Part shown: positions 1-64,000 of the stretch, one piece after another
How the letters are laid out: the number at the start of each line of letters is the position of its first letter
How positions within the stretch are numbered: the first letter of the stretch is position 1
Origin: Phycisphaerae bacterium
Lineage (GTDB): Bacteria > Planctomycetota > Phycisphaerae > JAJVII01
Direction of reading: 5' to 3'
DNA length: 64,000 bases
NCBI GenBank assembly: GCA_022072085.1
Contig: JAJVII010000049.1
Location: 1-64,000, forward strand
Notes under the pieces: model-generated
Databases searched by the model: none
The model's input: the letters and a program-made list of their open reading frames with translations, nothing else
What the model was told of the DNA's origin: nothing
Program-made: the position numbers and the translations under genes

Positions 1-1
1 C

Positions 2-415
2 GCCGGCGACTTCGCCGGCGCTCGGGCCGACCTGGCCGACGCCGCGTCAGCCGCTCCCGCCGACGTGAAGGTGCTGCGAGCGTTCGCGGTCGCCCAGGGC
101 GAACTGGGCGATCTGCCCGGCGCGATGAAGACGGCTGCCCGGATCGAGTCGCCGCTGGACCGGACCTGGACCTGGTCGTTCGTCGCCGAGGCCTGCGGCG
201 ATCTGGCGATGGCCGAAATCTTCGACTGGTCCGCGACGGCTGAGAATTACCTGGTCGGCCCGCTGGCCCGCGACCCCGAAGGGTTGCTCAGGGACCATGA
301 ATCAGATTCTCCCGAGGAGATGATCGACCTGCTGGCCCGCGTGGCCCGCGACCTGGCCGGCAGCGTCAGCATGCTCCGCAACAAGAACGCGTACTGGCGA
401 GAGCAGGAAGAGTGA
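2..415 (+). CDS. C-terminal part of an unrecognised helical protein (5' end outside window)
   Basis: The reading frame is open from base 2 to the TGA at 413-415, so the gene begins upstream of the window. The visible 137 residues are rich in Ala, Leu, Asp and Glu. They include a segment 'AFAVAQGELGDLPGAMKTA' that looks like helix-turn-helix repeat units of the TPR type, followed by a charged helical tail ending in REQEE. No catalytic motif is visible. I cannot name the family; a TPR-like or other α-helical repeat protein is the best description. Codon use matches the neighbouring genes. Confidence 0.6.
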   Translation, partial: AGDFAGARADLADAASAAPADVKVLRAFAVAQGELGDLPGAMKTAARIESPLDRTWTWSFVAEACGDLAMAEIFDWSATAENYLVGPLARDPEGLLRDHESDSPEEMIDLLARVARDLAGSVSMLRNKNAYWREQEE

Positions 416-645
416 CCCCTCTACAGCTTCAACTTGAACTCAGGCTTAGAGCGTGTATGAAGACCTACACGGGATCGCGTTGGGCCGCAAGGGGCCCGGA
501 TGCAAGGAGCCGCGACCGTTGAGCCCCGTTCGCGCGGAAATCGACGTGATCGCCTCCCTGAGATGCGGGTCTCTCCCAGAGAGGAAGAGTCCGGAACATA
601 GATCGCGCGGCGCACATCCCTGGCGGGCGGACAGGTGGCAGGGGG

Positions 646-661
646 CGTTTCACGTGGCACA
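646..661. promoter_or_regulatory. Degenerate parS-like site
   Basis: The 16-mer CGTTTCACGTGGCACA keeps the central CACGTG core of parS but differs at three positions from the two perfect palindromes downstream. It lies 33 bp upstream of the first perfect site. On its own it would be weak; its position beside two exact sites makes ParB binding plausible. Confidence 0.45.
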
Positions 662-678
662 TCGGCCGGCCGCGCGAA

Positions 679-694
679 TGTTCCACGTGGAACA
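679..694. promoter_or_regulatory. parS site (perfect palindrome)
   Basis: TGTTCCACGTGGAACA is a perfect 16-bp palindrome, 18 bp counting the flanking A and T. It matches the known ParB-binding consensus (TGTTTCACGTGAAACA and its TGTTCC...GGAACA variants). ParB spreads from such sites to organise the origin-proximal chromosome for segregation and SMC loading. No parA or parB is present in the window. Confidence 0.8.
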
Positions 695-760
695 TGGTAT
701 CGCCGCGCCCTCCACCCCGGTTTTCGCTGCTTCTGCTTGCCTGCGCCTGCCTCCAGCGGA

Positions 761-776
761 TGTTCCACGTGGAACA
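761..776. promoter_or_regulatory. parS site (perfect palindrome, second copy)
   Basis: A second exact copy of TGTTCCACGTGGAACA starts 82 bp after the first, again embedded in the 18-bp palindrome with flanking A and T. Two identical 18-bp palindromes in non-coding DNA are very unlikely by chance, which supports a genuine centromere-like cluster. Confidence 0.8.
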
Positions 777-1074
777 TTTCCCGGCCTGCCCGGGCGGACG
801 ATGTTCAGCGCGTTTTTCAAAACGCCCGATTTCCGCCCGTAAGTCGAGCATTCACGTTGCCGGCCGACCCGGAATTCAATGAACATCGCGCCGCGTCGGC
901 TGATAGTCGAGCATCGTTTTCTGAGAACATCGATCGCTCCGCCCGACATCGTGGCGCCAACGGCATTTGCAGCCCACCGCGCGGCTCGGACTGGCGTTGA
1001 GCCCTCTCCCTTCGGAGGCAGAGGTCCCGGCCGACGGCCAGTGGGCAGGGATGAGCCCCGGGGCGGGGCGAACG

Positions 1075-2160
1075 TCAGCGACGCCGCCGCCTGCGGGCGA
1101 GCAGGGGCGCGACGCCCAGGGCGAGGATCGACAGCGTGGCGGGCTCGGGCACGGTCCCGATGGTGAAGACGTGGATGACCGCGTCGCTGGCCCCGGCGCC
1201 GGAGGTCGTGCTGGTCTCGCTGATGAACAGCCTGCCGGTGACCGGGTCGTAGGCCATGCCGGTCACGCCGGCGGCGTTGGTGTTGCCCGGCGAGAGGTAG
1301 GCGGTCAGGTCAAAGCGGGCAATGCTGCTGTTGGCAAAGGCGAAGATGCCGTCGGCGTCGGCGGCGCGGGCCGCGGCCACTTCGGTCGGGTCGAGGAAGG
1401 CCAGCGAAAGCGTGCTGGCGCCCAGGTTGCGCTCTCCCAGGACGATGAACCCGTCCTGCCAGTCGGACGTGCCCAGCGGCTGGACCCACTGGACGGAGGC
1501 ATAGCCGTAGTTCCAGTTGGCCGAGTTGCTGTAGTCGCTCGGCCGAAGCAGCCGGGCGCCCGGCGCCGAGCCCGCAGTGTTGAGGCCGGTGCCGTTCTGC
1601 GGGGCGTTCAGGTAGAGTTCCGGTGCGCTGAAGTAGGTGGAGATGCTCATCGTGTCGTTGGCGGCCGGCAGGCCCGCCGCCTGGATGAAGCCCGCAGGCG
1701 CCAGGCACAGGCCGTTCAGGTTATCCACCTGGCTTCGGCCCATGTAGGTTTCGCCAGTCAGGTCCAGGTTCACGCGGGCAAAGCCGTTGGTCAGCCCGCC
1801 GCTCGCGTAGCCCGCGTAATAGACGTAACCGCCGCGGACCACGACGTCCCACGTCCGCGTGGCCAACGAGACCGGTGACATCAGAGTGGTGGCAGTCGGC
1901 ACGTTGCTCCAAGTCGCGTCGGGGATGACGGGCGTCGGAACGCTGATCGCCGTCAACTGGCTGTAGCTGCCGCAGGTATACAACTCCTGGGTCGATCCGT
2001 TCTTGTAGTAGGACAGACCGCCATAGCTGCCGGGGTCGGCGCTGGGGCCGGGGCTGTAGAAGGCCCCGTCGTATTGGATCGTCGGCAGCGATGGGCCGCC
2101 GAATGCGGTCCCGACCGACATCAGGACTATCACCAGTGTTGCAGCCGGATTCAGTCTCAT
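1075..2160 (-). CDS. PEP-CTERM sorting domain protein, secreted
   Basis: This 361-residue protein begins MRLNPAATLVIVLMSVGTA, a clear signal peptide. It ends with VPEPATLSILALGVAPLL followed by six Arg residues, the PEP-CTERM layout of VPEP motif, hydrophobic helix and basic tail, read by an exosortase. The start at 2160 was chosen over a longer frame to 2259 because AGGAG lies just upstream and the signal peptide begins here. The body is rich in Gly, Ser, Thr, Tyr and Asn, with repeated patterns such as MAYDPVTGRLFISE that suggest a β-propeller-like exported protein. Its substrate or role is unknown. It is monocistronic, with no exosortase gene nearby. Confidence 0.85.
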   Translation of the reverse strand: MRLNPAATLVIVLMSVGTAFGGPSLPTIQYDGAFYSPGPSADPGSYGGLSYYKNGSTQELYTCGSYSQLTAISVPTPVIPDATWSNVPTATTLMSPVSLATRTWDVVVRGGYVYYAGYASGGLTNGFARVNLDLTGETYMGRSQVDNLNGLCLAPAGFIQAAGLPAANDTMSISTYFSAPELYLNAPQNGTGLNTAGSAPGARLLRPSDYSNSANWNYGYASVQWVQPLGTSDWQDGFIVLGERNLGASTLSLAFLDPTEVAAARAADADGIFAFANSSIARFDLTAYLSPGNTNAAGVTGMAYDPVTGRLFISETSTTSGAGASDAVIHVFTIGTVPEPATLSILALGVAPLLARRRRRR

Positions 2161-2773
2161 GTTCTCTCCTCTCGTGTGGCCGGACTCCGTGAACAGCAAG
2201 TGTCTCTCACGCCGATCCCTATCCCTCCGGCAACGTTTCCCCCTCGTCGAATCGCACACCGTTGCCGACGGAATTGCCCGCCAAAGCGCCGCGGCTTCAT
2301 CACAGACTCAAGAGAAAGGACACGACTCCCCGGGATTTCACAGACGGCCGTCGCGACGGCCTGTGCGCAGACAGCCAGGAACCTGCATCCTCAGACCAAA
2401 GTGCGCAGCAAATAGCGTGCCAAACTCACTATCTGGAATCGCGAGAAATTGTGTATAATTAAGAAGACAAATATCAGTAACTTCCAGAATAAACGAGAAG
2501 AAGAATTAGTTAGCGACAAACTTCCCAACTTGCCCTATGTTGAATCTTCTCAACATCGGTGGCGCCCAATGTCGGTCTTCCGCAACATCCATTCCCGCCC
2601 GGCGCAAAGCATCTCCCGCCCCTCGCCCCCGCAGACCCCTGAGCAGCCGACCGCTCATGCTCGCCGCGGCGCTCGCGCACCCTGTCTTCAGGTCCGCTCC
2701 ATGATCGTCCGGGATCGGGCCAACGGCATTGTCACTTCGGCCAACCGGGAGATCGCGTATCCCGAATGGCCGA
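2161..2773. other. Intergenic region with an AT-rich stretch
   Basis: About 610 bases lie between the start of the PEP-CTERM gene and the end of the deacetylase-like gene, which converge away from each other on the minus strand. Most of it is GC-rich with no credible coding frame. From about 2440 to 2540 it becomes strikingly AT-rich and contains TATAAT at 2454-2459 on the plus strand. No clear -35 partner was found, so I do not call a promoter. Confidence 0.4.
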
Positions 2774-4480
2774 TCACGTCTTCAACTTCACTACGACGGT
2801 CGCGTCCCCTTTCAGGTCGGCCGGTCGGCAGCGCAACCGCCCGACCCGGATTGTCGCGCCGGGCAGCGGCTTGCGGGCCTTGATGCGCAGCTTCGCGACG
2901 CCGCGCGAGATCGCCAACGACTCCAGCGTCGCCGCCCGGCGGGCGAACTGCCAGCGGGCGATCTGTTCGCAGGTCCACCACGCGACGCCCAGCCGCCGGC
3001 CGAGCGCGACGTGCTCCGGCAGGTTCCGCCGAACGCTTTCGTCATGCGTGTGGGCCGGGTGGAAGAGCAGATGCACGACCCCGCCGCGGGCGACCGCCCG
3101 CTCGACGTAGACCCGCCCGAATTCCGCGGGACAGACGCGGTAGCCCAGGTCCTGCGTGTCGAAGCTGACCTCCAGCAGGTTCATCAGCCGCGGCGAGTCG
3201 GCTTCGTCGTCGATCGGACGCCACGGGTGGCACGTGCCGAAGGGCCAGCCGAGGTTGCCGCGCTTGCTGGGCCCACGGCTCTGGTCGACAAGGAAGCCCT
3301 CGCCTTCCAGCCAGCGGAAGAAGTCCAGGCGGCCTTCCCAGCGGGTGTAGTGGTTCTTGTTGCTCACCAGCCGGGCGCGGATGCCGGCGGACTTCATTCG
3401 CTCGCGCAGGCGGGCGAGCTGGCGGTCGAAGCTCTCGCGGCCCCACCGGTAACGCGGGTCGTCGGTCTGCACGTCGTAGTGGAACGCCAACTCGTGCCCC
3501 GCCGCGGCGATCCGGGCAAGCTGCTCGATCGGATACTCGCTCACCTTGCCGTCGTCGGTGCCGGCCATGGTGCACCAGCAGGCCGAGACGCCGGCCTCGG
3601 CGTCGGTGGCGATCTGCCGGTCCACGCCGGCCGGGTCGTGCAGGTCGCTGTCGTGGCTGATCAGCCCGACCGCGGGCAGATTGTCCGGCCAGGGGTCGAG
3701 CGTCACCAGCGGCGCGCCGGCCGGTCGGGCCAGCGACGCGATCGCCGACATCAGCAGCTCGCGGAGCAGATCCCCCTGCGGTGCGGCGAAGATCGGACAG
3801 AGGCCCTCGACGACGGTCTGGCGGTCGCGGTCCCAGTCCAGCATGATCGCGTCGTCGCACTTGAGGATGCCCTCGTCGATCGGCGCCGAGCCGTCGGCCG
3901 GCGGCGTGCCGTCGCGCACCACCGCGATGCCCTGCTGGATGTGCACGACCGAGCCGACGATTTCCGCGGCGATCAGCAGCGCCGAGCCTCGTCCGCGACG
4001 GATGCGCGAGGAGACCGCGACAGGGGCGGCCTTCGCCTCCCGCTGCTGGAGCGTGATGGGCGAGTCGGCCGGGCCGGCCAGCGCCGTCGCGTCAAAGACA
4101 TGCAGCGGCACGGCCAACTCGCGGGCGAACGCCCGGCTGGCCGGGGCCAGCCATCCCTCCGCGACGGCGCGGCCCTCGCGGACATTGAACAGGGGCCCCA
4201 GCGTCCCGGGCCGACCCAGCGCCAACAGCCGGCCGCCCGCTGCGACGTATGCGTCCAGCGCCTCGGCGTCGTCCGCTGACAGGACGCCCGCGTCGGGGAT
4301 CACCGCGACGCCGTGGACGGCGGGATCGAAGTCGCGAGCCCGGGCGACGCGCCGCCAGTTGAGCAGACCGGCCTGGGCGAAAAGCTCCTCGATGTAGAGC
4401 GATCGCGGCGATCGGCGCCAGAGCTTCGGCGAGCCGAGAACGCCGACCCAGGCCGTCTTCAGTTTCGCGGGCATGTTCAT
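2774..4480 (-). CDS. Polysaccharide deacetylase-fold protein with N-terminal amidotransferase-like domain
   Basis: This 568-residue protein has no signal peptide. The first ~200 residues contain DAYVAAGGRLLALG, typical of class I glutamine-amidotransferase-like or β-galactosidase trimerisation domains. Residues ~260-500 look like a NodB/deacetylase barrel: an acidic ISHDSDLHD segment, GHELAFHYD, and a late HLLFHPAH strand. The usual NodB second motif has two His spaced H-x3-H; here the pattern is HYDVQ, so one metal-binding His appears missing. GGAGAG precedes the start. The gene lies 14 bp downstream of the heparinase-like gene and is surely co-transcribed. It could be a deacetylase or another hydrolase of the same fold. 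Confidence 0.65.
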   Translation of the reverse strand: MNMPAKLKTAWVGVLGSPKLWRRSPRSLYIEELFAQAGLLNWRRVARARDFDPAVHGVAVIPDAGVLSADDAEALDAYVAAGGRLLALGRPGTLGPLFNVREGRAVAEGWLAPASRAFARELAVPLHVFDATALAGPADSPITLQQREAKAAPVAVSSRIRRGRGSALLIAAEIVGSVVHIQQGIAVVRDGTPPADGSAPIDEGILKCDDAIMLDWDRDRQTVVEGLCPIFAAPQGDLLRELLMSAIASLARPAGAPLVTLDPWPDNLPAVGLISHDSDLHDPAGVDRQIATDAEAGVSACWCTMAGTDDGKVSEYPIEQLARIAAAGHELAFHYDVQTDDPRYRWGRESFDRQLARLRERMKSAGIRARLVSNKNHYTRWEGRLDFFRWLEGEGFLVDQSRGPSKRGNLGWPFGTCHPWRPIDDEADSPRLMNLLEVSFDTQDLGYRVCPAEFGRVYVERAVARGGVVHLLFHPAHTHDESVRRNLPEHVALGRRLGVAWWTCEQIARWQFARRAATLESLAISRGVAKLRIKARKPLPGATIRVGRLRCRPADLKGDATVVVKLKT

Positions 4481-4494
4481 CTCTCCGGTTCAGG

Positions 4495-6351
4495 TTACCG
4501 CGGCTGCAGCCGGGCGGTCAGGTCGAGGGTCCGCCGCTTACGGCCGCGTTCGACCCGCAGGCGGGTGCCGCCGCGGCTGGGCAACAGTTCGACCTTGGCT
4601 GCCGCCCGGCCGGGCGCCAGCAGCGTCACCAGCGTCGCCTCGCTCAGCAGGCCCGCGCCCGTGCACCAGCGGAGCACGACGGGCCCGTCGGTCGGCGTGG
4701 TGGGGGCCATCTGCGCGGTGAACAGCCGCCCGGGCGTGTCGCAGCAATAGGCGACGCGCAGCGCCTGCCGCCGGCCGACCAGCAGGGCCCCGGCCTTGCC
4801 CGGCTTCGTCTGGGCCTGGGTGTGCATCCGGCTCTCGAACCGCGCGGGGAACTGCGTCTGGACGCGGTCGACGATGACGAAGCCGACGCCCGGGATCATC
4901 ACGAACAGCCGGGCGGCGAAGCGGACCGCCGGGCGGCGGTCGCGGGTCAGGCCCATGGCCCCGGTGGCGTCGATACGAACGGCCGGGCAACCGGCGACGC
5001 GGAGGAGGCGGGTGGCCACCTTGCACGGAGCGGCGATGCCCACGCCGTTGACCATCGGCGCATTCTTGTGCATCGGGCCGATCTCCGTCAACTCGTATCG
5101 CCGCGGGCTGAAGGTGGTGTCGAGATATTCAGCCGGCGTGGTGTTGACGATCATCGTCTCGTCACCGACGACGCAGTGGAAACTGAGCAGGTCGTGATGC
5201 CCGTGGGGAACCTCGGTCGTGCCGCCGCGGATCGAAAGATACATCGACGGTCCGGGCATGCGGTCGGCCAGTATCGCCCAGTCCTGCCCGCGATAGAGCC
5301 GGGCGACATTGCGCCGGACGGCCGGCCGGCGGGTGCGGCGCGGGTGGAGCAGGAGCATCTCGGCGGCGTCGGGCCAGTGGTTGCGGGCGGCTGAATGGTT
5401 CCGCAATCCGTCCATCGTGCCGGGCAAATCGTGGCGGCCGAGACGCTCGGCCGCGGCGTAGTGGATCGGCTGGGCCCAGAAGGAATTGGCGTCGCCGAAG
5501 CTGGCTGACACGCCGTTGGGGCAGAAGTCCAGCGGCCAGGCGACGGTCTCCCGCATCTGCGGGATCCGCATCAGCGGGTGGGTCCGGCCGGTGGCCTGCT
5601 CGTGGCTGAGCAGATACATGAACCCGTATCGGAAGCCATAGCCCCAGTAGCCGACCCCCTCCGGCCAGGCGCCGCCGCTCTTCCGCAGCAGCTCGAAGAA
5701 CGGGCGGATCGACCGCTCGACGCGGGCGAGCATCGCGTCGGCGTCGCGTCCCAGCCGCTCGCGCATCGCCAGCGCCAGCATGCCCGCGCCGCCGGCGCAG
5801 ACGGTGTTCCAGTTGGTGTCGGCCTTGCCGAACCAGAAGCTGCCCGGCCCGCCGTTCCGCAGGAACGACGCGACCGGCCAGCGCCGGGCGATGGCGACCA
5901 TCTCGTCGCGCTCGCCGTTGCTCAGGCTGTCGTGCAGCAGGTCCCACGCCAGCGCGAGCGTCGCGCTGTTCTCGCCGTAGCTGAGGTCGAAGACGGCGTC
6001 GGGTGCGGCGTCGCGGCTGCGCCAGGCGATCCAGGACCAGTACTTCCATCGCCCCATCTGCCGCACCTGCTCGACGGCGCAGTCGCGATAGCGGCGGTCG
6101 CCGGTGGCCAGCCAACGGGTGATCAGCGTGACGACGCGCGTCTGCATCTCGCGGGCGCGGATGAGCATCCAGTTGTGCGTGTTGCCGACGAACTCGAACC
6201 GCGGGGCGGCGACGATGGCGTCGGCATCGGCGGCGACGCGGTCCGCCGCCTCGCGGAGCGGCGGGGAAGTCGGCCTGCGGCGCAGGCGGGCGATCTGGTC
6301 GGGACCGATGTACAGCCGCGGATGAGGCCGAAGGGCTGGCAGCCTGGGCAT
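4495..6351 (-). CDS. Heparinase II/III family protein (predicted polysaccharide lyase)
   Basis: The 618-residue product has the two-part layout of heparinase II/III-like proteins. An α-helical toroid comes first (residues ~60-330, with YGENSATLALAWDLL, NWNTVCAGGAGMLALA and FGDANSF). A β-sandwich follows, carrying GGTTEVPHGHHDLLSFH, the family hallmark. These enzymes cleave uronic-acid polysaccharides by β-elimination. No signal peptide is seen, so it may act on imported oligosaccharides in the cytoplasm, or the family role may differ here. GGGAG lies upstream of the ATG. It heads a two-gene unit with the deacetylase-fold gene. Confidence 0.8.
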   Translation of the reverse strand: MPRLPALRPHPRLYIGPDQIARLRRRPTSPPLREAADRVAADADAIVAAPRFEFVGNTHNWMLIRAREMQTRVVTLITRWLATGDRRYRDCAVEQVRQMGRWKYWSWIAWRSRDAAPDAVFDLSYGENSATLALAWDLLHDSLSNGERDEMVAIARRWPVASFLRNGGPGSFWFGKADTNWNTVCAGGAGMLALAMRERLGRDADAMLARVERSIRPFFELLRKSGGAWPEGVGYWGYGFRYGFMYLLSHEQATGRTHPLMRIPQMRETVAWPLDFCPNGVSASFGDANSFWAQPIHYAAAERLGRHDLPGTMDGLRNHSAARNHWPDAAEMLLLHPRRTRRPAVRRNVARLYRGQDWAILADRMPGPSMYLSIRGGTTEVPHGHHDLLSFHCVVGDETMIVNTTPAEYLDTTFSPRRYELTEIGPMHKNAPMVNGVGIAAPCKVATRLLRVAGCPAVRIDATGAMGLTRDRRPAVRFAARLFVMIPGVGFVIVDRVQTQFPARFESRMHTQAQTKPGKAGALLVGRRQALRVAYCCDTPGRLFTAQMAPTTPTDGPVVLRWCTGAGLLSEATLVTLLAPGRAAAKVELLPSRGGTRLRVERGRKRRTLDLTARLQPR

Positions 6352-6377
6352 GGGACCGATCTCCCGTGTGGGCCGGC

Positions 6378-6818
6378 TCAGCGGCCGGCGAGTTTGGCCT
6401 TGAGGATCTGCGACACGCGGCCGCCGTCGGCCTGGCCGGAGACCTGGGACATGACTTCCTTCATTGCCTTGCCGAAGTCGCGCTGGGTGAAGTTGTGCCC
6501 GGCGACGACCTGCTCGATCAGGCCTTCCAGTTCGGCGTCGGAAAGCTGCGCCGGGAGGAACTCGGCGACGATGGCGATCTCGCGGTCCAGGGCTGCCAGC
6601 CGGGCGACGTCGGCGGCCCTCTCGAAATCCGGCCTGGCCTTGACCAGCCGCTTGTGATAGGCGGCGACGGCCTCGGCTTCGTCGGCGTCGGCGGCGTGCA
6701 GTTGGGCGTTGTTGATCTCAGCCAGGATCATTCTAAGCACCCCCAGCCGCTCGCTTTCGCGGGCCTTGAGGGCCTCTTTCATCTGCCGCTGAATCTCGGG
6801 CTTGATGGCGCCGGCCAT
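6378..6818 (-). CDS. yqeY: GatB/YqeY domain-containing protein
   Basis: The 146-residue protein matches the full length of stand-alone YqeY proteins. Features include an N-terminal MKEALKARESERLGVLRMILAEINNAQ helix and the C-terminal RDFGKAMKEVMSQVSGQADG helix bundle, both typical of the family. This domain also forms the tail of GatB, where it contacts tRNA; the free-standing protein is presumed to be linked to aminoacyl-tRNA metabolism but its exact role is not settled. A strong AGGAGGTG ribosome binding site precedes the ATG. It sits 26 bp upstream of the heparinase start on the same strand, so read-through is possible. Confidence 0.85.
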   Translation of the reverse strand: MAGAIKPEIQRQMKEALKARESERLGVLRMILAEINNAQLHAADADEAEAVAAYHKRLVKARPDFERAADVARLAALDREIAIVAEFLPAQLSDAELEGLIEQVVAGHNFTQRDFGKAMKEVMSQVSGQADGGRVSQILKAKLAGR

Positions 6819-6893
6819 GGTTCACCTCCTGCCCGGGCATGCTACCGCGCCGCGTTTTCTGGTCAACGGCCACGCCGGTCGGTAGAATCGTGC

Positions 6894-6997
6894 GAGGTTC
6901 GAAGTCTGAGGTCCGACGTTCGACGTTCGAAGCCGGAAAGAGAGGACGCCGGGTTTCCCTCCGACTTCGCACGTCGAACCTCGAACGTCGAACCTTC
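6894..6997. repeat. Imperfect inverted repeat built from GACGTTCGA units
   Basis: The left arm (about 6894-6943) and right arm (about 6961-6997) are built from the short unit GACGTTCGA or GAGGTTCGA and are roughly reverse complements. A GC-rich centre joins them. The element lies in the divergent gap between yqeY and waaF. A closely related element lies at 59749-59848. It resembles a small non-autonomous dispersed repeat; no flanking direct repeat was established. Confidence 0.6.
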
Positions 6998-7011
6998 TTC
7001 CCGAGGTGGCC

Positions 7012-8064
7012 GTGAAGAACCTGCTGATCGTCGCGCCCAACTGGGTCGGGGACGCCGTGCTGGCGACGCCGACGCTGCGCGCGATCCGCGAGGGGGTCGG
7101 CCCGGACGTGCGGATCGCCCTGCTGATCCGCGAATACCTCGGCCAGGTGCTGGAGGGGGCCCCCTGGTTTGACGAGGCCATCGTCTGGCCGACCGGCCCG
7201 GGCGGACGGCCGATCGGGGCGTGGCGGATGGCCCGGCTCCTGCGGGGCAGGGGGTTCGACGCCGCGGTGCTGATGCCCAACAGCTTCCGGTCGGCATGGA
7301 CGGTGCGCCTGGCGGGGATCGGCCGCCGGGTCGGTTACGCCCGCGACGGGCGGTCCGTTCTATTGACAGACCGGCTCAAACCGGTAAAAAAGGGCGGGGC
7401 CTACGCGGCTGAGTCGATGGTGGTTTACTATGCCCGGTTGGCCGAGGCGATCGGTTGCCCCGTGCGCGACCGTCGCCTTGAGTTGTTCACCAGCCAGGCC
7501 GACCGCGACGCGGTTGACGGGCTGCTCGGCCGGGTCGAAGGCGACCGCGGCGGACCGCTGTTCGTGCTCAATCCCGGCGGGGCGTTCGGGCCCAGCAAGT
7601 ATTGGCCCGCGGAGCGCTACGGCCGACTGGGCGACCGGCTGCTGGAGCGGTTCGGCGGCCGCCTGGTCATCAGCGGCGCGCCGCGCGAGCGGGAGACGAT
7701 CGAGGCGGTGGCCGCCGCGATGAAACGGCCGGGCTTTCCGCTCTCCGAGCACCCGATCCCGCTGTCGGCGGTGAAGGAACTGGTGGCCCGGGCGGACCTG
7801 CTGGTGACCAACGACACGGGCCCGCGGCATTTCGGACTGGCGATGGGGACGCCGACGGTGACGCTGTTCGGATCGACCGACCCGGCCTGGACCGAGACGC
7901 ACTGCCCGCACGAGCGGTCGGTGCGGATCGAGATGGATTGCAGCCCCTGTCAGAAGCCGGTCTGCCCGCTGGGCCATCACGACTGCATGGAGCGGATGAC
8001 GGTCGAGCAGGTCGAGTCGGCGGCGGTGGAACTGATGCGGTCGGCCGGCAAGTCCGGCCATTGA
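7012..8064 (+). CDS. waaF: Lipopolysaccharide heptosyltransferase II (GT9 family)
   Basis: The product transfers ADP-heptose to the LPS inner core. It begins MKNLLIVAPNWVGDAVLATP, the GT9 signature start. Later come FVLNPGGAFGPSKYWP, the nucleotide-binding LVTNDTGPRHFG and TVTLFGSTDP loops, and a C-terminal DCSPCQKPVCPLGHHDCM cluster characteristic of WaaF. Length (350 residues) is normal. I chose the GTG at 7012 because GAGG lies six bases upstream; a GTG at 7006 would add two residues but overlaps that site. It is the first gene of a three-gene LPS core unit and implies an outer membrane with heptose-containing LPS. Confidence 0.9.
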   Translation: MKNLLIVAPNWVGDAVLATPTLRAIREGVGPDVRIALLIREYLGQVLEGAPWFDEAIVWPTGPGGRPIGAWRMARLLRGRGFDAAVLMPNSFRSAWTVRLAGIGRRVGYARDGRSVLLTDRLKPVKKGGAYAAESMVVYYARLAEAIGCPVRDRRLELFTSQADRDAVDGLLGRVEGDRGGPLFVLNPGGAFGPSKYWPAERYGRLGDRLLERFGGRLVISGAPRERETIEAVAAAMKRPGFPLSEHPIPLSAVKELVARADLLVTNDTGPRHFGLAMGTPTVTLFGSTDPAWTETHCPHERSVRIEMDCSPCQKPVCPLGHHDCMERMTVEQVESAAVELMRSAGKSGH

Positions 8065-8078
8065 CTCCTGGGCGATTC

Positions 8079-8957
8079 ATGGGAACGCGGCTGAAGATCG
8101 ACAAGGCCTACCGTCAGCGCCTGGCTGAGGCGGGTCTGGACACCGTGCCCAAGGTGCTGGCCACGCCGGTGGCCGACCTGGAGGGCAGCGGCCAGCGCTA
8201 CGCCCAGTACGAGGTGAACGGACAGGCTTCGCAGCCGACGCTCTACGTCAAGCGGTTCCATTACGCGGACTGGCCGACGCGGTTCAACTTTCTAGGCCGC
8301 TGCTTCTTCGGCCGATCGCGGGCTCAGCGCGAGTGGCGGCGGCTTCGGCTGATGCACAAGCTGGGCATCCAGTCGTCGCGTCCGCTGGCGCGGGGGGAGA
8401 AGCGGATTTTCGGCTTCCTGGTCGATTGCTACCTGGTCACCGAGGGCGTGCCGGCCAGCGACTCGCTGCGTGACTTCGCGGTGCGCTACTTCCACAAGGC
8501 CGCCTCGCCGCGCGGCCGCGAGCTGAAGCAGGCGATCCTCAGCCAGTTGGCCGACCAGATTCAGCTGATGCACTCCAAGCATTTCTATCACGGCGAGCTG
8601 ACCTGGGACAACATCCTGATCCGCCCGACGCCGGCGGGCGAGTTTGAGTTCTTCTTCATCAACGCCCTGCGCGGTCGGCGGGTCTTCGTCCCGTGGAAGC
8701 GCGCCCGGCTGCGGGCCCGCGACCTGGCCGGCATCGACGCGGTGCCCGACGAGTTCATGAGCACCTGCGACAAGATTCGCTTCCTCAAGCGCTACCTCGA
8801 CCAGGACGAAGTGAGCGACCGCCAGCGCGAGTGGATGAGGCTCATCCAGCGCATCGCCGGCGACATGTTCGCGTCGCGATCGACCTACACCACGGCTCGA
8901 CCGGCCGAGCCGCCTTCCACCGCCAACCGGCAGGAAACCCTCGGTGTACACCATTGA
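8079..8957 (+). CDS. Kdo/WaaP-type LPS kinase family protein with altered catalytic residues
   Basis: The 292-residue protein follows waaF after 14 bases. It has the kinase-like LPS core phosphorylation fold: a glycine-poor N-lobe with LYVKRFHY, a LMHSKHFYHGELTWDNIL catalytic loop and a later FFINALRGRR segment. In active members these motifs read HRD...N and IDxxRG. Here the catalytic Asp is Glu (HGE) and the metal-binding Asp is Asn (FINALRG), so phosphotransfer is doubtful. Its end overlaps the start of the next, intact kinase gene by 14 bases, implying translational coupling. It may be a pseudokinase partner, or an enzyme with shifted chemistry. Confidence 0.7.
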   Translation: MGTRLKIDKAYRQRLAEAGLDTVPKVLATPVADLEGSGQRYAQYEVNGQASQPTLYVKRFHYADWPTRFNFLGRCFFGRSRAQREWRRLRLMHKLGIQSSRPLARGEKRIFGFLVDCYLVTEGVPASDSLRDFAVRYFHKAASPRGRELKQAILSQLADQIQLMHSKHFYHGELTWDNILIRPTPAGEFEFFFINALRGRRVFVPWKRARLRARDLAGIDAVPDEFMSTCDKIRFLKRYLDQDEVSDRQREWMRLIQRIAGDMFASRSTYTTARPAEPPSTANRQETLGVHH

Positions 8958-9906
8958 CCCGGGTTACGCGGATCAACTGGCCTGCTGGGGGCTGGACTAC
9001 CTGGTCGGCGCGCTGGCTTTTCCCGCCCAGGTCGGCCGACCCGGGCAGATGCCCGTCTGGAAACGGCTGGGCAGCAGCAGCACGGAGCAGTGCTATCGCA
9101 TCGAGCCCTCGCCCGACGAGGTCGCCCGCCACTACCGCCCGCTGTACTTGAAGGTCTCGCACCACGTCCCGCCGACGTGGCGATACGTCGGCCGGGCCAG
9201 CCGGGCGTCGCGCGAGGCGGCCAACCTGCGTGCTCTGGCTGGACTGGGCGTCCACTGCCCGCGGATCATCGCCCTGGGCGAGCGGCGCGAAGCCGGCCCG
9301 GCGATCATCACCGCCCCCACCGCGCCGCTGGCGATCGTCCTGCGGATGCTCGGACGCGACCTGCTGGTCGGCACGGCGCTGATCCTGACGGCCATCGAGC
9401 CCAGCCTGGACCTTGCGGCGTTCGCTGAGGCGCACTGGCGGGCCCCCGCCCAGGCCGACGACGCCCAGCGCCGCCAGATCGCCCGGCTGACCCAGGAACT
9501 CAGCGCCCAGCTCGTGCTGCTGCACGCCCGGCGGTTCGTGCACCGCGACCTCAAGTTCCGCAATCTGCTGGTCTGCTGGCCTCAGGGGCAGCGGCCCGGC
9601 GTGGACAACCTGCGGATCGCCTGGATCGACTGCCCGCGCGGCGGGCGGATGTTGCCCGGCCCGTGGCTGGAATACTGGCGCGTCTACGACCTCTACGAAC
9701 TCGACCGCTACGCCCGCCGCTACCTGTCGCGGACGCAGCGGCTGCGTTTCCTGCGCGACTACCTGCTGGCCCTGGGCGGAACGCGGGCGCTGCGGCGGAT
9801 GCACCGGCTGGCCCGGCGGGTGCTGGCCTACGACGAGCATCTCCGCCGAAAGAACGCCCGCCGCCGTCGCCGCTCCGGCGGCCCGGAAGAGCTCGCCGGA
9901 CCGTGA
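8944..9906 (+). CDS. Kdo/WaaP-type lipopolysaccharide core kinase
   Basis: This 320-residue protein has the intact motifs of the LPS kinase family: LYLKVSHH in the N-lobe, FVHRDLKFRNLL as catalytic loop, and IAWIDCPRGGRM supplying the metal-binding Asp. The tail is strongly basic (ending with many Arg near EHLRRKNARRRRR), fitting an inner-face membrane enzyme. It starts with GTG inside the preceding gene (14-base overlap, AGGA upstream). The likely job is ATP-dependent phosphorylation of LPS core sugar, working with WaaF. The exact acceptor (Kdo or heptose) cannot be told from sequence. Confidence 0.75.
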   Translation: MYTIDPGYADQLACWGLDYLVGALAFPAQVGRPGQMPVWKRLGSSSTEQCYRIEPSPDEVARHYRPLYLKVSHHVPPTWRYVGRASRASREAANLRALAGLGVHCPRIIALGERREAGPAIITAPTAPLAIVLRMLGRDLLVGTALILTAIEPSLDLAAFAEAHWRAPAQADDAQRRQIARLTQELSAQLVLLHARRFVHRDLKFRNLLVCWPQGQRPGVDNLRIAWIDCPRGGRMLPGPWLEYWRVYDLYELDRYARRYLSRTQRLRFLRDYLLALGGTRALRRMHRLARRVLAYDEHLRRKNARRRRRSGGPEELAGP

Positions 9907-9960
9907 ATCGTGCTCCATCCCCGTCGCAGGCGACCGGGCCTGGCTGTGCGGTGAATTCAC

Positions 9961-9988
9961 TTGACCCCCGCCGCCGGCGTGGCAGAAT
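9961..9988 (+). promoter_or_regulatory. Predicted sigma-70-type promoter
   Basis: TTGACC at 9961 and CAGAAT at 9983 are spaced by 16 bases, the same spacing as the consensus promoters elsewhere in this window. It lies 55 bases after the LPS kinase stop and drives the short unit that ends at the hairpin near 10150. Confidence 0.5.
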
Positions 9989-10033
9989 ATGCTTGGTTGG
10001 TTACGGTTCCTTACTCTTAGACGGAGGCGACTG

Positions 10034-10096
10034 ATGCTTGCGGCCTGCGAACATCGCGTGACGCGTCGCGCTTCCGTCGGGTGCGGACCGAACTAG
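10034..10096 (+). CDS. Possible 20-residue leader peptide
   Basis: A short frame reads MLAACEHRVTRRASVGCGPN and stops at TAG. GGAGG lies exactly six bases before its ATG, one of the better ribosome binding sites in this area. It sits between a promoter-like sequence and a hairpin terminator, and upstream of rsgA. An in-frame ATG at 9989 would lengthen it to 35 residues but lies at the predicted transcription start. There is no run of identical codons that would suggest amino-acid attenuation. It may be a regulatory leader peptide or may not be translated. Confidence 0.35.
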   Translation: MLAACEHRVTRRASVGCGPN

Positions 10097-10123
10097 CCGG
10101 ACAACGTCCAGCCAGTCCACCGG

Positions 10124-10160
10124 TCGGCTGATCCCGCGGGGTCAGCCGATTTCGTTTTCC
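10124..10160 (+). terminator. Hairpin terminator or attenuator before rsgA
   Basis: TCGGCTGA at 10124 pairs perfectly with TCAGCCGA at 10142, and the loop holds a smaller CCC/GGG stem. The descending arm runs straight into TTTCGTTTT. This is a credible intrinsic terminator placed about 80 bases ahead of rsgA. Confidence 0.6.
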
Positions 10161-10242
10161 GCCATCCCGGCCGACGCGTCAGGACCCGGCGCCCGCGGCG
10201 CGCCCGTCAAGACTCTTCGATGCCCTTGGCATGGAGATGGCA

Positions 10243-11322
10243 ATGACTTTTCCGAGACTTGAATCGCTGGGGCTGGATACGGCCCTGGTCCAATGGATCG
10301 GCGGGCTGGACGGGCCAACCGATCGCGTCCTGGCCCGCGTGGTGGCTGAGCACCGCGGGGCGTGGTCCGTCATCACCGAGGCCGGCGAGGCGCTGGCTGA
10401 CGTCGCCGGCAGACTCCGCCACCAGGCCCGCTCGCGGGCCGACCTGCCGGCGGTCGGCGACTGGGCGGCCGTGTCGCCGCCCGTCGGGCCCAGCCGGGCG
10501 CGGATACACGCCGTCGCCCCGCGCCGCTCACGGCTGTCGCGGCTGGCGCCGGGGGGGCGCGCCGACGAGCAGGTGCTGGCGGCCAACGTCGACAGCCTGC
10601 TGCTGGTGGTCGGGCTCGACCGCGACTTCAACCTGCGGCGGATCGAACGCTACCTGTCGCTGGCCTACGCCGGCGGCGTCGCGCCGGTCGTCGTGCTCAA
10701 CAAGGTGGACCTGTGCGACGATCCGGAGGCACGCATCGCGGCGGCTGAGTCGGTCGCGCCGGGCGCCGCGGTGCTGGCGATTTCCGCGGTCACGGGGCAG
10801 GGCGTCGAGGCACTGGGCCCGCTTCTGCGGGCCGGGCGAACGGCGGCCCTCCTGGGCAGCAGCGGCGTGGGCAAGAGCACGCTGCTCAACCGCCTTCTCG
10901 GCGAGGCGGCGCAGGCCGTCGGCGGCGTCCGCGAAAGCGACGGCCGCGGACGGCACACGACGACCGGCCGACAGCTCTTCATGCTCGCCGGCGCGGGCAA
11001 CGTGATCGACACGCCGGGCCTGCGCGAACTGGCGGTCTGGGCCGACGCCGACTCGCCCGGCGGGGCGTTCGACGACATCGACTCGCTGGCGGCCGGCTGC
11101 CGCTTCCGCGACTGCACGCACACCGGCGAGCCGGGCTGCGCGGTGGCGGCGGCGCTGGCCGACGGCTCGCTGGACCCGTCGCGCTACGAGAACCATCTGC
11201 AACTGCGGCGCGAGCAGGAGTTCCTCGACCGCCGCCGCGACGCCCAGGCCCGCAAGGCCGAGCGCGACAAGTGGAAGAGCATCCACAAGTCGATGCGCAA
11301 CCACCCCAAGCGCGGCTGGTGA
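10243..11322 (+). CDS. rsgA: Small ribosomal subunit biogenesis GTPase RsgA
   Basis: RsgA binds the 30S subunit and hydrolyses GTP during late maturation. The sequence shows the circularly permuted G-motif order of this family: NKVD (G4) before GSSGVGKST (G1) and then DTPGL (G3). An OB-fold precedes them, and a zinc-type CRFRDCTHTGEPGC segment follows. A basic C-terminal tail (RDKWKSIHKSMRN) fits rRNA contact. Length (359 residues) is normal. The ATG at 10243 was chosen because GGAG lies six bases upstream; the ATG at 10231 has no site. A possible leader and terminator lie upstream. Confidence 0.92.
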   Translation: MTFPRLESLGLDTALVQWIGGLDGPTDRVLARVVAEHRGAWSVITEAGEALADVAGRLRHQARSRADLPAVGDWAAVSPPVGPSRARIHAVAPRRSRLSRLAPGGRADEQVLAANVDSLLLVVGLDRDFNLRRIERYLSLAYAGGVAPVVVLNKVDLCDDPEARIAAAESVAPGAAVLAISAVTGQGVEALGPLLRAGRTAALLGSSGVGKSTLLNRLLGEAAQAVGGVRESDGRGRHTTTGRQLFMLAGAGNVIDTPGLRELAVWADADSPGGAFDDIDSLAAGCRFRDCTHTGEPGCAVAAALADGSLDPSRYENHLQLRREQEFLDRRRDAQARKAERDKWKSIHKSMRNHPKRGW

Positions 11323-11416
11323 GCGGGCTGGAGGAATCGCCGCGGGCCGGTCGATAAGTACCGGTGCGCCTGCACTGCGCCCCGCATTCAATCGCCAGGA
11401 AGAGAGAGAAGCGACC

Positions 11417-12667
11417 ATGTCCTATCGAATCCGAGCGCTCACGACGCTGCTCTGCCTCGCGGCCGCCACGCTGGCCGGCTGCAAGAAGAAGGAAATGCTC
11501 CCCCTCATCGGCGAGCCCAAGGCCGACAAGAACTACGAGGCCCAGTTGCCGCCGGGCGAACTGGCGCTGCGCAAGATCACCGACCCGCGGCTGATCCCCG
11601 ACTTCACCGCCGCCGCGGCGGCCGACCGGGCGTCGCTGCTGGCGTCGATCGACCGCAGCCTGGCCTGGCTGGCCAAGCCCTCCAGCAACTCGGCCTACCC
11701 CTACGGGCAGATCACGCACGACCAGTCGGTCGCGAGCCTGAAGGCGTTCGCGCAACTGCTCAATTCGCCGCTGACGCCCGAGGCCCTCAACAGCACGATC
11801 CGCGAGAAGTTTGACGTCTACGTCTCGGTCGGCTACGCGGATAACATGGTGGTCTTCTACACCGGCTACTACACGCCGATCTTCGACGCGTCGCTGACGC
11901 GAACCGAGAAGTTCCGCTACCCGCTCTACCGCAAGCCGCCGGGCCTGGTCAAGAAGCCCGACGGCACGCCGACCGTCGCGATGCCCGATCGCAGGACGAT
12001 CGAGAGCAAGCGGCTGTATGACGGCAACGAACTGGTCTGGCTGAGCGACCCGTTCGAGAGCTACATCTGCCACGTGCAGGGGTCGGCCCGGCTGCACCTG
12101 ACCGACGGGCTGATGATGACGGTCGGCTACGCCGCCAACAACGGCCACGTCTACAAGAGCATCCGCCCGGCGCTGGAAGCCGACGGCAAGATCGAGAAAC
12201 GTGCCGGCTTGGCGGCCATGATCGCCTACTTCAAGGCCCACCCCGCGGAGGTCTACCAATACACCTGGACCAACCCGCGGTTCGTCTTTTTCGAGGTTGT
12301 GCCCGACGGCCGCCCGCGCGGCAGCCTCAACGAGCCGGTCACCCCCTGGCGGACCATCGCGACCGACAAGACGATCTACCCGCCGGGCTGCCTGGCGTTC
12401 GTGTCGGCTGACCTGCCGCAGCGCGGCGGCGGGGGCGAGGTCGTGACCGCGCCGTTCACCGGTTTCGTGCTGGACCAGGACACCGGCGGGGCGATCCGGG
12501 CCCCGGGACGATGCGACATCTACATGGGCATCGGCGCCAACGCGGGCCAACTGGCCGGCCACACGCGGACCGAAGGCCGCCTCTACTACCTGTTCCTCAA
12601 ACCGGCCGCCGCCCCTGGACAGATCCTCCAACCCGCCCCGCCGCCAGAATCGCTCGTCCAGCCGTGA
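11417..12667 (+). CDS. mltA: MltA-like lytic murein transglycosylase, lipoprotein
   Basis: The 416-residue product begins with a lipoprotein signal ending LAGC (Cys22), so it should be anchored to a membrane facing the periplasm. Residues ~140-180 (VVFYTGYYTPIFDASLTR) and the VQGSARLHLTDG and VGYAANNG strands are MltA-domain motifs. The C-terminal 3D-type barrel includes FVLDQDTGGAIRAPGRCDIYMG, which holds the family's catalytic Asp region. MltA cleaves the glycan β-1,4 bond forming anhydro-muropeptides, evidence that this organism has peptidoglycan turnover. It stands 94 bases after rsgA. Confidence 0.88.
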   Translation: MSYRIRALTTLLCLAAATLAGCKKKEMLPLIGEPKADKNYEAQLPPGELALRKITDPRLIPDFTAAAAADRASLLASIDRSLAWLAKPSSNSAYPYGQITHDQSVASLKAFAQLLNSPLTPEALNSTIREKFDVYVSVGYADNMVVFYTGYYTPIFDASLTRTEKFRYPLYRKPPGLVKKPDGTPTVAMPDRRTIESKRLYDGNELVWLSDPFESYICHVQGSARLHLTDGLMMTVGYAANNGHVYKSIRPALEADGKIEKRAGLAAMIAYFKAHPAEVYQYTWTNPRFVFFEVVPDGRPRGSLNEPVTPWRTIATDKTIYPPGCLAFVSADLPQRGGGGEVVTAPFTGFVLDQDTGGAIRAPGRCDIYMGIGANAGQLAGHTRTEGRLYYLFLKPAAAPGQILQPAPPPESLVQP

Positions 12668-12723
12668 GCGCTTCGCCTCGAGCGACCCTCCCGGCGATCC
12701 GCCCGGCGAAGGCAGCCGGGAAC

Positions 12724-14763
12724 TCACGGCGAGACCGTCCCGCCGAGTGCGCGGATGGCGTCCTGGATGGTCTTGCGCTCGGCGGACCGGGGGTCGGCCT
12801 TTCGGGCCGCTTCCTGCAACTGTTCGAGAACGGACTTGTCCCCGATGACTCGCAGGGCGATCGCAACATGGTCGCGGACCCGCGAGGACTTGCTTGTCAG
12901 TCCCTGGGCGATGGTCTTGGCAGCGGCCGGCAAGTCCGTCGCCCCGCCTTTGACTCCCTTGGCTGCGACCTCCATGAAGGATCGATCCCAGATGAAATTT
13001 TCGTCCAGGATGACGCCCGTCAGGTATCCCACCGCCCGGCTGTCCGGATTGCGGGCGAAGTAGGCCAGAATGCTGCTCATTACGGAGGAGGCCCGCTTGG
13101 GATCCCGGGTCAGCGTCAGGAAGGCGTCGGCCACGGCCTTGTCGCCCTTCTCAGCCAGGACTGACGCGGTCTGTTTGAAGAGCCCCTCGTCGTCGGATTG
13201 GAGCAGGACGGCAATCCGGCTGCACTCGGCCTGCCCGCTTTGGACCAGACCCAACATTTGTTGGCAGGCAGACCTGTGGACCTCGGGGTCCTTGTCCAGC
13301 ATGGCCCGTTCTGCCCGGGCCACCCGTTCCGCGGGCGGCAACGCCCCGAGGCGCCACGCACCGGCCCGCCGGAAGTTCACGTCATTCTCGGCCAGCAACC
13401 TATCGATAATGGTCGGCAGAGCCGAGGAGGGAAGGCTCCCCACGGGCACGCGGCCGCGGAGGTCTGTCGTGTTGGAACCGGCAGCGGTCATCAACAGTTT
13501 GACGGCCTGGTAGAGCGTCTCCCCCTCGGCTCCGCTGGCAACCGCGGCATCGAACACCGCCTCGGCATTGGTCTTGTAGCGGGCTTGTTTGTCCGCATCC
13601 GTCATGTCCGCCAGCACCACCAGCAGCGGCTGGAGGGCGGCCGGGCACTTCGACTCCTTCAGTTTGTAGATCGCCTCGCGGGCGTGATCGCCGGTCAGGG
13701 ACGCCACAAGCTGCGGCACGGCCTTGGGCACGTCAAGGTCGGCCAGTTGACAGGCGGCGGTCCAACGAATGGCCTCCGACTTGTCCTGCGTCAGCGCGAC
13801 CATGCACTCGACCATGAGCTGGCGATCGCGTTTCACCCCGGCCGCCAGTTGAACTCCCCACCTCAGGAGGTTGATTGCGCTGAGCCGGTCGGCTTCGGGC
13901 AGGTCGGTCCGGAGAGCCAACGCCTGCAATCCGGCCTGCGGGATATTGCCATTGGAGCACATCATACGCAGCAGGGCCGCATCCTTTTCCTCCCGGCAGG
14001 CTCGCGTCATTCCTTCTGCATCAAGCACGCTGAGATACATGCTGCGCAGCGTGGGCTTGGCTCTCTCGCCGGCAACGTCAATCAGTCTGCGAATCGTTGC
14101 TCCCGCTTCCGCCGGCGCCACGCACGGGACATATTTCCCGGCCAGCCATACGTCCTGCGGCTCGTCGGGCCGGGTGGTGACATGGCCCAGGATGGCAGCA
14201 CCGGCCCGTTCGCCGCCGATCTTCGAGAGGGCCTCAACGGCGGCCACAGCCACCGGCGGCGCGCCTGGCGGCGTAGTGGTCCAACCGAAGTAAGCCTGCT
14301 TCTGCCAGGCGGCTGTCCACTCTTTCGAGCGGGCTTCCCGGTCAACAACATCCGCCAGGGCTTCAACCGCTGACGCCAGTCGGATATTGGCCACCGTGGT
14401 TATCGCCAGCCTGGCCAGCCTGGCATCCGGATCAGAGATCGTCCGAATGAGCAGATCGGTTCCCTCCTTACCCAGGTTGGCCAGGATGCCCAGCTCGTAC
14501 ATGGCGCGCTCCGCGTTGTTGACGCCCACTCGCGCCGCGCCGACCAGTTCGAGATTGAACCGACAGTCGGCGAAACAACGGGCCATCAGCAGCCGGACCT
14601 GGCCATTGGTCGGGTTGGCTCTGACGGCCGCGTCCAATTTCACCAGCGCCGCTGCGTGGTCGCCGATTTCCATTAGCTTCGTAGCGTCGACCAGTTCATC
14701 CGCCCTGGCCACACCGGCGAACACCGTCAGTGCAATGCCTGCCAGAAACACCTTACGCCACAT
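12724..14763 (-). CDS. Exported HEAT-repeat protein with N-terminal TPR-like helix pair
   Basis: The protein (679 residues) starts MWRKVFLAGIALTVFAGVARA, a signal peptide with ARA-type cleavage. A TPR-like pair (MEIGDHAAALVKLDAAVRANPTN) comes first. About ten α-helical HEAT-like repeats follow, for instance DPDARLARLAITTVANI, KSEAIRWTAACQLADL and SSRVRDHVAIALRVIGD. Such proteins are periplasmic or surface scaffolds; no enzyme motif is visible. The start at 14763 was preferred to 14817 because it creates the signal peptide and has a GGGGA site. Expansion of HEAT proteins is common in planctomycetes. It is monocistronic. Confidence 0.75.
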   Translation of the reverse strand: MWRKVFLAGIALTVFAGVARADELVDATKLMEIGDHAAALVKLDAAVRANPTNGQVRLLMARCFADCRFNLELVGAARVGVNNAERAMYELGILANLGKEGTDLLIRTISDPDARLARLAITTVANIRLASAVEALADVVDREARSKEWTAAWQKQAYFGWTTTPPGAPPVAVAAVEALSKIGGERAGAAILGHVTTRPDEPQDVWLAGKYVPCVAPAEAGATIRRLIDVAGERAKPTLRSMYLSVLDAEGMTRACREEKDAALLRMMCSNGNIPQAGLQALALRTDLPEADRLSAINLLRWGVQLAAGVKRDRQLMVECMVALTQDKSEAIRWTAACQLADLDVPKAVPQLVASLTGDHAREAIYKLKESKCPAALQPLLVVLADMTDADKQARYKTNAEAVFDAAVASGAEGETLYQAVKLLMTAAGSNTTDLRGRVPVGSLPSSALPTIIDRLLAENDVNFRRAGAWRLGALPPAERVARAERAMLDKDPEVHRSACQQMLGLVQSGQAECSRIAVLLQSDDEGLFKQTASVLAEKGDKAVADAFLTLTRDPKRASSVMSSILAYFARNPDSRAVGYLTGVILDENFIWDRSFMEVAAKGVKGGATDLPAAAKTIAQGLTSKSSRVRDHVAIALRVIGDKSVLEQLQEAARKADPRSAERKTIQDAIRALGGTVSP

Positions 14764-14868
14764 GTGTGAATCCCCTTTTCGGAGTGGTGCCCCGTGACGG
14801 CAATCTAGCACCGGCAATCGGAGGGAACAACAGAGAATCCGGAGCGGCGCACGAACTCGAGCCGAAAC

Positions 14869-14911
14869 TTGACAGGCTGGATTCCTGTTATATACTTAAC
14901 CACATGGTTAA
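14869..14911 (+). promoter_or_regulatory. Promoter and overlapping operator of the arsR-type operon
   Basis: TTGACA at 14869 and TATACT at 14891 are spaced by 16 bases. The palindrome TTAACCACATGGTTAA (14896-14911; arms TTAACC and GGTTAA) directly abuts the -10 box and includes the ATG of the regulator gene at 14904. Transcription should start within a few bases of that ATG, so the mRNA is predicted to be leaderless. Binding of the regulator to the palindrome would block initiation. Confidence 0.7.
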
Positions 14912-15245
14912 GCGTCGTGAGGTCCTGGATGCCACGTTCGCCGCGCTGGGCGAGCCGACGCGGCGGGCCATCCTGGCCCGGCTGCGAGGCGGTTCGGCGT
15001 CGGTGAGCGAACTGGCTGAGCCGTTCGATGTGTCGTTGCCGGCCATCTCCAAGCACCTGAGCGTCCTGGAGCGGGCGGGCCTGGTTCGCCGCACCCGGCA
15101 GGGCCGCGTCCACCGGGTCGAGCTGATCGCCGGCCCGATGAAGGCAGCCGCCGACTGGATCGACGACTACCGCGGCTTCTGGGAGCGGCAGCTCGATTCG
15201 CTGTCGGACTACCTGGACGCGATGAACAAGGAGACCGACAAGTGA
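14904..15245 (+). CDS. ArsR-family transcriptional repressor
   Basis: The 113-residue protein is a compact winged helix: FAALGEPTRRAILARLRGG, then SVSELAEPFDVSLPAISKHLSVLERAGLV as recognition region, and RRTRQGRVHRVEL as wing. No metal-binding Cys cluster (CxC) is present, so metal sensing is unlikely. This subtype is commonly paired with an SRPBCC protein, as here. Its coding start overlaps a palindromic operator and there is no ribosome binding site, indicating leaderless translation and self-repression. It overlaps the next gene by four bases. Confidence 0.88.
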   Translation: MVKRREVLDATFAALGEPTRRAILARLRGGSASVSELAEPFDVSLPAISKHLSVLERAGLVRRTRQGRVHRVELIAGPMKAAADWIDDYRGFWERQLDSLSDYLDAMNKETDK

Positions 15246-15694
15246 CTCCCCTGGCCGCCGGCAGGCTGGTGATCGAGCGCGTCCTGCGGGCCGACCGCGA
15301 AACGGTGTTCCGCTGCTGGACGCAGCCGGAGCACCTGTTCCGCTGGTTCGCCCCGACGCCGGGCTACGCGACGCACATCGCCGAGGTGGACCTCCGCGTC
15401 GGCGGGCGATACCGCATCGGCATGCGGATGGGCCCGGGCTCGCCGGAGTACATCGTCGGCGGAGAGTACCGCGAAATCGTTCCGCCAGCCAGGCTCGTCT
15501 TCACCTGGCAGTGGGAAACCGGCGGACCCGGGGACAAGCAGACGCTGGTCACCGTCACGCTCGACGAGCAGGGCGGCGGCACGCGGCTGGTGCTGACGCA
15601 CGAGAACTTCGACGACGCCAAGGCCCGCGACACCCACGCCGAGGGCTGGAGCGGCTGCCTGGATCGGCTGGTTGAACTGGTCGAGGGCCTCTGA
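15242..15694 (+). CDS. SRPBCC (AHSA1-like) domain protein
   Basis: This 150-residue START/Bet v1-like protein shows typical AHSA1 features: IERVLRADRETVFRCWTQPEHL near the start, a central VDLRVGGRYRI strand, and a final helix containing GWSGCLDRLVELVEG. These folds bind small hydrophobic ligands; the ligand here is unknown. It begins with GTG overlapping the regulator stop (GTGA), which is standard for ArsR-SRPBCC pairs, suggesting the protein is the regulated output or helps sense the inducer. Confidence 0.85.
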   Translation: MTPLAAGRLVIERVLRADRETVFRCWTQPEHLFRWFAPTPGYATHIAEVDLRVGGRYRIGMRMGPGSPEYIVGGEYREIVPPARLVFTWQWETGGPGDKQTLVTVTLDEQGGGTRLVLTHENFDDAKARDTHAEGWSGCLDRLVELVEGL

Positions 15695-15715
15695 GCCCGC
15701 AGGAAGGGAGCATCC

Positions 15716-16216
15716 ATGAAGCCATCGTTGCTCAGGACGATCGTGGCCGGCCTGGCCGGCGGGGCGGCGCTGAACGCGAGCATGGTGCTGACGTTCCGCC
15801 TGCTCGGGTTCGGCTGGAACGGGCACGGCATCCTGATGGACCCCGAGGTCCAGAGCGCCAAGCTGATCGGCGTCTGGTCCGGCGAACCGGTGCCGATCGT
15901 GGTCAGCAGCAACCCCGCGCCGATCGTCGTCGGGCTGATCCTGTTCGGCCTGCTGCACGCGTTCTTCTACCGGATGGCCGCGGTCGCCTGGCCTCGGGGC
16001 ATCGTGCGGCGGGCCGGGCTGTTGGCGTTCGCGGTGTTCACGTTCAGCTTCCTGTTCTGGGAGTTCTTCACGCCGTTCAACCAGCTCCACGAGCCGGTGA
16101 AACTGATCGGCCTGGAGTTGGTGTTCTGGGCGATCATCGCGCTGGCCGACGGGCTGGCGATCGCGGCCGTCATGGAAACCGGCCCGCGCGGGTCGGCGGA
16201 GGCGAAGAGTTCATAG
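15716..16216 (+). CDS. Small integral membrane protein of the ArsR operon
   Basis: The 166-residue protein has about four membrane segments: around residues 7-27 (IVAGLAGGAALNASMVLTF), 61-85, 100-120 (LLAFAVFTFSFLFWEFF) and 130-152. It starts 21 bases after the SRPBCC gene with AGGAAGGGAG upstream, so it is the third gene of the operon. I do not recognise a specific family. Short membrane proteins of unknown function are often carried with ArsR-SRPBCC pairs. Confidence 0.7.
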   Translation: MKPSLLRTIVAGLAGGAALNASMVLTFRLLGFGWNGHGILMDPEVQSAKLIGVWSGEPVPIVVSSNPAPIVVGLILFGLLHAFFYRMAAVAWPRGIVRRAGLLAFAVFTFSFLFWEFFTPFNQLHEPVKLIGLELVFWAIIALADGLAIAAVMETGPRGSAEAKSS

Positions 16217-16586
16217 CCACAGATGGACACGGATCGGCACAGATGGGGGAAGAAGAGATTGCCCAGACGGGGGGCAGGGCAGGCTGTAATGGCCTGTGAG
16301 AGCCTGCGTGGGCCTGTATTGCAAGTCTTTGGGCGACAATTTGTTACAGAACAGCCCGGCCGATGCGATCTGACGCGTCCGGCCGGGTCGCCTCGACTCC
16401 GGGTCGACCAGATCGGCCTCGTCGGCCCTGCGCAAGCGGCCACCCCTTAGAACGCAATCGGTACGTTGACGTGTCGGCGGGTCCGGGCCGGCGGCGTTGG
16501 GCTGCGGCCGGCGACCCGCTCGCGGTCTCGCGGACCGCGGCCCGGGCGGGGACCTGCGCGGGGGCGGGCAAATCGCGGGCGAAATC
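16217..16586. other. Intergenic region, no gene recognised
   Basis: About 370 bases separate the membrane protein from the tRNA promoter. The unit CACAGATGG occurs twice near the start (16219 and 16240) around ACACGGATCGG, a small local duplication. The rest is GC-rich and can form short stems. No coding frame with family support, RNA gene or terminator was recognised. Confidence 0.4.
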
Positions 16587-16615
16587 TTGACGGGCAGGGG
16601 AGTTGGGGCTAAACT
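16587..16615 (+). promoter_or_regulatory. Predicted promoter of the tRNA-Tyr unit
   Basis: TTGACG (16587) and TAAACT (16610) with a 17-base spacer lie about 40 bases before the mature 5' end of tRNA-Tyr, leaving a short 5' leader for RNase P. Confidence 0.55.
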
Positions 16616-16656
16616 GGCCGACCCGGGTCAGCCGGGCGTGACGGGATTGACAATGC

Positions 16657-16739
16657 GGGCGTGTACCCAAGTGGCCAAAGGGGACAGGCTGTAAACCTGT
16701 TGGCGCAAGCCTTCGGAGGTTCGAATCCTCCCGCGCCCA
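16657..16739 (+). tRNA. tRNA-Tyr (anticodon GTA)
   Basis: The acceptor arms GGGCGTG and CGCGCCC pair with one G-T wobble and discriminator A. The anticodon stem ACAGG/CCTGT encloses CTGTAAA, giving GTA. A long variable arm (class II) follows, and GGAGG-TTCGAAT-CCTCC forms the T arm. Length is 83 nt; CCA is not encoded. It is the first of three tRNAs ahead of tuf, echoing the tRNA-tufB order of enterobacteria. Confidence 0.93.
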
Positions 16740-16744
16740 ATCCC

Positions 16745-16827
16745 GATTTGAGATTGAAGATTGGAGATTTCAGATTGGCGGACCGGGCGTTGCCCAATCT
16801 CAAATCCACAATCCGAGAATCTGAAAT
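16745..16827. repeat. AT-richer inverted repeat between tRNA-Tyr and tRNA-Gly
   Basis: The left arm (about 16745-16778) contains GATTTGAGATTG and GATTTCAGATTGG. The right arm (about 16793-16827) contains CCCAATCTCAAATC and GAATCTGAAAT, which are reverse complements of the same units. A GC-rich loop joins them. The element lies inside the presumed tRNA transcript and would fold into a long hairpin, possibly a processing site or a dispersed repeat. Confidence 0.6.
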
Positions 16828-16834
16828 GCAGCGT

Positions 16835-16905
<71 letters not shown>

Positions 16906-16974
16906 GTGCGGCGGGCAGGCCTGGAAAGACAGAGCGGCGGCGGCAAGCGGGACGGGTGGAAAGGGCCTCTGGCG

Positions 16975-17038
16975 GGGCTGAGAATAGCGATTTGCGGCGT
17001 TTGAATTTGATTGACAGACCCCCCGCCAGCCGTATAAT
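16975..17038 (+). promoter_or_regulatory. Consensus promoter of tRNA-Thr/tuf with upstream element
   Basis: TTGACA (17011) and TATAAT (17033) are both perfect consensus hexamers with a 16-base spacer, lying 85 bases before tRNA-Thr. An upstream segment, GGGCTGAGAATAGCGATTT (16975-16993), is nearly identical to one before the rpsJ promoter (34926-34944). It may act as an UP element or a regulator site for translation genes. Confidence 0.85.
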
Positions 17039-17123
17039 CCAGAGTTTCGCCGCGGGAGCAGCGCATCTTCAGGGCGGTGCCAAAGATAGTCTGCCCCCTG
17101 GCTGCCCGTCCCACCAGGCGACT

Positions 17124-17195
<72 letters not shown>

Positions 17196-17353
17196 TTCAG
17201 TCGTAGCAGGAAGAGCGGCCAACGTGGCGCAAAGGTCGGTCCGGGATCACGACGGGCCTGCCGGTCAACGAACATCGTGACGTAGAGACGAACGAACGCA
17301 CGGCATACCGCCCGCCTGTCGCGGGACGGGGAGATGGACAAGGAGTCAAGAGG

Positions 17354-18559
<1,206 letters not shown>

Positions 18560-18572
18560 GTTGAGACGACCC

Positions 18573-18610
18573 CAGCCCGTCCGGGCGACCCCCGGACGGG
18601 CTGTTTAAGT
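18573..18610 (+). terminator. Intrinsic terminator after tuf
   Basis: A perfect 13-bp stem (CAGCCCGTCCGGG at 18573 with its complement ending 18603) with a five-base loop is followed by TTTAAGTTT. It lies 14 bases after the tuf stop and should end most tuf transcripts. Confidence 0.8.
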
Positions 18611-18650
18611 TTGATCGAGTTGGGAGCCGGCGACGGCGAGGTGAGCAGTC

Positions 18651-18803
18651 ATGCGTGAATACGTCTGGCTCGAATGCAGCAGTTGCGGAGACCGCAACTA
18701 TCGTACGCCGGTGAACGTGACCGGCGGCGTGCCCAAGCTGGAACTGAAGAAGTTCTGCAAGCGAGAGCGCACGCGAACCGTGCACAAGATCCGCCGCAAG
18801 TAG
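18651..18803 (+). CDS. rpmG: 50S ribosomal protein L33
   Basis: This 50-residue frame matches L33 in length and motifs: YVWLECSSCGDRNYRTP, then PKLELKKFCKRERTRTVHK. The first zinc-knuckle pair (CxxC, residues 9 and 12) is present. In the second, usually CxxC, the pattern is CKRE, so one Cys is lost and zinc binding is uncertain. GAGGTGAG precedes the ATG. It sits between tuf and tRNA-Trp/secE, its usual neighbours. Confidence 0.9.
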   Translation: MREYVWLECSSCGDRNYRTPVNVTGGVPKLELKKFCKRERTRTVHKIRRK

Positions 18804-18927
18804 CCTCCGAGGCCGCCCGGGCCGATCGCCGCCCGGGAAGCTGAACAGACAAGACGGTTCGGTCGTGGGGAAACGGAAAGCCCGCCGGACCCGACAAGAC
18901 GCCATCCCGCGAGGGAGAACGGACCAC

Positions 18928-19000
<73 letters not shown>

Positions 19001-19040
19001 TTGAGGACAGCACCCGGCTGATCGGGTGAGCGAAGGAACA

Positions 19041-19067
19041 GCCGCCCCACGTGGGCGGCGGTGTTTT
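19041..19067 (+). terminator. Hairpin after tRNA-Trp, possible weak terminator
   Basis: GCCGCC and GGCGGC enclose a CCACGTG-type centre and are followed by GGTGTTTT. The hairpin lies about 40 bases after tRNA-Trp and before secE. The short T tract suggests partial termination or a processing signal. The central CACGTG resembles parS, but the flanks do not match. Confidence 0.4.
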
Positions 19068-19135
19068 CAGGTGAGCCGCGAAGTACGAACGAAGGGCCGG
19101 GCCGCCCGCGGGCCCCTGGACAGGACGACAACGCC

Positions 19136-19570
19136 GTGTTCGCGATCTACAAGAAAGGTCAGGGCAAGTACACCCGACTGCTGACCATGATCGGCGGCGG
19201 GGTCGTTGCCGTGCTGGGCGGGCAGTGGCTGTGGACGCACCCGCTGGCGTACTGGCGCGGCGGGTTCAAGCTGATGATCGCGGCCCTGATCGTGGCCGCC
19301 TGGATCCTGCTGGGTCTGTGGCTGAGCTTCCTGGTCAGCTACGCCAAGCCCAAGACCGGCGACTTCTTCATTGCCACCGAGGGCGAGATGAAGAAGGTCT
19401 CCTGGTCCAGCCGCAAGGAGATCATCGGCTCGACGCAGGTGGTGATCTTCACGCTGGTGTTCATGGGCGTGATGCTGTTCGTGGTGGACGTGTTTTTCAT
19501 GTTCATTTTCGACATGATCGGCGTGCTCAAGGGCAGCCCGATCAAGTCGATTTTCACCGGAGCGGGCTGA
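19136..19570 (+). CDS. secE: Preprotein translocase subunit SecE
   Basis: SecE clamps SecY in the translocon. The C-terminal half carries the family core: FIATEGEMKKVSWSSRKEI amphipathic helix followed by the membrane helix VVIFTLVFMGVMLFVVDVFF. Two further membrane segments precede it (VVAVLGGQWLW and IAALIVAAWILLGLWL), so this is a three-helix SecE. I chose GTG 19136 (144 residues), since the in-frame GTG at 19061 lies within a hairpin and adds a low-complexity tail. AGGA is upstream. nusG follows after 41 bases. Confidence 0.85.
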   Translation: MFAIYKKGQGKYTRLLTMIGGGVVAVLGGQWLWTHPLAYWRGGFKLMIAALIVAAWILLGLWLSFLVSYAKPKTGDFFIATEGEMKKVSWSSRKEIIGSTQVVIFTLVFMGVMLFVVDVFFMFIFDMIGVLKGSPIKSIFTGAG

Positions 19571-19611
19571 CCGGTCGCGGGCGTCGAACCTGAACAGGCA
19601 GGAAGGAAACG

Positions 19612-20163
19612 ATGGCCAAGCAGTGGTATGTGCTGCGAGTCGCCTCCAACAAGGAGGACCGCGTCCGCGAGACGCTCGATCGCAAGGTAAAGATCGAGGG
19701 GCTCGGGGAGGTGGTCGGCCAGATTCTCGTTCCCACCGAGCGGATCAGCCGCGTCCGGGGCGGGGTCAAGAAGGTCGTCGAGCGCAAGCTCTACCCGGGC
19801 TACGTCTTCATCGAGATGGAGATGGAGGAGAACGGGTCGATCCCCGAGAAGGCCTGGTTCCTCATCAAGGAAACGATGGGCGTGGGCGACTTCATCGGCG
19901 CCGAGGGCAAGCCCGTGCCGATGCGGACCGTGGACGTCGAGAAGATGCTGGCCGAGGTCGACCGCGGCAAGGGCGAGTCGGCGTCGTTCAAGATCGAGTT
20001 TGCGCCGGGCGAGATGGTCAAGATCAAGGAAGGCCCCTTCGAGGGCTTCGAGGGACACGTGGACCAGGTGCTCGCCGACAAGGGCCTGATCCGCGTGATC
20101 GTCACGATCTTCGGCCGAGCGACCCCGGTGGAAGTGGAATACTGGCAGGTGGAAAAAGTCTAG
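19612..20163 (+). CDS. nusG: Transcription termination/antitermination protein NusG
   Basis: NusG couples RNA polymerase to the ribosome and to Rho. This 183-residue protein has the NGN domain (KQWYVLRVASNKEDRVRETL, LYPGYVFIEMEM) and a C-terminal KOW domain (FAPGEMVKIKEGPFEGFEG, then VIVTIFGRATPVEVEY). Length is normal and no inserted domain is seen. GGAAGGAAAC precedes the ATG. It is in the usual secE-nusG pair. Confidence 0.95.
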   Translation: MAKQWYVLRVASNKEDRVRETLDRKVKIEGLGEVVGQILVPTERISRVRGGVKKVVERKLYPGYVFIEMEMEENGSIPEKAWFLIKETMGVGDFIGAEGKPVPMRTVDVEKMLAEVDRGKGESASFKIEFAPGEMVKIKEGPFEGFEGHVDQVLADKGLIRVIVTIFGRATPVEVEYWQVEKV

Positions 20164-20208
20164 CGCCCGACCCCGGACCGCCGGCCGGGCGAGGCGCGGG
20201 AGCCTGCG

Positions 20209-20538
20209 GTGAAAGGCGACCTGCTCGTAGCGGCGATCAACTGGGTTCTGGGGCTGTGGTACGTCGCCTGGATCCTCAGTTCGGCGTGGGGCTGGCGGCG
20301 GGAGCGATCCAAACGAGGGCCCGCATCGCCGGGGCCCTGGCCGAGGCGGATGATCGTCATCGGGTTGATCGCCGGGGCCGTGGCCCTGCCGCTGGGACTC
20401 CTGCTGTGGGCGACGCGTCTGTCGCGTCATCACAGCAACGAGCTGGTGCTGGCCGGGCTGGTCTACCTGCTGACGGGCCTGCTGCTGGCGATCCGCCGGC
20501 GGCAGGACGCGGGCCGGCCGGGCGGCCGGGCGGCGTGA
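20209..20538 (+). CDS. Small three-helix membrane protein of unknown function
   Basis: A 109-residue frame between nusG and rplK begins with GTG (GGGAG upstream). It encodes three hydrophobic stretches: residues ~5-28, ~48-69 (MIVIGLIAGAVALPLGLLLW) and ~78-95 (NELVLAGLVYLLTGLLLA). Basic loops (WRRERSK, RRRQD) would face the cytoplasm. I do not recognise a family. In most bacteria nusG is followed directly by rplK, so this gene is an insertion into a conserved unit. The hydrophobic pattern is too regular for a random frame, but expression is unproven. Confidence 0.55.
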   Translation: MKGDLLVAAINWVLGLWYVAWILSSAWGWRRERSKRGPASPGPWPRRMIVIGLIAGAVALPLGLLLWATRLSRHHSNELVLAGLVYLLTGLLLAIRRRQDAGRPGGRAA

Positions 20539-20604
20539 AACGAAATCGAACCGGGGGATGCGAACGGAAAGATCGGACACCGATAAGTCGGAGCGAGAAA
20601 AGAC

Positions 20605-21030
20605 GTGGCTAAGCAAGTGACGGCGAAGATCAAGCTTCAGGCGGCCGGCGGGCAGGCGACTCCCGCCCCGCCGATCGGCCCGGCCCTTGGACAGCATGGC
20701 GTGAACATCGGTCAGTTCATCCAGCAGTTCAACGCCGCGACCTCCAGCTACAACGGCACGACGGTGGGCGTGGAGATTTCGGTCTACCAGGACCGGACCT
20801 TCAGCTTCATCATCAAGAGCCCGCCGGCGTCGGTGCTGCTCAAGCAGGCAGCCGGCGTCGCCCAGGGCTCCGGCGTGCCCAACAAGGAGAAGGTCGGCAA
20901 GGTCAGCCGCGACCAGGTCCGCCAGATCGCCCAGACCAAGATCAAGGACCTCAACGCGTTCGACCTCGACCACGCCTGCCGCATCATCGAAGGCACGGCC
21001 CGCTCGATGGGCATCGACATCGAAGGCTGA
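20605..21030 (+). CDS. rplK: 50S ribosomal protein L11
   Basis: The 141-residue protein is full length. It has [31 protein letters not shown], the N-terminal domain with the two conserved Pro of the thiostrepton site, and a C-terminal rRNA-binding domain with [17 protein letters not shown] and [13 protein letters not shown]-type helix. It starts with GTG preceded by GGAG. It begins the L11 operon part of the cluster. Confidence 0.96.
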
Positions 21031-21149
21031 ACGAACCGGGCCGCGACGGCCCGATCATCCGGCGGCGGACCGCCGGCGCCTGACCACGGGCGAACAGCAG
21101 TGGGAGTGTCGCCCCGCACGACGGGGCATCGCACGAAAGGATCTCGCAG

Positions 21150-21827
21150 ATGGCCGTTCACGGAAAACGCTACAACAAGAGCCTGCCCAAGGCGCCCACG
21201 ACCCCGGTGTCGCTGGAGGACGCGATCAAGGCGCTGCGCAGCTTTGACCAGCCCAAGTTCGACCAGACGGTCGAACTCTGCCTGTGGCTGGGCATCGACC
21301 CCAAGCAGGCCGACCAGGCCATCCGCGGCGCGATCAGCCTGCCCAAGGGCATCGGCAAGAGCTACAAGGTGATCGCCTTCGTGCCGGCCGACATGGCCGA
21401 CGCCGCCAAGGCGGCCGGGGCGATCGAGGCCGGCGAGGACGACCTGGTCAAGAAGGTCAACGACGGCTGGATGGACTTCGACGTCGCGGTTGCTCACCCG
21501 CGGGTGATGGGCAAGGTCGGACGGCTCGGCCGCGTGCTGGGCCCCCAGGGCAAGATGCCCAGCCCCAAGAGCGGCACGGTGACCGACGCGATCGAGGGCG
21601 CGATCCGCGAGTATTCAGCCGGCAAGATCGAGTTCCGCAACGACGCCGGCGGCAACCTGCACACGGTCGTCGGCAAGCTGAGCTTTTCGGACGCCGACCT
21701 GCTGGCCAACATCAACGCGTTCGTGGACCACATCAAGCGGATGCGTCCGGTGTCGGCCAAGGGCGTCTTCATCAAGAAGGCCACGCTGTCGGGGACGATG
21801 ACCCCGGGCGTGCAGGTGACCGTGTAA
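21150..21827 (+). CDS. rplA: 50S ribosomal protein L1
   Basis: L1 forms the mobile stalk at the tRNA exit site and in many bacteria represses its own operon. The 225-residue protein has the full two-domain form: FDQTVELCLWLGIDPKQADQ, VMGKVGRLGRVLGPQGKMPSPKSGTVT, and the last-strand KGVFIKKATLSGTMTPGV. AAAGGA lies upstream of the ATG. It follows rplK after 119 bases. Confidence 0.96.
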   Translation: MAVHGKRYNKSLPKAPTTPVSLEDAIKALRSFDQPKFDQTVELCLWLGIDPKQADQAIRGAISLPKGIGKSYKVIAFVPADMADAAKAAGAIEAGEDDLVKKVNDGWMDFDVAVAHPRVMGKVGRLGRVLGPQGKMPSPKSGTVTDAIEGAIREYSAGKIEFRNDAGGNLHTVVGKLSFSDADLLANINAFVDHIKRMRPVSAKGVFIKKATLSGTMTPGVQVTV

Positions 21828-21832
21828 CGAAA

Positions 21833-21861
21833 ATCCAAGCCCCGCCGCTCGCGGCCGGGAT
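21833..21861 (+). repeat. Intercistronic hairpin element before rplJ
   Basis: A 29-base element begins ATCCAAGCCC and ends GGGAT; its GCCGC/GCGGC inner stem is flanked by ATCC/GGAT. A copy identical at 25 of 29 positions lies before rplX (40977-41005). Both occupy the short gap just upstream of a ribosome binding site. Confidence 0.6.
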
Positions 21862-21878
21862 AGACAAGGACCGCAAAG

Positions 21879-22412
21879 ATGAGCAAGCAAGTCAAACAGT
21901 TGATCTGCGACGAACTGGTGCAGAAGTTCCGCGACGTGGACGCCTGCATGGTCGTCGACCTCACGCCCCTGGACGGGCTGACGGCCAACGCCCTCCGCGG
22001 CGAGATGGCCAAGGCCAACATCCGCATGATGATGGTCAAGAACTCGCTGGCCAAGCGGGCCCTGGCCGATCTGCCGCTTGCCCCGGTCGGCGGGCTGCTG
22101 GACGGGGCCTGCGCCCTGGCCTGGGGCGGCGACTCGATCGTGGACATCGCCAAGCTGCTGGTGGACAAGGCCAAGACCCTGCCGCTGACCATCAAGGGCG
22201 CGGTGCTGGAGGGCCAGGCCCTTGACGCCGCCGCCGCGACCGGGCTGAGCAAGCTGCCCAACCGGGCCGAACTGATGTCGATGGTTTCCGGCCAGGTTCT
22301 CAGCCCCGGCGCCAAACTGGCGGCCGCCGTGCTGGGACCGGGCGCCGCGATTGCCTCGATCATCAAGGGGCGCATCGAATCGCTGGAGAAATCGGAACCC
22401 GCGGCGGCCTGA
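21879..22412 (+). CDS. rplJ: 50S ribosomal protein L10
   Basis: L10 anchors the L7/L12 stalk. The 177-residue protein shows the family start (MSKQVKQLICDELVQKF), the domain-1 stretch NIRMMMVKNSLAKRAL, and a C-terminal stalk-binding helix rich in Ala (GAAIASIIKGRIESLEK). Between it and rplL lie 198 bases with a CCGGCCC/GGGCCGG stem near 22424 but no clear terminator. Confidence 0.95.
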   Translation: MSKQVKQLICDELVQKFRDVDACMVVDLTPLDGLTANALRGEMAKANIRMMMVKNSLAKRALADLPLAPVGGLLDGACALAWGGDSIVDIAKLLVDKAKTLPLTIKGAVLEGQALDAAAATGLSKLPNRAELMSMVSGQVLSPGAKLAAAVLGPGAAIASIIKGRIESLEKSEPAAA

Positions 22413-22610
22413 GGGCGCGCCGGCCCCACGCACGGGCCGGAGCGATGGACCTCGGGACCGTCGATCAGAGCGTAGCGTAGAAACTGGCCGATTCGGGTCG
22501 CTTCCAACCCGCACCGGCCGTGTGATCGAAAGCAAGAGTCAACCAACGAGACCGTATGGGCCGGCCCGAATGTGATCGGGATCGGGCCGACCGGTCGGAG
22601 GAAGTAAGCA

Positions 22611-23009
22611 ATGTCCGAGACGCGTGAGTGGAACACGACCATCAAGACCCTGGGCGACGGCATCGTGGCGCTGAGCCTGCTTCAGGCCCGCGAACTGGCC
22701 GACTACCTCAAGGAAGTCCATGGCATCGAGCCGGCAGCCGGCGGCGCGGTGGTGATGGCCGGCCCGGCCGGCGGCGCCGCCGAGGCAGCCGAGGAGAAGA
22801 CCACGTTTGACGTGATCCTCAAGGCGGCCGGCGACAAGAAGATCCAGGTCATCAAGGCGGTCCGCGCCCACACGACCCTGGGTCTGAAGGAAGCCAAGGA
22901 ACTGGTGGACGGCGCGCCCAAGCCGGTCAAGGAAGGCGTGACCAAGGAAGAGGCCGAGAAGGTCAAGAAGGAACTGGAAGAGGCCGGCGCGACCGTCGAG
23001 CTGAAGTAG
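22611..23009 (+). CDS. rplL: 50S ribosomal protein L7/L12
   Basis: This 132-residue stalk protein has an N-terminal dimerisation helix ([18 protein letters not shown]), an Ala/Gly hinge ([20 protein letters not shown]), and the globular GTPase-factor-binding domain ([47 protein letters not shown]). GGAGGAAG precedes the ATG. Its separation from rplJ and the hairpin behind it suggest separate dosage control of the multicopy stalk protein. Confidence 0.95.
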
Positions 23010-23192
23010 CAAGCCCTGCCCAACCCGCGCCCGCCCCGGCGCGCGTTGACGTGCTCGGGGATGGGCCAGGACTGTGGACAAAGCAGCGTCGGCGGAAGGG
23101 CGGATCGGCTGCCCGCCGCCAAGTCGTTTCGTCCAAAGGATTTTGGTGCAGCGGGATGACATGCTTTGTTGAGGCGATAGGATAGACAGATT

Positions 23193-23230
23193 CGCCCCGG
23201 TCGCGGTGCGCCGCGACCGGGGCGTTCCTG
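23193..23230 (+). terminator. Strong hairpin between rplL and rpoB (attenuator)
   Basis: A perfect 14-bp stem (CGCCCCGGTCGCGG with its complement, loop TGCG) lies 53 bases ahead of the rpoB start. Only TTCCT follows, so termination would be partial. It sits where E. coli has the rplL-rpoB attenuator that lowers polymerase expression relative to ribosomal proteins. Confidence 0.6.
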
Positions 23231-23276
23231 CTGAACGTCCGGGAGTGAACGGCTCATTCAGGTGAGGCCCCAGACC

Positions 23277-26945
<3,669 letters not shown>

Positions 26946-27060
26946 TCGCCGCCCGCGGTCCGGCCCGGTCCTGAGCGGCCGGGCGCCGGTCCCTCGGCGG
27001 ATGCGGTGAACCGAATTTGATCGAAGGCGCCAAGCCTTTGCTCTAACGGGAGCACGACCG

Positions 27061-31347
<4,287 letters not shown>

Positions 31348-31499
31348 TCGGAAGGCGTCGGTCCCCGGGTATTCGACCGGGGTCTGGGCGCCTGAACCTC
31401 TGGAATCGTCGTTTTCGGCTTGCTTGGATCGGCCTGGAACGATACATTAAGCGGTCTGTGTCTGAACCGGACCGCGGAGTAACAGACGGAGCCTGACGG

Positions 31500-31889
<390 letters not shown>

Positions 31890-31942
31890 GAGTTCGCAAC
31901 ACGAGTCGGCCCGGGTGACCGACGGGAATCGAGAGTTCAGAT

Positions 31943-32416
31943 ATGCCAAGACGACCGACAGCATCGGCAGCGACCCTCAAGGGCGACCCCCGCTACGGCA
32001 ACAAGATCGTCGCCAAGTTCATCAATTGCCTGATGTGGGAAGGCAAGAAGACGGTGGCCGAACGCATCTTTTACGATGCGATGGATATCGTCTGCACGAA
32101 GATCAGGGATGTTGACCCGGTGCAGATCTTCGAGACGGCGGTCGCCAACGTGCGTCCGTCCATCGAGGTCCGCTCCAAGCGCGTCGGTGGCGCCAACTAT
32201 CAGGTGCCGATGCAGGTGAACCGGCGGCGGCAGCAGTCCCTGGCGTTCCGCTGGCTGATTACGGCGGCCCGCGACAAGAAGGGCAAGCCCATGGCCGTCC
32301 GCCTGGCCGCCGAGTTGGCCGATGCCTACAACAACACGGGAGCCGCGGTGACCACCAAGGAGAACGTGCACCGAATGGCCGACGCCAACAAGGCCTTCGC
32401 GCACTTTGCCTGGTAG
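31943..32416 (+). CDS. rpsG: 30S ribosomal protein S7
   Basis: S7 nucleates the 30S head and binds 16S rRNA. The 157-residue protein keeps the family features: an RRPTAS start, VAKFINCLMWEGKKTVAERI, VGGANYQVPMQV and the C-terminal NVHRMADANKAFAHF. It ends at a strong terminator, separating the str genes rpsL-rpsG from fusA, which in most bacteria are joined. Confidence 0.96.
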   Translation: MPRRPTASAATLKGDPRYGNKIVAKFINCLMWEGKKTVAERIFYDAMDIVCTKIRDVDPVQIFETAVANVRPSIEVRSKRVGGANYQVPMQVNRRRQQSLAFRWLITAARDKKGKPMAVRLAAELADAYNNTGAAVTTKENVHRMADANKAFAHFAW

Positions 32417-32431
32417 CTTCCGACAGCACAC

Positions 32432-32470
32432 GCCGCCGGTGACCCCGAGTTGCCGGCGGCTATTTTTTTT
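32432..32470 (+). terminator. Intrinsic terminator after rpsG
   Basis: GCCGCCGG pairs with CCGGCGGC over a 13-base loop, followed at once by TA and eight T residues. This is the most canonical terminator in the window, 15 bases after the rpsG stop. It implies that fusA has its own promoter in the following 235 bases, though no clear pair of hexamers was identified there. Confidence 0.88.
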
Positions 32471-32707
32471 GCCCCATCGAGCGGGGGCGAAAAATACCCG
32501 ATACTCCGGGCCCGCGAAAGTCCGATAAGATATTGAGCCCCCCGGCAGAACTCGACGTGAACATGCCGACGCGGCGAAGACCGGGGTCACCGACGTGACC
32601 CGGCCTGGTCACTGTGGTGATTCAGGTCTCTTCCAGATTCCCCGATTTCGGATCGCCCGCGGGAGCCGCGAGGCGAGCGAGGATTTCATAAGAAGCGAAG
32701 TGACCTG

Positions 32708-34780
<2,073 letters not shown>

Positions 34781-34925
34781 CGCGGGGGGGCCAAGGGGGG
34801 GCAGGGGACCCCAGCCTCAGGCGAAATGCCGGGAAATTGGCCGGTTTTCAGGCCCGGCCAAGGCGGCGCCCGCCCGGCCGGCGGCCCAACCTGTGCCGCC
34901 GGTGGGGGGCTGACCCCCGCTGACA

Positions 34926-34986
34926 GGGCTGAAAATCGCGATTTCGGTTGGAATTTTGTTGACGGGCAAACAAGTTTTGCTAATCT
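34926..34986 (+). promoter_or_regulatory. S10 operon promoter with shared upstream element
   Basis: TTGACG (34959) and TAATCT (34981) are spaced by 16 bases; the -10 segment is part of a tandem TTGCTAATC duplication. The upstream segment GGGCTGAAAATCGCGATTT (34926-34944) matches 17 of 19 bases of the one before the tuf promoter, with its own AAATCGCGATTT palindrome. It is followed by an AT-rich stretch (GGAATTTTG) right before the -35 box. Confidence 0.65.
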
Positions 34987-35048
34987 TGCTAATCTTCGTC
35001 CAATCTGATCGGGCGAAGTGGGTCTGTCGTAACGCGGGTTGGTAAGGC

Positions 35049-35357
35049 ATGGAAAATCAACGCATTAGAATTCGGATGGAAGCCTACGATCACCGGGCGC
35101 TGGATGCGTCGGCCAAGGAGATCGTGGAGCAGGCCAAACGAACCGAAGCGCGGGTGCATGGTCCGATTCCCCTGCCGACGAGAATCGAGCGATATACGGT
35201 GCTTCGCAGCCCGTTCATCGACAAGAAATCTCGCGAGCAGTTCGAGATGCGGACGCACAAGAGGGTGATTGACATTTATGAGCCGACGCCGCGGACTGTC
35301 GAGGCGCTCAACCGCCTGGTGGTGCCGGCCGGCGTGTTCATCAAGATCAAGGCCTAG
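35049..35357 (+). CDS. rpsJ: 30S ribosomal protein S10
   Basis: The 102-residue protein is full length for S10 (NusE), which also joins NusB in antitermination. It shows [20 protein letters not shown], the loop [18 protein letters not shown] and [12 protein letters not shown]. It is the first gene of the S10 operon, 63 bases after the -10 box. A 240-base leader separates it from rplC and holds a hairpin with a UUCG-type loop (CCCGCCTTCGGCGGG near 35468). Confidence 0.96.
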
Positions 35358-35598
35358 GCGGTCGGGCCCAGTCCCCTCCGCGGGCGAAGTCTGGCTGAAG
35401 CGGCTGAGCCCGGCGGAGAACCAAGAGACCGCCGCAAGAGTGAAATAAGTTGTCGGCTGCCTTGATCACCCGCCTTCGGCGGGGGCCGGCGACACAGTGG
35501 ACGAAGACGGGCTACGAACCAGCGAAAGCTCATCGGTTCGACCCGGGCCGGTCCGGACGTTCGTCGGACCACAGGCTGACAGTAGAAGGGCAAGAGCA

Positions 35599-36252
35599 AT
35601 GGCGATCGCGATCCTCGGCAGAAAGGTCGGGATGACCCGGTTCTACGATGAGCAGGGCGTTTGCCACCCCTGCACCGTCGTCCAGGCCGGTCCCTGCACC
35701 GTTTTGCAGGTCAAGAGCGACGAAACCGACGGATACCGGGCGGTGCAGATCGGCCTGGGCGTCCGCAAGCCGCATCGGGCGACCAAGCCGATGATCGGCC
35801 ATGCCGCCAAGGCCGGCGTCGCGGCGCCCGAAGCCGTTCGCGAGTTCCGCCAGAACGACGGCGACCCGCAGTTGGATGTCGGCGGGCAGATCACCGTGTC
35901 GGACTTCTCCGAGGTCCGCTGGGTGGACGTCACCGGGACGACCAAGGGCAAGGGCTTCGCCGGCGTGATGAAGCGGCACAACTTCGGCGGTCAGCCCGCC
36001 AGCCACGGCACCGAGCGCAAGCACCGTTCGCCCGGTTCGATCGCCAGCCACGCGACCAACCGCGGTTTCAGCGGTCGGCCGAAGAAGGGCAAGCGGATGG
36101 CCGGGCAGTTGGGCAACACCCGCTGCACCGAGCGCAACCTGCGTCTGCTGGGCGTGGACGCCGAGAAGAACCTGCTGCTGATCCGCGGCGCGATCCCCGG
36201 GGCCAACGGAGGCCTGGTGACCGTCCGGACCAGCCGCACGAAAGGCGCGTAG
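35599..36252 (+). CDS. rplC: 50S ribosomal protein L3
   Basis: The 217-residue protein begins MAIAILGRKVGMTRFYDEQG. It has VTGTTKGKGFAGVMKRHNFGGQPASHGTERKHRSPGSI, the extension reaching toward the peptidyl transferase centre, and the closing GAIPGANGGLVTV. I chose ATG 35599, the canonical L3 start, over a longer upstream frame that has no site. AGAAGG precedes it. Confidence 0.96.
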   Translation: MAIAILGRKVGMTRFYDEQGVCHPCTVVQAGPCTVLQVKSDETDGYRAVQIGLGVRKPHRATKPMIGHAAKAGVAAPEAVREFRQNDGDPQLDVGGQITVSDFSEVRWVDVTGTTKGKGFAGVMKRHNFGGQPASHGTERKHRSPGSIASHATNRGFSGRPKKGKRMAGQLGNTRCTERNLRLLGVDAEKNLLLIRGAIPGANGGLVTVRTSRTKGA

Positions 36253-36314
36253 TCTGAGTCGAGGTTCATCCAGCCGCGACGATAGCGGAGCCCGCCTGGG
36301 GCGGGAGAATGAAG

Positions 36315-36944
36315 ATGATTGAGGTTCAGGTATACAACCAGCAGGGCGAGCCGACCGGCACGCTGAACGTGGATGAGGCGTCGCTGGGCGGGTGTGTGCG
36401 CCGGGCGCTGCTCAAGCAGGCGATCGACGCCTACCACGCCAACCAGCACGTGGGCACGGCTGCCACCAAGAGCCGCGGCATGATCGCCGGTTCGACCCGC
36501 AAGCTCTTCCGCCAGAAGGGCACCGGGAACGCCCGCATGGGCACGATCCGGACAAACCTGCGGCGCGGCGGCGGCGTGGCGTTTGCCAAGCAGGCCCGCG
36601 ACCCGGGCAAGAAACTGACCCGCAAGATGCGAACGCAGGCCCGCAACTCCGCCCTCCTCTCCAAGCTCCGCTCCCAGGACGTTCTGGTCCTCGAAACCCT
36701 GAAATACGATTCGCCCAAGACCAAGCCCTTCGCCCAGTTGCTGGGCAAGCTGGGCGTGGATCGAAGCTGCCTGCTGGCGCTGGACAACTACGACACCAAC
36801 GTCTACCTGTCGGCCCGCAACGTGGATCGGCTCTCGGTCTGCCTGGGCGAACAGCTCAACGCGTACGAACTGCTGCGTCACCATAAACTGCTGATCACCC
36901 GCCAGGCGTTCGAGCGCCTGACCGGCGGCGGCACTGAGGATTAG
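36315..36944 (+). CDS. rplD: 50S ribosomal protein L4
   Basis: L4 lines the exit tunnel and in some bacteria represses the S10 operon. The sequence has the tunnel loop (ATKSRGMIAGSTRKLFRQKGTGNARMGTIR) and the C-terminal QDVLVLETLKYD and NVDRLSVC strands. ATG 36315 is preferred, with GGGAG seven bases upstream; ATG 36309 lies too close to that site. It is followed by rplW after 11 bases. Confidence 0.93.
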   Translation: MIEVQVYNQQGEPTGTLNVDEASLGGCVRRALLKQAIDAYHANQHVGTAATKSRGMIAGSTRKLFRQKGTGNARMGTIRTNLRRGGGVAFAKQARDPGKKLTRKMRTQARNSALLSKLRSQDVLVLETLKYDSPKTKPFAQLLGKLGVDRSCLLALDNYDTNVYLSARNVDRLSVCLGEQLNAYELLRHHKLLITRQAFERLTGGGTED

Positions 36945-36955
36945 GGATCAAGGCG

Positions 36956-37240
36956 ATGGATGCGCGCGAAATCATCATCCGGCCCCTGGTCACCGAGAAG
37001 GGAACCCACACGTCGGGCGACGCCCGGAGGCGGGCCTACCCGTTCGAGGTTCACCAGGACGCCAACAAGGCCCAGGTCCGGGCTGCAATCGAGAAGATCT
37101 ATTCCGTCCGCGTGATGGAGGTTCGCACCGCCAACATGCACGGAAAGTTCCGCCGCCAGGGACAGTGGATGGGACAGACCCGCAACTGGAAGAAGGCGGT
37201 CGTCAAGCTGCATCCCGACGACCACATCGACCTGTTCTAG
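36956..37240 (+). CDS. rplW: 50S ribosomal protein L23
   Basis: L23 sits at the tunnel exit and docks SRP and trigger factor. The 94-residue protein begins MDAREIIIRPLVTEKG. It holds YPFEVHQDANKAQVRAAIEKIY and ends VKLHPDDHIDLF, all family traits. Its tight spacing to rplD suggests translational coupling. Confidence 0.94.
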   Translation: MDAREIIIRPLVTEKGTHTSGDARRRAYPFEVHQDANKAQVRAAIEKIYSVRVMEVRTANMHGKFRRQGQWMGQTRNWKKAVVKLHPDDHIDLF

Positions 37241-37325
37241 CGGGACCGAGGCGAGAAATCGGACGATTGGCCAGGTTCAAACTCCGGCCCGATGATGAAG
37301 GCCGGGGGCAGATGAAAGTGGAACG

Positions 37326-38180
37326 ATGGCGATCAAGCGATATAACCCGACCAGCGCCGGCCGACGCAACGCGGAAGTCAACGACTACGCTGAGCTGACG
37401 CAGGGCAATGCGCCGGCCAAGGGTCTGCTCCGCAAGGGGCGCAAGACCGGCGGACGCAACAACCAGGGCGTGACGACCTCCCGGTTCCGCGGCGGCGGAA
37501 ACAAGCGCCGCTACCGGGTGATCGACTTCCACCGCACCAAGGACGACGTCCCGGCGACGGTGGCCAGCATCGAGTACGACCCGAACCGGAACTGCCACAT
37601 CGCCCTGCTGCACTACGCCGACGGCGAGAAGCGCTACATCCTGGCCCCGGTCGGACTCAAGAAGGGCAGCGCCGTGATCAGCGGCGATAAGGCGGAACCG
37701 CAGGTCGGCAACGCCATGGTCCTCTGGCAGGTCCCCCTGGGCTACGAGGTCCACAACGTCGAGCTGATCCCCGGCCGCGGCGGTCAGATGTGCCGGTCGG
37801 CCGGCACGGTGGCCCGCGTGTCGGCGAAGGAAGGCGACCACGTTCACCTGATCCTGCCCAGCGGCGAAGTGCGGATGGTTCACCGGCGCTGCCGGGCGAC
37901 CATCGGGCAACTGGGCAACGTCGAGTATGCGAACATCCGCGTGGGCAAGGCCGGCAAGACGCGTCATCGCGGCCGCCGCCCGCATAACCGCGGCACGAGC
38001 ATGAACCCGGTCGACCACCCGCTGGGCGGCGGTGAAGGCCGCAGCGGCGGCGGTCGGCACCCCTGCTCGCCGACGGGTCGGCTGGCCAAGGGCGGCCGCA
38101 CCCGCAACCGCCGCAAGTCGAGCACGCGGCGGATCGTCCGGCGTCGTCGCAGCGTGCGTTACGGGATCGTCAGCAAGTGA
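37326..38180 (+). CDS. rplB: 50S ribosomal protein L2
   Basis: The 284-residue protein shows RKTGGRNNQGVTTSRFRGGGNKRRYR, HNVELIPGRGGQMCRSAG and, near the catalytic centre, MNPVDHPLGGGEGRSGGG with the conserved His. The basic end (RRKSSTRRIVRRRRS) is typical. RBS-like AAAGTGGAA precedes the ATG. It is the largest gene of the S10 block. Confidence 0.96.
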   Translation: MAIKRYNPTSAGRRNAEVNDYAELTQGNAPAKGLLRKGRKTGGRNNQGVTTSRFRGGGNKRRYRVIDFHRTKDDVPATVASIEYDPNRNCHIALLHYADGEKRYILAPVGLKKGSAVISGDKAEPQVGNAMVLWQVPLGYEVHNVELIPGRGGQMCRSAGTVARVSAKEGDHVHLILPSGEVRMVHRRCRATIGQLGNVEYANIRVGKAGKTRHRGRRPHNRGTSMNPVDHPLGGGEGRSGGGRHPCSPTGRLAKGGRTRNRRKSSTRRIVRRRRSVRYGIVSK

Positions 38181-38203
38181 GAGCGAAAGTAACGAGGTAG
38201 ACC

Positions 38204-38500
38204 ATGGGTCGTTCGCTGAAGAAGGGACCGTATGTCGACGCCCGGCTGCTGGCCAGGGTCGAGAAGATGAACCAGACGGGCGCCCGGGACCCGATCAAGA
38301 CGTGGCGCCGCTCGTGCACGGTGGTGCCGGAGTTTGTCGGGCACACGTTCATGGTGCACAACGGCAAGATGTTCCACAAGGTCTTCGTGACCGAGGACAT
38401 GGTGGGGCACAAGCTGGGCGAGTTTTCCCCGACCCGCGTGTTCCGCGGCCATACGTCCGCCCGGGCCAAGGAAGAGGCCGCCGCTGCGGCTTCGTCGTAG
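38204..38500 (+). CDS. rpsS: 30S ribosomal protein S19
   Basis: The 98-residue protein begins [19 protein letters not shown]. It has [22 protein letters not shown] and [16 protein letters not shown], the usual 30S head motifs. The last residues (EEAAAAASS) form a short Ala-rich tail. AACGAGGT precedes the ATG. Confidence 0.96.
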
Positions 38501-38560
38501 GTCGCCGGTCAGGCCGGGACCCGGATCACAGAGGTCTAACTGTAAAGTGGAATCGGAACC

Positions 38561-38893
38561 ATGCCCTGGCAGAGCACACAACGGTTCGCCAAGATCACGG
38601 CCCGCAAGGCGCGCCTGATCACGGACATGATCAAGGGCTACAAGGCCACCTATGCCCTGGAGCTGCTGGAGTTCACTCACCAGCGCGGCGCCCGGCTGGT
38701 GGAGAAGGTCCTTCGCACCGCGATGGCCAACGCCGACGAGCAGGGGCGCGTCGACCTGGACGACCTGGTGGTCAGCGGCGCGTGGGTCAACGAAGGCCCG
38801 ACGATGAAACGGTGGCACCCCAAGGACCGCGGTCGGGCCCACCCGATCCTCAAGCGGACCAGCCACATTACCGTCGCGGTGGACGTGGAGTAG
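38561..38893 (+). CDS. rplV: 50S ribosomal protein L22
   Basis: L22 forms part of the exit-tunnel constriction. This 110-residue version has ARKARLITDMIKGYKATYALELLEFT, the AMANADEQ helix, and the β-hairpin loop with KRWHPKDRGRAHPILKRTSHITVAV. It fits between rpsS and rpsC as usual. Confidence 0.95.
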   Translation: MPWQSTQRFAKITARKARLITDMIKGYKATYALELLEFTHQRGARLVEKVLRTAMANADEQGRVDLDDLVVSGAWVNEGPTMKRWHPKDRGRAHPILKRTSHITVAVDVE

Positions 38894-38942
38894 CGAGTCA
38901 ACGCAGCGGGGCCGGTTGCCGGCCCGGATGAACGAGGTAGGT

Positions 38943-39683
38943 ATGGGTCAGAAGACGTCGCCCACGGGATTTCGGATCGGCATCACCGAGGACTGGCGCA
39001 GCCGGTGGTACCCGCCGCGCAAGAGTCTCTACGGCGAGCTGCTGGTCGAGGACGAGAAGATCCGCCGCTACATCGACGAGCGGCTCAACCGCCAGCCTCC
39101 CTACGCGGCGGTGAGCAAGGTCGAGATCGAGCGGACGGCCAACGAGATCAAGGTGATGATCTTCACCGGCCGACCCGGGCTGGTCATCGGTCCCAAGGGG
39201 GCCGAGGTGGACAAGCTGCGGGAGAGCCTGGAAGAGCTGACCGATCGGCGGATCAACGTCTCGGTTCACGAGATCAAGAACGCCGACCTGAACGCCAAGC
39301 TGGTGGGCGAAGCGGTCGCCGAGCAGCTCGTGCGGCGCAGCTCGTTCCGCCGGACGATGAAGCAGCGGGCCGAGGCGGCGATGGCCGCCGGCGCCCTGGG
39401 CGTGAAGATTCAGTGCTCCGGCCGACTGGGCGGGGCCGAGATGAAGCGCAGCGAGACGACGATCATGGGCTCGATCCCGCTGGCGACGCTGCGGGCCCAC
39501 GTGGACTACGACACGTCGGAGGCCCGGTGCACCTACGGAGTGATCGGGATCAAGGTCTGGATTTACAAGGGAAGCTACGGCGCGGAAATAGAGGAGAACC
39601 CCAGCGATGGCCATGATGCCAAAACGCGTCAAGTACCGAAAGGCGCAAAAAGGGCGAATCCGCGGAAGGGCCAATCGCGGTAA
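38943..39683 (+). CDS. rpsC: 30S ribosomal protein S3 (end overlaps rplP)
   Basis: The 246-residue protein starts [23 protein letters not shown]; the KH domain has [16 protein letters not shown] and the C-terminal half has [12 protein letters not shown] and VKVWIYKG-type strands. ATG 38943 is the canonical start with ACGAGGT upstream. After the conserved fold it continues for ~25 residues of basic, low-complexity tail. The last 77 bases overlap the start of rplP in another frame, so the tail shares DNA with the conserved L16 N-terminus. Confidence 0.95.
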
Positions 39684-40026
39684 CACGGTGGCCTTCGGCG
39701 AGTTCGGACTTCAGACTCTGGAGCGCGGGCGCATCTCGGCGCAGCAGATCGAGGCCGGGCGCGTCGCGGTCACGCACCACCTTCACCGTGAAGGACGGGT
39801 CTACATCCGCATCTTCCCGGACAAGCCGGTCTCCAAGAAGCCCCTGGAGGTCCGGATGGGCAAGGGCAAAGGCGAACCGGACCACTACGTCGCGGTCGTC
39901 AAGCCCGGGACGGTGCTGTTCGAGATCGGCGGCGTGGAGCAGGACATGGCGGTTTCGGCGTTGGCCCGCGTGGCCCACAAGCTGCCGGTCAAGACCCGCC
40001 TGGTCCAGCGCCGTCACACGATGTAA
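39607..40026 (+). CDS. rplP: 50S ribosomal protein L16
   Basis: L16 organises the A-site region of the 50S subunit. The 139-residue protein begins [20 protein letters not shown]. It has [47 protein letters not shown] and a C-terminal [18 protein letters not shown] lies upstream inside rpsC, which it overlaps by 77 bases. Confidence 0.95.
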
Positions 40027-40042
40027 TCGGACGGGAACAAGC

Positions 40043-40261
40043 ATGAAGATCAGCGACACGCGAAACATGAACGACCAGGAGATCGACCTGGAGATCGAGC
40101 GTCTGCGGGACCAGCTCTTCCACCTGCGGGCCCAGGCGGTCACCGAGAAGTTGCAGGACCCGACGCAGCTTCGCAAGGCGCGGCGGGACATCGCCCGTCT
40201 GTTGACGGTCAAGCGTGAGCGGGAATTGAACCAGGGCGCGGGAAAGGCCGCAGAGGCGTAA
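40043..40261 (+). CDS. rpmC: 50S ribosomal protein L29
   Basis: This 72-residue helical-hairpin protein has LEIERLRDQLFHLRAQAVTEKLQDPTQLRKARRDIARLLTVKRER, the L29 signature, with a short Ala-rich tail. The ATG at 40043 gives normal length; the longer frame upstream lies in rplP. It sits 16 bases after rplP and 6 before rpsQ. Confidence 0.93.
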   Translation: MKISDTRNMNDQEIDLEIERLRDQLFHLRAQAVTEKLQDPTQLRKARRDIARLLTVKRERELNQGAGKAAEA

Positions 40262-40267
40262 AGGCAC

Positions 40268-40564
40268 ATGGAACAGGCACAGGCACAGACAGGGCAGGAC
40301 GGATCCCGACCGTTGCGTCGGCGTCGCATCGGCGTGGTCCTCTCGCACAAGCGGGACAAGACGATCAAGGTGCGCGTGGAGTTCCAGACCGAGCATCCGA
40401 CCTACGGCAAGCAGATCCGCCGGCGGATGACCATCCACGCCCACGACCCGCAGAACGAGGCCCGCGAAGGCGACCGCGTGCAGTTGATGGCGTGCCGTCC
40501 GATCAGCAAGACCAAGGCCTGGCGACTGGAGAAGATCCTCCAGGCCGCCCCGCGCAGCGAGTAG
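40268..40564 (+). CDS. rpsQ: 30S ribosomal protein S17
   Basis: The 98-residue OB-fold protein has RRRIGVVLSHKRDKTIKVRV and HDPQNEAREGDRVQLMACRPISKTKAWRLEKIL. The N-terminus carries about 15 extra polar residues (MEQAQAQTGQDGSRP) compared with E. coli S17. It lies 6 bases after rpmC. Confidence 0.94.
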   Translation: MEQAQAQTGQDGSRPLRRRRIGVVLSHKRDKTIKVRVEFQTEHPTYGKQIRRRMTIHAHDPQNEAREGDRVQLMACRPISKTKAWRLEKILQAAPRSE

Positions 40565-40587
40565 GCGCAGAACGAGGGTTGTGAGCG

Positions 40588-40974
40588 ATGATTCAGGCTG
40601 AAACGTATCTGGACGTGGCCGACAACACCGGCGCCAAACAGGTCCAGTGCATCAAGGTGATGGGGCAGCACTCGCGTCGCGGCAGGTTCACGCGAGGCGT
40701 GGCCGGCGTGGGCGATATCATCGTCGCGGCCGTCAAGAAGGCGCTGCCCAGCGGCGAGGTGAAGAAGGGCGAGGTCGTGCGGTGTGTGGTCGTGCGGACC
40801 CGCAACGCGACCCGGCGAAGCGACGGCAGCTACGTCCGGTTCGACTCCAACGCCGCGGTGATCATCGACCTCAAGGGCGAGCCGCGCGGCACCCGCATCT
40901 TCGGCGCGGTGGCCCGCGAGCTGCGGGAGAAGAACTTCATGAAGATCGTCTCGCTCGCCAGCGAGGTGGTCTGA
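40588..40974 (+). CDS. rplN: 50S ribosomal protein L14
   Basis: The 128-residue protein begins [24 protein letters not shown]. It has the L14 loop [25 protein letters not shown] and [31 protein letters not shown]. It is a few residues longer than the common 122, through a slightly longer N-terminal half. RBS-like GAGGG lies upstream. Confidence 0.96.
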
Positions 40975-40976
40975 GG

Positions 40977-41005
40977 ATCCAAGCCCTGCCGCCTGCGGCT
41001 GGGAT
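40977..41005 (+). repeat. Intercistronic hairpin element before rplX
   Basis: This 29-base element shares 25 positions with the one before rplJ (21833-21861). The differences fall mostly in the loop and as C/T changes that keep pairing through G-T wobble, so the hairpin shape is kept. Confidence 0.6.
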
Positions 41006-41018
41006 GGAGAAAGCGACG

Positions 41019-41369
41019 ATGAGGATCAAGAAGGGCGACTTGGTGGAAGTGAGCGTCGGACGCGATGCGGCCCGCAGCGAGGGCCATCGCGCCCGCGGGC
41101 GGGTGCTGTCGGTGGACGAGGCGTCCAACCGCGTCACCATCGAGGGCGTGAACCTCGTGTACAAGCACGTCCGCCCCAGCCGCAAGAACCCCCGGGGCGG
41201 GCGTCTGCACATCGAGCGCCCGGTGCACCTGTCCAACGTGATGCCCGTGTGCCCCAAGTGCGATGAGGGCGCCCGGGTGGGATACCGCGTGAACGACGAC
41301 GGCAGCAAGGAGCGCGTCTGCCGCGCCTGCGGGACCGGCCTGGGCCAGGTCCGCAGCGCCGGGAAATAG
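41019..41369 (+). CDS. rplX: 50S ribosomal protein L24
   Basis: L24 is an early assembly protein with a KOW motif: MRIKKGDLVEVSVGRD, then GRVLSVDEASNRVTIEGVNLVYKHVRPS. The end holds a zinc-ribbon-like pair (VCPKCDEGARVGYRV and VCRACGTG), four Cys in CxxC form. GGAGAAAG precedes ATG 41019; an in-frame ATG at 41004 would add five residues but overlaps that site. Length is 116. Confidence 0.94.
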   Translation: MRIKKGDLVEVSVGRDAARSEGHRARGRVLSVDEASNRVTIEGVNLVYKHVRPSRKNPRGGRLHIERPVHLSNVMPVCPKCDEGARVGYRVNDDGSKERVCRACGTGLGQVRSAGK

Positions 41370-41393
41370 TGAAGACCAGGAATGGATAGAGCT

Positions 41394-41939
41394 ATGGATC
41401 GCCTCAAGGAAAAATACGTCAAGCAGGTCGTGCCGGCCCTCAAGCAGGAACTCGGCCGCGACAACCTCATGGCCATTCCCCGCCTGGTCAAGGTGGTCAT
41501 CAGCATGGGGCTGGGCAAGGCCAAAGAGAACAAGAAGATCATGGAGGAGGCCGTCACCCACCTGACCGTGATCTCCGGGCAGAAGCCGCTGGTCTGCCGG
41601 GCCCGCAAGTCGGTCAGCAACTTCAAGCTCCGCGAGGGCAACGAGATCGGCCTGAAGGTCACGTTGCGTCGCCAGCGGATGTTCGAGTTCCTGGATCGGC
41701 TGATCTCGGTGACCATCCCCCGCGTCCGCGACTTCCGCGGGCTGGACCCCAAGGGGTTTGACGGGCGGGGCAACTACAACATGGGACTGACCGAGCAGAA
41801 CGTGTTCGCGGAGATCGACCCGGACAGCGTGGAAACGGTGCTCGGCATGAATATCTCGATCGCGACGACGGCCGGCGATGACGCGTCGGCCCGGCTGCTG
41901 CTGACCAAGTTGGGCATGCCGTTCCGGACGGAGAACTGA
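41394..41939 (+). CDS. rplE: 50S ribosomal protein L5
   Basis: L5 contacts 5S rRNA and the P-site tRNA. The sequence starts [20 protein letters not shown]. It has [43 protein letters not shown] and [27 protein letters not shown] 41394 gives 181 residues, matching the family; ATG 41382 directly abuts its AGGA and is less likely. Confidence 0.95.
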
Positions 41940-41973
41940 ACCATCCACCGACGGCGGCAAGCCTGGAGGAAAT

Positions 41974-42159
41974 ATGTCGACCAAGGCCCAGTTCAACAAG
42001 ATCGGCAAGGCGCCCAAGTTCCGCAACCGCGTCCGCAACCGCTGCCAGCTCTGCGGGCGGCCCCGGGGCGTCTACCGCAAGTTCCGCATCTGCCGCATCT
42101 GCCTGCGGAAGCTGGCCCTCCAGGGCAAGGTGCCGGGCATGATGAAGGCGAGCTGGTAA
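41974..42159 (+). CDS. rpsN: 30S ribosomal protein S14, zinc-binding type
   Basis: The 61-residue short S14 has two CxxC pairs (CQLCGRPRG and CRICLRKLA), the zinc-binding C+ form, and ends GMMKASW. Short zinc-type S14 is normal in the spc operon. GGAGGAAAT precedes the ATG. Confidence 0.96.
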
Positions 42160-42225
42160 CAGGACCCGGACCCGTCCGGCGGGGCCGGGGCAAATGAGAC
42201 TCAAAGCAGAAAGCGTCGAACGAGC

Positions 42226-42618
42226 ATGAATGACACTGTCGCCGATATGCTGACGCGGATCCGCAATGCGGTCGCCGCCGGCCACACGAAGACCGACATC
42301 CGCCGGTCCAAGATCTGCCTGGGCATCGCCCGTGTGCTCAAGGACGAGGGATACATCCAGGACTTCAAGGAGGTCGACGACGACCGCCAGGGCCTGATCC
42401 GCGTCTACCTGAAGTACGGCCCGCAGGGCGAGCGCGTGATCCAGGAGATCGCCAGCTACAGCAAGCCCGGTCGGCGCGTCTATCGCGGCGCCGCGAACCT
42501 GCCCCGCGTGCTCAACGGGCTGGGCATCTGCGTGGTCTCCACCAGCAGCGGCGTCCTGAGCGACCGCCAGTGCCGCGAGAAGAAGGTCGGCGGCGAGGTT
42601 CTCTGCATCGTCAGCTAG
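42226..42618 (+). CDS. rpsH: 30S ribosomal protein S8
   Basis: The 130-residue protein has MNDTVADMLTRIRNAVAAGH, the IARVLKDEGYIQDF helix, and the C-terminal rRNA-binding stretch GLGICVVSTSSGVLSDRQCREKKVGGEVLC. In many bacteria S8 represses the spc operon. Length is normal. Confidence 0.96.
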   Translation: MNDTVADMLTRIRNAVAAGHTKTDIRRSKICLGIARVLKDEGYIQDFKEVDDDRQGLIRVYLKYGPQGERVIQEIASYSKPGRRVYRGAANLPRVLNGLGICVVSTSSGVLSDRQCREKKVGGEVLCIVS

Positions 42619-42647
42619 CAGCGCACCGCAGTGCGAGGAAGTCGGAT

Positions 42648-43205
42648 ATGTCACGAATCGGAAACAAACCCGTCCCGGTGCCCTCGGGCGTGACCGTCAA
42701 GGTCGCCGGCGCCTCGGTGTCGGTCAAGGGCCCCAAGGGCGAGCTGGCCACCGCGGTCCCGCAGGGCGTCTCGGTCGCCTTCGACGAAGCCAAGCGCGTG
42801 CTCGTCGTCACCCGCGCCTCCGACGCCAAGAAGCACAAGGCCCTGCACGGGCTGGTGCGGGCGCTGCTGGCCAACAACGTTCACGGCGTGACGGTCGGCT
42901 ACACCAAGGGGCTGGAAATCGTCGGCGTCGGATATAATGCCCGGGTTCAGGGCAACAAGCTGCTGCTGACCGTGGGCTTTGCCAACGTGGTCGAGCGCGT
43001 GATACCGGTCGGGGTGAAGGTGGAACTGCCCCAGCCGACCAAGATCGTCATCAGCGGTCCGGACAAGCAGGCGGTCGGGCATTTCGCCACGGACGTCCGC
43101 AAGGTCCGCCCCCCCGAGCCGTACAAGGGCAAGGGCATCCGCTTCGACGGCGAGGTCGTCCGCCGCAAGCCGGGCAAGGCCTTCGCCGGCGGGGCGCCCG
43201 CGTAA
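42648..43205 (+). CDS. rplF: 50S ribosomal protein L6
   Basis: The 185-residue protein begins MSRIGNKPVPVPSGVTV. It has two repeated α/β domains, with VKGPKGEL and LEIVGVGYNARVQGNKLLL, and the rRNA-binding end VRKVRPPEPYKGKGIRF. ATG 42648 was chosen for the canonical start and the GAGGAAG upstream. Confidence 0.96.
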   Translation: MSRIGNKPVPVPSGVTVKVAGASVSVKGPKGELATAVPQGVSVAFDEAKRVLVVTRASDAKKHKALHGLVRALLANNVHGVTVGYTKGLEIVGVGYNARVQGNKLLLTVGFANVVERVIPVGVKVELPQPTKIVISGPDKQAVGHFATDVRKVRPPEPYKGKGIRFDGEVVRRKPGKAFAGGAPA

Positions 43206-43256
43206 CGCGATCGGACCGATGGGTTCCAGTTTGGCTCTTGGGATTCGAGTTGAGAC

Positions 43257-43625
43257 ATGGATCGTAACAAGGCAAAAGTCAGCAATCGTGGCCGGCGTCG
43301 CCAGCGGATCCGCAAGAAGGTGTTCGGCACGCCGGACCGCCCGCGGCTGAGCGTGTTCCGCTCCGGCCGGCACATGTACGCCCAGATCATCAACGACTCG
43401 ACCGGCGTGACGCTGGTGTCGGCTTCGACCCGCGACAAGCTGCTGGCCGAGCAACTGGGCAAGACGGGCAACCGGTCGGCGGCCGGCGCCGTCGGGCAGG
43501 CGATCGCCGAGCGGGCCCGGGCCGCTCACATCGACAAGGTGGTCTTCGACCGCGGCGGGTATCGTTACCAGGGCCGCGTGAAGGAACTGGCGGACGCCGC
43601 CCGCAAGGCGGGGTTGAGTTTCTAG
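43257..43625 (+). CDS. rplR: 50S ribosomal protein L18
   Basis: L18 binds 5S rRNA with L5. The 122-residue protein has a basic N-terminus ([27 protein letters not shown]), then [20 protein letters not shown] and the closing [23 protein letters not shown]. It lies between rplF and rpsE, its usual place. Confidence 0.96.
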
Positions 43626-43690
43626 CGAGCAGGCCGGGCGGTTGCAGCCGCCCGGCGATTGGGTGAGCAGTCGCCCGGATCGCACAGGAG

Positions 43691-44191
43691 ATGCAAGTGT
43701 CGCGCGAACGTGAACAGAACGAAGAACAGGGCCTTCAGGACATCGTCGTGAAGATTTACCGAACGGCCAAGGTCGTCAAGGGCGGCCGTCGGTTCAGCTT
43801 CGGCGCCCTGGTGGTCGTCGGCGACCGGCGCGGCAACGTCGGCATCGGATACGGCAAGGCCAACGAAGTGCCCCCCTCGGTCGAGAAGGGCATCAAGGAA
43901 GCCAAGAAGCAGATGCAGACCGTGAACCTGGCCGCCCACACGATTCCGCACCAGGCGATCGGGCGCCACGGCGCCAGCAAGGTCGTGCTGGTCCCGGCTG
44001 CCCCGGGCACCGGCGTGATTGCCGGCGACAGCGTTCGCGCGGTGCTGGAACTGGCCGGCGTGCACGACGTGCTGACCAAGGCCTACGGTTCGACCAGTCC
44101 CAAGAACCTGGTCAAGGCCACCATGAACGCCCTGCTGGGGCTGCGGACGCGGGCCCAGGTGGAAGAGCTGCGAGGAGTCAAGCTGTCATGA
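43691..44191 (+). CDS. rpsE: 30S ribosomal protein S5
   Basis: The 166-residue protein has RTAKVVKGGRRFSFGALVVVGDRRGNVGIGYGKANEVPPSVEKGI and AAPGTGVIAGDSVRAVLELAGVHDVLTKAYGSTSP. These cover the dsRBD-like and the C-terminal domain. The upstream gap holds a CCGGGCGG/CCGCCCGG hairpin near 43635. Its stop overlaps the rplO start by four bases, which leaves no room for rpmD. Confidence 0.96.
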   Translation: MQVSREREQNEEQGLQDIVVKIYRTAKVVKGGRRFSFGALVVVGDRRGNVGIGYGKANEVPPSVEKGIKEAKKQMQTVNLAAHTIPHQAIGRHGASKVVLVPAAPGTGVIAGDSVRAVLELAGVHDVLTKAYGSTSPKNLVKATMNALLGLRTRAQVEELRGVKLS

Positions 44192-44814
44192 TGCTCCACG
44201 ATATCACCGCGGCCGTCGGGGCCAGCAAGAAGCACCGCCGTCGCGGCCGGGGAACCGGCAGCGGGCGCGGCAAGACCAGCGGGCGCGGCCACAAGGGCCA
44301 GCTCGCCCGGGCCGGCTCGCGGCAGCATGCTCTGAAAGAGGGCGGCTCGATCCCGATGTACCGCCGCCTGCCCATTCGCGGCTTCTCCAACTTCGGCTTC
44401 ACCACCGAATACCAGGTGGTCAACGTCGCGGACCTGGAGCGGCACTGCGAGGACGGCGCCGAGGTCACCGTGGCGGCGCTGGCCCAGGTGGGCCTGGTCC
44501 GCTCGGCCCAGGCGAAGCTCAAGGTCCTCGGCGACGGCAAGCTGAGCAAGAAGCTGACGGTGACGGCCGATCGGCTGAGCGCGTCGGCCAAGCAGAAGAT
44601 CGTCGACGCGGGCGGGACGGTGACCGAGCTGTCCCCGGCGCCCAAGCCGCGCGTCAAGGTTCAGCCGCCGGCCCCCGCAGCCCCCGCTGAGCCAGCCAAG
44701 GGGAAGAAGGAAAAGGGCAAGGACAGGGGCGGCGAGTCGGCTGAGGGCGAGAAGCCCAAGAAGCAGCCCAAGCCCAAGAAGAAGGACGAGGGCGAAACCG
44801 AAACCGCGAACTGA
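44188..44814 (+). CDS. rplO: 50S ribosomal protein L15 with extended acidic-basic tail
   Basis: The L15 part (residues 1-150) begins MMLHDITAAVGASKKHRRRGRGTGSGRGKTSGRGHKGQ. It has RLPIRGFSNFGF and VDAGGTVTEL. It then continues for about 58 residues of Lys, Pro, Glu and Ala low-complexity (for example KGKKEKGKDRGGES), making 208 residues against about 145 in E. coli. The start overlaps rpsE by ATGA. The tail is disordered and probably solvent-exposed. Confidence 0.95.
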   Translation: MMLHDITAAVGASKKHRRRGRGTGSGRGKTSGRGHKGQLARAGSRQHALKEGGSIPMYRRLPIRGFSNFGFTTEYQVVNVADLERHCEDGAEVTVAALAQVGLVRSAQAKLKVLGDGKLSKKLTVTADRLSASAKQKIVDAGGTVTELSPAPKPRVKVQPPAPAAPAEPAKGKKEKGKDRGGESAEGEKPKKQPKPKKKDEGETETAN

Positions 44815-44832
44815 GAACGGCGTAACCGAGCC

Positions 44833-46188
44833 ATGTTCAAATCGTTTCTGAACATCTTCAGGATCCCGGAACTTCGCAACAAGTTCCTCTTCACGCTGGC
44901 GATGCTGTGCATCTACCGGGTGGGCTTCCACATTCCCATCCCGGGGATCAACCAGATCGAGCTGCAGAAGCAGTTCGCCAACATCGTCGGCGACGAGAAG
45001 AACCCCGCGGGTCGGCTGATCGAGTATGTCGGTCTGTTCACCGGCGGCAACCTCCGCCAGGCGTCGCTGTTCGGGCTGGGCATCATGCCCTACATTTCGG
45101 CGGCCATCATCTTCCAGCTCCTGGGCACGGTGGTGCCCTCGCTGGAGAAGTTGCAGAAGGAAGGCGAGACCGGACGCCAGAAGATCAACGAGTACACCCG
45201 CTACCTGACCGTCGGGCTCTGCGTGCTCCAGGCGATCTTCTACGTCAGCTACCTCAGTCGATCGCCGGACCTGGTCTATCCCGAGTACAAGGGCCAATTC
45301 TCCTTCTGGATGATGGGCATCCTGGGCATGACCACCGGCACCATCTTCATGATGTGGCTGGGCGAGCAGGTCGACCAGTACGGGCTGGGCAACGGCATCA
45401 GCCTGATCATCATGGCCGGCATCGTCGCCCGCCTGCCGCAGGCGGTGGCCGAGTCGGTCCGCCGGTTCAACGCCAACCAGATGGGCTGGGACAGCATCCT
45501 GATGCTGGTCGTCAGCTTCATCTTCGTCGTCGCCGGGTCGATCCTCATCACCCAGGGCCAGCGGCGGATTCCGATCCAGCAGGCCAAGCGGATGCGCGGC
45601 CGGCGGGTCTACGGCGGACAGCGACAGTACCTGCCCCTGCGGGTCAACCACGGCGGCGTGATGCCCATCATCTTCGCCAGCTCGCTGATGCTGCTGCCGA
45701 CCTTCCTGTTCAGCCAGCTGAGCAAGTGGTTCAACTACGAGTTCACGCGCGGACTGGCCGAGGCCTTCACCGCGGGCAACTACATCTACGAACTGACCTA
45801 CGTCGTGATGATCTTCTTCTTCGCCTACTTCTGGACGACGGTGCAGTTCCAGCCGAAGGAGATGGCCAACCAGCTTCGCGACTACGGCAGCTTCATCCCC
45901 GGGCTTCGTCCCGGTCGCCGGACGGCTGAGTATCTCGAGCAGGTCATGGGTCGGATCACCTACGTGGGCGCCGCGTTCCTTTCGGTGATCGCGGTGATCC
46001 CGTCGCTGGCGGCGAATCTCATGGGTGTGCCGTTCAGCGTGTCGGCGTTCCTGGGCGGCACGGGTCTGCTGATCATGGTGTCGGTGGCGCTGGACTTGAT
46101 CCAACGGATCGAGGCCAACCTGGTCATGCGCAACTACAGCGGGTTCCTCGGCGAGAAGGGCGCGAAGATCAAGGGCGCGTACGTGTAA
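44833..46188 (+). CDS. secY: Preprotein translocase subunit SecY
   Basis: SecY is the channel of the Sec translocon. The 451-residue protein has ten hydrophobic helices and hallmark motifs: YRVGFHIPIPGI near the plug, LFGLGIMPYISAAIIFQLL, GNGISLIIMAGIV, and the cytoplasmic loop around LRDYGSFIPGLRPGRRTAEYLE. It pairs with the SecE at 19136. rplO-secY-adk-map-infA is the standard order. Confidence 0.97.
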   Translation: MFKSFLNIFRIPELRNKFLFTLAMLCIYRVGFHIPIPGINQIELQKQFANIVGDEKNPAGRLIEYVGLFTGGNLRQASLFGLGIMPYISAAIIFQLLGTVVPSLEKLQKEGETGRQKINEYTRYLTVGLCVLQAIFYVSYLSRSPDLVYPEYKGQFSFWMMGILGMTTGTIFMMWLGEQVDQYGLGNGISLIIMAGIVARLPQAVAESVRRFNANQMGWDSILMLVVSFIFVVAGSILITQGQRRIPIQQAKRMRGRRVYGGQRQYLPLRVNHGGVMPIIFASSLMLLPTFLFSQLSKWFNYEFTRGLAEAFTAGNYIYELTYVVMIFFFAYFWTTVQFQPKEMANQLRDYGSFIPGLRPGRRTAEYLEQVMGRITYVGAAFLSVIAVIPSLAANLMGVPFSVSAFLGGTGLLIMVSVALDLIQRIEANLVMRNYSGFLGEKGAKIKGAYV

Positions 46189-46200
46189 GGGAGCAGGTCG

Positions 46201-46878
46201 ATGCGGCTGGTTTTGCTGGGTCCGCCCGGCGCCGGAAAGGGCACTCAGGCCCAGGTGCTGTGCAAGGACAAGGGCTGGGCACACCTGTCCAGCGGCGACA
46301 TCCTGCGGGGCGAAGTGAAGGCCGGGACCGAACTGGGAGCCAAGGCCAAGGCGTTCATGGACGCCGGCCAGCTCGTGCCAGACGACCTGGTCGTCAACAT
46401 GATGGTCAGCCGGATCGCCCGGCCCGATTGCGCCGGCGGGTTCGTGCTGGACGGTTTTCCGCGGACGGCGGTGCAGGCCGAGGCGCTGGACAAGGCGCTG
46501 GCCCGCAGCGGCCGACCGCTGGACGGGGTGGTTTCGCTGGAGGTCCGCGACGACGAGGTCGTGCGTCGCATCTCCGGCCGGCGCACCTGCCCGCAGTGCG
46601 GCGCGATCTATCACGTGCAGACGCTTCGGCCGAAGGTCGACGACGTCTGCGACCGGTGCGGACACCGCGGGCTGACCCAGCGGGCCGACGACCGGGAAGA
46701 AGTGGTCGGCCAGCGGCTGGTCGCTTACCGCAGGCAGACCGAACCGCTGATCGAGTATTACCGGCGAGCGGGCCTGCTGGAGCAGGTCAGCGCCGAGCAG
46801 CCGATCGACCAGGTCAGGGCCGAGCTGGATGAGGCGCTGGGGCGCCGCCAGGGAGCGGTTGGCGGGGCGTCGGCCTGA
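46201..46878 (+). CDS. adk: Adenylate kinase
   Basis: The enzyme converts ATP and AMP to two ADP. The 225-residue protein has LLGPPGAGKGTQA (P-loop), HLSSGDILRGEV, DGFPRTAVQAEAL, and RISGRRTCPQCG with VCDRCG in the LID, the four-Cys zinc type seen in many bacteria. The ATG lies 12 bases after secY. The Ala/Gly-rich tail is slightly longer than usual. Confidence 0.96.
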   Translation: MRLVLLGPPGAGKGTQAQVLCKDKGWAHLSSGDILRGEVKAGTELGAKAKAFMDAGQLVPDDLVVNMMVSRIARPDCAGGFVLDGFPRTAVQAEALDKALARSGRPLDGVVSLEVRDDEVVRRISGRRTCPQCGAIYHVQTLRPKVDDVCDRCGHRGLTQRADDREEVVGQRLVAYRRQTEPLIEYYRRAGLLEQVSAEQPIDQVRAELDEALGRRQGAVGGASA

Positions 46879-46893
46879 CGCGAGGAAGCTGCG

Positions 46894-47685
46894 TTGCAAC
46901 CGAAGGCGATCCAGCTCAAGAGCGACCGCGAGATCGAGTTGATGCGGTCGGCCGGTCGCCTGGTCAACGCCGTGCTCGGTCGGATGCGTGAAATGGTTGC
47001 CCCGGGTGTGACGACCGGGGAACTGGATCGCGAAGCGGAGCGGATCATTGTCGAAGGCGGCGGCGAAGGGTTGTTCAAGAACTACCCGAACCACAAGCCC
47101 GGCGGTCCGCCCTTTCCCAGTGTCATCTGCGCCTCGGTGAACGAGGAAGTGGTGCACGGGATTCCCGGCCGGCGAAAGCTGGTCGAGGGTGACATCATCA
47201 GCATCGACTGCGGCGTCCGGCTGGCCGGGTATTGCGGCGACTCGGCGGTGACGCTGGGCGTCGGACAGGCGTCTGAGGACGCGACGCGGCTGATGGAGGT
47301 CACCCGCCGCACGCTGGAGCTGGCGATCTCGATGCTGGCGCCCGGGCGGTTCTGGAGCGAGGTCGCCAAGGCGATGCAGGCGTGCGTCGAGGACGCCGGG
47401 TTTTCCGTGGTGACCGAGTATGTCGGCCACGGGATCGGCATGCGGATGCACGAGCCGCCCAAGGTTCCGAATTTCTGGAACCGGCACTGGGTGGGCGAGG
47501 ATTTCGAGTTGCGCGAGGGCATGACGCTGGCGATCGAGCCGATGGTGAACCTCGGCCGAGCCGACGTGAAGAATGCCCGCGACGAGTGGACGATCCTGAC
47601 GCGAGACGGGCGCCCGTCGGCGCATTTTGAGCATACGGTGGCGGTCCGGGCGACGGGTCCGGACGTGCTGACCGACGGACACTAG
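46894..47685 (+). CDS. map: Methionine aminopeptidase, type I
   Basis: This enzyme removes the initiator Met co-translationally. The 263-residue protein begins with TTG (GAGGA seven bases upstream). It has the metal ligands in DIISIDCGVRLAGYCGDSAVT (two Asp), YVGHGIGMRMHEPPKVPN (His), LAIEPM (Glu) and a later AHFEHTVAV (Glu). Type I is indicated by the absence of the type II insert. Position after adk is standard. Confidence 0.95.
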   Translation: MQPKAIQLKSDREIELMRSAGRLVNAVLGRMREMVAPGVTTGELDREAERIIVEGGGEGLFKNYPNHKPGGPPFPSVICASVNEEVVHGIPGRRKLVEGDIISIDCGVRLAGYCGDSAVTLGVGQASEDATRLMEVTRRTLELAISMLAPGRFWSEVAKAMQACVEDAGFSVVTEYVGHGIGMRMHEPPKVPNFWNRHWVGEDFELREGMTLAIEPMVNLGRADVKNARDEWTILTRDGRPSAHFEHTVAVRATGPDVLTDGH

Positions 47686-47721
47686 GCCGGGCCGGGTTGT
47701 GGCCCCGCGGAAGAGGTCCTA

Positions 47722-47937
47722 ATGCCCAAGCAGGACAGCATTCGGGTGGACGCCCAGGTAGTGGATTCGCTGCCGAATGCGATGTTCAAGGTGAAACTGG
47801 AGAACGGCCACGAGGTGCTGGCCCACGTCAGCGGACGGATGCGAATGAATTTTATCCGCATCCTGCCCGGTGACACGGTGACGGTGGAGTTGTCGCCGTA
47901 CGACCTGACGCGCGGCCGGATCGTGATGCGTAAGTAG
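47722..47937 (+). CDS. infA: Translation initiation factor IF-1
   Basis: The 71-residue OB-fold protein has [60 protein letters not shown], essentially the whole family pattern. It binds the 30S A site during initiation. AGAGG lies upstream. It is followed by rpmJ after 73 bases. Confidence 0.96.
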
Positions 47938-48010
47938 CGCCGGGGCCGTTCCGGAGTCCGGTCGCCGCCCGCCCGTCGGTCGGCCGACCCCTGTTTGTCG
48001 GGAAGCGATC

Positions 48011-48124
48011 ATGAAAGTCAGAAGCAGCATCAAGCGGATCTGTGAGAACTGCAAGATCATTCGCCGTCGGGGCGTGGTGCGCGTCGTCTGCACCAATCCG
48101 CGACACAAGCAGCGGCAGGGCTAA
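48011..48124 (+). CDS. rpmJ: 50S ribosomal protein L36
   Basis: A 37-residue frame reads [17 protein letters not shown] and continues to [15 protein letters not shown]. The Cys/His zinc set of classic L36 (CxxC...C....H) is intact, so this is the zinc-binding form. It sits in its usual place between infA and rpsM; the ATG follows a GGAAG site. Confidence 0.94.
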
Positions 48125-48152
48125 GAAGCGGGCCCGGCCCAAGAGGTGAGCT

Positions 48153-48530
48153 ATGCCACGTATCGCAGGCGTCGACATCCCCAACGAGAAGCGCGTGGAC
48201 ATCGCGCTGACCTACATCTATGGCGTCGGGCGGTTCAGCGCCGCGCAAATCTGCAAGGAAGCCGGCATCGAGCCGTCGACCCGCGCCAAGAACCTGACCG
48301 AGGACGAGGTCGGCCGCATCGCCGGCATCCTCGACCGGTCGTACCAGATCGAGGGTCAGTTGCGTCGCCGCATCGCCGCAGACATCGCCCGGCTGCGCGA
48401 CATCAACTGCTATCGCGGGTTCCGCCACCGCCGCGGGCTTCCGGTTCGCGGCCAGCGCACCCGCACCAACGCCCGCACCCGCAAGGGTCCGCGCAAGACC
48501 GTCGCCGGCAAGAAGGGCGTGACCAAGTAG
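48153..48530 (+). CDS. rpsM: 30S ribosomal protein S13
   Basis: The 125-residue protein begins [24 protein letters not shown]. It has the H2TH region [16 protein letters not shown]-like helices, and [29 protein letters not shown], the basic tail reaching the P-site tRNA. It is 29 bases after rpmJ. Confidence 0.96.
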
Positions 48531-48577
48531 CGATCCGTCGGCCTCGGGCCGATCACTGAAACGAGGAACCAGCAGAC

Positions 48578-48955
48578 ATGGCCAAAGGCAAGCGGAAAGT
48601 CCGTCGCAGCGTCGCCAAGGGCATTGCCCACATCAAGGCGACCTTCAACAACACCATCATCACCGTCACCGATCCGGACGGCGAGGTGGTGGCCTGGCGG
48701 TCGGCAGGCACCATGGGCTTCAAGGGCGCCCGCAAGAGCACGCCCTTCGCTGCCCAGCGGGCCGCCGAGGAAGTCGCCTCGCAGGCCAAGCGCATGGGCA
48801 TGCTAGAACTGGAAGTCCGCGTCAAGGGACCGGGCAGCGGCCGCGAGAGCGCGATCACGGCCCTCCAGGCGGCCGGGCTGAAGATCACCAGCATCGAGGA
48901 CGTCACCCCGCTGCCGCACAACGGGTGCCGTCCCCGCAAGAAGCGTCGCGTGTAA
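48578..48955 (+). CDS. rpsK: 30S ribosomal protein S11
   Basis: The 125-residue protein has [44 protein letters not shown] and the C-terminal [20 protein letters not shown]. These match S11 throughout. The N-terminus is the short form. A hairpin (GCCGCGAC/GTCGCGG, about 48965-48985) follows and precedes rpsD. Confidence 0.96.
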
Positions 48956-49047
48956 AGAGGATCCAGCCGCGACCGTGAGGTCGCGGAGTCGGACAAGCCA
49001 AACGAATCGAGGCATAGACCCGATTATCGCGGAGGTCGCGGAGCTAG

Positions 49048-49680
49048 ATGGGTAGATACAACGGTCCAGTCTGTCGGTTGTGCCGCCGGGAAGGCATCAA
49101 GCTGATGCTCAAGGGCGCCCGCTGCGAGTCGGCCAAGTGCGCCATGGAACGCCAGTGGCGAAACAGCCCGCCCGGCATGCACTCCTGGCGGCGCGGTCGT
49201 CAGAGCGAGTATGGCCTGCGCCTCCGCGAGGTGCAGAAGGTCAAGCGTTACTATGGCCTGTTCCACAGGCAGTTCATGCTGACCTTCCGCGACGCCGAGC
49301 GGATCCAGGGCAACACGGGCGAAATCTTCCTCCAGCTCCTGGAGCGGAGGCTGGACAACGTCGCCTACAAGATGGGTCTGGCGCCCAGCCGCAAGTCCGC
49401 CCGCATGATGATCAGCCACGGGCACCTGCTGGTGAACGGCCGCAAGGTCGACATTGCCAGCTACCAGGTGCGTTCGGGCGACACGCTGACGGTGAAGGAC
49501 GCGGAGCGCAGCCGGGCGTACGTCAAGGCGGAGATGGAACTGGCCGGAGGGATCACGCCGCAGCCGTGGCTGAGCTTTGACCCGTCGCAGTTGACCGGCA
49601 AGGTGCTCGCGATGCCGACGCGCGACGACGTGCAGATCCCGGTCGAGGAGCAGTTGATCGTCGAGTTGTGCTCGAAGTGA
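49048..49680 (+). CDS. rpsD: 30S ribosomal protein S4, zinc-binding type
   Basis: S4 nucleates the 30S body. The 210-residue protein has four Cys near the start (VCRLCRRE and CESAKC), the C+ form, then QFMLTFRDAERIQGNTGEIFLQLLERRLDNV. The S4 RNA-binding domain includes SRKSARMMISHGHLLVNGRKVDI. The rpsK-rpsD-rpoA order is standard. Confidence 0.96.
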   Translation: MGRYNGPVCRLCRREGIKLMLKGARCESAKCAMERQWRNSPPGMHSWRRGRQSEYGLRLREVQKVKRYYGLFHRQFMLTFRDAERIQGNTGEIFLQLLERRLDNVAYKMGLAPSRKSARMMISHGHLLVNGRKVDIASYQVRSGDTLTVKDAERSRAYVKAEMELAGGITPQPWLSFDPSQLTGKVLAMPTRDDVQIPVEEQLIVELCSK

Positions 49681-49811
49681 GCAGCGGGTCCGGCCGGGCC
49701 GAGAGAGAGGGGCAGGCGGCCGGATGAATTCAGTCAGCAGGGCCTCGCCGGGCGAGGCAGAGGCGGTCCGCCGGGCTGCCGGAGCGATCCAAATTACGGA
49801 GGCCTAGAGCC

Positions 49812-50867
49812 ATGCGTATTCGATGGCGGGGATTGGAACTGCCGCCGCAGGTGGTCCTGGACAAAGAGGTATCCACCGACACCTACGGCCGGTTCGAGAT
49901 CGAGCCGTTTGAACGCGGATTCGGGACCACGGTCGGCAACAGCCTGCGCCGTATCCTCCTGAGCAGCCTGGAGGGCGCGTCGGTCTCCTGCATCAAGATT
50001 GCCGGCGCCGAGCATGAGTTCACCAGCCTCCCGGGCGTGCTCGAGGACGTTACCGAGATCGTCCTGAACATCAAGAGCCTGGTGATCAAGATGGAAGAGG
50101 ATATGCCCCGCAAGTTGACCGTCAAGGTCGACAAGAAGGGCGAGGTCACCGGCGCCGACATCCAGACCGACGCCGCCGTGACCATCCTCAACCCCGACCA
50201 GCTCATCTGCACGCTGACCGAGAAGCGCAAGTTCGAGATGTGGCTGGAGGTCCGTTCCGGACGCGGCTACGTCACCGCCGCCGAGAACACGCGGCCGGAC
50301 CAGGAAGTCGGCGCGATCCCGGTCGACTCGGTCTTTTCACCGGTCACGCGCGTCCGCTACACGACCGAGGACACCCGCGTCGGCCAGCGGACCAACTTCG
50401 ACAAGCTCATCATGGAGATCTGGACCAACGGCACGATCGGCCCGGAAATGGCCCTGGTCGAGGCCGCCAAGATTCTCCGCAAGCACCTCAACCCCTTCGT
50501 CCAGTATTTCGAGCTGGGCACTCAGGTCGCCGTCAAGACCGGCGATCTGGACGCCAGCCAGGTCGACGAGGGACGCGAGGCCAAGCTCAACATGAGCATC
50601 CACGAACTCGACCTCTCGGCCCGGGCGACCAACTGCCTGGAGTCGGCGGACGTCAACACCGTCCGCGACCTGGTCGACCTGACCGAACGCCAGCTCCTGG
50701 AGGTCCGCAGCTTCGGCAAGACCTCCCTGGACGAGGTGAAACGCAAGCTGGCCGACCTCGGCCTGGCCCTGACCCGCGAGGAACCGGGCGAGGGCGAGGA
50801 AGAGGAAGGCGAACTGACCGACGCCGAGCCGGCCGACGGCAACGGCGAGACCGCCGACGAGGAGTGA
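49812..50867 (+). CDS. rpoA: DNA-directed RNA polymerase subunit alpha
   Basis: The 351-residue α subunit has the N-terminal dimerisation domain (YGRFEIEPFERGFGTTVGNSLRRILLSSLEGASVS) and the C-terminal DNA-binding domain (LDLSARATNCLESADVNTVRDLVDLTERQLLEVRSFGKTSLDEVKRKL). A ~30-residue acidic tail (GEEEEGELTDAEPAD) extends past the CTD. The conserved CTD means UP-element recognition is possible. AGGCCTAGAG precedes the ATG. Confidence 0.97.
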   Translation: MRIRWRGLELPPQVVLDKEVSTDTYGRFEIEPFERGFGTTVGNSLRRILLSSLEGASVSCIKIAGAEHEFTSLPGVLEDVTEIVLNIKSLVIKMEEDMPRKLTVKVDKKGEVTGADIQTDAAVTILNPDQLICTLTEKRKFEMWLEVRSGRGYVTAAENTRPDQEVGAIPVDSVFSPVTRVRYTTEDTRVGQRTNFDKLIMEIWTNGTIGPEMALVEAAKILRKHLNPFVQYFELGTQVAVKTGDLDASQVDEGREAKLNMSIHELDLSARATNCLESADVNTVRDLVDLTERQLLEVRSFGKTSLDEVKRKLADLGLALTREEPGEGEEEEGELTDAEPADGNGETADEE

Positions 50868-50974
50868 CCGGGACCATCGCCGCCGGGTTGTCCGGCGCGT
50901 GAATGTTGAACGACGGCAGGAGCGACGCCCGGTGGCCGGCCCTCGGCCCCCGGCGGACAGACAGGATTTCAGTC

Positions 50975-51622
50975 ATGCGACATCGCGACTATACCAAGAA
51001 CCTGGCCCGCACGACGTCTCACATGATGTCCATGCGGCGGAATCTCGCCAGCTCGCTCTTGCAGCACGGCAAGATCACCACCACCTTCCAGAAGGCCAAG
51101 GACGTGCAGCGGTTCGTCGAGCGGCTGATCACGCTGGCTCGCAAGAACACCCTGCACGCCCGCCGGCAGGTCCTCTCGCGCCTGCACGACCGCATCATGG
51201 TCGCCGGCCACGACCCCAAAGAGGATCCCAACGTCAAGCTGAACAGCCGCGAGCAGGTCGTCGGCGGACCGACGGTCGTGCAGAAGCTGTTCAACGAGAT
51301 CGCCCCCTCCTACGCCGACCGCTCCGGCGGCTACACCCGGATCGTCCGGCTGGCCCGTCGGCGGATCGGCGACGGCGGACAGCGCGTCGTCCTCCAACTC
51401 GTCGACCCCAAAGAGGCCCCGCGGACCAAGTCCACTGCCGTCACCACCCGCAAGCGCCGCGCCCGCGCCCGCTACGCGATGGCTGACAAGGTGGCCAAGG
51501 CCTCGTCGCCCGCCCCGTCTGCCGACGCAACGCCCCCCCAGGCCGACGAACCGGCTGCCGAGCAGCAGCCCCAGGCCGACGCCCCCGCGACCGACGGCCC
51601 GGCCGAGGAAAAGTCCGAATAA
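50975..51622 (+). CDS. rplQ: 50S ribosomal protein L17 with long Ala/Pro tail
   Basis: The L17 part begins MRHRDYTKNLARTTSHMMSMRRNLASSLLQHGKI. It has TTFQKAKDVQRFVERLITLARKN and YTRIVRLARRRIGDGGQ. It then extends for about 60 residues rich in Ala, Pro, Asp and Gln (PPQADEPAAEQQPQADAP), giving 215 residues against about 127 in E. coli. ATG 50975 is the canonical start. It closes the ribosomal cluster before a terminator. Confidence 0.95.
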   Translation: MRHRDYTKNLARTTSHMMSMRRNLASSLLQHGKITTTFQKAKDVQRFVERLITLARKNTLHARRQVLSRLHDRIMVAGHDPKEDPNVKLNSREQVVGGPTVVQKLFNEIAPSYADRSGGYTRIVRLARRRIGDGGQRVVLQLVDPKEAPRTKSTAVTTRKRRARARYAMADKVAKASSPAPSADATPPQADEPAAEQQPQADAPATDGPAEEKSE

Positions 51623-51645
51623 CTCTGCCGAGTTCCCTGATTTCC

Positions 51646-51678
51646 ACCCCCCCGGCCGCCTTGGCTGGGGGGTTCTTT
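51646..51678 (+). terminator. Intrinsic terminator ending the ribosomal cluster
   Basis: ACCCCCC and GGGGGGT flank an inner GGC/GCC pair with one mismatch, followed by TCTTTG. It lies 24 bases after rplQ and ends the alpha operon. Confidence 0.75.
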
Positions 51679-51782
51679 GTACGCTTTGGCCCGCATGATT
51701 CTTGACCTGTTCGGCTGGAGCCGATAGACTGGTTCCATTCAGCTCTGTGCGTCCGGGGTTCCTCTGCAAGGCGGTGTCTGGC

Positions 51783-53351
51783 GTGTGGTATGCGGTCCAA
51801 CTTGCCTTCCTGATCGCCTACACCGCGCTGCTGGTGCTGCTGGCCATTTACGGCGTTCACCGCTACCACCTCGTCTATCTATATTACAAGAACCGCCGCA
51901 AGGTGGACACGCCCAAGGCCTGCTTCGCCGAAGCCGACCTGCCGCGCGTCACCGTGCAGTTGCCCATGTTCAACGAGCTGGCCGTCGCCCGGCGGATCAT
52001 CGAGACCACCTGCGCGATCGACTACCCCCGCGACCGGCTCCAGATCCAGGTTCTTGACGATTCCACCGACGCGACCGTCGAGATCGCCGAGCAGACCGTC
52101 CGCGAAATGGCCGCCGCCGGCCACGACATCGTCTACCTCCACCGCGAGAACCGCGTCGGCTTCAAGGCCGGCGCCCTGGACGAGGGCCTCCGCACCGCGA
52201 CCGGCCGATTCGTCGCCATCTTCGACGCCGACTTCGTCCCTGAGCCCGACATCCTCAAGCGGATCATCCACTACTTCTCCGACGACCAGGTCGGCATGGT
52301 CCAGGCCCGCTGGGGCCATATCAACCGCGACGACTCGATGCTGACCCGAGGCCAGGCCATCTTCCTCGACGGCCACCACATCATCGAGAACACCGCCCGC
52401 AACCGCGCCGGCATGTTCTTCAACTTCGCCGGCACCGCGGGCGTCTGGCGCCGCGAGGCCATCGAGGACGCCGGCGGATGGCAGCACGACACGCTCACCG
52501 AGGATCTCGACCTGAGCTACCGCGCCCAGCTCGCCGGCTGGCGCTTCGTCTATCTGCCCGACGTCATCAGCCCGGCCGAACTGCCCCCGGAGATGCTGGC
52601 CTTCAAGCAGCAGCAGTTCCGCTGGACCAAGGGCGGCGTGCAGACCGCGCTCAAGCTGCTGCCCCGCGTGCTCAAGAGCCGGCTGCCCCTGCGCGTGAAG
52701 ATCGAGGCCTGGTTCCACCTCACCGGCTGCTTCCTGCACCTGGGTATGGTGATGCTGGCCCTAATGCTCTTCCCGGCGTTCTGGATCAAGCTGTCGCCCA
52801 GCAGCGGGCTGCTTCGGTTCGTCTCGGCGATGATCGACTTCGGCCTGTTCCTGCTGGCGACCTGCTCGGCGAGCACCTTCTACATGTGCAGCCAGCGCGA
52901 AATTTTCCGCACCTGGCGCGACAAGCTGAAGTACCTGCCGTTCCTGATGAGCCTGGGCATCGGCATCAGCGTGAGCAACTCCAAGGCCATCCTTGAAGCC
53001 CTGTTCCGCCGCAAGAGTGACTTCATCCGCACGCCCAAGTTCGGCGCCTCCAGCCGCACGGATCGCTCCTACCGGCAGCTCGTGCAGCCGCAGGCCCCGG
53101 CCGCCCGCCGCAGGAAGATCAACTGGGTCCCCTGGATCGAGTTCGGCATGGGCTGCTACATGGCCGCCTGCGTGGCGATCTCGATCGCCCGGGCCAACGC
53201 CGTCACGATCAGCCTGCCGTTCCTGCTCATGTTCACGTTCGGCTACTTCTACGTCTCGCTGACGTCGTTCATGAGCACCTGGTCGCGACAGGCCTACGCC
53301 GAGAGCGAGTCGGCCCCGGCTGTCGTCCCCGCCGACGGCGAGGAGCGTTGA
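51783..53351 (+). CDS. Membrane GT2 glycosyltransferase, cellulose-synthase-like
   Basis: This protein (about 520 residues) carries the motifs of processive β-glycosyltransferases: PRVTVQLPMFNE, DDSTDAT, FDADFVPE (DxD), TLTEDLDLSYR and QQQFRWTKG. One membrane helix precedes the domain (AVQLAFLIAYTALLVLLAIYG); at least four follow (residues ~335-355, ~365-385, ~470-490, ~495-515). It should make or export a β-linked polysaccharide from nucleotide sugar; the sugar is unknown. I chose GTG 51783 for the helix start; other GTG starts up to 51702 are possible. No PilZ domain is seen. Confidence 0.85.
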   Translation: MWYAVQLAFLIAYTALLVLLAIYGVHRYHLVYLYYKNRRKVDTPKACFAEADLPRVTVQLPMFNELAVARRIIETTCAIDYPRDRLQIQVLDDSTDATVEIAEQTVREMAAAGHDIVYLHRENRVGFKAGALDEGLRTATGRFVAIFDADFVPEPDILKRIIHYFSDDQVGMVQARWGHINRDDSMLTRGQAIFLDGHHIIENTARNRAGMFFNFAGTAGVWRREAIEDAGGWQHDTLTEDLDLSYRAQLAGWRFVYLPDVISPAELPPEMLAFKQQQFRWTKGGVQTALKLLPRVLKSRLPLRVKIEAWFHLTGCFLHLGMVMLALMLFPAFWIKLSPSSGLLRFVSAMIDFGLFLLATCSASTFYMCSQREIFRTWRDKLKYLPFLMSLGIGISVSNSKAILEALFRRKSDFIRTPKFGASSRTDRSYRQLVQPQAPAARRRKINWVPWIEFGMGCYMAACVAISIARANAVTISLPFLLMFTFGYFYVSLTSFMSTWSRQAYAESESAPAVVPADGEER

Positions 53352-53363
53352 GGGCGTCGGGGT

Positions 53364-53391
53364 TGACAGTGGCGCGGCTGTCTTTATAATG
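53364..53391 (+). promoter_or_regulatory. Perfect consensus promoter of tRNA-Ala
   Basis: TTGACA (53364) and TATAAT (53386) with a 16-base spacer lie 73 bases before tRNA-Ala. Both hexamers are identical to the sigma-70 consensus, as before tRNA-Thr/tuf. The hexamers start 12 bases after the glycosyltransferase stop. Confidence 0.85.
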
Positions 53392-53464
53392 ATCGTGCTG
53401 CGGGGCGGGCACTGACCGGCCCCGCTGCTGTTTGCCGACTGGACTGGAGTCTCGGTGATGCACC

Positions 53465-53537
<73 letters not shown>

Positions 53538-53545
53538 GTCACGAA

Positions 53546-53570
53546 AAAGCCCGGCCCAGGCCGGGCTTTC
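53546..53570. terminator. Terminator after tRNA-Ala
   Basis: AAAGCCCGGCC pairs with GGCCGGGCTTT over a tight loop, with A-tract and T-tract ends, so it could work in both directions. It begins nine bases after the tRNA. Confidence 0.85.
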
Positions 53571-53664
53571 TGCATTTAGGGACACATGGCCCAGCCCGGA
53601 TCGGAACCGCCCATCCATCCCGGCTGAAAGAATGGCTCGCGATCTGCTCTGTTGAGAAGTCTGT

Positions 53665-53698
53665 GTGTAGGTGCAACCGCGGGCGGTTGCACCTACAC
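53665..53698. repeat. 34-bp perfect inverted repeat
   Basis: GTGTAGGTGCAACCGC (53665-53680) is followed by GG and then by its exact reverse complement (53683-53698). No T tract follows, so it is not a typical terminator. It lies between the tRNA-Ala terminator and the transglutaminase-like gene. Confidence 0.85.
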
Positions 53699-53806
53699 TA
53701 GACACGGCAAGCGCCGTCGCCCGAAAGCGCACGCTGACGACGCCAGGCTCGTCCTCGTCGGCTGGCGGGCAGGGCGGGCGGCCTGCGATCCGCAATGGAG
53801 CATGCC

Positions 53807-55723
53807 ATGATGCGATCCATCGCAGTCGGTCTCGCGATCCTGTGGCTGGCATCGCCGTCGCGGGGGCAGGTGGAGTGCCCGCGCGTGCTGTCCGAGCACG
53901 TGGCCGACACGACCGACCTGGCTCGCTTCCGCAACTTCGCGGCCTGGAAGGACAAGACCGGCAACGCGCTGGCCGTCGCGGTCTGGCAGTATCTCTGCGA
54001 CAACCGGACGGGCCTCTACCACATGAACGAGGTCTGCGACGGGCCGGACCCGTCGTCGGAATACGCCACCGTTCGCGACCCGCTGAAGATTCTCAACGTC
54101 TACGGCGTGGGCTACTGCGGCATCTTCGGGCCGACGACCGCGGGCATCTACAAGGGGATGGGCTTCCCCGACGCCCGCTCGTTCGGCGTGGTTGACTACA
54201 GCCACAACGCCACCGAAGTCTTCTACGACAACGCGTGGCACTACCTCGACGTGGACCTGCGCGGGGCGCTGCTCAAGGCCGACGGCACGGTGGCGTCGCT
54301 GGCTGAGGTCCGCGCCCAGCGCGGCCTGTGGACCAACCCGCCGGTGAAGGTGTCGCCCTTCTTCCCGCACGATCCCAACCGCGGCCGCATCTACGACATC
54401 TACCACAAGAGCCAGATCAACTTCGACTACCGCTGGTTCCAGATGGGCCACACGATGGACTTTTCGCTTCGCCCGGGCGAGAGTTTCACACGCTGGTGGC
54501 ATCCGCAGGGCGGACGGTGGCGGCAGCTTCCCTCCTACGCCAGGAGCGCCTGGCTAATGAAGCTGATTGAGCAGCCGCCGGCCGGCTTCAAGTCCAACCA
54601 CGCGGATTTCTCGGTCTGGACGCAGGGCAACGGCCTGTGGCACTACGCGCCGAACCTGGCGGCGGCGTCGAGCGACTTCGCCCGCGGCGTCTACAGTTCC
54701 GCAGGCCTGGCGCCGGGCCGGGAGGGCCTGACGCTGACGGCTGCGCACGGCCAGGCGGTTTTCGAGGTCTTCACGCCCTACATCATCGTGCCGAAGGTCA
54801 ACGCGATTGCCGACCCCGACGATGACACGGACGCCGCGACGCTGACGCTGGACGCCGCGGCGGCCGTCGCGGTGGCTGTCTCGACCGATCACGGCTACAC
54901 TTGGCGGGAGGCGGCGACGTGCCAGCCAGGCCGGTCGACGCTGGACCTGACCCGCTGGGTGAAGGGAACCTATGGCTACCTGATCCGGCTGTCGGCCGAC
55001 GGCAAGGCCGGCGACGCCGTCGTCCGCTCGCTGGCCCTGGACACCTGGGTGCAGTGCGCCCCGGCGGCCCTGCCGCGGCTGGACAAGGGGGTGAACCATT
55101 GCAGCTATCAGGCCGGCGACCGCTACGGCCTGGTCACGCGCCCGACGATCTACGCGCCCGACTTCACCGACCGGGCCGCGCTGGCCCAGTTCGTCAAGGA
55201 ACTGCCCGCCGCCTACACGCCCGATAAGCTGAGCAGCCGCTGCCGCGGCGACGTCGTCGCCCGCTTCGACGCGCCGGCTGGGCGAAAGATCAGTTGGCTG
55301 ACCGTCGGCGCGGCCTTCACGACCCACCAGAACGCGGCCGCTGCCAAGACCGACAACCGCATCGCCTACGCGGTGGGCCAGCCGACGGGCTTCAAAGAAG
55401 TCTACAAGGCTGACGTGCCCGCGTGGGTCAACCACTGGCGATACCAGTGGGACCAGGACATCCGTCTGGACGCGCCGGCTGACACGGTCTACGTCCGCTA
55501 CACGGGCAACCCCGCGGTGGATCAGATCCGCGCGACGCTGCACTGCGTCGCGGCGGCCGATCAGCCGACCGACACGGCCGTCGAGATCACGCACGCCTTC
55601 AGGATCGGCGGCAAGGTGATTGAGAAGACCGTGGCGATGGATCGTCCAGGCGACTACACGATCCAGTGTGACGGCGATCCGGAGAACGTCTTCGTTCGGC
55701 TGGCTGTGCCGTCGTCGAAATGA
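53807..55723 (+). CDS. Secreted transglutaminase-like domain protein of unknown function
   Basis: The protein (638 residues) begins MMRSIAVGLAILWLASPSRG, a signal peptide. Residues ~95-150 look like a transglutaminase/papain-like core: YGVGYCGIFGPTTAGIYKGMG supplies the Cys, and SHNATEVFYDNAWHYLDVDL supplies His and Asp. The remaining 450 residues look β-rich, with DTWVQCAPAALPRLDKG and PADTVYVRYTGNPAV near the end, but no named domain. The ATG at 53807 was chosen because GGAG lies six bases upstream. It could be a protease-like or cross-linking enzyme acting on surface protein; the substrate is unknown. Confidence 0.7.
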   Translation: MMRSIAVGLAILWLASPSRGQVECPRVLSEHVADTTDLARFRNFAAWKDKTGNALAVAVWQYLCDNRTGLYHMNEVCDGPDPSSEYATVRDPLKILNVYGVGYCGIFGPTTAGIYKGMGFPDARSFGVVDYSHNATEVFYDNAWHYLDVDLRGALLKADGTVASLAEVRAQRGLWTNPPVKVSPFFPHDPNRGRIYDIYHKSQINFDYRWFQMGHTMDFSLRPGESFTRWWHPQGGRWRQLPSYARSAWLMKLIEQPPAGFKSNHADFSVWTQGNGLWHYAPNLAAASSDFARGVYSSAGLAPGREGLTLTAAHGQAVFEVFTPYIIVPKVNAIADPDDDTDAATLTLDAAAAVAVAVSTDHGYTWREAATCQPGRSTLDLTRWVKGTYGYLIRLSADGKAGDAVVRSLALDTWVQCAPAALPRLDKGVNHCSYQAGDRYGLVTRPTIYAPDFTDRAALAQFVKELPAAYTPDKLSSRCRGDVVARFDAPAGRKISWLTVGAAFTTHQNAAAAKTDNRIAYAVGQPTGFKEVYKADVPAWVNHWRYQWDQDIRLDAPADTVYVRYTGNPAVDQIRATLHCVAAADQPTDTAVEITHAFRIGGKVIEKTVAMDRPGDYTIQCDGDPENVFVRLAVPSSK

Positions 55724-55753
55724 GAATACGCCGGCGGGCGGCCGGCCCGCGGC

Positions 55754-56305
55754 TCAGTCGCTCCTGGCTGCCGGTTGAGTTGTCGCCGCGACGCGCTTCA
55801 TGCGGTAGATGCCCTTGTACATCTTCGAGTCGAACGTCGAGTAAAACTCGGTCACGGTGACGTAGCCTTTGTAGCGATAGATGCCGCCCGAGAGCAGGCC
55901 CAGGTCCTTCTCGCCCTCGAACAGCCACTTGCCAGGTTCCCTGGTCACGCGGAGCGTCACTTCGGAGTCGTGCGTCAGGACCTTGAAGAACGTGGCGTGG
56001 AACTTGGCCCCGTAGGAGGACTCGTCGATGCGGCGGACCGTGCATTGCAGCGTGCCGCTGTCGTCGCCGGACTGGGTGGACCATTGGCCTGCCCACTGGC
56101 CGATCATCAGGTCAGCCGGCGCTTGCGGCTCGCTCACGCCGGGCGCCGCGGCCGGGTTGATCGTCGTCTGCTCCGGTTCGCAGCCGAGGCGGCAGCCGTA
56201 ACCCGCGTGGCTGAGCGCCGCGCCCAGGGCGATCAGCAGCGCGACGGGCGCGCCCGCGGCGATCCATCGCCTGCGTCTGCTCCGGGATTGAGCGGTCTTC
56301 GGCAT
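55754..56305 (-). CDS. Membrane-anchored protein of unknown function
   Basis: The 183-residue protein has one N-terminal membrane helix (WIAAGAPVALLIALGAALSHAG) after a basic leader (SRSRRRR), so it is anchored with most of the chain outside the cytoplasm. The body contains MIGQWAGQWSTQSGD, HATFFKVLTHDSEVTL and YKGYVTVTEFYSTFDSKMYKGIYRMKR, a lipocalin-like β pattern. No family name is certain. ATG 56305 was preferred to a longer frame reaching 56563 that runs into the divergent gene. It converges with the transglutaminase-like gene. Confidence 0.55.
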   Translation of the reverse strand: MPKTAQSRSRRRRWIAAGAPVALLIALGAALSHAGYGCRLGCEPEQTTINPAAAPGVSEPQAPADLMIGQWAGQWSTQSGDDSGTLQCTVRRIDESSYGAKFHATFFKVLTHDSEVTLRVTREPGKWLFEGEKDLGLLSGGIYRYKGYVTVTEFYSTFDSKMYKGIYRMKRVAATTQPAARSD

Positions 56306-56507
56306 GCGGGGGGGCGACTCCCGTTCGAGGCTGACCGGACGCGGCCGACCTGGGACCACCCCGGGCCGACGCACCGTCATTATCGCCGCTGCCGTCCTTC
56401 CCGCAAGGCCGCGACGCGCCGGCCGACGACGCCCGGAACCCTCTGGTCGGCCGCACGTAACCTGATACGATCCCTGCCGGGGCCCAACGCCCGACCGGAG
56501 AGCGATC

Positions 56508-57881
56508 ATGCTGCCGAGCAAGGAACACCTGCGCCGCGTGCTGGGCGAGGTCATCGTCGCCAAGGCCGCCCAGGGCTACGTCACCGCCGGGCTGAACAAG
56601 AAACTGGCCCGCCTTCCCGACCGCTACGACGCGCTGGGCGACTTCGCCCAGCGGCTCGAACAGCTCGATCTGCGGGCCGACTGGCCTTACCTCGAGCCGG
56701 AGGCCTGGCCGAAGATCGTCGCCCAGATGGATCGCGACCGGCCGCTGGGCCCGATGGCGGAGATCAACCCGAAGCGCGTCGCCCCGCGGGTCGAGGCTGC
56801 CTTCCTTTCCTCGGTCGCCGGCTGCATCCTGGGCAAGCCGCTGGAGGTGAACCCGACGCTGGCCGAGATTCGTGCCGCCGCCGAGAAGGCGGGCGTCTGG
56901 CCGCTGGACGACTACGTCCCCGGCGCGATGATCGACGCGATGCCGCGGGCCCACGGCAGCCGGGCGACCTGCGCCCGCGAGGCGATCCGCTTCGTCGCAC
57001 CCGACGACGACATCAACTACACGATCCTTGGCATGCTCGTGCTGGAGCGGCACGGCATCGGCTTTGCGCCGGCGAACCTCCGCAGCCTTTGGCTGGAGAA
57101 CCTTCCGATCGGCATGACCTTCGGGCCGGAGCGCAAGGTTCTGCTGGATGCGGGGCAGTGGTCCTGGTCGGGCATTGCGGGCGAGCCGCCCTACGCCGAC
57201 TGGGTCCGCCTGTTCAACCCGAAGGACGAGTACTGCGGCGCGCTGATCCGCGCCGACGCCTACGGCTATGCCTGCCCGGGCTACCCGGCGCTGGCGGCGG
57301 AACTGGCGTTCCGCGACGCGAGCTTCACGCACCGCCGCACGGGCGTCTACGGCACGATGTACGTCGCCGCCGCGATCGCCGTCGCCTTCACCCGCCCGCG
57401 CGATCCGCTGGAGATCTTCGCAACCGCCCAGCGGTTCATCCCCCGGCAGAGCCGGCTGCACGAGATCGCCGACGACTGCCTGTCGATCGTCGCTGACGCG
57501 AAGGATTGGCTGGACGCGTACGAAAGGATTCACTTCAAGTACGACGAGTTCTGCCACTGCCGCATCTACCAGGAGATCGGCACGATGATCAACACCCTGC
57601 GCTTCGCCCAGGACATCGGCGACGGCATCTGTAAGCAGGTGGCGCAGGGCAACGACACCGACAGCTTCGGCGCGACGTGCGGCTCGATCCTGGGCGCTTA
57701 CTTCGGCCGCGGAGGCCTGGAGGACCGCTGGCTCGCCCCGTTCAACGACGACCTGCGGACGACGGTCGCCGACTTTCACGAGGGATCGCTGTCCGCGGTG
57801 GCCGAGCGGATGGGCAAGCTTCCCGCAATCATCAAGCCGCAGTGGCAACTCCGCGACGACGTGCGCAAGCAGAAGAAGTGA
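56508..57881 (+). CDS. ADP-ribosylglycohydrolase family protein
   Basis: The 457-residue protein carries the ADP-ribosylglycohydrolase signature: VEAAFLSSVAGCILGKPLE at the first metal region, DDDINYTILGMLVLE (acidic cluster), and the hallmark QGNDTDSFGATCGSILGAYFG near residue 385. The family removes ADP-ribose from proteins or nitrogenase reductase using two Mg ions; the target here is unknown. It starts MLPSKEHLRRVLGEVIVAKA after GGAGAG. There is no ADP-ribosyltransferase nearby. Confidence 0.85.
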   Translation: MLPSKEHLRRVLGEVIVAKAAQGYVTAGLNKKLARLPDRYDALGDFAQRLEQLDLRADWPYLEPEAWPKIVAQMDRDRPLGPMAEINPKRVAPRVEAAFLSSVAGCILGKPLEVNPTLAEIRAAAEKAGVWPLDDYVPGAMIDAMPRAHGSRATCAREAIRFVAPDDDINYTILGMLVLERHGIGFAPANLRSLWLENLPIGMTFGPERKVLLDAGQWSWSGIAGEPPYADWVRLFNPKDEYCGALIRADAYGYACPGYPALAAELAFRDASFTHRRTGVYGTMYVAAAIAVAFTRPRDPLEIFATAQRFIPRQSRLHEIADDCLSIVADAKDWLDAYERIHFKYDEFCHCRIYQEIGTMINTLRFAQDIGDGICKQVAQGNDTDSFGATCGSILGAYFGRGGLEDRWLAPFNDDLRTTVADFHEGSLSAVAERMGKLPAIIKPQWQLRDDVRKQKK

Positions 57882-57982
57882 TCGTTTCTCCCGGGCCCCC
57901 GGCGAGCACGCCCCGTCGGCTGGGCGTGCAGCCGGCCGGCCGAGGGCCTGACACGCCGGGCAGGCCGGGATAGACTAATCGC

Positions 57983-58585
57983 ATGGACCAGCGCAAGCGG
58001 GAAATCCGCGACGAGATTCGTCGGCGGCTGGCGGCCGTGTCGGCGGCGGAGATGGCGGCGGCGGCGGCGGCGGTTGCCGACCGCGTCATGGAACTGTCAG
58101 CCTGGGCTGAGGCCCGCGTGCTCATGGCGTTCATCTCGCTGCCCGGGGAGATCGACACCGCGCCGATCCTCTCGGCGGCGCTCGCCTGCGGCAAGCAGCT
58201 CATCGTGCCGCGGGTGGACTGGGCCGGTCGGCGGATGCAGGCCGTCGCGATCGAGTCGCTGGACGAGGGGCTGGCGGCCGGCCGATACGGCATCGTCGAG
58301 CCGACCGGCGGGCTCGAGGTCGAGCCTGAGGCGATCGACCTGGTGCTCGTGCCGGGGCTCGCGTTCGACGCGGGCGGCGGGCGGCTGGGGCGGGGCGGGG
58401 GATTTTACGACCGCTTCCTGGCTGGCGCGAGCCTGCGGGCCGTGGCCGCGGCACTGGCGCTGGAGTGCCAACGTTGGCCCGAGCCCTTGCCGCTGGGCCC
58501 GCAGGACATGCCGGTGGACCTGCTGGTGACCGAGCGGGGGGGGCATCCCTTCACACAACGCGGGCGCGACGTGATCGGGACATAG
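57983..58585 (+). CDS. 5-formyltetrahydrofolate cyclo-ligase
   Basis: This enzyme makes 5,10-methenyl-THF from 5-formyl-THF with ATP. The 200-residue protein has the family layout: a basic N-terminus (DQRKREIRDEIRRRLAAVS), VLMAFISLPGEIDTAPIL, IDLVLVPGLAFDAGGGRLGRGGGFYDRFL (the ATP loop), and DMPVDLLVTERG. It lies near glyA, another one-carbon folate gene, though not in one operon. An Ala-rich helix follows the start. Confidence 0.9.
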   Translation: MDQRKREIRDEIRRRLAAVSAAEMAAAAAAVADRVMELSAWAEARVLMAFISLPGEIDTAPILSAALACGKQLIVPRVDWAGRRMQAVAIESLDEGLAAGRYGIVEPTGGLEVEPEAIDLVLVPGLAFDAGGGRLGRGGGFYDRFLAGASLRAVAAALALECQRWPEPLPLGPQDMPVDLLVTERGGHPFTQRGRDVIGT

Positions 58586-58610
58586 CCAGCGCGGGGCACG
58601 CCAACTCACT

Positions 58611-59243
58611 TCACTGACTGGGCGGCGCGACGAATCGGAAGCTGGCGACGATTTCGTCCAGATCGGATCGCTGCGGTGAGCCGATGGGCGTTGCGGCCCA
58701 GACGATCCACGCCTGGCCGCCGCGGGCGAGCAGGCCGACGCGCAGCTCCGTTGGGACTCCGTTGCGCGAGACCTGGAGGCGGAAGTCGGCCCGCGTGCCG
58801 CCCAGCCCCGCGTCAGCCGACTGCGCCGGGCGCAGCGGCGTCGGCGTGCCATAGGCCTGCTCGATGGCGCCCAGCAGGGCGTCGGCGAGGTTGCTCCCGT
58901 CCGGTTGCGTGGAGGGAAGGGCGGCGTGCCAGACCTCCACGCGCGGGGCGAGCGGGTCGCCGCGGCGGGCGGCGGTGAGGCCCTCGGACGTGGGGTAGAT
59001 GGCGAAGCAGAAGCGGTCGACGATCGTGGCGACGGCGTCAGGCGGCTGCGGCCGGGGGGCGTCGGCGGTCGGTCCCACGCCGTCGGGCCCGAAGCGGACC
59101 CAGAGGCGCGAGTCCGGGTCGTAGTAGATGCGGTCGCGTGCCGGCAGGCCGTGCCGACGGTCGAACAGCCCCCAGCCGAACCAGACAGCCAGGCAGATGG
59201 CGGCGAAGATGAGCGGTACGACGGCCCAGCGTAGGATGCGCAT
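58611..59243 (-). CDS. Membrane-anchored protein of unknown function
   Basis: The 210-residue protein has one N-terminal membrane helix ([22 protein letters not shown]). The rest looks like a compact α/β domain with [32 protein letters not shown] and a closing [10 protein letters not shown], resembling domains in other planctomycete unknowns. ATG 59243 with AGGAG upstream was chosen. It converges with the cyclo-ligase gene (25-base gap). Confidence 0.6.
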
Positions 59244-59331
59244 GGTGGGCTCCTGACCGACTTCAACGTTCCGTTGCACGTCGTCGGCGCTGCGTTAGAA
59301 TACCCGCTCCGTGGGCGAGGAGCGAGGGACA

Positions 59332-59838
59332 ATGGCCTGGGCCGACTGTCACAGCCTGCGATCGGTGCTCACGCTGAACAACCGGGCGGCTACGCGGCCG
59401 GACCACCCCTGTGCGGACCTGCGGACGCGGTACCTGGTGATGGACCGGCCGCGGGCGTGGCGCTGCGTGCAGACCTGCATCGAGCGGCTGGGCAAGCGCT
59501 GGCGGATCGAGGACGAGACGCCGGCGTCGGGGACGTTTCACATGGCCTGCCGGTCGCGCTGGCGGATGTTCACCGACGACGTGAAGGTCTCGCTCTGGCC
59601 GGCAGAGGCCGGCAGCGGCAGCATCGCGGTGGACCTGATGAGTTCCAGCCGCACGGGCCGATGCGACTTCGGCCGATGCGCCCGCAACATTGTCGATTTC
59701 TACCGGGCACTGGAGGCCTACCTCCAGCTCGTGCCGGGCAGGAACAATGGTTCGACGTTCGATGTTCGACGTTCGGGGTCGGAGGAGGACAAGGGACAGG
59801 CCGCCGGACCGGATTCGACTTCGAACCTCGACCTCTGA
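59332..59838 (+). CDS. DUF1499-like protein with repeat-derived tail
   Basis: The 168-residue protein has the DUF1499 pattern: [43 protein letters not shown] and [28 protein letters not shown] (the SSSRxGxxDxGxNxxRI-like stretch). The function of this family is unknown. After residue ~140 the sequence turns to low complexity ([18 protein letters not shown]...), encoded by the GACGTTCGA repeat at 59749, so the tail is translated repeat. ATG 59332 is near GAGGGAC. Confidence 0.65.
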
Positions 59839-59848
59839 ACGTCGAACG
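59749..59848. repeat. Imperfect inverted repeat related to that at 6894
   Basis: The left arm (59749-59781) reads GGTTCGACGTTCGATGTTCG and on; the right arm (59813-59848) is roughly its reverse complement with CTTCGAACCTCGACC. The units match the element at 6894-6997. Its left half lies inside the DUF1499-like gene and the right half runs to just before the glyA ribosome binding site. Confidence 0.6.
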
Positions 59849-59867
59849 ATCAACAGAGGAGCCAAGG

Positions 59868-61127
59868 ATGTCATCGCAGGACCGTTACAGCGCGATCAAG
59901 GATGTTGACCCGGAAGTTTACCAGGCGATCCTGAACGAGACCGGCCGCCAGCACGATACGCTGGAGCTGATCGCCTCGGAGAACCATGTCAGCCTGGCCG
60001 TCATGCAGGCGGCCGGGAGTTGCCTGACCAACAAGTACGCCGAGGGCTACCCGGGCAAGCGCTACTACGGCGGCTGCCAGTTCGTCGACGTGGTCGAGCA
60101 GCTCGCAATCGACCGGGCGCTGAAGCTCTTCGGCGCCGACCACGCCAACGTCCAGCCGCACTCCGGCAGCCAGGCCAACGCGGCCGTCTATCTTGCGGCC
60201 CTGTCGCCGGGCGACACGATCCTCAGCCTGGACCTCGCCCACGGCGGCCACCTGACGCACGGCATGAAGATCAACCTGTCCGGTCTGCTCTACAACATCG
60301 TCCACTACGGCGTGGACCCGCAGACCGAGACGCTGAACATGGCGACCATCGCCGCGCTGGCCCGCGAGCACAAGCCCAAGCTCATCATCGCCGGGGCGTC
60401 GGCCTACCCGCGTGTCTTCGACTTCGACGCCTTCGCGTCCATCGCCAGGGAGGTCGGCGCCCTGCTGATGGTGGACATGGCCCACTTCGCCGGGCTGGTG
60501 GCCGCCGGCGAGCACCCCGACCCCATGCCGATGAGCGACTTCGTCACGACGACGACGCACAAGACGCTGCGCGGCCCGCGCGGCGGCATGATCCTGTGCA
60601 AGGCCGACTGGGCCAAGAAGATCAACTCTCGCGTCTTCCCCGGCACGCAGGGCGGGCCGCTGATGCACATCATCGCCGCCAAGGCCGTCGCCTTTGCCGA
60701 GGCCCTCAAGCCCGCGTTCAAGACCTACCAGCGGCAGATTCGCCGGAATGCCGCCGCGCTGGCCGACGCGATCATGTCCCGCGGGCTCAAGCTCGTCAGC
60801 GGCGGGACCGACAACCACCTGATGCTCGTGGACCTTCGGCCGAGCCACCCCGACGCCACCGGGGCCGCGGCTGAGGCGTGGCTGGGCCAGGCCAACATCG
60901 TCGTCAACAAGAACATGATCCCCTTCGACCAGCGCAAGCCGGTCGAGACCTCCGGCCTGCGGATCGGCACGCCGGCCCTGACGACGCGCGGGCTGACCGA
61001 GGGGCACATGAAGACCGTCGGCGGCCTGATCGCCGAGGTCATCAACTCCAGCGGCGACGAGAAGGTGATTGCGAAGGCCAGGGCCACCGTCGCCGACCTG
61101 TGCAACCAGTTCCCCCTTCCGGGTTGA
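59868..61127 (+). CDS. glyA: Serine hydroxymethyltransferase
   Basis: GlyA interconverts serine and glycine with THF. The 419-residue protein shows [50 protein letters not shown], and [17 protein letters not shown], where the Lys of HKT binds PLP. Its length and C-terminus are normal. ATG 59868 has GAGGAG upstream. The cyclo-ligase at 57983 fits the same one-carbon pathway. Confidence 0.96.
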
Positions 61128-61133
61128 TCGCCC

Positions 61134-62243
61134 TCATCCGCCCGCCGGGCCGAGCTTGTCGCCGGCGTGCTTGAGGTGGCGGTCCATCCAACTCACCAGC
61201 AGCGCCCGTGTCTGGGCGGTCATCGCGTGGCCGTCGCCGAAGACGAAGAACGCGTGGTTGGCCTGGGCGTCCAGCAGGCGATAGAGTTCGGCCAGGTTCA
61301 CGTGCAGGCCGACGCGCTGCGACTGGGCGGCGAAGTCGGTGTCGTTGATTGCGAAGACCTCCAGCAGCGGGCGCGGCGCGATCAAGGCCATCATCTCGTG
61401 GAAGTCGCATTCGACCCGCTCGCCGGCCAGCAGCCGCGGGCGAAGCTGCGGGAAGTAAACGTACCAGTGGTCTCGCGACCAGTGCAGCGGCGCGGGGTTC
61501 TGGTTGATCGTCAGTCCCGCGCAGTGCGGGAACGCTGCCCGCACTCGGTCGTCGACGGCCGCCAGGAAGATCGTGTTATGCCCGCCCAACGAGTGACCGG
61601 TGGCGCCGATCCGCCCGGCATCGACCTCTGGCAGCCCGCACAGCACGTCCAGCGCGATCCGGTTCTCGAAAGTACTCTTGCCGCAGGCGCTCCAGTTGGG
61701 GTGGCGGGCGTAAAACTCAGCCGTGTCGTAGGCCCGGGCGGTCTTTGGCCGCCGCGTCGCGCAGCAGAAGTGCTCCGGCGAGAGCGTCACGTAGCCTGCC
61801 CTGGCCAGCAGGCGGGCGAAGTCCTTGCCGTCGATCCGCCCGTTGCCGGGCTCGGGCTCGTCGGCAGAAGGCGGCAGGCCAAGCGTCTGGCGGGCGCCCC
61901 AGTTGGTCGTGCCGTGGATGCAGAGCACCGCAGGCCGACCGCCCGGGGGCGCGTCGCCCGCGGGGATTGCCAGGTAGGCGTGGGCCCGCTCGTCGGGCTC
62001 GACGAAGTAGCTGATCCGCCTGATCGCAAAACCCTCGGCGTCGGTCCACTCCTCGTGCACCCGCACGTCCAGGTCGTGTGGTCGTGGCGGCGCGGCCTCC
62101 ATCCGCAAAAGGGCGAGGAATCGCTCGCGCACCTTCTCGCGTTTGGTCGCCCAGTCCGCCGGCGTATCGACGCCCGCCAGCAGATCGTCCCAGGGCGTGA
62201 CTACCGGGTCCGGGGTCCAGTTGGGATGGCTCGGTTCGTTCAT
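61134..62243 (-). CDS. α/β-hydrolase, acetyl-esterase-like
   Basis: The 369-residue protein has an α/β-hydrolase core: PAVLCIHGTTNWGARQTL (oxyanion strand), ARAGYVTLSPEHFCC, IGATGHSLGGHNTIFLAA (GxSxGG nucleophile elbow), APRPLLEVFAINDTDF and NHAFFVFGDGHAM with the final His. It resembles cephalosporin-deacetylase/xylan-esterase-type hydrolases. No signal peptide is seen. ATG 62243 with AGGAGG was chosen over a longer frame. It is divergent from another hydrolase gene. Confidence 0.8.
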   Translation of the reverse strand: MNEPSHPNWTPDPVVTPWDDLLAGVDTPADWATKREKVRERFLALLRMEAAPPRPHDLDVRVHEEWTDAEGFAIRRISYFVEPDERAHAYLAIPAGDAPPGGRPAVLCIHGTTNWGARQTLGLPPSADEPEPGNGRIDGKDFARLLARAGYVTLSPEHFCCATRRPKTARAYDTAEFYARHPNWSACGKSTFENRIALDVLCGLPEVDAGRIGATGHSLGGHNTIFLAAVDDRVRAAFPHCAGLTINQNPAPLHWSRDHWYVYFPQLRPRLLAGERVECDFHEMMALIAPRPLLEVFAINDTDFAAQSQRVGLHVNLAELYRLLDAQANHAFFVFGDGHAMTAQTRALLVSWMDRHLKHAGDKLGPAGG

Positions 62244-62285
62244 CGGTTCCTCCTGCCGCTGGTTTACCGCGTCGTCCGGATTCCT

Positions 62286-62309
62286 GCAATGAGGCATTGC
62301 TTGCATTGC
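62286..62309. promoter_or_regulatory. Inverted and direct GCAATG/CATTGC repeats between divergent genes
   Basis: GCAATG, three bases, then CATTGC, and two bases later another GCATTGC, lie in the 113-base gap between the two divergent hydrolase genes. The arrangement resembles an operator controlling both. No clear promoter hexamers were identified. Confidence 0.35.
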
Positions 62310-62356
62310 CCGCGCGGCAGCGGTTAGTCTGGGCGCATCATCGCAAGGAGCACGCC

Positions 62357-64000
62357 ATGAGCGCTACCGCCGCGGAGATTCGCCAGTCGCTGTCGGGCCT
62401 CGATCCCGTGGTCCTGCCCGCGTCGACTGACGGGAAGGCCATGTGGCCCGAGCAGGTTCGCCGCCGCATCCACGCCGCCAGCCGGCGAAACACCGCCGCC
62501 TGGGAACAGGTCAAGGATCGCGAGGCGTGGGAGAAGTTCCGCGACCAGCGGATTGCCGCGTTGCGCCGCTCGTTGGGGCCGAGGCCCGACCCGCCAGGCC
62601 GATTCGAAGTTCACATCGCCTCGACGCTGGACGGCGACGGCTACGTCGTGCAGAACATCTGCTACTGCCCGCGGCCGGGCGATCCGATCACGGCCAACCT
62701 CTACCTGCCCCAGCCGCAGCCGGCGGCGATGCCCGGCGCAGTCATCTGTCACAGCCACCACCGGCCCAAGACGCAGAACGAGCTTCAGGACATCGGCATC
62801 ACCTGGGCCCGGCTGGGGGCGGCGGTTATCGTCCCCGATCAGCCCGGCCACGGCGAGCGGGGCCAGCAGCCCTTCGGCGGGCGGCAGGACTACTACTTCC
62901 GCTACCAGCTCAACATGCAGCTCCACGTCGCGGGTCTGAGCCTGATGGGCTGGATGACCTGGGACCTCTCCCGCGCCGTGGATGTGCTGCTGGACCACGT
63001 TGGTGTCGATCCCGCGCGCGTCGCGATGCTCGGCGCGGTGGCTGGCGGCGGCGATCCGGTCGCGGTCACCGCGGCGTTCGATCCGCGCGTCACCTGCGTC
63101 GTGCCGTTCAACTTCGGCGGGCCGCAGCCGGAGACGCAATACCCGCTGCCCGAGGGCGTGGACGCGTTCAACTTCTGCGGCCGCGCCTATTTCGACGCGA
63201 CGCGCAACCTGCCGCTGTCGGCCCGCGACGATTTCCTGCCGTGGGTCATCGTCGCGGCGGCGGCCCCGCGGCCGCTGGATTACGCCCACGAGTTTGCGTG
63301 GGACCGCGAGCGCGACCCGGTCTGGCGGCGGCTGGGCGAGGTCTACGATCTCTACGGCGCCCGCGATCGGCTGGACGCGATGAACGGCTGGGGCCGCGTC
63401 ACGCTTCGCCCGCCCGAGGCCAGCCACTGCACCAACATCGGACCGGCCCATCGCGAAAGACTCTACCCCTTTCTCCAGCGGTCGATCGGCCTGCCGACGC
63501 CGCAGAAGGAATCCGACACCCGCTACGAACCCGAGCAGCTCGTCTGCCTGCCGCCGCAGTTGAAGTCGAAGCTGCGGGCCAGGCCGATGCGGCTGATCGC
63601 CCGCGACCACGCCGCCGCCGGCTGTGAGCGACTGGACGGCGACGCCCTGCGGCAGCGATGGGCCGAACTGCTGGGCGGTGTCGAGCCGGCGGCGGTCCGC
63701 GTCGCGTCGCTGACGAGCGAGGCGCGCGGCCGCGTCACGGTCAGCCGAGCCGTGCTGGAAGTCGACGAGGGGTTGTCCGTGCCGCTGTTGCTGCTGGTTC
63801 CTGCCACCCCGGCCCCCGGCGTCGTGGTGACCGTGGCCCAGCAGGGCAAGGCCGCGCTTCTCGAGGCCCGGGCCGACGACGTGGCGGCTCTGCTGGCGGC
63901 CGGGCTGGCCGTCTGCCTGCCGGACCTCCGCGGCACGGGCGAGACCGCCCCGGGCGACGACCGCTCGCGGTCGGGCAAGTCCACCGACCTGTCGCTGGAC
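62357..64000 (+). CDS. Two-domain α/β-hydrolase-like protein (3' end outside window)
   Basis: The frame is open from ATG 62357 (AGGAG upstream) to the window end, 548 codons so far. The first domain (residues ~20-370) has GAVICHSHHRPKTQNELQ, GAAVIVPDQPGHGERGQQ and RVAMLGAVAGGGDPVAV, where the usual GxSxGG elbow reads GAVAGG: the nucleophile Ser is replaced. A second hydrolase-like domain begins around residue 455 (SVPLLLLVPATPAPGVVV, then AVCLPDLRGTGETAPG). Its nucleophile would lie beyond the window. The first half may be non-catalytic, with activity in the second. Confidence 0.75.
   Translation, partial: MSATAAEIRQSLSGLDPVVLPASTDGKAMWPEQVRRRIHAASRRNTAAWEQVKDREAWEKFRDQRIAALRRSLGPRPDPPGRFEVHIASTLDGDGYVVQNICYCPRPGDPITANLYLPQPQPAAMPGAVICHSHHRPKTQNELQDIGITWARLGAAVIVPDQPGHGERGQQPFGGRQDYYFRYQLNMQLHVAGLSLMGWMTWDLSRAVDVLLDHVGVDPARVAMLGAVAGGGDPVAVTAAFDPRVTCVVPFNFGGPQPETQYPLPEGVDAFNFCGRAYFDATRNLPLSARDDFLPWVIVAAAAPRPLDYAHEFAWDRERDPVWRRLGEVYDLYGARDRLDAMNGWGRVTLRPPEASHCTNIGPAHRERLYPFLQRSIGLPTPQKESDTRYEPEQLVCLPPQLKSKLRARPMRLIARDHAAAGCERLDGDALRQRWAELLGGVEPAAVRVASLTSEARGRVTVSRAVLEVDEGLSVPLLLLVPATPAPGVVVTVAQQGKAALLEARADDVAALLAAGLAVCLPDLRGTGETAPGDDRSRSGKSTDLSLD

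Follow-up and report, generated by a model that had tools for sequence, protein, structure and literature searches.

An overlapping pair of Kdo/WaaP-family genes in a Phycisphaerae bacterium encodes a probable pseudokinase and an intact kinase

Organization of the Locus

The window, by which we mean the whole stretch of 64,000 nucleotides analysed, carries three consecutive plus-strand genes, which encode a waaF-type heptosyltransferase and two proteins of the Kdo/WaaP family, here termed A and B. Their features are as follows.

7006-8064, plus strand: heptosyltransferase II of the waaF type, with which the cluster begins (PF01075 match; TIGR02195 score 176.9 bits, cut-off 134.6)
8079-8957, plus strand: gene A, probable Kdo/WaaP-family pseudokinase of 292 amino acids, ATG start (PF06293, AlphaFold, Foldseek)
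8589-8612, plus strand: catalytic loop of A, HGELTWDN (sequence, alignment)
8595-8597, plus strand: Glu173 of A (GAG), replacing the catalytic Asp (sequence)
8607-8609, plus strand: Asp177 of A, where relatives carry Arg (sequence, alignment)
8661-8663, plus strand: Asn195 of A (AAC), replacing the metal-binding (DFG) Asp (the 50 other A rows all have Asp)
8932-8935, plus strand: AGGA, putative ribosome-binding site of B lying within A, 8 nt 5′ of the GTG (read from the sequence, its function presumed)
8944-8957, plus strand: overlap of A and B, 14 bp, including the stop codon of A (sequence)
8944-9906, plus strand: gene B, Kdo/WaaP-family kinase of 320 amino acids, GTG start (PF06293, AlphaFold, Foldseek)
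9547-9549, plus strand: catalytic Asp202 of B (GAC) (sequence, alignment)
9628-9630, plus strand: metal-binding Asp229 of B (sequence, alignment)

The stop codon of the waaF-type gene lies 14 nt 5′ of the ATG of A. The 14-base overlap of A and B, described in an earlier note on this DNA, is confirmed and depends on the GTG start of B; the sole alternative found in the vicinity of the domain, an ATG, lies 91 nt past the stop codon of A. In alignment, the N-terminus of B (IDPGY..L.CWGLD) is similar to that of the A group (IDPxYRxxLxxxGLD). The third codon positions of A are 89% GC, as in the neighbouring genes. The possibility that A and B are spurious open reading frames was rejected because both score well above the Pfam cut-off of 21.3 bits for PF06293 (61.9 bits for A and 46.6 bits for B), although long antisense frames are common at this GC content.

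The draft genome (72 contigs) holds five PF06293 matches besides A, a count that includes B, and encodes LpxC (PF03331) and the N-terminal domain of a Kdo transferase (PF04413), so that an LPS pathway is likely to be present. Both kinds of evidence used here to assign a locus to LPS-core biosynthesis, a neighbouring heptosyltransferase (TIGR02195) and LPS genes in the genome (PF04413, PF03331), were found. Both genomes of the family to which the window belongs also carry a further tandem double Kdo kinase in a single open frame (612 and 553 amino acids; G000:C41:19372-20634 and G001:C585), with the catalytic Asp in both domains.

Active Sites and Predicted Folds

The catalytic loop of A reads H171-G-E173-L-T-W-D177-N178 and its metal-binding segment F-I-N195-A-L-R-G; the corresponding motifs of B are H200-R-D202-L-K-F-R-N207 and I-D229-C-P-R-G. 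Sequence and alignment thus bear out the HGE and FINALRG of A and the HRD and IDCPRG of B that the earlier note had singled out. Two features had escaped it: Asp177 of A occupies a column that holds Arg in at least 90% of A rows, and the ATP-site residues Lys58 and Glu85 of A are retained. The loop residues His171 and Asn178 are also kept, and the group-invariant residues retained by A are K58, R59, R68, R74, R81, E85 and H171. In B, Lys70, Glu91, Asp202, Asn207 and Asp229 are invariant across a 16-row alignment of its relatives; B has all five residues used here to define an active WaaP-type kinase, and A has no Asp at the sites of WaaP D163 and D188.

By sequence, a pseudokinase is defined by the absence of the VAIK Lys, the HRD Asp or the DFG Asp, or of more than one of them (PMC4718504, available sections), and both the HRD Asp and the DFG Asp are gone from A. 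The available sections of the study of Pseudomonas aeruginosa WaaP (PMC6147952) report no growth for the variants D163A (catalytic) and D188N (DFG), the proteins still being made, and an EDTA MIC shifted only 2-fold for R162A. D188N is identical to the substitution represented by Asn195 of A, and the dispensability of Arg162 agrees with the occurrence of HGD, HFD and HQD in relatives. By analogy with these mutants, we infer that A would be incapable of phosphotransfer.

At the level of NCBIfam equivalogs, A lies below the cut-offs for WaaP/RfaP, KdkA and InaA (38.9 against 170, 28 against 142 and 18 against 235 bits, respectively), and B lies below that for KdkA (12.9 against 142 bits). The AlphaFold model of A, built on a 51-row alignment, is a confident kinase fold (mean pLDDT 86.8, pTM 0.85) in which stretches with pLDDT below 50 are limited to residues 35-37 and the C-terminal tail (274-292); the model of B, built on 16 rows, has pLDDT 83.2 and pTM 0.80. 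WaaP (6dfl) is the top Foldseek match of both proteins, for A with a probability of 1.00 and a TM score of 0.73 by target length. B also contains, at window 9295-9363, about 23 inserted residues, hydrophobic for the most part (around ITAPTAPLAIVLRMLG), which are absent from the aligned relatives and modelled with low confidence, and which might contact the membrane or A.

Catalytic Residues in Orthologues of A

The A group, delimited by searches with A as the query and by a first tree, comprises 51 rows: 16 from family f3, 22 from f19, 10 from f14, 2 from f12 and the window itself. The overlapping search sets covered 61 genomes, 17 genomes of family f3 and 397 genomes, with at most 6 candidates per genome scored in the last. 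G036 (L070) and L127 (f18), both placed outside the group by the first tree, were excluded; the f19 tally of 22 rows omits L107, a fragment of the neighbouring kinase at an assembly gap; and the row counts omit ten A-like matches in nine genomes with E values of 3.7e-18 to 3.9e-16 (G207, G163 twice, G279, G269, G200, G234, G222, G282 and G240).

Asp occupies the catalytic position in 16 of the 51 rows, all of them from f3, and is lacking in the other 35. The f19 rows have Gln (13), Asn (8) or Arg (1), all 10 rows of f14 have Gly, the f12 rows have Ser and Ala, and Glu occurs in the window only. A full search of f19 detected A in 26 of 27 genomes, in every case without the Asp (Gln 15, Asn 9, Arg 2). 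The ATP-site Lys and Glu are present in 51 of 51 rows, and the DFG Asp in all rows except that of the window; Lys, Glu, Asn and the DFG Asp are together retained in 22/22 rows of f19 and 10/10 of f14. The catalytic Asp is found in all 68 readable paralogous domains of the same loci (60 in three named groups and 8 others). Many active family members with Glu and Asn at the two sites would have spoken against the earlier note; no such pattern was seen among the A rows, of which the 50 others include none with Asn at the DFG position and none with Glu at the catalytic one. No other member of the group is as degraded as window A.

Window A shares 36-41% identity with its f3 orthologues over nearly its full length and without an internal stop, and no closer relative was found, the best match in the class searches being at 41%. 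That A is an odd, unlinked kinase was rejected, because the orthologues share both near full-length similarity and gene order. The one genome of the sister genus (G001, 87% complete) yielded orthologues of neither A, nor B, nor the waaF-type gene; the cluster may have been lost there or may be unassembled.

Among more distant relatives, Asp is present in L204 (HGD) and L205 (HHD), and also in L156 (HGD), which lies near f3. In distant A-like kinases of other planctomycetes the catalytic Asp is apparently missing from 10 of 31 readable rows (L215, L217, L218, L219, L221, L223, L224, L230, L249 and L251; for example NGEYHWRN and LHTVFFKN), and Glu stands at this position in 3 of the 31; the rows were added by mafft --add, the loop readings are provisional, and 40 of the 94 matching genomes were fetched in part. 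WaaP-like kinases of other planctomycetes have Asp in 20 of 20 cases. The first domain of the f3 double kinases has Trp in place of the His of HRD, reading WPD or WLD with Asp kept, in 12 of 12 loci (L063, L064, L135, L136, L138-L142, L145, L148 and L149).

Gene Order and Overlap in Relatives

Among the 22 f19 loci, 21 have a heptosyltransferase gene that ends within 400 nt 5′ of the A domain, L103 being the exception; the same holds for 15 of the 16 f3 loci, all but L142. In f19, an intact WaaP-like kinase is encoded 3′ of A wherever the contig extends far enough, and a start giving a 4-bp overlap of the form xTGA is available at the A-kinase junction in 19 of 20 evaluable loci; the one evaluable exception is L116 (16-nt gap), the 20 being the loci other than L107 (assembly gap) and L113 (contig edge). 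Only 3 of 21 loci (L101, L111 and L118) allow a 4-base overlap between the heptosyltransferase gene and A. The junctions belong to related loci, and the counts are hence not independent trials. In f3, in which A is intact, 11 of 16 loci have another kinase 3′ of A; of these 11, 3 permit a 4-base overlap, and several loci have a double kinase further 3′. The coupling to an intact kinase postulated in the earlier note is therefore supported, more strongly in the relatives than in the window.

The Asp-less A of f14 lies outside the cluster, apart from both the heptosyltransferase and the partner kinase. All 4 of the f14 proteins scanned have a C-terminal SCP2-like lipid-binding segment, 2 of them above the Pfam cut-off, and two (L130 and L132) have a methyltransferase domain as well. 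These HGG-type fusions are located at L129:4200-5465, L123:4265-5557, L130:847-2844 and L132:1491-3668, and in L129 a methyltransferase gene lies 3′ of the fusion.

Number of Losses and Selection

In a tree built with the catalytic columns masked, window A groups with f3 and L156 in a clade of 18 rows (support 97/97), the other 17 of which all have Asp, and three changes between Asp and not-Asp are required. A constraint uniting all 41 Asp-less rows was not rejected (p-AU 0.248). Neither a single loss nor multiple losses can be taken as proven when this value is set against the three-change tree, and repeated loss, itself unproven, seems the better reading of the sequences. The terminal branch of window A is long, at 1.62 changes per column.

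The dN/dS ratios, calculated by the Nei-Gojobori method and rough for the several pairs with dS above 1, are 0.06-0.19 across eight pairs of Asp-less A genes (0.13 and 0.09 in the two least diverged), 0.025-0.17 across four pairs of intact f3 A genes and 0.12-0.25 across four pairs of the f19 partner kinase. The Asp-less A genes of the relatives are thus under purifying selection, with a constraint similar to that on intact kinases; the ratios cover relatives of window A, which itself has no close relative for pairing. Together with the derived loss of Asp in the orthologous group (35 of 51 rows) and the essential nature of both sites in the available account of WaaP, this selection gives good support to the earlier description of A as a probable pseudokinase.

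Possible Role of A

We propose, with a probability of about one half, that A is a catalytically dead subunit with an LPS-kinase fold, retained as a partner to the kinase whose gene adjoins it on the 3′ side. The direct basis of this proposal is the sequence states, orthology, gene order, overlap, selection in relatives and predicted fold. A would be derived from an active kinase, of which orthologues in one sister family still have HRD; the loss of its catalytic Asp would have been joined in the window lineage by losses of the metal-binding Asp and the loop Arg, with the fold kept. Overlapping translation would supply A and B in matched amounts. A would bind B and would most likely position the lipid A-core acceptor or keep B in its active shape, and B would phosphorylate the inner core built by the heptosyltransferase encoded just upstream. 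The heteromer of A and B, the regulation of B by A and the LPS core as substrate, which the earlier note had suggested, are what we infer here as well, the direction of regulation included.

The retention of the degenerate gene in overlap with an intact relative, and the recurrence of the same loss in dozens of related bacteria, make a helper role of the dead copy probable. The f19 A proteins, which retain the nucleotide-binding set of JAK2 JH2, probably still bind nucleotide by analogy with that domain. In window A, where neither the Arg nor the DFG Asp remains, nucleotide binding is probably weak or absent, which suggests that the role of the protein is structural and not catalytic.

Against a role as partner stand the sister genome, which has neither A nor B, and the f14 family, whose Asp-less, SCP2-fused A is encoded away from the heptosyltransferase and the partner kinase, so that the role of A need not require an adjoining kinase; a short overlap can also be plain operon compaction. 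The f14 proteins would also be accommodated if A were a non-catalytic lipid- or LPS-binding scaffold, acting alone or with the heptosyltransferase and adjoining the kinase through ordinary operon packing: no f14 locus has a partner kinase 3′ of A, the SCP2-like segments and methyltransferase domains occur there, and WaaP forms a tight acyl-ACP complex, which indicates a fold able to hold an acyl chain (PMC6147952, available sections). We consider this rather unlikely, as the 4-bp overlap in f19 is specific to the A-kinase junction. The retention in f19 and f14 of Lys, Glu, Asn and the DFG Asp, as for ATP binding, favours an active enzyme with altered chemistry, which would carry out slow Asp-independent phosphotransfer or transfer another group, as some kinase-fold proteins do; HER3, with Asn at the catalytic site, has residual activity (PMC3281104, available sections), and JAK2 JH2, also with Asn, has low activity (PMC4718504, available sections). 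However, Asp is freely replaced by different residues (Q, N, R, G, S, A, E), unlike what a conserved new chemistry would show, window A also lacks the metal-binding Asp and the loop Arg, and D188N kills WaaP in the available account, so that an altered chemistry appears unlikely.

Two further explanations concern the window lineage itself. Its long terminal branch, its three degenerate active-site positions and the presence of B and other Kdo-family kinases in the genome would be expected if redundancy had relaxed selection on A and its frame were open only because the decay is recent. This is improbable, because 292 codons are free of stops and frameshifts, the third positions are coding-like, the group-invariant residues and a confident predicted fold are retained, and the Asp-less A genes of other lineages are clearly under selection. 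It is hardly credible that an assembly or sequencing error altered both Asp codons, even in a draft genome of 72 contigs, since two clean, separate, in-frame substitutions fall exactly at the catalytic sites, a third falls at the loop Arg, and Asp is lost at the same site in independent genomes.

If A is indeed a partner of the adjoining kinase, a more far-reaching and clearly tentative interpretation is that Phycisphaerae possess an obligate two-subunit LPS-core kinase, in which a pseudokinase and a kinase are made from overlapping genes and the inactive subunit would bind the lipid-sugar acceptor or act as an allosteric switch of the active one. Such an enzyme would be a prokaryotic, lipid-directed counterpart of pseudokinase-kinase pairs. 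Within this interpretation, several losses of Asp in one gene would mean that the non-catalytic role is older than the loss. This gene survives as an intact kinase in one family and as a dead copy in others, next to an active partner, and one can thereby ask which non-catalytic roles a kinase has before catalysis is lost. If the proposal holds, simply counting Kdo/WaaP genes would give too many LPS-core phosphorylations for these bacteria.

Comparison with Known Systems

No report of a Kdo/WaaP pseudokinase was found in the literature searched, which covers few subscription papers, and a search for planctomycete LPS kinases gave no useful result. Bacterial Ser/Thr pseudokinases, of which seven families have been described (O'Boyle et al., 2025; PMC12599244, available sections), and SelO resemble A in having a bacterial kinase fold with degraded motifs. 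SelO, however, belongs to a different family from Kdo/WaaP, and the main text of that review, as available, does not contain Kdo, WaaP, lipopolysaccharide or Planctomyc.

The closest known protein is the heptose(I) kinase WaaP/RfaP of P. aeruginosa (6dfl), which is the best sequence and fold match of A and the best fold match of B, and which shares PF06293 and the same pathway neighbours. Unlike A, with its Glu and Asn, WaaP keeps the HRD and DFG Asp residues, both of which are essential (PMC6147952, available sections). The waaP-wapP-wapQ genes of Pseudomonas likewise place several LPS-kinase genes within one core cluster, but none is described as a pseudokinase in the available sections of the same paper; apart from the residues of WaaP, this comparison is by description.

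The arrangement of A and B is also reminiscent of the JH2 and JH1 domains of JAKs. JAKs are eukaryotic tyrosine kinases in which both domains belong to one chain, whereas two bacterial genes with a presumed sugar-lipid substrate are involved here; the pairing is known from gene order and overlap, and window A does not have the Arg. According to the available sections of PMC4718504, JAK2 JH2 has Asn for the catalytic Asp, binds ATP through Lys, Asn and the Lys/Arg preceding Asn, and controls its active neighbour. As in JAKs, a pseudokinase adjoins an active kinase, Asn replaces the catalytic Asp in 9 of 26 f19 A proteins, and the Lys/Arg just before the loop Asn is retained in A of f19. If the proposed role of A is correct, control by pseudokinases, mostly known from eukaryotic signalling, would extend to the sugar chemistry of the outer membrane.
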